From Pseudomonadota bacterium (lineage in GTDB: Bacteria; Pseudomonadota; Gammaproteobacteria; Burkholderiales; Casimicrobiaceae), in the NCBI GenBank assembly GCA_021784125.1, contig JAJXTF010000010.1, positions 1 to 34,068 of the forward strand: a stretch of DNA of 34,068 nucleotides, in the 5' to 3' direction. Shown piece after piece: positions 1 through 34,068 of this stretch. Numbering within the stretch: the stretch's first letter is position 1; each line of letters begins with the position of its first letter. Made by a program: the position numbers and the translations under genes. Under the pieces are notes generated by a model, which did not search any database, was not told the DNA's origin, and was given only the letters and a program-made list of their open reading frames with translations.

Positions 1-1071
<1,071 letters not shown>

Positions 1072-1087
1072 GATGTGTTCCCTGTCA

Positions 1088-1624
1088 TTAGGCGCGAAGC
1101 TGCGTCGACATCGCGTCGAGCCTCGCCTGCACCGAACCGTCGATCACCGCGTCGCCGACCGTCACGCGCGCCCCGCCGATCAGCGCGGGGTTGACGCTGA
1201 CGCTCGTCTCTATTTTCTTGCCGAAGCGCTTTTCCAGCGCCGCCTTGAGCCCGGCGACCTGGGCCTCGGTCAGATCGAACGCGGACTCGATCGTCGCCTT
1301 GGCCGTCGCCTCGGCTGCGTCCTTCAGCGCGTCGAACTGCGCCGCGATCTGCGGCAGCATCGCGATGCGGTCTGCGTCGACCAGCACGCGGATGAAATTC
1401 CGCGCCTGCGCATCGAAGCGGTCGCCCGCGATCGACAGCAGCAGCGATTCCTTGGCGCCGGCGTCGAGCCGGGGATTGTCCAGCGCCGCCGCGACCCGCT
1501 CGTCGGCCACGATCGTGGCGCCGAAGCGCAGCATCTGCGACCACGCCCCCAGCGCCGACTCCTGGCGCGCGAGATCGAATGCCGCTTCGGCGTAGGGGCG
1601 CGCAATCGTGGATAGCTCAGCCAT
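1088..1624 (-). CDS. atpH: ATP synthase F1 subunit delta
   Basis: Delta subunit (OSCP homologue), which ties the top of the F1 head to the peripheral b stalk. At 178 residues it has the usual family length. The N-terminus ([20 protein letters not shown]) is the conserved helical region that binds alpha, and the C-terminal part contains the family-typical region around [15 protein letters not shown], which ends in QLRA. The start lies 11 bases after the atpF stop and the stop 16 bases before the atpA start, as expected for a tightly packed operon. Several other frames are open across this stretch because of the high GC content; only this one matches a protein family. Confidence 0.97.
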
Positions 1625-1635
1625 GCTCGCGTCCG

Positions 1636-2106
1636 TTACAGCTCGTTGCGGATTGCATCGAGAAGCCCGGCGTGGTCCGTGGCGCTGATTTCGCGCTTCA
1701 GGATCCTGGAGGCGCCCGCCACCGCGAGATCGGCGACCTGGTTGCGCAACTGCTCCTTGGCGCGCGCAACCTCCTGCTGGATCTCGGCCTTGGCCGCGGC
1801 GATGATCCGCTCGCCCTCGGCGCGTGCCTCGGTCTTCGCCGCGTCCATCGTCTCGGACCGGAACTTCTCGCCGGTCGCCACGATTTCGCCCGCCTTGGCC
1901 TTGGCCTCCGCGATCATGTCCGCGATGCGCTTTTCGGCGCTTGCGAGGCTCCGGCGGCCCTGCTCGCCCGCCGAGAGACCGTCGGCGATCTGCTTCTGGC
2001 GGGTCTCCACCGCGCGCATCAGCGGCGGCCAGATGAATTTCGCCGTGAACCAGATGAACAGGCCGAAACCGACGGCCTGCATCAGCATGGTGAGATTGAT
2101 GTTCAT
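1636..2106 (-). CDS. atpF: ATP synthase Fo subunit b
   Basis: Subunit b forms the peripheral stalk that holds F1 stationary against the rotor. The protein is 156 residues: one N-terminal membrane helix (about residues 4-24, including FGLFIWFTAKFIWPP) followed by a long charged, Ala/Glu/Lys/Arg-rich helix that should form the coiled-coil stator. Length and layout match bacterial b subunits. It lies 43 bases downstream of atpE and 11 bases upstream of atpH. Only one b-type gene is seen, so the stalk is probably a homodimer. The ribosome binding site is weak (AAAGAG). Confidence 0.97.
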   Translation of the reverse strand: MNINLTMLMQAVGFGLFIWFTAKFIWPPLMRAVETRQKQIADGLSAGEQGRRSLASAEKRIADMIAEAKAKAGEIVATGEKFRSETMDAAKTEARAEGERIIAAAKAEIQQEVARAKEQLRNQVADLAVAGASRILKREISATDHAGLLDAIRNEL

Positions 2107-2149
2107 CGCTGCACTCTTTCGAAGATCGACGCGCCTGCCGGCGTGAGCC

Positions 2150-2530
<381 letters not shown>

Positions 2531-3331
2531 TCAGTGATGCTCGTGCGCCATTGCGATGTAGACCACCGTGAGCATCATGAAGATGTAGGCCTGCAGGGCG
2601 ACGATCAGGATGTGGAAGATCGACCAGCCCAGGTCCAGCGTCGCGCCGAAGATCGTGCCGACGATGCCGGTGGCGGCCCACATGCCGAGCAGCAGGAAGA
2701 TCAGCTCGCCCGCGTACATGTTTCCGAACAGCCGCAGCGAATGCGACAGCGGCTTCGACACGTACTCGACGAGATTGAACAGCAGGTTGAACAGCCACAG
2801 CAGGGGGTTGGAGCCGAACGGCGAGCAGAAGAGCTCGTGGATCCAGCCGCCCAGGCCCTTCACCTTGATGCTGTAGAAGATCATCAGGCCGAACACGGAC
2901 AGCGCCAGCGCGAACGTCGTGTTGACGTCGGCGGTGGGGACGAAGCGGAATTTCTCGAAACCGACCGCGTGCAGGCCGGTGGCGACGACGTCGATGGGCA
3001 GGAAGTCCATCGCGTTCATGATCAGCACCAGCACGAAGGTGGTCAGCGCGATCGGCGCGACCATGCGCGAAGTGCCGTTGTAGATGCTCTTGACCTGGTC
3101 GTTGACGAAATCGATGGCCAGCTCGACGAAGGCCTGGGTCTTCGACGGCACGCCGGCGCTCGCCTTGCGCGTCACCAGCCACAGGAAGCCGAACGTCAGC
3201 ACACCGATGACCGCCGACGTCAGGACCGTGTCGACGTTGACGGTCCAGAAACCTCCCGGCCCCACCGGCTGCGTCAGGAACGACAGGTGGTGGCTGATGT
3301 ATTCGGTCGGGTTCTCGTACTTGGCTACCAT
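2531..3331 (-). CDS. atpB: ATP synthase Fo subunit a
   Basis: Stator subunit a, which forms the two proton half-channels against the c ring. It has 266 residues, with membrane helices starting near residues 36, 95, 140, 205 and 240. The essential arginine is Arg200 in SHSLRLFGN, and the C-terminal helices contain the conserved stretch around [16 protein letters not shown]. The ATG at 3331 is preferred because GGAAAC lies 7-8 bases upstream and the protein then starts [16 protein letters not shown], the usual betaproteobacterial form. A TTG seven codons further up (3352) is the alternative. It follows atpI by 48 bases. Confidence 0.96.
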
Positions 3332-3379
3332 CGAAGTTTCCGGATCGGGCAACGGTCAGTCGGGCAACACGGGCAACAA

Positions 3380-3748
3380 TCAATCGCGAGCGAACAGGGC
3401 AACGCGGAACATCAAAGCAGTGACGATGAACGCGGCGAACAGCGCCGGCAGCACCAGGCCGCGGTAGGTGGCGAGCACCAGCCACAACTGGCCGAGGATC
3501 ATGATGATCTTCACCGCCTCGGCCCGGACCGCGCTCATGACTGTCGCCCCCGGAGTCCGCGACGGGGAGAGCCTCGCCACGAACGCATGGACGACCCCGG
3601 CCGAGAGATTGATCACCCCACCCAGCAGCGCCGAGAGCGCTCCGTTCGGACCTGCGTAGACACCTGCGACCGCCGCAATGACCAGCGTCGCAACCGCCTG
3701 CCAGACCAGCGCGGTTCGAAGCGGTCTGAGGGAAAACGGCGGTGACAC
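3380..3748 (-). CDS. atpI: ATP synthase subunit I (AtpI)
   Basis: First gene of the atp operon. AtpI proteins are small membrane proteins that help assemble the c ring or supply Mg2+; they are poorly conserved. With the GTG start at 3748 the protein has 122 residues and four hydrophobic segments (approximately 9-30, 32-52, 72-92, 96-118), containing GPNGALSALLGGVINL, the usual Gly-rich AtpI segment. The start is uncertain. The frame stays open to an ATG at 3868, but that extension is basic and low-complexity and would begin upstream of the best promoter candidate (3804-3833), so GTG preceded by AGGC is favoured. Confidence 0.85.
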   Translation of the reverse strand: MSPPFSLRPLRTALVWQAVATLVIAAVAGVYAGPNGALSALLGGVINLSAGVVHAFVARLSPSRTPGATVMSAVRAEAVKIIMILGQLWLVLATYRGLVLPALFAAFIVTALMFRVALFARD

Positions 3749-3803
3749 GGTTTTCTGCCTGGCGTCCGCGGGCCGGCTGCGCCGAGCCCGAGCAAACTTT
3801 GCA

Positions 3804-3833
3804 ATTTTAACCGCTTTCGACCCGGGATCGCAA
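3804..3833 (-). promoter_or_regulatory. Candidate sigma-70 promoter of the atp operon
   Basis: On the minus strand TTGCGA (-35, 3828-3833) is separated by 18 bases from TAAAAT (-10, 3804-3809, five of six consensus bases). It lies in an AT-rich patch unusual for this GC-rich region and is about 50 bases upstream of the GTG start of atpI. No other promoter-like pair was seen before atpI. Assignment is by eye. Confidence 0.5.
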
Positions 3834-3941
3834 CGAAATGTTGCAGCGCAACTGCACGCCTGCATCACCGCGGTGCGCAGGAGCCTTCGCCCGACGGCGT
3901 CGTGTCGACGCCCCCCGGGGACCGGAGGGCAGGCGCGGACT

Positions 3942-4259
3942 TCAGCCGCCGGACAGCGCCGCCACGATCATCATCTCGGAGTCGGAGGTCAGCGGCGTCG
4001 ACAGGTCCCGGATCAGCTGGCCGCCGACGAAGAGCTTGATGTGGGGGCGCAGCTGTCGCTGCTCGTCGACGATGCGGAAACGGATCCCCGGGTAGGCCCC
4101 GTCCAGCGCCGCAAGAACGCTGCTCACCGTCGGCGGCAGCTCGGGGGCGAGCACCGGGATCGCCACCGCGACCTCCGCCTGGCCCGTGTAGGAAAGCAGC
4201 GGCGAGGGAATCTGCACCCGGACGACGATGGCGGCTTCGCGTGAGGCCCGGGCCGTCAT
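3942..4259 (-). CDS. MoaD/ThiS-family small protein ending in Gly-Gly
   Basis: A 105-residue protein with the beta-grasp (ubiquitin-like) pattern of MoaD/ThiS sulfur carriers: an N-terminal strand VRVQIPSPLLSYTGQ, a helix around PPTVSSVLAALDGAYPGIRFRI, a strand HIKLFVGGQLIRDL and a C-terminal ALSGG. The terminal Gly-Gly is what MoaD and ThiS need to be adenylated and thiocarboxylated by an E1-like enzyme. No moeB/thiF, moaE, thiG or cysteine desulfurase is present in the window, so it is probably not the housekeeping molybdopterin or thiazole carrier. It lies 88 bases downstream of, and on the same strand as, the BNR-repeat gene; my recollection is that this pairing recurs in other bacteria. 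The ATG at 4259 has no clear ribosome binding site, so the first few residues are uncertain. The substrate is unknown. Confidence 0.85.
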   Translation of the reverse strand: MTARASREAAIVVRVQIPSPLLSYTGQAEVAVAIPVLAPELPPTVSSVLAALDGAYPGIRFRIVDEQRQLRPHIKLFVGGQLIRDLSTPLTSDSEMMIVAALSGG

Positions 4260-4347
4260 CGCGCGCCCGAGCCGCCGCGGTCGCCGGAGCAATGCGCTGG
4301 TAGCGAGCGCTCGCTGTCGTTTCGGACCGCAGCCGACAAGGAAACTG

Positions 4348-5493
4348 TCAGCACCACGCCTCGATCGCATGGATATGGGGCAGATGTCGGGCGAGGCAAC
4401 GGAAGCTCCGGCCTTCGTCGCGGCTGCCCCAGACCTCCCCGGACGTCGTACCGAAATAGAGTCCCATCGGATCACGCATGTCGGTGCTCATCGCCTGCCG
4501 CTTGACCGTCCACCACGCCTGCGATTTCGGAAACCCCTGGTCCTGCCGCTTCCAGGTCTTGCCACCGTCGCGTGAACGATAGACCGCGGGCCGCCCGCCG
4601 GGTGCCGTACGCGGCCACACGCTCGTTCCGTCCATCGGCAGCACCCACAGCGTGTCCGCGTCGCGCGGATGCACCGCCACCGGAAAACCGACGTCGCCGA
4701 CGGCCTTGGGCATCGCTGCGCCGATGTCCTGCCAGGCATCCGAGGGCCGATCGAGCCGATAGATGCCGCAGTGATTCTGCTGGTAGAGCCGGTCGGGATT
4801 CCCGCCCGCGAAACGGACGCAATGCGGATCGTGACCGTATTCGGGCGGCGGCCCGGGGAAGAAATCCGCGCGCACGCCCTTGTTGAGCGGCCGCCAGTCG
4901 GCGCCCGCGTCCACCGATTCGAACACGCCGCCACCCGACATCCCGATATACATATGCGCGCGGTCCCGCGGGTCGATCAGGATCGAGTGCATCTTGGGCC
5001 CATCCGGCGTGCCGTCCTGGTCGCCGCCGCACCATGCCTTGCGCTGCGGGTGGGCGTTGAAGCCGGCGACGCCTTCCCAGGTCGCGCCGGCGTCGGCGGA
5101 GCGGAAAAGGCCCTGAGGCGAGGTCCCCGCATACCAGACACCCGGCTCGCTCGGGTGGCCCGGTGTCAGCCAGAACGTGTGGTCGACGACGCGGCCACTG
5201 CCTTCGCCGAAAGCGGGTGGCCGGGTCGCTTCCTTCCAGGTCTTTCCGCTGTCGAGGGAACGGAACACCGTCGGACCCAGGTGGCCGGTGCGCGCGGCGA
5301 CGAGCAGCGTCTTGCCGTCGCGAGGATCGCAGACCGCATGGTGGAGGATGTGCCCGAGGAACTGCGGCCCTGCGAGCTTCCAGCCGTTGCGCGCGACGTC
5401 GCTCGTCAGCGTCCACAGACCTTTCCGTGTCGCGATCAGCAGGCGAACGCGGCGCGCCGGTGCGGGGCGCGCGGCGGCTCTGGTGCGAGGCAT
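4348..5493 (-). CDS. BNR/Asp-box repeat beta-propeller protein (sialidase/glycosyl-hydrolase-like)
   Basis: A 381-residue protein built from Asp-box repeats: SLDSGKTW (79-86), SADAGATW (132-139), SVDAGADW (193-200), SRDGGKTW (307-314) and the degenerate SRDEGRSF (357-364). Such repeats fold into a beta-propeller of the sialidase/VPS10/photosystem-II-stability-factor type. Automated annotation often calls these exo-alpha-sialidase or glycosyl hydrolase, but no sialidase catalytic set (FRIP motif, Tyr/Glu nucleophile) can be recognised, so an enzymatic role is unproven. There is no signal peptide: the N-terminus is basic and Ala/Pro-rich (MPRTRAAARPAPARRVRLLI), suggesting a cytoplasmic location. 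The start has an excellent GGGAGG eight bases upstream. It is transcribed toward the MoaD-like gene and away from the peroxiredoxin gene. Confidence 0.85.
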   Translation of the reverse strand: MPRTRAAARPAPARRVRLLIATRKGLWTLTSDVARNGWKLAGPQFLGHILHHAVCDPRDGKTLLVAARTGHLGPTVFRSLDSGKTWKEATRPPAFGEGSGRVVDHTFWLTPGHPSEPGVWYAGTSPQGLFRSADAGATWEGVAGFNAHPQRKAWCGGDQDGTPDGPKMHSILIDPRDRAHMYIGMSGGGVFESVDAGADWRPLNKGVRADFFPGPPPEYGHDPHCVRFAGGNPDRLYQQNHCGIYRLDRPSDAWQDIGAAMPKAVGDVGFPVAVHPRDADTLWVLPMDGTSVWPRTAPGGRPAVYRSRDGGKTWKRQDQGFPKSQAWWTVKRQAMSTDMRDPMGLYFGTTSGEVWGSRDEGRSFRCLARHLPHIHAIEAWC

Positions 5494-5631
5494 CGTATGA
5501 CCCTCCCGAAGTCGAGGCCAGGGGCGCAGGGGCGCCCGGCCGGACCGACAACGCTACGCCGCGGCAAGAAACCGGGCAAGCATCATGGTTGAATTTGCGG
5601 CCGGCGACTGCGATCCTCCCGTGGCGAGGCC

Positions 5632-5670
5632 CGGGCCGGCCATCGGGGCTGGCCATCCGGGCCGGCGATC
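5632..5670 (+). repeat. Three tandem 13-bp repeats upstream of the peroxiredoxin gene
   Basis: Three adjacent 13-base units, CGGGCCGGCCATC, GGGGCTGGCCATC and CGGGCCGGCGATC, end 10 bases before the AGGAG ribosome binding site of the peroxiredoxin gene. They differ from one another at one to three positions. They may be an operator array, part of the leader RNA, or a slippage product. Confidence 0.7.
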
Positions 5671-5691
5671 ATTGAAATCCAGGAGCGCAAC

Positions 5692-6198
5692 ATGACGATC
5701 AAGGTCGGCGACCGTTTGCCGGACGGCAGCCTGCAGGAATATTTCGACGTGGAGAAGGATGGGTGCTCGGTCGGTCCGAACCCGGTCCAGGTCGGCGAGC
5801 TCACGCGCGGCAAGAAGGTCGTCGTGTTCGGCCTGCCGGGCGCGTTCACGCCGACCTGCTCGGCCAAGCACGTGCCGAGCTACGTGGCCGCCTACGACAA
5901 GCTGAAAGCCAAGGGCATCGACACCATCGCCTGCATGTCGGTCAACGACGCGTTCGTCATGGGCGCCTGGGCGCACGACCAGAAGACCGGCGACAAGGTA
6001 CGCATGCTCGCCGACGGCAGTGCCGATTACACCAAGGCGCTCGGGCTGGAGATGGACCTGATCAAGCGCGGGATGGGCGTGCGCTGCCAGCGCTTCTCGA
6101 TGCTCGTCGACGACGGCGTGGTCAAGATCCTGAACATCGAGGCGCCTGGCAAGTACGAAGTGTCCGACGCCGAGACGATGCTGCGGCAGATCGGCTAA
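5692..6198 (+). CDS. Peroxiredoxin, Prx5 (AhpC/TSA, redoxin) family
   Basis: Thiol peroxidase that reduces H2O2 and organic hydroperoxides in the cytoplasm, probably with glutathione/glutaredoxin or thioredoxin as donor. At 168 residues it matches the Prx5 family. The active-site motif PGAFTPTC spans residues 49-56, with Thr53 and the peroxidatic Cys56; the supporting Arg is probably Arg134 in the segment GVRCQRFSMLVDDG. Other cysteines are Cys25, Cys81 and Cys132; no C-terminal glutaredoxin domain is fused. The ATG is preceded by AGGAG six bases upstream. It is divergent from the BNR gene, convergent with parB, and stands alone. Three 13-bp tandem repeats precede it. Confidence 0.93.
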   Translation: MTIKVGDRLPDGSLQEYFDVEKDGCSVGPNPVQVGELTRGKKVVVFGLPGAFTPTCSAKHVPSYVAAYDKLKAKGIDTIACMSVNDAFVMGAWAHDQKTGDKVRMLADGSADYTKALGLEMDLIKRGMGVRCQRFSMLVDDGVVKILNIEAPGKYEVSDAETMLRQIG

Positions 6199-6263
6199 GC
6201 GCGGGGCGGGGAGGCAACGCCGCGCCTGCTGTCCTTGCCACAGGTGTGGGCGCGGCGCCTGTT

Positions 6264-6290
6264 CCTGCCGCGCCCGCAGGCGCGGGCAGG
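6264..6290. terminator. Hairpin between convergent peroxiredoxin and parB genes
   Basis: A strong GC hairpin (left arm CCTGCCGCGCC, loop CGCA, right arm GGCGCGGGCAGG with one bulged base) occupies the 94-base gap between two convergent genes. It could stop transcription from both sides, but neither side has a clear U-run, so termination is inferred from position and stem strength. Confidence 0.45.
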
Positions 6291-6292
6291 CG

Positions 6293-7168
6293 CTAGTCTT
6301 TCGCCGCGACGCCCATCCGCTGCAGCAATCCATCGAGCTGGTCGAGCGTCGAGTAGCGGATGACGATGCGACCGGCGCCCTTGCGTCCCGGTTCGATGCG
6401 GACGACCGCTGCGAGCCTCTCGGCGAGCTGGTTCTCGAGACGCGCCGTGTCGGCATCGTAGTTGGGCCGCGTCTTGCGACGCGCCGCGCGTTTTGCCGGA
6501 TTCAGCAGACCGTGGACGAGGCGCTCGGTGTCGCGCACCGACATCGACGCGTCGACCACGCGCACGGCAGCCCCCGCCTGCTGTGCTGCGGGCAGCGCGA
6601 GCAGCGCACGTGCGTGGCCCATCTCGAGCGCGCCCTCGAGCAGGTATTCCTGCACCGGACCGGTCAGCGCGTTCAGGCGCAGCAGGTTCGACACCGCGCT
6701 GCGCGAGCGACCGACCGATTTCGCCGCAGCCTCGTGGGTCAGGCCGAATTCGTCGATCAGTCGCTTCAGGCCTTTCGCCTCCTCGATGGGGTTCAGGTCC
6801 TCGCGCTGGATGTTCTCGATCAGCGCGACGGCAAGCGCGGCCCGGTCGGGGACGTTCTTGACCAGTGCCGGAATCTGGCGCAGGCCTGCCTGCTGCGCCG
6901 CGCGCCAGCGACGCTCGCCGGCGAGGATCTCGAAGCGCCCGCCGTCGACCGGCCGCACAAGGATCGGCTGCATGACGCCCTGCTCGCGTATCGAGTCGGC
7001 GAGCTCGGCGAGCGAGGCCGCATCCATCTTGCTGCGCGGCTGGTACTTGCCCGGACGGATGCGATCGACCGACAGCGTCTGCAGGCTCTCGCCCGAGCTC
7101 GCGGTCGCTTCGTCCGGGCCGGCGAGCAGGGCATCGAGGCCGCGGCCCAGTCCCTTGGGTCGAATCAT
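6293..7168 (-). CDS. parB: Chromosome partitioning protein ParB
   Basis: Centromere-binding CTPase clamp that loads at parS and spreads along origin DNA for segregation with ParA. The protein has 291 residues. The N-terminal CTP-binding region includes GERRWRA (84-90) and ENIQRE (118-123); a helix-turn-helix lies at about 143-164 (LTHEAAAKSVGRSRSAVSNL), followed by a linker and a C-terminal dimerisation domain. The N-terminal stretch MIRPKGLGRGLDALL is the usual ParA-contacting peptide. The start overlaps the parA stop as ATGA. Two perfect parS sites lie 3.5 kb away at 10636 and 10799, beyond mnmG. Confidence 0.97.
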   Translation of the reverse strand: MIRPKGLGRGLDALLAGPDEATASSGESLQTLSVDRIRPGKYQPRSKMDAASLAELADSIREQGVMQPILVRPVDGGRFEILAGERRWRAAQQAGLRQIPALVKNVPDRAALAVALIENIQREDLNPIEEAKGLKRLIDEFGLTHEAAAKSVGRSRSAVSNLLRLNALTGPVQEYLLEGALEMGHARALLALPAAQQAGAAVRVVDASMSVRDTERLVHGLLNPAKRAARRKTRPNYDADTARLENQLAERLAAVVRIEPGRKGAGRIVIRYSTLDQLDGLLQRMGVAAKD

Positions 7169-8031
7169 GGAGTCTCCTGCCGCGGCGCCTGCGCCGCGGG
7201 CGGCGGCCCGGCGGTGGCGCCCATCTGGTTGCGCGTTTCCATCCGCCGCAGCACCTCGCCCGCAAGCGCCAGGTAGGCGAGCGCGCCCTTGGACTGCGGC
7301 TCGAGCTTGAGCGCGGGCAGGCCGTGCGACGGCGCCTCGGCGAGCCGCACGTTGCGCGGCACGACGGTGCGGTAGAGCCGGTCGCCGAAATGCCGTTCGA
7401 GCTCCGCCGCGACGTTCTGTGCCAGCGTGTTGCGCGGATCGTACATCGTGCGCAGCAGCCCCTCGATCTCCAGCGTGGGATTGAGGTGCGCACGCACCTT
7501 CTTCACCGTCTGCACGAGGTCGGACAGGCCCTCGAGCGCGTAGTACTCGCACTGCATCGGGATCAGCACGGAATCCGCGGCGCACAGGCCGTTCAGCGTC
7601 AGCAGCGACAGCGACGGCGGACAGTCGAGGAAGATGAAATCGTAGTCGCCCGCGATCTCGCCGATCGCATCGCGCATCTGGCGCAGCGCCTCGGCGAGCG
7701 CGTCCTTCAACCGCGTCTCGCGCTCGGGCAGGTCGACGAGTTCGACTTCCGCGCCGGCGAGCTCGCGGTTCGCGGGAACCAGGTCGAAGCCCCCCGTCTC
7801 CGATTTCATGCGAACGTCCGCAATGGACGTTTCGCCGAGCAGCACGTGATAGACGGTGCGCGTGCAGGCACGCTTGTCGATGCCCGATCCCGTCGTGGCA
7901 TTGCCCTGCGGGTCGAGGTCGACGACGAGCACGCGCCGCTTCATCGCGGCAAGGCTTGCCGCGAGATTGACCGTCGTCGTCGTCTTGCCGACGCCGCCTT
8001 TCTGGTTTGCGACTGCGATGATGCGGGTCAA
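7165..8031 (-). CDS. parA: Chromosome partitioning ATPase ParA
   Basis: Deviant-Walker ATPase that drives ParB-parS complexes toward the poles over the nucleoid. It has 288 residues, with KGGVGKTT at 11-18 (signature lysine Lys11), the switch region DLDPQGN at 38-44 and a Walker B motif FIFLDCPP near 130. The start codon is TTG at 8031, supported by GGAGG seven bases upstream and by the protein beginning [13 protein letters not shown]. It overlaps the rsmG stop as TTGA. The Pro/Ala-rich tail after about residue 272 is not conserved in the family. Cotranscribed with mnmG, rsmG and parB. Confidence 0.97.
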   Translation of the reverse strand: MTRIIAVANQKGGVGKTTTTVNLAASLAAMKRRVLVVDLDPQGNATTGSGIDKRACTRTVYHVLLGETSIADVRMKSETGGFDLVPANRELAGAEVELVDLPERETRLKDALAEALRQMRDAIGEIAGDYDFIFLDCPPSLSLLTLNGLCAADSVLIPMQCEYYALEGLSDLVQTVKKVRAHLNPTLEIEGLLRTMYDPRNTLAQNVAAELERHFGDRLYRTVVPRNVRLAEAPSHGLPALKLEPQSKGALAYLALAGEVLRRMETRNQMGATAGPPPAAQAPRQETP

Positions 8032-8639
8032 GCTGCGGCCTCCGGCGTCGGACGCATGATGATCAGGTGGCGCCGGGCGTCGAGCCCCGGCACGTCGAGC
8101 GCCGGCTCGGCGACGACCGCGACGCTGCGCGGCAGCTGCGCGATTTCATCGCTCGGATGCGCGCCTTTCATCGCGACGAGGATGCCCTGCGGCGCGACGA
8201 GCCGGCGCGCACCGCGCACGAAGCTCGCGAGGTCCGAGAATGCCCGCGAGACGACGACGTCGAATGCTGCCGCGGGCACGTAGTCCTCGACGCGCGACGC
8301 GACCGCCTCGACATTGGCGAGCTCGAGCTCGATCGCCGCCTGCGTGAGGAACGCGACCTTCTTCTGGTTCGCATCGAGCAGCACGACGCGCCATCCGGGT
8401 CGGGCGATCGCGATCGGTATTCCCGGCACGCCCGCGCCGGTGCCGACGTCGAGCACGCGCAATGCGGGTGCGTCGGGCAGGTGCGGAAGGATCGCGAGCG
8501 CATCGTTCAGATGGTGCGTCACCATGCTGGGGCGATCGCGGATCGCCGTCAGGTTGAAGGTCCTGTTCCATTTGACGAGCAGGTCGAGGTAGGCGTCGAG
8601 CTTGCGCAGCGCATCGGCGGGCAACGGCGCGGCCGTCAT
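8028..8639 (-). CDS. rsmG: 16S rRNA (guanine-527 N7) methyltransferase RsmG
   Basis: Rossmann-fold methyltransferase that uses S-adenosylmethionine to methylate G527 of 16S rRNA. It has 203 residues. The S-adenosylmethionine-binding loop [10 protein letters not shown] spans 64-73, preceded by the family-typical [12 protein letters not shown] (22-33) and followed by [13 protein letters not shown]. The start overlaps the mnmG stop as ATGA and the stop overlaps the TTG start of parA, the standard mnmG-rsmG-parA-parB arrangement. The frame stays open upstream into mnmG, but that part is out-of-frame mnmG sequence. Confidence 0.96.
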
Positions 8640-10522
8640 GCGGAGCGCTTCGCCAAGCCGCGCTTCAGGTGCACCAGCAGCAGCGAGATCGCCGCCGGCG
8701 TCACGCCCGAGATGCGCGCGGCCTGGCCCAGCGTTTCGGGCCGATGCACGCTGAGCTTCTGCTGCACCTCGATCGACAGGCCGCGAACCTGGCAGTAGTC
8801 GATCCCGGCCGGGAGGCGCGCCTCCTCGTGCTCGCGCTGGCGCGAGATCTCGATCTGCTGGCGCTCGATGTACCCGTGATACTTGGTCGTGATCTCGACC
8901 TGCTCGGCGACGACCGCGTCGTCGACCGGCTTGCCGGCGCCTTCGAGCGCGTGCAGCGCGTGGTAGGTGACGCCGGGGCGCCGCAGCAGGTCCGCGAGCG
9001 CGTAGTCGCGCTCGATCGGTTGTCCCAGCACGCGCTCCGCATCGTGGCGGGCGACCACCTGCGGGCTCACGTACGTCGACTTGATCCGCTCCAGTTCCTG
9101 CGCGATCGCGTCGCGCTTGCGGCAAAAGGCCTCCCAGCGCGCGTCGTCGACGACGCCGAGTCTGCGCCCCTGCTCGGTCAGACGCAGGTCGGCGTTGTCC
9201 TCGCGCAGTTGCAGCCGGTATTCCGCGCGCGAGGTGAACATGCGGTAAGGCTCTGATACACCGCGTGTAATCAGGTCATCCACCAGCACGCCCAGGTACG
9301 CTTCGTCGCGCCGCGGGCACCAGCCTTCGAGGCCCGCGGCGTGGCGCGCGGCGTTGATGCCGGCAAGGATCCCCTGGGCCGCGGCTTCCTCGTAGCCGGT
9401 CGTGCCGTTGATCTGGCCGGCGAAGAACAGCCCGGCGATCGCCTTGGTCTCCAGGGTCATGCGCAGGCCCCGTGGATCGAAGTAATCGTATTCGATCGAG
9501 TAGCCGGGGCGCAGGATGTGCGCGTTCTCGCAGCCGGGGATCGACCGGACCAGCGCGAGCTGTACATCGAACGGCAGGGACGTCGAGATGCCATTCGGAT
9601 AAATCTCTTGTGTATCAAGGCCTTCCGGCTCGAGAAAGATCTGGTGCGAGTCGCGCGAGGCGAAACGCACGACCTTGTCCTCGATCGACGGGCAGTAGCG
9701 CGGCCCGACGCCCTTGATGACGCCCGTGAACAGCGGCGAGCGATCGAGCCCGCCGCGGATGATCTCGTGGGTACGCGGCGTCGTGTGCGTGATCCAGCAG
9801 GGGAGCTGCCGCGGATGCAGGTCGCGGCCGCCCATGAACGAGAACACCGGCGCCGGATCGTCGCCCGGCTGGACCGCCAGCCCCGCGAAGTCGATCGTGC
9901 GCCCGTCGAGACGTGGAGGCGTCCCGGTCTTCAGCCGTCCGGCAGGCAGTTTCAGCTCCCGCAGCCGGGCACCCAGGCGCTTGGCGGGTGGATCTCCCGC
10001 CCGCCCCGCCTCGTACTGCTCGAGCCCCACGTGGATCAGGCCGGAAAGGAAGGTTCCCGTCGTCAGGACCACTGCGTCGGCCTCGAACTCCAGCCCGATC
10101 TGGGTCACCACCCCCGCCACCCGGTCCCCGTCGATCAGCAGGTCGTCGACCGGCTGCTGGAACAGCGTGAGCCCCGGCGCCGTTTCCAGGCGGTGCCGGA
10201 TCGCCCGGCGGTAGAGCACACGGTCGGCCTGCGCCCGCGTCGCGCGCACAGCCGGGCCCTTGCTGGCGTTGAGGATCCTGAACTGGATGCCGGCCTCGTC
10301 GGTCGCGAGCGCCATCGCCCCACCCAGGGCGTCCAGCTCCTTCACCAGATGGCCCTTGCCGATGCCACCGATCGACGGGTTGCAGGACATCTGGCCCAGC
10401 GTCTCGAGATTGTGCGTCAGCAGCAGCGTGCTCCGCCCCGCCCGCGCGGAGGCGAGTGCAGCCTCGGTGCCGGCATGGCCGCCACCAACGACAATCACAT
10501 CGAAACGTCGATCGAATTTCAT
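8636..10522 (-). CDS. mnmG: tRNA uridine-34 5-carboxymethylaminomethyl modification enzyme MnmG (GidA)
   Basis: FAD-dependent subunit that, with MnmE, installs the (carboxymethyl)aminomethyl group on wobble U34 of several tRNAs. It has 628 residues (E. coli 629). The FAD-binding motif GGGHAG is at 13-18 and the conserved [12 protein letters not shown] at 46-57; the C-terminal helical domain contains [12 protein letters not shown]. Its partner mnmE is also in the window, about 4.7 kb away on the same strand. The ATG follows an AT-rich stretch (TTTATTGATTTTAA) with no Shine-Dalgarno sequence, which may suit it as the first gene of its operon. A possible -10 (TAGAAT) about 50 bases upstream lacks a convincing -35. 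Confidence 0.97.
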
Positions 10523-10635
10523 TTAAAATCAATAAATTGTGAGCTGACCGATCTGGGCGGCTGCAGTTTGCCATTCTACAGCATCCGTCGCCCCCTCATC
10601 AGGCCGAGGCGACCATCCGCCCGCCGAGACGCCGG

Positions 10636-10651
10636 TGTTTCACGTGAAACA
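10636..10651. promoter_or_regulatory. parS centromere site 1
   Basis: TGTTTCACGTGAAACA, a perfect 16-bp palindrome identical to the universal chromosomal parS consensus bound by ParB. It lies 114 bases upstream of mnmG and about 3.5 kb from parB. ParB binding here should load clamps that spread over the mnmG-parB operon and could influence mnmG expression (inference). Confidence 0.97.
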
Positions 10652-10798
10652 ACGGGCGTCGCGCCTGGCCCGATCACGGCAATGCAGCCGCCCGCGATTT
10701 CGTCGCTGCCGCCGCCGGGTCGTCGGCGATTTCGGGCTCTGCCCCGGGGCGATTCGCGCGCCGCCGGGAAGGCGGTGCCCCAGCGGGCGGTCAATGCC

Positions 10799-10814
10799 TG
10801 TTTCACGTGAAACA
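10799..10814. promoter_or_regulatory. parS centromere site 2
   Basis: A second perfect TGTTTCACGTGAAACA, starting 163 bases after the start of site 1. Two identical sites close to oriC strengthen the assignment of this region as the chromosome's centromere. Confidence 0.97.
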
Positions 10815-11553
10815 AGCGGGAGGCCGGCGCACGCCGCTGTCCCGGCTTCAGGCGCCAGAACCCGCCGAAGCGGCCGTAGCGATTCCACGATGCCCCCACC
10901 GGACTCCTGACTGCCGAGGGCGTCGCAGGCAACGAGCCCCCCTCCCGGTCCGCGTCGCGCCGCCCGCGGCAACCATTGGTGATCGCGCCAAGCATCCGGC
11001 CCTCGCGCGCTTCGCTCGATTGGGCCGCCGCGGCGGGCAATGCCCGCTTTCGCCGGCGCCGGGTGGCCGGTGCCCGGCATTCCGCCATTCCGGCAGGCAG
11101 CGTCCCGGTGCCGGCGGCGCGGGCTTCCCGCCTGGGCGCGCGTGCCGCAAGTGCGCGCAACGCTCGACCCGCTGATCCTGGCATTGGACCGGGACGGGCG
11201 CTGGAACGCCTTCATCCGAACGACCGAGTCGGTGGCGCCGATTCCACCCACCGCCTGGGCCGCCGTTCGGGTCGGGCCACGCTTCGCGTTCCGGGCCGTG
11301 CGTCGGTCGCGCCCAGGCCAGCGGGGCAGCGCGGCGCCCCCTCGTCGAGGTGAATTGCGACCTCGACCCCCCGGCATCTGGCGGGCTGGCGGGAAAGCGG
11401 CAATTGTGGCGACCGCAGCGGTGATCGGCATCCGACCATGGGCCCGGCGGCAAAGCGCGCAGGGGCTGCGGCGCGGGGCACGCCCGGCAAAGCGGCCCGG
11501 CAGCGGCCCAGCCGTGGTCACGCGGCCGGAATCCCTGAAACCGGCTATCCGGG

Positions 11554-11596
11554 CTCTCCTGTAAAACAATAATTATTACATGGCGTTACAAGAGAG
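11554..11596. repeat. AT-rich inverted repeat downstream of pckG
   Basis: CTCTCCTGTAA (11554-11564) and TTACAAGAGAG (11586-11596) are inverted copies that match at ten of eleven positions, enclosing 21 bases that contain the perfect palindrome AATAATTATT. The right arm ends eight bases beyond the pckG stop. The region is strikingly AT-rich for this genome. It may act as a terminator for pckG, an operator, or a scar of a mobile element; the sequence does not decide. Confidence 0.6.
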
Positions 11597-11603
11597 TGAG
11601 CGC

Positions 11604-13451
<1,848 letters not shown>

Positions 13452-13496
13452 TGAATGTCGGCGCGCCGTTGGCGCCGCGCTGCGGATGGGTTGAAA

Positions 13497-13525
13497 ACTC
13501 TAGCACGCGAAGCGGCGTGGCTGAA
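13497..13525 (-). promoter_or_regulatory. Possible pckG promoter
   Basis: On the minus strand TTCAGC (-35, 13520-13525) and TAGAGT (-10, 13497-13502) are 17 bases apart, about 45 bases upstream of the pckG ATG. Both hexamers match the sigma-70 consensus only partly. Confidence 0.3.
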
Positions 13526-13560
13526 GCGGCAGATCCGATGCGCCGGCCCGCAGGCTGCCG

Positions 13561-13589
13561 TTCCCGGCGGCGCCTTGCGCGCCCGGGAA
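13561..13589. repeat. Hairpin-forming inverted repeat in the pckG/DUF1326 divergent region
   Basis: TTCCCGG pairs with CCGGGAA; inside, after a two-base mismatch, GCGC pairs with GCGC around a three-base CTT loop, giving 11 paired positions of 13. It is the first of two neighbouring hairpins. Confidence 0.55.
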
Positions 13590-13619
13590 AGCCGGAGTAC
13601 GGTATCCGCAAGCAACACC

Positions 13620-13649
13620 CCTGCAGCGACGCGCCTGCGTTGCTGCAGG
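13620..13649. repeat. Long hairpin upstream of the DUF1326 gene
   Basis: CCTGCAGCGACGC and GCGTTGCTGCAGG form a 13-bp stem with a single G-T wobble and a four-base loop (GCCT). It lies 72 bases before the DUF1326 ATG. There is no U-run, so it is more likely a leader-RNA structure or a protein-binding site than a terminator. Confidence 0.65.
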
Positions 13650-13721
13650 CGTTTCGGCGCATCCTCGCCTTCGGGGCCGCGGCGACGCGCGCAATCCCGT
13701 CAATCCACGGAAGGGGGTTTC

Positions 13722-14336
13722 ATGGCCAGCTGGCGAATCGAAGGTCAGTACATGGAGACCTGCAACTGCGACTACCTCTGCCCGTGCGCACCGTCGCATC
13801 TCACCGCGCGGCCCACCGAAGGTGATTGCAAGGCGGCATTGGCGATGCGCATCGACAAGGGCGAGAAGGACGGCGTGATGCTCGACGGCCTGTCGTTCGT
13901 CGTGGTCCTGCATTCGCCCGGCGCCATGGCCGACGGCAACATGACGATCGGCCTGATCGTCGACGAGCGCGCCTCCGCCGCGCAGACCGACGCGATCGCC
14001 GCCATTGCCACCGGCGCGGCGGGTGGCCCGATGGCGGCGCTGGGTCCCCTGGTCGGCCGCGTGGCCGGCGTCGAGAAGTGCCCGATTCGCTTCGAGGCCG
14101 CGGGGATGACCTTCGCCGTGAAAGCCGGCGAACTCATCGACCAGGCGTGCGAGGGCGTTGCCGGCGCAGTGCGTACGGACGAGCCGCTCCACATCGACAA
14201 CACCGCGCACCCGGTGAATTCCCGCCTGGCGCTCGCGAAGGCCACGCGCAGTGTCTTCAACGCGTTCGGGATCAAGTGGAACGATACGAGCGGCAGGCGC
14301 AACGGCCACTTCGCTCCGTTCGCGTGGGCCGGATAG
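13722..14336 (+). CDS. DUF1326 domain-containing protein
   Basis: A 204-residue protein of the DUF1326 family, whose function is unknown. The N-terminal motif CNCDYLCPC (Cys14, 16, 20, 22) is its most conserved feature and looks like a metal or redox-active thiol site; Cys36 and Cys120 are further candidates. The C-terminal half carries LHIDNTAHPVNSRLALAKA, also family-typical. There is no signal peptide or membrane segment, so it should be cytoplasmic. The ATG is preceded by AAGGGGG. The downstream DUF2182 gene probably starts inside its last codons, a coupling that implies a joint role. The frame is open upstream to 13455, but without a start that fits the family. Confidence 0.9.
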   Translation: MASWRIEGQYMETCNCDYLCPCAPSHLTARPTEGDCKAALAMRIDKGEKDGVMLDGLSFVVVLHSPGAMADGNMTIGLIVDERASAAQTDAIAAIATGAAGGPMAALGPLVGRVAGVEKCPIRFEAAGMTFAVKAGELIDQACEGVAGAVRTDEPLHIDNTAHPVNSRLALAKATRSVFNAFGIKWNDTSGRRNGHFAPFAWAG

Positions 14337-15154
14337 GAACGCAGTCGGCGCTCGACCGCGGCATCGACGCCACGCTGCGCCACGACCGCTGGATCGCCCT
14401 CGGCGGCCTCGCCGGGGTGGTCGTCGTCGCGTGGCTCTATCTCTGGTACACCGCGACCGGCACGGATCAGGCCTCGATGTCGATGCCGGCGATGCCCGGG
14501 ATGCCGGCAATGTCAGGGATGCCTTCGCCACCCCGCGCCACCGATGCCGCCGCGTTCACCCTGGCGCTCGTCATGTGGACCGTGATGATGGCGGGCATGA
14601 TGCTGCCCAGCGCCACACCGACCGTCCTGCTGTACGGGGCGATCGTGCGCAAGAACGGCGCGCGCGGCACCGTGCTCCCGGGTGTCTGGATCTTCGCCAG
14701 CGCGTACCTCCTGGTCTGGGCCGGCTTCAGCGTGGCGGCGACCGTGTTGCAGACACTGCTCGAGCGCGCCTCGCTGCTGACACCGACACTGGCTGCGGCG
14801 AGCAACCGCGCCGCCGCGCTCGCCCTGATCGTCGCGGGCGTGTATCAGCTGACCCCCCTCAAGCGGTCCTGCCTCGCCAGGTGCAGGAATCCGCTCGAGT
14901 TCTTCATGACCCGCTGGCGCGCAGGGCCGGGCGGCGCGTTCAGGATGGGCCTCGAGCACGGTGCCTACTGCGTCGGCTGCTGCTGGGCGCTGATGATGCT
15001 GCTCTTCGTGGCCGGCGTCATGAACCTCGCGTGGGTGGCGCTGATCGCCGCATTCGTCTTCGTCGAGAAGTTGTTTCCCGCGGTCCGCCTCGTCTCGCCG
15101 CTCGCGAGCGCCGCGCTGATCGTCGCCGGACTCTTCCTGCTCGCGCGAGCGTAG
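14324..15154 (+). CDS. DUF2182 predicted metal-binding integral membrane protein
   Basis: A 276-residue membrane protein of the DUF2182/COG5486 family. Hydrophobic segments lie near residues 24-42, 77-95, 118-142, 163-178, 214-234, 236-250 and 258-274. The family signature MMAGMMLPSATPTVLLY (88-104) is present, as are the Cys motifs KRSCLARC (180-187) and YCVGCCW (215-221). After the first membrane segment comes a Met-rich stretch, residues 51-68, with six Met, reminiscent of copper-binding loops. The GTG at 14324, overlapping the end of the DUF1326 gene by 13 bases, is the best available start but has no clear ribosome binding site. Function is unknown; metal handling is inferred. Confidence 0.85.
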   Translation: MGRIGTQSALDRGIDATLRHDRWIALGGLAGVVVVAWLYLWYTATGTDQASMSMPAMPGMPAMSGMPSPPRATDAAAFTLALVMWTVMMAGMMLPSATPTVLLYGAIVRKNGARGTVLPGVWIFASAYLLVWAGFSVAATVLQTLLERASLLTPTLAAASNRAAALALIVAGVYQLTPLKRSCLARCRNPLEFFMTRWRAGPGGAFRMGLEHGAYCVGCCWALMMLLFVAGVMNLAWVALIAAFVFVEKLFPAVRLVSPLASAALIVAGLFLLARA

Positions 15155-15242
15155 GCGCGGCGTCCGGCAACCCGGACGTGACGATGGCGCAGCCAAACGC
15201 GCGTCCGATCGTCGCGCGGCGCCCGCGCCCGCGAGAGGCCGG

Positions 15243-16625
15243 CTATTTTCCGATGCAGAAGCGCGAGAAGATCTCGCCCAGCAGATCGTCGGCGGTGAAT
15301 TCGCCGGTGACCGTCGACAAAGCCTGTTGTGCGGCGCGCAACTCCTCGGCGAAGAGCTCGATCGCAGGCGGTCGGATGGCGGCGTGCTCGCCCGCCATGG
15401 ACAGGTGCGCCGCGGCGGCGGCCAGCGCGCTCACCTGGCGCTCGCGCGCGAGGAACACGTCCTCCGTGGCGTGCTCGGCACCCGCGATGCGCAGCATCTG
15501 CGCTTCGAGCGCTGCGATCCCCTCGCCGGTCAGCGCGGACACCCACGCCTCCACGACGCCGTCGTCGCGACGATCGACGTGCGCCGCCGTGCCCGCGAGG
15601 TCGCACTTGTTGCGCACGATGATCCGCGGCAGCGCTGCCTGGAGCTCGCCGGCGAGCGGCGTGTCCGCGCGCGGTTCGCGTGGGTCGCGCGCATCGGTCA
15701 GCACCAGTGCCAAGTCGGCGCGCGCGATGGCCGCGCGCGTGCGCGCAATTCCGAGCGCCTCGACGGTGTCGGTGGTCTCGCGCAGGCCGGCGGTGTCGAT
15801 GATGGTCAGCGGGATGCCGGCGAGCTCGATCGGTCGCTCGATGGTGTCGCGCGTCGTACCCGGGATCGGCGTCACGATCGCGGCCTCGTCGCCGACGAGG
15901 CGGTTCAGCAGGCTCGACTTGCCCACGTTCGGCGCCCCGACCAGCACGACGGCGAGGCCGTCGCGAAGGATCGCGCCGCGGCGCGACCGCGCGAGGATGA
16001 CGGACAGTCGCTCGCGTATGGCGGCGACCCGCGCAAGCACGTCGCCTTCGCGCAGGAACTCGACGTCCTCTTCCGGAAAATCGAGCGTCGCCTCGGTGTA
16101 CATGCGCAGCTCGATCAGCGCGTCGCGCAGCGCATGCACTTCCGCCGAGAATTCACCGGTGAGGCTGCGTGCCGCGGCGCGCACGGCGGCGGTCGTCGAG
16201 GCGTCGATGACGTCGGCCACGCTCTCGGCTTGCGCCAGGTCGAGCTTGCCGTTCAGGAATGCGCGCTTGGTGAACTCGCCCGGTTCGGCGAGCCTCGCAC
16301 CGAGCTCGATGCAGCGCGCGAGCAGCAGTCGCATGACGGCGGGGCCGCCGTGCCCCTGCCATTCGACGACGCTCTCGCCGGTGTAGGAATGCGGCCCGGG
16401 GAAATGGAGCGCCAGCCCGGTGTCGATCGGCGCGCCCTGCGCGTCGCGGAACGTGACGCGGGTCGCGATCCGCGGCGGCAGCGTGCGGCCGGCGATGCCT
16501 TCGATCAGCGCCGCGATGTCGTTGCCGGACACGCGGACGATGCCCACGCCGCCGCGCCCGGGGGGCGTGGCGATCGCGGCAATCGGTTGCGTGACGGGCT
16601 GGGCGATGGGGCGCGGCGCATCCAT
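15243..16625 (-). CDS. mnmE: tRNA modification GTPase MnmE (TrmE)
   Basis: GTPase partner of MnmG in making the (carboxymethyl)aminomethyl modification of wobble U34. It has 460 residues (E. coli 454). The N-terminal folate-binding domain includes GRGGVGIVRVSG (23-34); the inserted G domain has G1 GAPNVGKS (230-237), G3 DTAGLRET (277-284) and G4 NKCD; the C-terminus is the catalytic FCIGK (456-460). The ATG at 16625 matches the family start better than the in-frame TTG at 16655. It is last in the rpmH-rnpA-yidD-yidC-mnmE series, 32 bases after yidC. Confidence 0.97.
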   Translation of the reverse strand: MDAPRPIAQPVTQPIAAIATPPGRGGVGIVRVSGNDIAALIEGIAGRTLPPRIATRVTFRDAQGAPIDTGLALHFPGPHSYTGESVVEWQGHGGPAVMRLLLARCIELGARLAEPGEFTKRAFLNGKLDLAQAESVADVIDASTTAAVRAAARSLTGEFSAEVHALRDALIELRMYTEATLDFPEEDVEFLREGDVLARVAAIRERLSVILARSRRGAILRDGLAVVLVGAPNVGKSSLLNRLVGDEAAIVTPIPGTTRDTIERPIELAGIPLTIIDTAGLRETTDTVEALGIARTRAAIARADLALVLTDARDPREPRADTPLAGELQAALPRIIVRNKCDLAGTAAHVDRRDDGVVEAWVSALTGEGIAALEAQMLRIAGAEHATEDVFLARERQVSALAAAAAHLSMAGEHAAIRPPAIELFAEELRAAQQALSTVTGEFTADDLLGEIFSRFCIGK

Positions 16626-16657
16626 GCGCGCGAGCTTACCGCGCCCGACTGGCAACG

Positions 16658-18394
16658 CTAGCGCCGCCTGGCCGCGGCCTGCTCGGTCTCGCGCGTCAGC
16701 ATCCGGTTAACGTGCCATTGCTGCGCGATCTGCAGCAGGTTGTTGACCAGCCAGTAGAGGACGAGGCCCGACGGGAAGAACAGGAACATGATCGAGAACG
16801 CGACCGGCATGATCTGCATGACCTTCGCCTGCACCGGATCGGAGATCGGCGTCGGCGACAGCCGCACCTGCAGGTACGCGGTGATCGCGTAGATGACCGG
16901 CAGCACGAACCACGGATCCGGGGCGGAAAGGTCCTGGATCCAGCCGATCCAGGGGGCGTGGCGAAGCTCGACGGCCGACAGCAGCACCCAGTACAGTCCC
17001 ATGAACACGGGGATCTGCACGACGATGGGCAGGCACCCGCCCAGCGGGTTGATCTTCTCCTGCTTGTAGAGCTCCATCATCTTGATCTGGAGCTGCTGCT
17101 TGTCGTTCGCGTACTGCTCCTGCAGCACCTTCATCTTCGGCGCGACGAGCTTCATCTTCGCCATCGACCGCGCCGACGTGGCGTTCAGCGGATAGAACAC
17201 GCCCTTGATCATGATGGTCATCACGATGATGGCGAAGCCCCAGTTGCCGATCAGCCGATGCAGGAACTTGAGCAGCAGGAACAGCGGTTCGGCGATGATC
17301 GTGAAGATGCCGTAGTCGACGACGAGGTTCAGGCCCGGCGCGAGCTTGGACAGCGCCTCCTGGTCCTGCGGACCGGCATACAGGCTCGCGCGGATCACGC
17401 CGGTCGCGCCGGGCGCAATCGTGCCTTCGGCGTAGCGGACACCGGCCGTGTACAGGCCGTTGCCGAGCCTGGTCGTGTAGAACCTGCGCTCGATCTTCGG
17501 CGTCTCCGGCGGGAGCCACGCGACGACGAAGTAGTGCTCGACCATGCCGATCCAGCCGTTGTCGGTGACGTTCGTGTACGGCGGCTTGCGGCTGGGATCG
17601 GCGGCGTCCTTGTCGATCTCGGCGAAATCGATCTTCTTGTACTTGTCCTTGTCGTCGTAGACGACGGGGCCGACGTAGGGCTTCGGGCCCATCCGGGTCT
17701 GCACGCCCACCTGCTTGATGTCGCGCATCAGCTGGAAGTACGCCTCGGGCTTGATCGGCGCGGTGCCCGCGTTCGTGACGTCGAAGGCGACGTCGATCAC
17801 GTAGCTGCCGCGGTGGAAGGTCAGCGTCTGCACGACCTTGTCGCCGTTGGGCGCGGTCGCCTGCAGCTTCAGGTCGAAATGATCGGCGCCCGCGGGCAGC
17901 GACCGGGGTCCCGGCAGGACTTCATAGGGCGTGCGGTGATTGGGAAGCCCGTCGCCGATCAATCCCGCCTGGGCGACGAAGGTCCGGTCGGCGTTGTGCA
18001 GCAGAACGTAGTACGGCTTGGATTTGTCCTCGGCGTCGCGCTGTTTCTTGAGGGCCACCTGCGTGATCGTTCCGCCGACGGTGTCGATTTCCGCCGCGAA
18101 CATGTCGGTGTGGATCTCGATCGCCTGGCCCGCGGGGACGGCGGCGCCACCCGGAACCGCAGCAGCAGTCGGCGTCCCCGCCGCGGCCCCCGGACCCGAA
18201 GGAATCGCGCCCGCTCCGGACGCCCCCGGCGTCGCGCCCGGAACGGCGGGCGCCGCCCCCTGGCCGGCCGCCGGCGCAGCCGACTGCGTCGTCGGTACCG
18301 GAATCGGGGGATTGTGCTCGCGCTCCCACGCCTGCCAGAGCAACACCGAGGAAAAGGAAAAGACCAGCCAGAGGATCAGGCGTTGGATGTCCAT
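16658..18394 (-). CDS. yidC: Membrane protein insertase YidC
   Basis: Inserts and folds inner-membrane proteins alone or with SecYEG; the ATP synthase c subunit is a classical client. It has 578 residues, with an N-terminal membrane anchor (5-22), an Ala/Pro/Gly-rich linker (about 28-85), a large periplasmic beta-sandwich domain (about 90-350) and the conserved five-helix insertase core, starting around VDYGIFTIIAEPLFLLLKFL and including IMIKGVFYPLNATSARSMAKM. The tail is short and basic (AAARRR). It follows yidD by 99 bases. Confidence 0.97.
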   Translation of the reverse strand: MDIQRLILWLVFSFSSVLLWQAWEREHNPPIPVPTTQSAAPAAGQGAAPAVPGATPGASGAGAIPSGPGAAAGTPTAAAVPGGAAVPAGQAIEIHTDMFAAEIDTVGGTITQVALKKQRDAEDKSKPYYVLLHNADRTFVAQAGLIGDGLPNHRTPYEVLPGPRSLPAGADHFDLKLQATAPNGDKVVQTLTFHRGSYVIDVAFDVTNAGTAPIKPEAYFQLMRDIKQVGVQTRMGPKPYVGPVVYDDKDKYKKIDFAEIDKDAADPSRKPPYTNVTDNGWIGMVEHYFVVAWLPPETPKIERRFYTTRLGNGLYTAGVRYAEGTIAPGATGVIRASLYAGPQDQEALSKLAPGLNLVVDYGIFTIIAEPLFLLLKFLHRLIGNWGFAIIVMTIMIKGVFYPLNATSARSMAKMKLVAPKMKVLQEQYANDKQQLQIKMMELYKQEKINPLGGCLPIVVQIPVFMGLYWVLLSAVELRHAPWIGWIQDLSAPDPWFVLPVIYAITAYLQVRLSPTPISDPVQAKVMQIMPVAFSIMFLFFPSGLVLYWLVNNLLQIAQQWHVNRMLTRETEQAAARRR

Positions 18395-18493
18395 GCAGGG
18401 CTTCGGGGTAGCGGTTGCCGGTCCGCCGATCGCCCGGCAGCAGCCGCGCGCGCCGGCGATGTCGGCGGGTTGGTTTGGGGAGGCCGGCTCGTG

Positions 18494-18703
18494 TCAGGGA
18501 ACCGGGTCGTAGCCGCCCGGATGATACGGGTGACACCGTCCGAGACGCTTGATCGCGAGCCAGGTTCCCGCGAACGCGCCGTGGCGTTCGATGGCCTCGC
18601 GGGCGTAATCCGAGCAACTCGGGTAGAAGCGGCAATTCGAGCCCAGCATCGGGCGCAGCAGATACTGGTAGCCGCGCAGCAGGGCAAGCAGGACGCGCTT
18701 CAC
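18494..18703 (-). CDS. yidD: Membrane protein insertion efficiency factor YidD
   Basis: A 69-residue inner-membrane-associated protein that assists YidC-dependent insertion. It has the conserved core [19 protein letters not shown] with its Cys residues, and [15 protein letters not shown] at the C-terminus. The start is GTG at 18703, overlapping the rnpA stop as GTGA. Order and spacing match the standard rpmH-rnpA-yidD-yidC cluster. Confidence 0.95.
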
Positions 18704-19122
18704 CGCGCAGGCTCCGCGGAAGGCGGCAGATCCAGGGACGAAGCCGGGGATCGATTCGCGGACGGCGGAAGAAGTCGCGCGAGCAGCAGCCGAGCCTCGT
18801 CGATGACGAGATCGATTTCGTTGCGCCGGACGCTGCGCTTGACGCGCAGGATCACGTCGAAAGCCTCGATGCCGGGACGCGCTGTGCGGATCATCTCGCG
18901 CAGGCGGCGGCGCAGGCGGTTGCGGTCTACCGCTCGCGGCATCATCTTGCTACCCATGACATAGCCGATGCGGCCGGGCGATTGCGCGGCGCGCACTGCG
19001 ATCAATTGCAGGAACTGCGCGTCGTGACGCTTGCCGGCGCGAAAGACGGCCTCGAATGCGCCGATGCCGCGAAGCCGGTAGCGGGAATTGCCGATGCGCT
19101 GAGGCGACGCAATGAGCGTCAG
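18700..19122 (-). CDS. rnpA: Ribonuclease P protein component, apparent non-canonical start
   Basis: Protein subunit of RNase P, which matures the 5' ends of tRNAs. The RNR motif region is clear ([16 protein letters not shown]), as are the N-terminal family features [18 protein letters not shown] and [10 protein letters not shown]. The first ATG/GTG/TTG in frame is the TTG at 19005, in the middle of a conserved strand, so a start there would remove about 39 residues including the substrate-binding N-terminal part. Between the rpmH stop and that TTG only CTG (19122) or ATT (19113) can serve. The CTG overlaps the rpmH stop as CTGA, like the other four-base overlaps here, and gives 140 residues. 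A sequencing error is possible, but the frame is unbroken. Confidence 0.88.
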
Positions 19123-19253
19123 ACCGTCAGTCTGGCGCGACCTTTGGCGCGGCGGGCCGACAGCACCTTGCGGCCACCCACGGTGCTCATCCGGGCGCGA
19201 AACCCGTGCGTGCGCGCGCGGCGCAGCTTGGAAGGTTGGTACGTGCGTTTCAT
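19119..19253 (-). CDS. rpmH: 50S ribosomal protein L34
   Basis: A 44-residue basic ribosomal protein, [20 protein letters not shown] onward, ending in KGRARLTV, a typical bacterial L34. It is too short for many gene callers but unmistakable. It heads the rnpA-yidD-yidC-mnmE series; its stop is shared with the presumed rnpA start. A consensus-like promoter (19364-19392) precedes it by about 110 bases, with a repeat-containing leader in between. Confidence 0.97.
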
Positions 19254-19268
19254 TGTCGAAGACCTGTA

Positions 19269-19308
19269 GGTTGCCCGTGGGTTGCCCCTGGGTTGCCCCT
19301 GGGTTGCC
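19269..19308 (-). repeat. Four tandem 11-bp repeats in the rpmH leader
   Basis: On the plus strand the units read GGTTGCCCGT (one base short), GGGTTGCCCCT, GGGTTGCCCCT and GGGTTGCC (partial). They begin 15 bases upstream of the rpmH ATG and should be transcribed as its 5' leader. Confidence 0.85.
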
Positions 19309-19313
19309 AGGGG
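19296..19313 (-). promoter_or_regulatory. Perfect hairpin closing the rpmH leader repeats
   Basis: CCCCTGG and CCAGGGG form a perfect 7-bp stem around the four-base loop GTTG. The left arm belongs to the last tandem repeat units and the right arm follows the last one. Because the earlier repeat units also offer CCCCTGG, the right arm can pair with more than one copy, giving alternative structures. Control of rpmH by L34 or by transcription attenuation is inference. Confidence 0.55.
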
Positions 19314-19363
19314 ACCGCGACCACGCCGAAACTCGATGCCGGGCGATCGCGGAAAAGCCTTGT

Positions 19364-19392
19364 ATTAGAGCGCGTTACGCGCATTCTGTCAA
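19364..19392 (-). promoter_or_regulatory. Sigma-70 promoter of the rpmH operon
   Basis: TTGACA (-35, 19387-19392, perfect) and TCTAAT (-10, 19364-19369, five of six) are separated by 17 bases on the minus strand. This is the best promoter match in the window and predicts a leader of roughly 100 bases for rpmH. Confidence 0.8.
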
Positions 19393-19491
19393 CGCGACTC
19401 GCCGCGAACTCCGGCCGACGCTGCGGCGCGAGTGGTCACTTTCACGCCAGCCCCCATCCGTCCACGGCCCGCTCTCCGCCGCCTCGGGCGC

Positions 19492-19500
19492 TGTGGATAA
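19492..19500 (-). promoter_or_regulatory. Consensus DnaA box upstream of dnaA
   Basis: TGTGGATAA, the exact complement of the DnaA box TTATCCACA. It is the only perfect box seen near dnaA and overlaps the presumed -35 element of the dnaA promoter, which would allow autorepression by DnaA (inference). Confidence 0.9.
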
Positions 19501-19522
19501 CTCGATTTGACGCGGCTACAAT
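19494..19522 (+). promoter_or_regulatory. Candidate dnaA promoter
   Basis: TGGATA (-35, 19494-19499, four of six) and TACAAT (-10, 19517-19522, five of six) with a 17-base spacer. The -35 lies inside the DnaA box. Transcription would begin about 75 bases before the GTG start chosen for dnaA and excludes the TTG at 19507 as a start. Confidence 0.55.
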
Positions 19523-19602
19523 GCCTCCCCGGTCAGAACTCGTGCAAGAAAGCGCGCGGCCGGTCTTCCCGCGATCCGATACCTTCGACCGGCATTCTCC
19601 GC

Positions 19603-21135
19603 GTGCATTCCGCTTCTCCTTCCGTTTCCCATTCCGCTGTCTGGGCCGCCTGCCTCTCGGTTTTCGAACGGGAGCTGACGCCCCAGCAATTCTCCACCTG
19701 GATCAAGCCTTTAGCCTGCGCCGACGCACCGGGCAAGCTGCGGCTGGTCGCGCCCAACCGCTTCGTACTGCAGTGGGTCAAGGACCGGTTCGGGGGTCGA
19801 ATCGAGGCGCTGGCCCGCGAGTCCATTGGCAAGGATGTCGCCGTCGAATTCGCCGTCGCGGAGGCCGGAACCACGACCCCGCCGAGCGCGCCCCGATCTG
19901 CCGCGGGGCCTTTGCCGGTGGACAACGCGGGCGACATCGCAGACCATGCCGCGCCGGCAACGTCAGGCGCTCCGGGAACGCCGACGGCCCCTTCCCCTGC
20001 GCCGGCCACCCCGGCATCGGCTCCGACCGCGATGCCCGCCCGCGACCGGACCGTCTCGGGCAGCCAACCCTCGATCGGGCCTTTCGCGATCAAGCCGGGC
20101 GGACATCGCCGGGTGGAGCCCGGCGGCCTCAACCCCGGATTCACGTTCCAGGCCTTCGTCGCCGGCAAAGCCAACCAGTTGGCCCGCGCGGCAGGCCTGC
20201 AGGTGGCCGAGCACCCGACGTCCTACAACCCCCTGTTCGTCTACGGCGGCGTGGGCCTGGGCAAGACGCACCTCATCCAGGCGATCGCCCACCAGTTGCT
20301 GCTGCAGAATCCGGAAGCCAAGATCCGCTACATCCACGCCGAAACCTACGTTTCCGACGTGGTACGGGCCTACCAGCACAAGGCCTTCGACGACTTCAAG
20401 CGCCATTACCGCTCGCTCGATCTGCTGCTGATCGACGACATCCAGTTCTTCGGCGGGAAGAACCGCACCCAGGAAGAGTTCTTCTACCTGTTCAACACGC
20501 TGATCGAGGCACATCGCCAGGTCGTCATCACCTGCGACACCTTCCCCAAGGAAATCGAAGGCATCGAGGAGCGACTGATCTCGCGCTTCGGCTGGGGACT
20601 GACCGTGGCGCTCGAGCCTCCCGAGCTCGAGATGCGCGTCGCCATCCTGCTGTCCAAGGCGGCTTCCGTCGGCGTGCGCCTGGACGAGCAGGTGGCCTTC
20701 TTCATCGCCAAGCACATCCGCAGCAACGTGCGCGAGCTCGAAGGCGCGCTGAAGCGCATCCTCGCCTACGTGAGCTTCCACGGCCAGGAGATCACGCTGG
20801 CGACGACCAAGGAGGCCCTGCGCGACCTGCTGGCCGTGCAGAACCGCCAGATCTCGATCGACAACATCCAGAAGACGGTGGCCGACTACTACAAGGTGCG
20901 CATCTCGGACATGCACTCCAAGAAGCGGTCCCGGGCCGTCGCGCGGCCCCGCCAGGTCGCCATGGCGCTGGCCAAGGAACTCACGCAACTGTCCCTGCCC
21001 GAGATCGGCAGCAACTTCGGAGGCCGCGACCACACGACGGTGCTGCACGCCTGCCGCCAGATCGCGAAGCTCCGCGACTCGATGCCGGAGCTCAATCACG
21101 ACGTCAATTTCCTGCTCCAGGTCCTCCGCAGCTGA
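19603..21135 (+). CDS. dnaA: Chromosomal replication initiator protein DnaA
   Basis: AAA+ ATPase that binds DnaA boxes at oriC, opens the duplex and loads the helicase. From the GTG at 19603 it has 510 residues. Domain I is at about 13-80 ([20 protein letters not shown]); domain II is a long Ala/Pro-rich linker (about 85-165). The AAA+ domain has Walker [10 protein letters not shown] (215-223) and Walker [10 protein letters not shown] (274-282); domain IV has the DnaA-box-binding signature [13 protein letters not shown] (475-487). The start is uncertain: there is no in-frame ATG, the TTG at 19507 falls within the promoter, and GTG 19603 lacks a clear ribosome binding site. Confidence 0.97.
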
Positions 21136-21384
21136 GACCCGCGCGGCCCTGCGAAAACCCTGTACCGAAAGGCTCGGATCGGATGCATAAGAGCGGTCTG
21201 GAACGGGTATAATTTGAGGGTTGATCGACCGGCGGCGAAATGCCCGGAAATGCCCCCAAACGATCCACAGCCGGCACCGTTGTTATACGCCGGTTCAGTT
21301 GACGCCAAGCCCTTGACCGCATTGTGCAAATCGACGATGTCGGCGATTTCCGCGTTCTCCTATTACTATTCTTAGTCTTCGACA
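21136..21384 (+). other. dnaA-dnaN intergenic region, possible part of oriC
   Basis: A 249-base gap with a perfect TATAAT at 21208-21213 (no good -35), a degenerate DnaA box CGATCCACA (21261-21269, seven of nine), a one-mismatch relaxed box TGTGCAAAT (21323-21331), two AAATGCCC repeats 12 bases apart and an AT-rich run before dnaN (TCCTATTACTATTCTTAG). These fit an origin or dnaN promoter region, but box density is low. The rpmH-dnaA gap is the other candidate for oriC. Confidence 0.4.
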
Positions 21385-24941
<3,557 letters not shown>

Positions 24942-25068
24942 CGGGCCGGCCGCAGTCCGGCGGTGATCGCCGTCGAGTATGGGCTGAAGACCGCACACGT
25001 TGCGACCTTCGCAGCGTCGCGCTAGATTGCTCCACAATCTCCATTTCCGTCGGCCCGGAGGAAAAACC

Positions 25069-25863
25069 ATGAAAGCGCAGTTTCTGGGAGCGCTGCTCGC
25101 GCTCGCGATCACCGCCCCGGCCCTCGCGGCGATCAAAGAGACCCCGATCAAGTACAACGACGGCGCGACCACGATGAAGGGATTCGTCGTGTACGACACC
25201 GCCAAGAAAGGCAAGCGGCCGGGAATCGTCATCGTGCACGAATGGTGGGGCATCACGAAGCATATGCACGACGAGGCTCGCCGGCTCGCGCGGCAGGGCT
25301 ACACGGCTTTCATCGCCGACTTGTATGGCGACGGCAAGACGGCCGACAACCCCAAGGACGCGGGCGCGCTCGCGGGCTCGGTGATGAAGAACCCGCAGGC
25401 GATGGAATCGCGCTTCAACGCTGCGCGCGAGCAGCTCGCGAAACAGCCGACGGTCGATCCCGAGCGCATCGGCGCGGTGGGCTACTGCTTCGGTGGCGCG
25501 GTGGTGCTCAACATGGCGAGGGCAGGGGCCGATCTGGCCGGCGTAGTGGGTTTCCACGCTTCGCTCGGCCTCAATACGCCGGCCCCCGCGCCCGGCACGG
25601 TGAAGGCGAAGATCCTGGTCTTGAACGGCGCCGCCGATCCGTTCGTGAAAAAGGAAGAGTACGCAACACTAAAGGCCGACCTGGACGCGGCGAAGGCCGA
25701 CTACCGCGTGATCGAATATCCCGGCGCGGTGCATGCCTTCACGAACCCGGAAGCGACCGCGCTCGGCAAGAAGTTCAACCTGCCCCTGCGCTATGACGCA
25801 AAGGTGAACAGGGAAGCGGAGGGCGAGGCGTCCAGGTTCTTCGCCGACATCTTCAAGAAATAG
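25069..25863 (+). CDS. Dienelactone hydrolase family protein, exported
   Basis: Alpha/beta hydrolase of the dienelactone hydrolase family, 264 residues. The N-terminal MKAQFLGALLALAITAPALA is a clear signal peptide, cut after about residue 20, so the enzyme should be periplasmic, unlike classical cytoplasmic ClcD. The nucleophile elbow is GYCFGG, with Cys as in true dienelactone hydrolases; the catalytic Asp is in GAADPFV and the His in GAVHAFTNP. The start is fixed by GGAGG eight bases before the ATG. It stands alone after gyrB and converges with the PEP-CTERM genes. The substrate is unknown; no chlorocatechol or aromatic-pathway gene is nearby. Confidence 0.93.
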   Translation: MKAQFLGALLALAITAPALAAIKETPIKYNDGATTMKGFVVYDTAKKGKRPGIVIVHEWWGITKHMHDEARRLARQGYTAFIADLYGDGKTADNPKDAGALAGSVMKNPQAMESRFNAAREQLAKQPTVDPERIGAVGYCFGGAVVLNMARAGADLAGVVGFHASLGLNTPAPAPGTVKAKILVLNGAADPFVKKEEYATLKADLDAAKADYRVIEYPGAVHAFTNPEATALGKKFNLPLRYDAKVNREAEGEASRFFADIFKK

Positions 25864-26044
25864 CCGCCGGGAATCTCGTCTGCCGGCCGGAGCGGGAAAC
25901 CGGCTCGAATCGGAATCGTCGGGCCGCAGCCTCGACGAGCCGGAGTTCGCGCGCGCCCGCTGCGGACAGCACGGCACCTTCGGAACCGCGCTGAAAGAAG
26001 CCAATGCCCCTCCGATGCGAGGCCGAAATCATCCAAAGTGCCAA

Positions 26045-27193
26045 CTACGCTTTACGCCGCCGCGCCGCTGCAAGACCTGCGAGCCCGAGGCCGAGAAGCG
26101 CCAGCGTGCCGGGCTCCGGGACAGACGGGGTTGGGCCAATCGCCGATATCACACCGAACAGGCCGTGCGTCGCACCATCGGGTCCGGCCGAAAAGTAAAT
26201 CGACTGCGGGCTTCCGCCGCCGCCGCCGTTTCCAGCAATCAAGCTCCAGAGCCCATCGATTGCCAACGGGTCGCCACCGCTTCCGAGCAATTGCCCGACG
26301 AAACCATTCGTCGACAGATCGAAGACGTTGACTGTTCCATCGCCGGCGTTGCCAACCAGCAGGGCCCCCGCCAGCGTGCCGAACGACGCTGGCGCGATCG
26401 CCAGACCCCACGGCGAATTCAGGCTGCCACCCGTGGCCACTCGCCCAAGAAAGCTACCTTGAAGGTCGAACACGCTCACGATGCCATTGCCCGCCCCGGC
26501 CAGGTCATCGATCTTGCTTGCGTCCTGCTTCGCGTAGGTCACGTAGAGCTCGCCGTTGATGTTCTGGATGTTGAACGGCGCGTAGCCCACGGGAAGGGTG
26601 GGGTCGATGAAGTTTCCGGTCAGATCGGGAGCGCCTGAGTTGCCCTTGAGCACATCGATCGAGCCGCTGTGGAAATTGGCCGCGTAGAGGTAGTAGTTCG
26701 AGTTGATCGCGGCCGTTGTCGCGCCCTTGTAGACGTCTCCAGACGACGCGACCTGGAGCACTTCTGCGGTAGTTCCGAGCGCGCCTCTCCAGCCCGAAAT
26801 CGTCCCGTCTTCGCTGACAAAGAGAAAGGCGTCGCCGTTGAACGCGCCAGACCCAGAATTCGCGTTGAAGACCTGTCCCGTCACGTTCCCGGCCTTGGGG
26901 ATCGTCACGACCAATGCCTGCGCCGTCGGCGCGTTCGTCGCCGGATTGACGCTGTACAGCGTCGACACGCCTTTACCGTTGTCGGATACCCAGAAGGGCG
27001 AAGTCGCCGAATAGGAGACTCCCCAGGCGTTGACGAGATTCTGATCGGTGAGGAGCGCGGGGTTTGCGGTCTGGTCGTCCGTCACCAGATTGGTCACCGT
27101 GAACAGGGTCGCTTGCGCGGGCGACGCCAGTCCGAGCGGGGTCAACAGCGCCGAGCATAACGTCAGGATTCTCAGCGAGCGATTGCGTTGCAT
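26045..27193 (-). CDS. TIGR03118 family protein with PEP-CTERM sorting signal
   Basis: A 382-residue exported protein. It has an N-terminal signal peptide (MQRNRSLRILTLCSALLTPL to about residue 28, PAQA). The body has the features of the TIGR03118 family, such as NLVNAWGVSYSATSPFWVSD and GKGVSTLYSVNP, and is probably a beta-propeller. The C-terminal sorting tag is VPEPGTLALLGLGLAGL followed by AAARRRKA (358-382), recognised by exosortase in bacteria that make exopolysaccharide. The ATG is preceded by GAGAGG. A longer open frame to 27346 was rejected because the signal peptide starts at 27193. No exosortase or prsK/prsR gene is in the window. It follows a second PEP-CTERM gene by about 100 bases. 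Confidence 0.92.
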   Translation of the reverse strand: MQRNRSLRILTLCSALLTPLGLASPAQATLFTVTNLVTDDQTANPALLTDQNLVNAWGVSYSATSPFWVSDNGKGVSTLYSVNPATNAPTAQALVVTIPKAGNVTGQVFNANSGSGAFNGDAFLFVSEDGTISGWRGALGTTAEVLQVASSGDVYKGATTAAINSNYYLYAANFHSGSIDVLKGNSGAPDLTGNFIDPTLPVGYAPFNIQNINGELYVTYAKQDASKIDDLAGAGNGIVSVFDLQGSFLGRVATGGSLNSPWGLAIAPASFGTLAGALLVGNAGDGTVNVFDLSTNGFVGQLLGSGGDPLAIDGLWSLIAGNGGGGGSPQSIYFSAGPDGATHGLFGVISAIGPTPSVPEPGTLALLGLGLAGLAAARRRKA

Positions 27194-27296
27194 GATCCTC
27201 TCCCCCTGGAGCCAAGCGACCGACGAGCAAGACAGTGCGGGACAAGCACCCGTCGGCGCATATGAAGGTCCCGCCAGGCGCACCCGTGTTCCGTGA

Positions 27297-28190
27297 CTAG
27301 TTTCTCTTGTTTGCGACCTTGCGCCGACGCGACGCTGCCAAGCCAACGAGGCCCAGGCTTAGAAGGGCGAGCGTTCCGGGTTCGGGAACCGTCGTTTCGC
27401 CGGTCAGCGAAAAGGCGGCATTGAACGTCGGTGGCGTGGTACCGCCAACGATGTCGGTGCCGATTCGCAGCCAGTCTGGGTCCAAGGTGTCGTTTCGTAT
27501 CCAGCTTTGCAGATCCGTAATGCCTGGAGAAAACGGTGTTCCCGGCGACACGATTGGCCTGGGCGCCGACAGCCAGTAGAAGTCGCCGCTTGCCAGCAGC
27601 ACCTGCGGGACGAAGAAGTAGTGATCCGCTGCGAGGTCAATCGGCGTGGCGAAAGTGATGTTGAACATGACTTCCATGCCGTTGACGGGCCCATCGCCAC
27701 TGGTGGTCTGGTTCGGCTTCGGGTGGATACCGTCCAATACCGAATTGTTCGCCGTGAAGCTCGGATTGAGCGTCGATACGGAGAAAGTTAGCCCCCCCGC
27801 CGCCGCGTCGTTGCGAGAGTCGAATGCGACGTCTGCGGGTGAGTTGACCCGAGTCGGCACGTTGGGCGTGCGTGTCGTGTCCGAATCCTTGGGAAAGACC
27901 CGATAGATCTCCACCACAACCTGCTGGACACCCGAGAGGGCAAAGGCACTCGGCAGGAGCCCCGTGAACGTTGCGGCGGTTAGCGTCGTCGCCGTCGGCA
28001 GGACGAAATCGTCGGCCGACTCGATCCCGATGGTCGCCCCGCTTGCGGGGCGCGATGCGGTCGCAATCAGACCATCGGGGTTGCCGGTACTGAAGTAGAA
28101 GGGGTCTGCAGCTGCGCCCTGCACCACAACGGCAGCAATCGCGCCCAGTGCGGCAATGATGCCAAAACGAATCCCTTGGCGGGTCCCCAT
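27297..28190 (-). CDS. PEP-CTERM sorting domain-containing protein
   Basis: A 297-residue exported protein of unknown function. The signal peptide covers about residues 1-28 (ending QGAAA). The mature part is Thr/Ser/Asp-rich, has no cysteine and looks like a beta-rich surface protein. The sorting tag VPEPGTLALLSLGLVGL is followed by AASRRRK and an unusually long basic tail VANKRN (268-297). The ATG has AGGAG six bases upstream. With the TIGR03118 gene downstream it forms a tandem pair on one strand; both should be anchored and cleaved by the same exosortase. By eye this region is less GC-rich than the flanking genes, which may indicate later acquisition. Confidence 0.88.
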   Translation of the reverse strand: MGTRQGIRFGIIAALGAIAAVVVQGAAADPFYFSTGNPDGLIATASRPASGATIGIESADDFVLPTATTLTAATFTGLLPSAFALSGVQQVVVEIYRVFPKDSDTTRTPNVPTRVNSPADVAFDSRNDAAAGGLTFSVSTLNPSFTANNSVLDGIHPKPNQTTSGDGPVNGMEVMFNITFATPIDLAADHYFFVPQVLLASGDFYWLSAPRPIVSPGTPFSPGITDLQSWIRNDTLDPDWLRIGTDIVGGTTPPTFNAAFSLTGETTVPEPGTLALLSLGLVGLAASRRRKVANKRN

Positions 28191-28774
28191 CCCCTGCTCC
28201 TCTTCCCGCGTTTGCCCCAGACCGCCAAGTGCGTCAGTGCGCGCACCGAATGCAGTGAGGGGTTCCCCAATGCAAGCGGCAGCAATTTTTATTCCGACGT
28301 TCTATGTTGTTGATTTTGAATGATGGTCAAAGGTCGTTCCGTGCTGCATGTAAGGAATCCCGACGGGCAATCTCCTTGCGCGATACCCGAACGGAGCGCA
28401 TCGGACCGGCCCCAGTCCGGCGAGATTCATCTCTTGTCGCGTGAGGGCCCAAGCCATTGGGTCTGGCGTTTGAAACCGCTCCGAACCTGCAACGGGCGAG
28501 CCAGAATCGGATTGCGCTTGATCGGCAGGACTCGCTGGCGAACTCCGGGACCGCGCGGCGCCATTCCCTGACCGGCCGGACCTACAACGGAGCGGATGCT
28601 CCTCGCGCCTGCTCGCAAGGCTTCCACGTGGCTTTGCTTTGGGAGTTTCTGCCACCCGGGGCGCTGCAGTACGACGCTACGCCCTGGTACTGGTTCGAAC
28701 GGGCGTGCAGCAACGACACCCGTGTCTGGTCCCTACAGGACTGACGCGATGGTTCTACGGCTTCCCTGACGCCC
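28191..28774. other. Intergenic region without a recognisable gene
   Basis: About 580 bases between the PEP-CTERM gene and the last permease gene. Short open frames on both strands (95 and 117 codons) have no ribosome binding site and no family resemblance. An AT-rich patch at 28284-28320 (for example GCAATTTTTATTCCGACG) may belong to the PEP-CTERM promoter, with TTGACC on the minus strand as a possible -35, but no convincing -10 was found. No tRNA, terminator or repeat could be supported. Confidence 0.5.
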
Positions 28775-29578
28775 TCATGTCCGGCGATGCCACGGCAGGA
28801 ATCGCCGCGTGAGCCAGCGTGTGATCGCCTCGAAGCCCACGCCCGTGGTCACGAGCACGAGCACGCCGACGAACGCCTCGTCGTGCCTGAAGGTGCGCGA
28901 GTTGTAGAGGATGTAGTAGCCCAGACCGGGAATCGAGACGAAGTATTCGGCGACCACGGCGCCGACGAGCGCGCGCCCCGCGCCGAGACGCAGGCCCGCG
29001 ATCAGGTAAGGAAGCGACGCCGGCACGATCACCTCGAAGAGCATTCCCAGCGGCCGGGCGCGGAACGCGCGCGCAACCTCGAGGAACTCGGCGGGCACCG
29101 ACCGCGCGCCGTCGGCGGCATTGATCGCGATCGAGAAGAACGAAGCGAAGACGACGACGGCGAGCCGGGTGTCGCCGTTGTAGCCGAACCACAGTGCGAG
29201 CAGCGGCAGGATCGCAACCATCGGGGTGGCGAACAGGCTGTTCACGTAGTAGCGCAGGCTCCATTCGACCGGCGCGATCCGCCCCATCGCGAAGCCGACC
29301 GCGGTGCCGGCAACGAGCGAGATCGTCAGCCCGAGCGCGACGGCGCCGAGCGTGGCCCCGGCAGCGGCGACGAACTGCGGGTCGGTGATCACGGCTGCGA
29401 ACACCCGGGCGATGCCGGTGGGGCGCGCCACGTAGGCGGGCGCCCAAGCCCGGACCACCCCTTCCCAGAGGGCCAGGAGCAGCACGCCCGCGATCGCCTT
29501 GAGTACGACCGGCGAGTCGATGGCCAGGCGGCGGCGACGCGACGTCGCCTGCAGGGCCCCGGCGCCGGCCTCGCTCAC
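28775..29578 (-). CDS. ABC transporter permease, nitrate/sulfonate/taurine type
   Basis: A 267-residue inner-membrane permease of the BPD_transp_1 family with about six membrane helices. The cytoplasmic EAA loop, which contacts the ATPase, is in EVARAFRARPLGMLFEVIVP with the following GLRLGAGRALVGAVVAEYF. The start is GTG at 29578, overlapping the stop of the preceding permease as GTGA, so the two are translationally coupled. It is the last gene of the operon. It is related to, but clearly different from, its neighbour; together they probably make a heterodimeric channel. Confidence 0.92.
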   Translation of the reverse strand: MSEAGAGALQATSRRRRLAIDSPVVLKAIAGVLLLALWEGVVRAWAPAYVARPTGIARVFAAVITDPQFVAAAGATLGAVALGLTISLVAGTAVGFAMGRIAPVEWSLRYYVNSLFATPMVAILPLLALWFGYNGDTRLAVVVFASFFSIAINAADGARSVPAEFLEVARAFRARPLGMLFEVIVPASLPYLIAGLRLGAGRALVGAVVAEYFVSIPGLGYYILYNSRTFRHDEAFVGVLVLVTTGVGFEAITRWLTRRFLPWHRRT

Positions 29579-30339
29579 GGCTGGTACGCGCGCCACGGTG
29601 CGAAGCGGCGCTCGAGCCAGCGGCCGAGGTCCATCAGCCCGACACCGAGCAGCACGATCAGCAGGATCGCGGCGAGCATCCCGGCGGTGTCGAAGTTCTG
29701 CGAGCCCATCATGATCATCTGGCCCAGACCGGAGGGGCTCAGGAAGAACTCGGCGGCGACCATGCCCACGAGTCCGCGCGCGATCGCCTGCCGCAGCCCG
29801 GTCATCATGAACGGCAGGGTGTGGGGAATCATGACGTCGCACCACAGCCGCCATTCGCCCGAGTGGAACGAGCGTGCCACTTCCACCAGCTCCGGCCGGA
29901 CGCTGCGCGCGCCCTCGATGGTGTTGTAGAGCATCGGGAACACGGCAAACAGGAACACCACCAGGACTTTCGGGGCGAAACCGAAACCCATGATCGACAG
30001 GATGAACGGGATCAGCGCCACCATCGGGGTGGCGTAGAGCATCATGATGTAGTCCTCGAGCGCGACGCGCAGCCAGCCGACGCGCGCGAGCAGCATCCCG
30101 AGCAGCGCGCCCACCGCGACGGCGACGGCGAGGCCCGCCAGGTAGAGCTCGAACGAGCTCAGCGCCTGGCGCAGCAGGACGCCGCTCTTCGCCACGCCCA
30201 CGAGGCTGGCCAGGGTCGCCGACAGCGGCGCCCAGAACGCGTCGGAGGCGAATTGCCCGGCGACTTGCCACACGACCGCCCCGAGCACGAGGCTCGAGGC
30301 GATCGTGATGCGGCGCAGCCAGGTTCGCTGCGGGCGCAT
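29575..30339 (-). CDS. ABC transporter permease, nitrate/sulfonate/taurine type
   Basis: A 254-residue permease with about six membrane helices and an EAA-type loop (EVARSFHSGEWRLWCDVMIP, then GLRQAIARGLVGMVAAEFF). The family-typical YATPMVALIPFILSIMGFG is near the middle. It starts at an ATG only three bases after the stop of the binding-protein gene and ends overlapping the next permease, so the three are almost certainly one transcript. It shares the SsuC/TauC-like fold with its neighbour. Confidence 0.92.
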   Translation of the reverse strand: MRPQRTWLRRITIASSLVLGAVVWQVAGQFASDAFWAPLSATLASLVGVAKSGVLLRQALSSFELYLAGLAVAVAVGALLGMLLARVGWLRVALEDYIMMLYATPMVALIPFILSIMGFGFAPKVLVVFLFAVFPMLYNTIEGARSVRPELVEVARSFHSGEWRLWCDVMIPHTLPFMMTGLRQAIARGLVGMVAAEFFLSPSGLGQMIMMGSQNFDTAGMLAAILLIVLLGVGLMDLGRWLERRFAPWRAYQP

Positions 30340-30342
30340 CGC

Positions 30343-31368
30343 TCAGTGCGAGACCATCTTCATCGCGTCGCGCCAGACCGAGGGGTCGGCGATCCTGTCA
30401 TACGGCGCCGGCTGCTTGTCGGCCTTGATGTTGCCCACCTTCTTCATCACCTTGCCGAGCAGGTCGAGGTTCTTCTCGGAGAGCCCGGCGGTGTCGTTCG
30501 GCCAGAAGTCCATCGCGAGATAGGCCTTGAGCGCCGCCTCCGCCTGCGCGGGGTTGTGTCCCGTGGGCTTCGCGTCCTGGGCCACCTTCGCTGCGTTGGC
30601 GGGATCGCGCATGAAGCGTTCGGCGTCGATCAGTCCGGCCACGGCGCGCACGTAGGCGTCGCGGTTCTGCGCGAGCTTGTCCTTGTTCACGACCACCAGC
30701 ATGTAGTGGTCGAGCGGCCGCGAGGTCTTCTGCGTCACCACGGTCTTGACCGGCTTGCCGGTCTGGGCCTCGATCACCGCCACGTCGTCGATGTGCAGCG
30801 CGCCGTACTTGAGCTGACCCGCCACCATCGCCGGCGCGACGTTGGAGCTCAGCGCCACCTGCTGCACGTCGTCGATCTTCTCCTTGCAGCCGCCGATCAG
30901 CATCGTCTTGAGGGCGATCGAGCGTGCTCCGCCGACGGCATCGACACCGACCGCCTGGCCCTTGATGGTCTGGCAGCTCGCGTTGGGATCGGTCGAGCCG
31001 ATCAGCCAGTCGGGGTGCTCCAGGCCGTAGATCCCGACGAGCTTGACGTCGGAGTTCGAAACCTGGCTCACCACCAAGGGCGACGGCGACAGGGCCATCG
31101 CGATTTCGCCGCCGGCCACGGCCCTCGATGCCGCCGCCCCGGTCTCGAACGCGCGCACGTCGACGTCGACCCCATGTTTCTTGAAGAAGCCTTCCTTGTC
31201 GGCGACCATCGCGATCACGCCGGCGAACACCGGCGGGATCCCCGGCACCGCAAACGTCAGCTTCGGCGCCTGCGCACCGGCGCTTGCAGGTGCCAGCGCC
31301 AGCGTCGCCGCGAGGCACGCGCTGCCCAGTGCGTTGATCGATACCAAGCTCCTGATCCTGATGCTCAT
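30343..31368 (-). CDS. ABC transporter substrate-binding protein (SsuA/NMT1/THI5-like)
   Basis: A 341-residue periplasmic binding protein. The signal peptide runs to about residue 32-34 (ALAPASAGAQA). The mature part has the two-lobed SsuA/TauA/NMT1 pattern: KLTFAVPGIPPVFAGVIAMV, ADKEGFFKKHGVDVDV, GGEIAMALSPSP, and later LVVVNKDKLAQNRDAYVRAV. Members bind sulfonates, nitrate, taurine, thiamine precursors or aromatic acids, and the ligand cannot be read here. AGGAGG lies five bases before the ATG, the strongest ribosome binding site in the operon, as expected for the protein needed in excess. Confidence 0.92.
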   Translation of the reverse strand: MSIRIRSLVSINALGSACLAATLALAPASAGAQAPKLTFAVPGIPPVFAGVIAMVADKEGFFKKHGVDVDVRAFETGAAASRAVAGGEIAMALSPSPLVVSQVSNSDVKLVGIYGLEHPDWLIGSTDPNASCQTIKGQAVGVDAVGGARSIALKTMLIGGCKEKIDDVQQVALSSNVAPAMVAGQLKYGALHIDDVAVIEAQTGKPVKTVVTQKTSRPLDHYMLVVVNKDKLAQNRDAYVRAVAGLIDAERFMRDPANAAKVAQDAKPTGHNPAQAEAALKAYLAMDFWPNDTAGLSEKNLDLLGKVMKKVGNIKADKQPAPYDRIADPSVWRDAMKMVSH

Positions 31369-31408
31369 GTTGCCTCCTGATCCCGGTGTAAAAAGAAAGC
31401 GTGCAGGC

Positions 31409-32236
31409 TCATTTCCTGACTTCGTATTCCGCCCTCAGCGCCTCGGCCATCAACGTGCTCCAGACGTGCTCCCGCAACTGTGCGAACCGCGGCAGCGTCA
31501 GTGTTCTGCGCTCGCGCGGTCGCGGCAAATCGACTTCGACCACTTCGTGTACGGTGCTGGGCCGCCCTTTCAGCACCACGATCCTGTCTCCCATCAGCAC
31601 CGCCTCCTCGATCGAATGCGTCACGAAGACCATCGTCGTCGGTCGCATCTCCCAGATCTTCAGGAGCTCGAACTGGAGGATCTCGCGCGTCTGGGCATCC
31701 ACCGCGCCAAAAGGCTCGTCCATCAGCAGGACGCGCGGCTCGACGGCAAGCGCGCGGGCCAGGCCGCAGCGCTGCTGCATGCCCCCCGAGATCTGCCAGG
31801 GGTAGTAGTGCTCGAATCCGGCGAGTCCGACGAGCTCGATGCACTCGGCCACCTTCGCTGCGATCGCATCGGCGCCCCGCCCCGCGAGCTTGAGACCGTA
31901 GGCCACGTTCTGGGCCACGGTCTTCCACGGGAACAGGCCGAAGTGCTGGAACACCATCGCCACGCCTTCGCGCGGACCGCGCACCGGCTCGCCTTCGAGC
32001 CGCAGCTCGCCCGACGTGAGCGGCAGCAGCCCGTCGATGCAGCGCAGCAGCGTCGTCTTCCCGCAGCCCGACGGTCCGATGATGGCGACGACTTCGCGGT
32101 TGCCGATGTCGAGGTCGATGTCGCGGAACACCTGCGCCGCGTCGTAACGCATGCCGGCGCGCGAGATGCGGATCCGCGGCTGCGCCTCGGCGGATGCCGA
32201 AATCCGTTCGCTTTTCGTTTCAGTCGCGGCCCGCAT
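31409..32236 (-). CDS. ABC transporter ATP-binding protein (SsuB/TauB-type)
   Basis: A 275-residue ATPase that powers the importer. Walker A GPSGCGKT is at 54-61, the Q-loop glutamine at Gln97, the signature ISGGMQQR at 149-156, Walker B VLLMDEPF at 169-176 and the switch His207 in VTHSIEEA. It contains only the ATPase domain and a short C-terminal extension. It lies 35 bases after the oxidoreductase gene and 40 bases before the binding-protein gene. The frame continues upstream through the oxidoreductase gene, but that part is a shadow. Confidence 0.94.
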   Translation of the reverse strand: MRAATETKSERISASAEAQPRIRISRAGMRYDAAQVFRDIDLDIGNREVVAIIGPSGCGKTTLLRCIDGLLPLTSGELRLEGEPVRGPREGVAMVFQHFGLFPWKTVAQNVAYGLKLAGRGADAIAAKVAECIELVGLAGFEHYYPWQISGGMQQRCGLARALAVEPRVLLMDEPFGAVDAQTREILQFELLKIWEMRPTTMVFVTHSIEEAVLMGDRIVVLKGRPSTVHEVVEVDLPRPRERRTLTLPRFAQLREHVWSTLMAEALRAEYEVRK

Positions 32237-32271
32237 GCGTCTGCCCGGAATGCGCTGCGCCGAGGGCTGCG

Positions 32272-33210
32272 TCAATGCAGCCCGTCGGAGACTTCGACTT
32301 TCTCCGGGACGAGCTCGACGCCGGAGGCCCTGGCCTGCTGCAGCAGCAGGGTCGCGAAATCCTGCTCGGTCATCCCGTTGCCCATCATCGATTGCACGAG
32401 GTCGCGCGTGATCGAGGCCAGCGGCATCGGCACCTCGAAGCGCCGCCCGGCATCGAGCCCGAGATCGAGGTCCTTGCGCAACAGGTAGGGCGTGAAGGTC
32501 ACCTTGAAATCGAGGTTCACGTACGCCGGCGTCTTGTAGCGCGTGAAGGTCGAGCCCATGACCGACTGGTTCATGAAGTCGAGGAACGCGTGCCGCGGCA
32601 CCCCGGCCTTCTGCGCGAGCACCGTGATCTCCGCGAGCGACTGCGCGACGACGCCGAGGAAGACGTTGTGGCAGATCTTGACGATGCGCGCGAGCTCGCC
32701 GTCGCCGACCCAGCTCGCCGCCGGGCCGATCAGCTTCAGCAAGGGCGCCACCTCGTCGAACACCGGCCTGGGGCCCGAGCAGACGAACGAGAGCTTGCCC
32801 GCCTTGATCACCTTGGCGTTGCCGCTGACCGGTGCGGCGAGGTAGCTCGAACCGAACCCGGCGAGGATCTCGCGCAGCTCGGCGGAACCCTCCAGCGAGA
32901 TCGACGAGCACTCGACGACGATCGGCGGCGCGCCGCCGCCGGACTTCGCTGTCGAAAACACGCCCTGCGGGCCGGCGATCACCTGCCTGACGTCGGCCCA
33001 GGTGGCGACCATGCAGAACAGGATGTCCGATCCCGCGAGGTCGACGAGCCGGTCGGCGATCTTCGCTCCGTCCTTCGCCAGCGGCTCGGCCTTGGACCGG
33101 GTGCGGTTCCACACGGTGATGTCGCAGCCGCCGCGCGCGAGGCGCTGCGCCATCTCGTAGCCCATGCGTCCGGTGCCGATCCAGCCGATCTTCGGTTTGG
33201 TGGTGCTCAT
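32272..33210 (-). CDS. NAD(P)-binding oxidoreductase, 3-hydroxyisobutyrate dehydrogenase-like
   Basis: A 312-residue member of the beta-hydroxyacid dehydrogenase family, which oxidises 3-hydroxyisobutyrate, tartronate semialdehyde, 6-phosphogluconate-like acids or imines. The Rossmann motif GWIGTGRMG is at 8-16, the substrate loop appears as PVSGN in place of the common PVSGG, and the catalytic Lys is in ARIVKICHN. The C-terminal all-helical domain is complete. AGGAAG precedes the ATG at 33210; an upstream extension to 33324 is not family-like. It lies between the M24 gene and the importer genes, implying it acts on the imported compound or a product of it. It could also be an imine-reductase-like enzyme. 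Confidence 0.9.
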   Translation of the reverse strand: MSTTKPKIGWIGTGRMGYEMAQRLARGGCDITVWNRTRSKAEPLAKDGAKIADRLVDLAGSDILFCMVATWADVRQVIAGPQGVFSTAKSGGGAPPIVVECSSISLEGSAELREILAGFGSSYLAAPVSGNAKVIKAGKLSFVCSGPRPVFDEVAPLLKLIGPAASWVGDGELARIVKICHNVFLGVVAQSLAEITVLAQKAGVPRHAFLDFMNQSVMGSTFTRYKTPAYVNLDFKVTFTPYLLRKDLDLGLDAGRRFEVPMPLASITRDLVQSMMGNGMTEQDFATLLLQQARASGVELVPEKVEVSDGLH

Positions 33211-33265
33211 GGTCACTTCCTGAAGGGAATGCCTGCGGGTCGAGGCGAAGTCGGTACCGATCGGG

Positions 33266-34068
33266 TCAGTAGGGATTGGCGATCGGCAGCTCTTCGGCCG
33301 GATAGAGCGAGATGATCTTTGCACCGTCGGGAGTGAGGATCACCTCCTCCTCGATCCGCGCGGCCGAGATGCCGTCGGTCGCCGGGCAGTAGGTCTCGAC
33401 CGCGAAGACCATCCCGGCCTTGAGCTCGATCGGTTCCGTGAACGAGTTGAGCCGGCTGATCAGCGGCCGCTCGTGCAGGCCCAGTCCCAGCCCGTGGCAG
33501 AAGTTGAGCCCGAAGGCCTCCATCTCGCTGGAGAACCCGATCTCCTCGGCCCTGGGCAGCACCGCGGCGATCTGGTCGCTGGCCATGCCGGGCTTCAGAA
33601 GCTCGATCGCGCGGTCCATCCACTCGCGCGCCTTGCGGTAGGCGGTGCGCTGCGGATCGGTCGCGCGACCGACATTGAAGGTGCGGTAGTAGCAGGTCCG
33701 GTATCCCATGAACGACTGGATGACGTCGAAGAACGCCTGGTCGCCGGGACGGATCAGCCTGTCGGTGAAGTTGTGCGGATGCGGCGAGCAACGCTCGCCG
33801 GAGATGGAATTGATCGCCTCGACGCAGTCGCTGCCCATCTCGTAGAGGCGTGCGGTCGCGAGCGCGACGATCTGGCTCTCCTTCACGCCGGGCTTCAGCG
33901 CCTCCGCGATGTCCTGGTAGACGCCGTCGACCATCGCCGAAGCCATGTTGAGCAGCGTCAGCTCGTCGATGTTCTTGACCTCGCGTGCCTGCAGCAGCAC
34001 CTGCTGCCCGTCGCGCACCTCGATGCCCAGGCGCTGCAACTCCAGCATCATCGGCGGCTCGATCACAG
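33266..34068 (-). CDS. M24 (creatinase/aminopeptidase P-fold) enzyme, N-terminus beyond window
   Basis: The C-terminal pita-bread domain of an M24-family protein; 266 residues are seen and the frame runs off the window edge. Family metal ligands are recognisable as Asp in DQAFFDV, His in FCHGLGLGLHERP, Glu in GMVFAVETY and Glu in ARIEEEVIL. The second Asp of the usual pattern (in GYCSDITRTF-like sequences) aligns with GYRTCYYRTF here, so that ligand appears to be Cys or missing. The enzyme may therefore be an amidohydrolase or lyase (creatinase- or DddP-like in spirit) and not a peptidase. It is first in the visible operon with the dehydrogenase and importer. Confidence 0.88.
   Translation of the reverse strand, partial: VIEPPMMLELQRLGIEVRDGQQVLLQAREVKNIDELTLLNMASAMVDGVYQDIAEALKPGVKESQIVALATARLYEMGSDCVEAINSISGERCSPHPHNFTDRLIRPGDQAFFDVIQSFMGYRTCYYRTFNVGRATDPQRTAYRKAREWMDRAIELLKPGMASDQIAAVLPRAEEIGFSSEMEAFGLNFCHGLGLGLHERPLISRLNSFTEPIELKAGMVFAVETYCPATDGISAARIEEEVILTPDGAKIISLYPAEELPIANPY

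Follow-up and report, generated by a model that had tools for sequence, protein, structure and literature searches.

The locus considered here raises the question of what two overlapping genes, one for a small soluble protein with paired cysteines near its N-terminus and one for a membrane protein with methionine- and cysteine-rich segments, accomplish together. The window, i.e. the whole stretch of 34,068 nucleotides that was analyzed, represents a chromosome-origin region, as searches placed dnaA at 19507-21135, dnaN at 21385-22488, mnmG at 8636-10522 and the gene of the ATP synthase delta subunit at 1088-1624. Around the pair (window 8636-18394) lie further genes which, from reading of the sequence, we take to be yidC, mnmE and a GTP-type PEP carboxykinase gene. 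The pair is encoded on the strand opposite to the surrounding genes and appears to be transcribed as a unit of its own; between 13400 and 15300, no promoter-like site was found and one terminator-like site was detected, compared to 0.9 expected by chance. Searches for tRNA genes and Rfam families gave no match within the window, and NCBIfam and PADLOC yielded no meaningful match for the pair. The relevant features are as follows.

13701 to 13721, plus strand: AAGGGGG, a putative ribosome-binding site 5' of the DUF1326 gene, read from the sequence
13722 to 14336, plus strand: DUF1326 gene (PF07040), ATG start, 204 aa, product presumed cytosolic
13761 to 13787, plus strand: CxC-x3-CxC motif, CNCDYLCPC, codons 14-22 (C14, C16, C20, C22), read from the sequence
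14324 to 14336, plus strand: 13-base overlap of the DUF1326 and PpoB2 reading frames, read from the sequence
14324 to 15154, plus strand: DUF2182/PpoB2 gene (PF09948), 276 aa, putative GTG start
14477 to 14521, plus strand: six-Met loop after helix 1 (M52, M54, M57, M60, M63, M66), read from the sequence, its composition kept more than its positions
14576 to 14608, plus strand: helix-2 motif W85-xx-M88-M89-xx-M92-M93-x-P95 in a predicted membrane helix, from the alignment
14870 to 14884, plus strand: C183-x3-C187 in a basic, presumably cytoplasmic loop
14969 to 14983, plus strand: C216-x2-C219-C220 in the predicted helix 201-230

The soluble protein belongs to DUF1326 (PF07040; E 1.3e-51, 175.7 bits against a cut-off of 25, positions 1-174 of 177) and the membrane protein to DUF2182 (PF09948; E 2.3e-64, 217.2 bits against a cut-off of 28.7, positions 1-187 of 188). 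Both families had originally been described as lacking an established function, which holds for the uncharacterized DUF1326, as a literature search by this term returned nothing on function, but not for DUF2182, whose Pfam entry is named 'PpoB2, Copper chaperone'. Its founder, PpoB2 of Marinomonas mediterranea (ppoB1-ppoB2), is reported to be involved in the specific transfer of copper to tyrosinase PpoB1 (PMC2855505), and the window gene is a clear member of this PF09948 family (COG5486). Family name and founder role together lend support to the copper handling envisaged in the original prediction. Hence, the assignment of PpoB2 to copper is already known, and what is new is its coupling to the uncharacterized, Cys-rich DUF1326.

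This coupling is genuine and broadly distributed. A PpoB2 gene is located no more than 2 kb away from 41 of the 45 DUF1326 genes in 299 Pseudomonadota genomes, with DUF1326 being first in 24 of these pairs and PpoB2 in 17; the suggested coupling of the two genes is thus borne out by tight linkage. All 31 of these genomes with DUF1326 also carry PpoB2, and a PpoB2 match alone is found in six genomes, two of these matches being below the family cut-off. For 61 relatives, the corresponding numbers are 17 of 25 DUF1326 genes within 2 kb of PpoB2 and PpoB2 present in 18 of 19 DUF1326 genomes, the exception being a genome of 66% completeness. In 201 Chloroflexota genomes, 39 of 56 DUF1326 genes are located within 2.5 kb of PpoB2; both families occur in 31 genomes, DUF1326 alone in 6 and PpoB2 alone in 9. 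Of the 37 Chloroflexota genomes with DUF1326, the six without PpoB2 comprise four with matches below 50 bits, one with the gene at a contig edge and one real exception (G403, 153 bits). Likewise, when named loci were retrieved by DUF1326, 28 of 32 contained PpoB2 within the stretch, and each of the remaining four belongs to a genome with another complete pair. When 369 genomes of the window's class were searched with tyrosinase-linked PpoB2, 36 matched, and the 30 loci read from these contained DUF1326 (26), tyrosinase (2) or neither (2, one of them at a contig end). The hypergeometric probability (1.7e-36) ignores kinship. Divergent, convergent and swapped gene orders all occur, and the pair is found in Pseudomonadota (including the laboratory strain Cupriavidus necator H16), Chloroflexota, Actinomycetota and haloarchaea as well as on annotated plasmids of Halocatena, Natrinema, Rhodococcus, Streptomyces and Nocardioides. 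As to whether each gene often occurs without the other, DUF1326 is seldom found in a genome devoid of PpoB2, whereas PpoB2 is also encountered in the absence of DUF1326, in which case a different soluble partner often accompanies it. Because DUF1326 usually travels with a member of a copper-supplying family, it is probably the cytosolic copper partner of PpoB2.

What DUF1326 could contribute is indicated by its conserved residues. The CxC-x3-CxC motif noted earlier near the N-terminus (C14, C16, C20, C22) was confirmed and is kept in all 115 distinct DUF1326 matches of at least 40 bits, matches below this value having been dropped from the count. A fifth cysteine, C36, was absent from that earlier description; in an earlier set of aligned sequences, all five cysteines are present in 66 of 66, with no His conserved to 85% and no Lys among the positions conserved in at least 85%. 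Structure prediction gave a beta barrel (pLDDT 95.4, pTM 0.91). Foldseek related this model to 3bgt (E 8.2e-5), but the superposition is loose (TM 0.40, rmsd 12.6), whereas VIA matched it to 4jmd with a Z of 11.4 and an rmsd of 4.1 over 156 residues, its eleven top entries all being of acetoacetate decarboxylase type (Z 10.0-11.4). The predicted fold is therefore an acetoacetate-decarboxylase-like barrel, similar to that of acetoacetate decarboxylase and MppR; a sequence search against solved structures gave nothing for DUF1326. Acetoacetate decarboxylase depends on a conserved Schiff-base lysine. In contrast, DUF1326 displays an invariant Cys set and is about 40-60 residues shorter; as no Lys is conserved, it is, judged by its residue pattern, not an acetoacetate decarboxylase. 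The five cysteines probably form a cluster, since they are positioned at or near the ends of predicted strands 4-17 and 36-49 and in the intervening loop. A comparable arrangement of two CxC pairs close together exists in Enterococcus hirae CopY, a CxC...CxC protein reported to bind two Cu(I) per protomer in an S4-Cu2 cluster and, at the same sites, also Zn (PMC5772342). CopY, however, is a DNA-binding repressor, and no homology to DUF1326 is claimed.

The membrane partner is predicted to be helical with seven long helices (pLDDT 83.9). No PDB entry matched its model better than the helical background (best Z 6.2), and therefore any copper path through it is conjectural; for the same reason, the lack of a named transporter among these structure matches proves nothing. 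The sequence search against solved structures returned two chance-level matches only. In Pfam at E up to 1, PpoB2 is the sole family matched, with none to Ctr1, CcdA or DsbD, and no energy-coupling domain was matched. The six-Met segment originally emphasized is indeed present after helix 1 but turned out to be a variable part of the protein, as M60, M63 and M66 are kept in just 3-8% of 77 sequences, whereas the near-invariant methionines reside in helix 2 (W85-xx-M88-xxx-M92-M93-x-P). Across 168 PpoB2 sequences, in which one place is counted twice, W85 and M93 are found in all 168, M88 in 167 and M92 in 164. Ctr1 comprises three helices with an M-xxx-M motif in a membrane helix and cysteines on the cytoplasmic side, and operates without an ATPase. 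PpoB2 resembles it in these respects, i.e. M-xxx-M in a predicted membrane helix, Cys presumably toward the cytoplasm and no ATPase, as a works-like comparison only, differing in the lack of any family match and in the number of helices of the model (seven long ones versus three).

Both Cys clusters reported for the membrane protein, C183/C187 and C216/C219/C220, were recovered. According to the positive-inside rule, the C183/C187 loop is presumably cytoplasmic since it is the most basic loop of PpoB2, with charge being assessed by eye and not by a topology program; the Met loop would then face the periplasm. The N-terminus of DUF1326 displays no signal-like stretch, likewise judged by eye and not by a signal-peptide program, which together with the basic loop supports the earlier placement of the soluble partner on the cytoplasmic side.

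Our preferred explanation, to which we assign a probability of roughly 0.55, is that the pair constitutes a two-protein Cu(I)-handling module in which PpoB2 serves a cytosolic DUF1326 partner. From the features above, we infer copper binding by the pair, its topology, the ligand ladder, the direction of import, Cys clustering and a role of DUF1326 as acceptor or chaperone. PpoB2 in the inner membrane would relay Cu(I) through a succession of soft ligands: The ion would be caught first by the Met-rich periplasmic loop, pass via the helix-2 methionines M88/M92/M93 to the helix carrying C216/C219/C220, and next reach the cytoplasmic loop with C183/C187. There, the DUF1326 barrel may take up (or present) Cu(I) on a thiolate cluster of C14, C16, C20, C22 and C36. 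The inward direction is suggested because no partner read looks exported by eye, as tyrosinases, DUF899 proteins and redoxins all lack a signal-like start.

These other partners are informative in their own right. PpoB2 copies without DUF1326 adjoin genes of DUF899 (11 distinct sequences), tyrosinase (4) or Redoxin/AhpC-TSA proteins (2), and ten of the 168 have no recognized partner in the stretch read, some of these being located at contig ends. The window's genome itself contains a second PpoB2 gene directly downstream of a DUF899 gene (L129, G000:C144, 2620-3438 and 1922-2593, minus strand). The DUF899 protein of this locus carries a CATC motif; DUF899 adjoins PpoB2 in ten further cases, Chloroflexota included, and a CxxC is present at 11 of 11 loci. 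Mostly, DUF899 occurs without PpoB2, being over the cut-off in 45 of 299 genomes, in which three PpoB2 copies adjoin it. At the two redoxin loci (L199, 1887-2420; L201, 3431-3964), residue C216 is replaced by Ser in the neighboring PpoB2 copies.

The full set of five PpoB2 cysteines was found in 138 of 141 DUF1326-linked sequences (137 of 140 different places, since one Marinovum place, L217 and L240, was counted twice) compared to 0 of 17 with another recognized partner. Of the three sequences deviating from this, two come from incomplete frames. Identical sequences and those below 50 bits or 150 residues (140 residues for sequences added later) had been dropped. The ten copies without recognized partner, one of which (L211) has DUF1326 2.2 kb away, are left out of the 17; nine of them keep all five cysteines, and all seven of these whose genomes were searched for DUF1326 have it elsewhere, while the tenth (G531, a genome without DUF1326 match) keeps two. 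The Fisher probability (1e-16) ignores kinship. In a tree built by a quick method with one support value, three of three independent pairs point in the same direction (p 0.25). With only three independent switches, the association of the five-Cys set with a DUF1326 partner is suggestive, not proven. Four tyrosinase-linked copies, a comparison class which excludes the M. mediterranea PpoB2 sequence itself, contain three or four of these cysteines, whereas the window's PpoB2 with its DUF1326 partner has all five; the W-xx-M-xxx-MM of helix 2, in turn, is kept in the four copies as in the window's protein and is common to every partner class. A Met loop with at least two Met is present in 77 of 96 DUF1326-linked and 11 of 11 DUF899-linked proteins versus 0 of 2 in the tyrosinase class, and the loop is also poor in Met in the redoxin class. 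A search for tyrosinase (PF00264) in the window's genome (94.85% complete) gave no match, but this absence carries little weight because the same search matched none of 14 control genomes.

The survey of gene neighbors proposed along with the original prediction did not uncover any copper regulator or oxidase that recurs. From the 134 neighbors listed, 3 were left out and 131 scanned, and no copper family is among the 25 commonest of the 145 families; even the commonest have four occurrences or fewer. This tally is rough, as it relied on a home-made gene caller which mis-called some GC-rich loci. Clustering of the neighbors around the pair gave nothing general, and repeats stem mainly from related genera, i.e. 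Polaromonas loci and roseobacter dmdA loci. In the latter, roseobacter-type genomes (L217, L245, L161, L162, L165, L166) carry the pair by dmdA, encoding DMSP demethylase, and a gene for an acuI-like reductase; PpoB2 precedes DUF1326, and a regulator gene is oriented divergently. On Rhodococcus plasmid pRWAY03 (L231, 2476-7237), the pair lies near genes of a heavy-metal-associated domain protein and a heavy-metal P-type ATPase, and on pHG1 of C. necator H16 (L224, 4679-4906), the gene of a GDCCVxC-domain (seleno)protein is situated directly 3' of the pair. Moreover, in Marinovum, the fourth gene after DUF1326 encodes SBP56, described as a periplasmic, copper-dependent methanethiol oxidase with SCO1/SenC beside it (PMC5739008). 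As a general client of the pair, SBP56 was rejected, being present in 7 of 14 pair-bearing genomes examined, at none of those places near the pair; no SBP56 was found in the window's genome.

In favor of the copper module, we count the PpoB2 family role, the pair linkage, the kept Cys and Met ligands, the chemistry of CopY, the cytosolic-looking partners and the pRWAY03 context. Counted against it are the lack of a general copper-gene enrichment among the neighbors, the lack of a tyrosinase or SBP56 match in the window's genome, the small number of independent Cys-partner events, the poor Met loop of the tyrosinase and redoxin classes, the nine copies without recognized partner that have all five cysteines, the exception G403 and the lack of a clear structural relative of PpoB2. 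A wider proposal, which we advance tentatively and at less than even odds, would regard PpoB2 as the membrane core of a modular copper delivery system with an exchangeable cytosolic partner (tyrosinase, DUF1326, DUF899 or redoxin), its cysteines tuned to the partner and its Ctr1-like Met motif constant. Under this proposal, DUF1326 would establish a novel class of copper proteins of the cytosol, built on an acetoacetate-decarboxylase-like barrel, occurring in bacteria and haloarchaea and tied to DMSP demethylation in roseobacters. If the copper-module reading holds, a concrete function with specified residues could be tested for the widespread DUF1326 gene, and a copper step becomes conceivable for the roseobacter DMSP gene clusters containing the pair. 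To our knowledge, copper delivery to cytosolic proteins in bacteria is only thinly characterized, and the literature covered reports a role for one PpoB2 family member.

Among the alternatives, DUF1326 might itself be the client, i.e. a copper enzyme or protein loaded by PpoB2 as tyrosinase is, which amounts to the same pathway with a different end. That PpoB2 is placed similarly beside genes for tyrosinase, DUF899 proteins and redoxins points to several clients, the predicted DUF1326 fold is that of an enzyme family, and DUF1326 lies by dmdA in roseobacters. Oxidases, however, employ copper sites with His, unlike Cu(I) carriers, and DUF1326 offers invariant Cys as soft ligands, with His missing at the 85% level, which corresponds to a carrier pattern. 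As the complete PpoB2 Cys set beside DUF1326 also suits a thiolate hand-over, we consider this alternative unlikely.

The thiol exchange raised as an option in the original prediction fares less well than copper but stays in consideration, because two of the alternative partners, DUF899 with its CxxC and Redoxin/AhpC-TSA, look like thiol proteins. In such a relay, the PpoB2 cysteines, some of which are conserved in a predicted membrane helix, would carry reducing equivalents across the membrane with the cytosolic thiol protein as electron donor. This is rendered improbable by the missing CcdA or DsbD match, by the fact that the PpoB2 cysteines vary with the partner and the methionines do not, by the four tyrosinase loci read, which have no thiol protein directly beside PpoB2, and by the published role of PpoB2 in copper transfer (PMC2855505). 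Even less probable is an efflux, detoxification or storage function, in which DUF1326 would capture excess cytosolic Cu(I) for outward release by PpoB2: The founder serves enzyme supply (PMC2855505), and PpoB2 lacks a match to an energy-coupling domain. The metallothionein-like Cys motif of DUF1326 and the one plasmid on which the pair is found close to a heavy-metal P-type ATPase gene would fit this function, but no copper regulator or efflux family is among the 25 commonest neighbor families. Methionine ligands favor Cu(I), and the helix-2 Met motif is identical in the tyrosinase-linked and DUF1326-linked branches; that the latter falls outside the copper assignment and handles another soft metal or cluster (Zn, Hg, Fe-S) is thus highly improbable, despite the Zn bound by the CopY sites and the gene for a GDCCVxC protein adjoining the pair on pHG1.

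Regarding expression of the preferred copper module, the previously noted 13-base overlap of the two reading frames (14324-14336) was verified. No ribosome-binding-like site is seen by eye 5' of PpoB2, and this together with the overlapping frames fits translational coupling. In 16 same-strand relatives read, the codon at the overlap is ATG or GTG in 9 and CTG in 7; this codon pattern is consistent with a real overlapping start but falls short of proving selection for it, because the relatives were grouped partly by frame start, rendering the grouping partly circular. Compared to the nearest relative (L045, also the nearest named locus, DUF1326 91% identical), dN/dS amounts to about 0.12 for DUF1326 and 0.25 for PpoB2, and both genes are therefore under purifying selection. 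Judged by this nearest named locus, the host belongs to the betaproteobacteria. Elsewhere in the window's genome (L130, G000:C273, 6169-6384), a frame corresponding to the C-terminal part of PpoB2 only (HGLFCVGCCWALM) and devoid of the helix-2 Met motif represents either a remnant or a short form. Additionally, second DUF1326 genes, in tandem or flanking, occur at L044 (4329-4964), L216 and L185, with the one at L044 displaying 31% identity and retaining the Cys motif.
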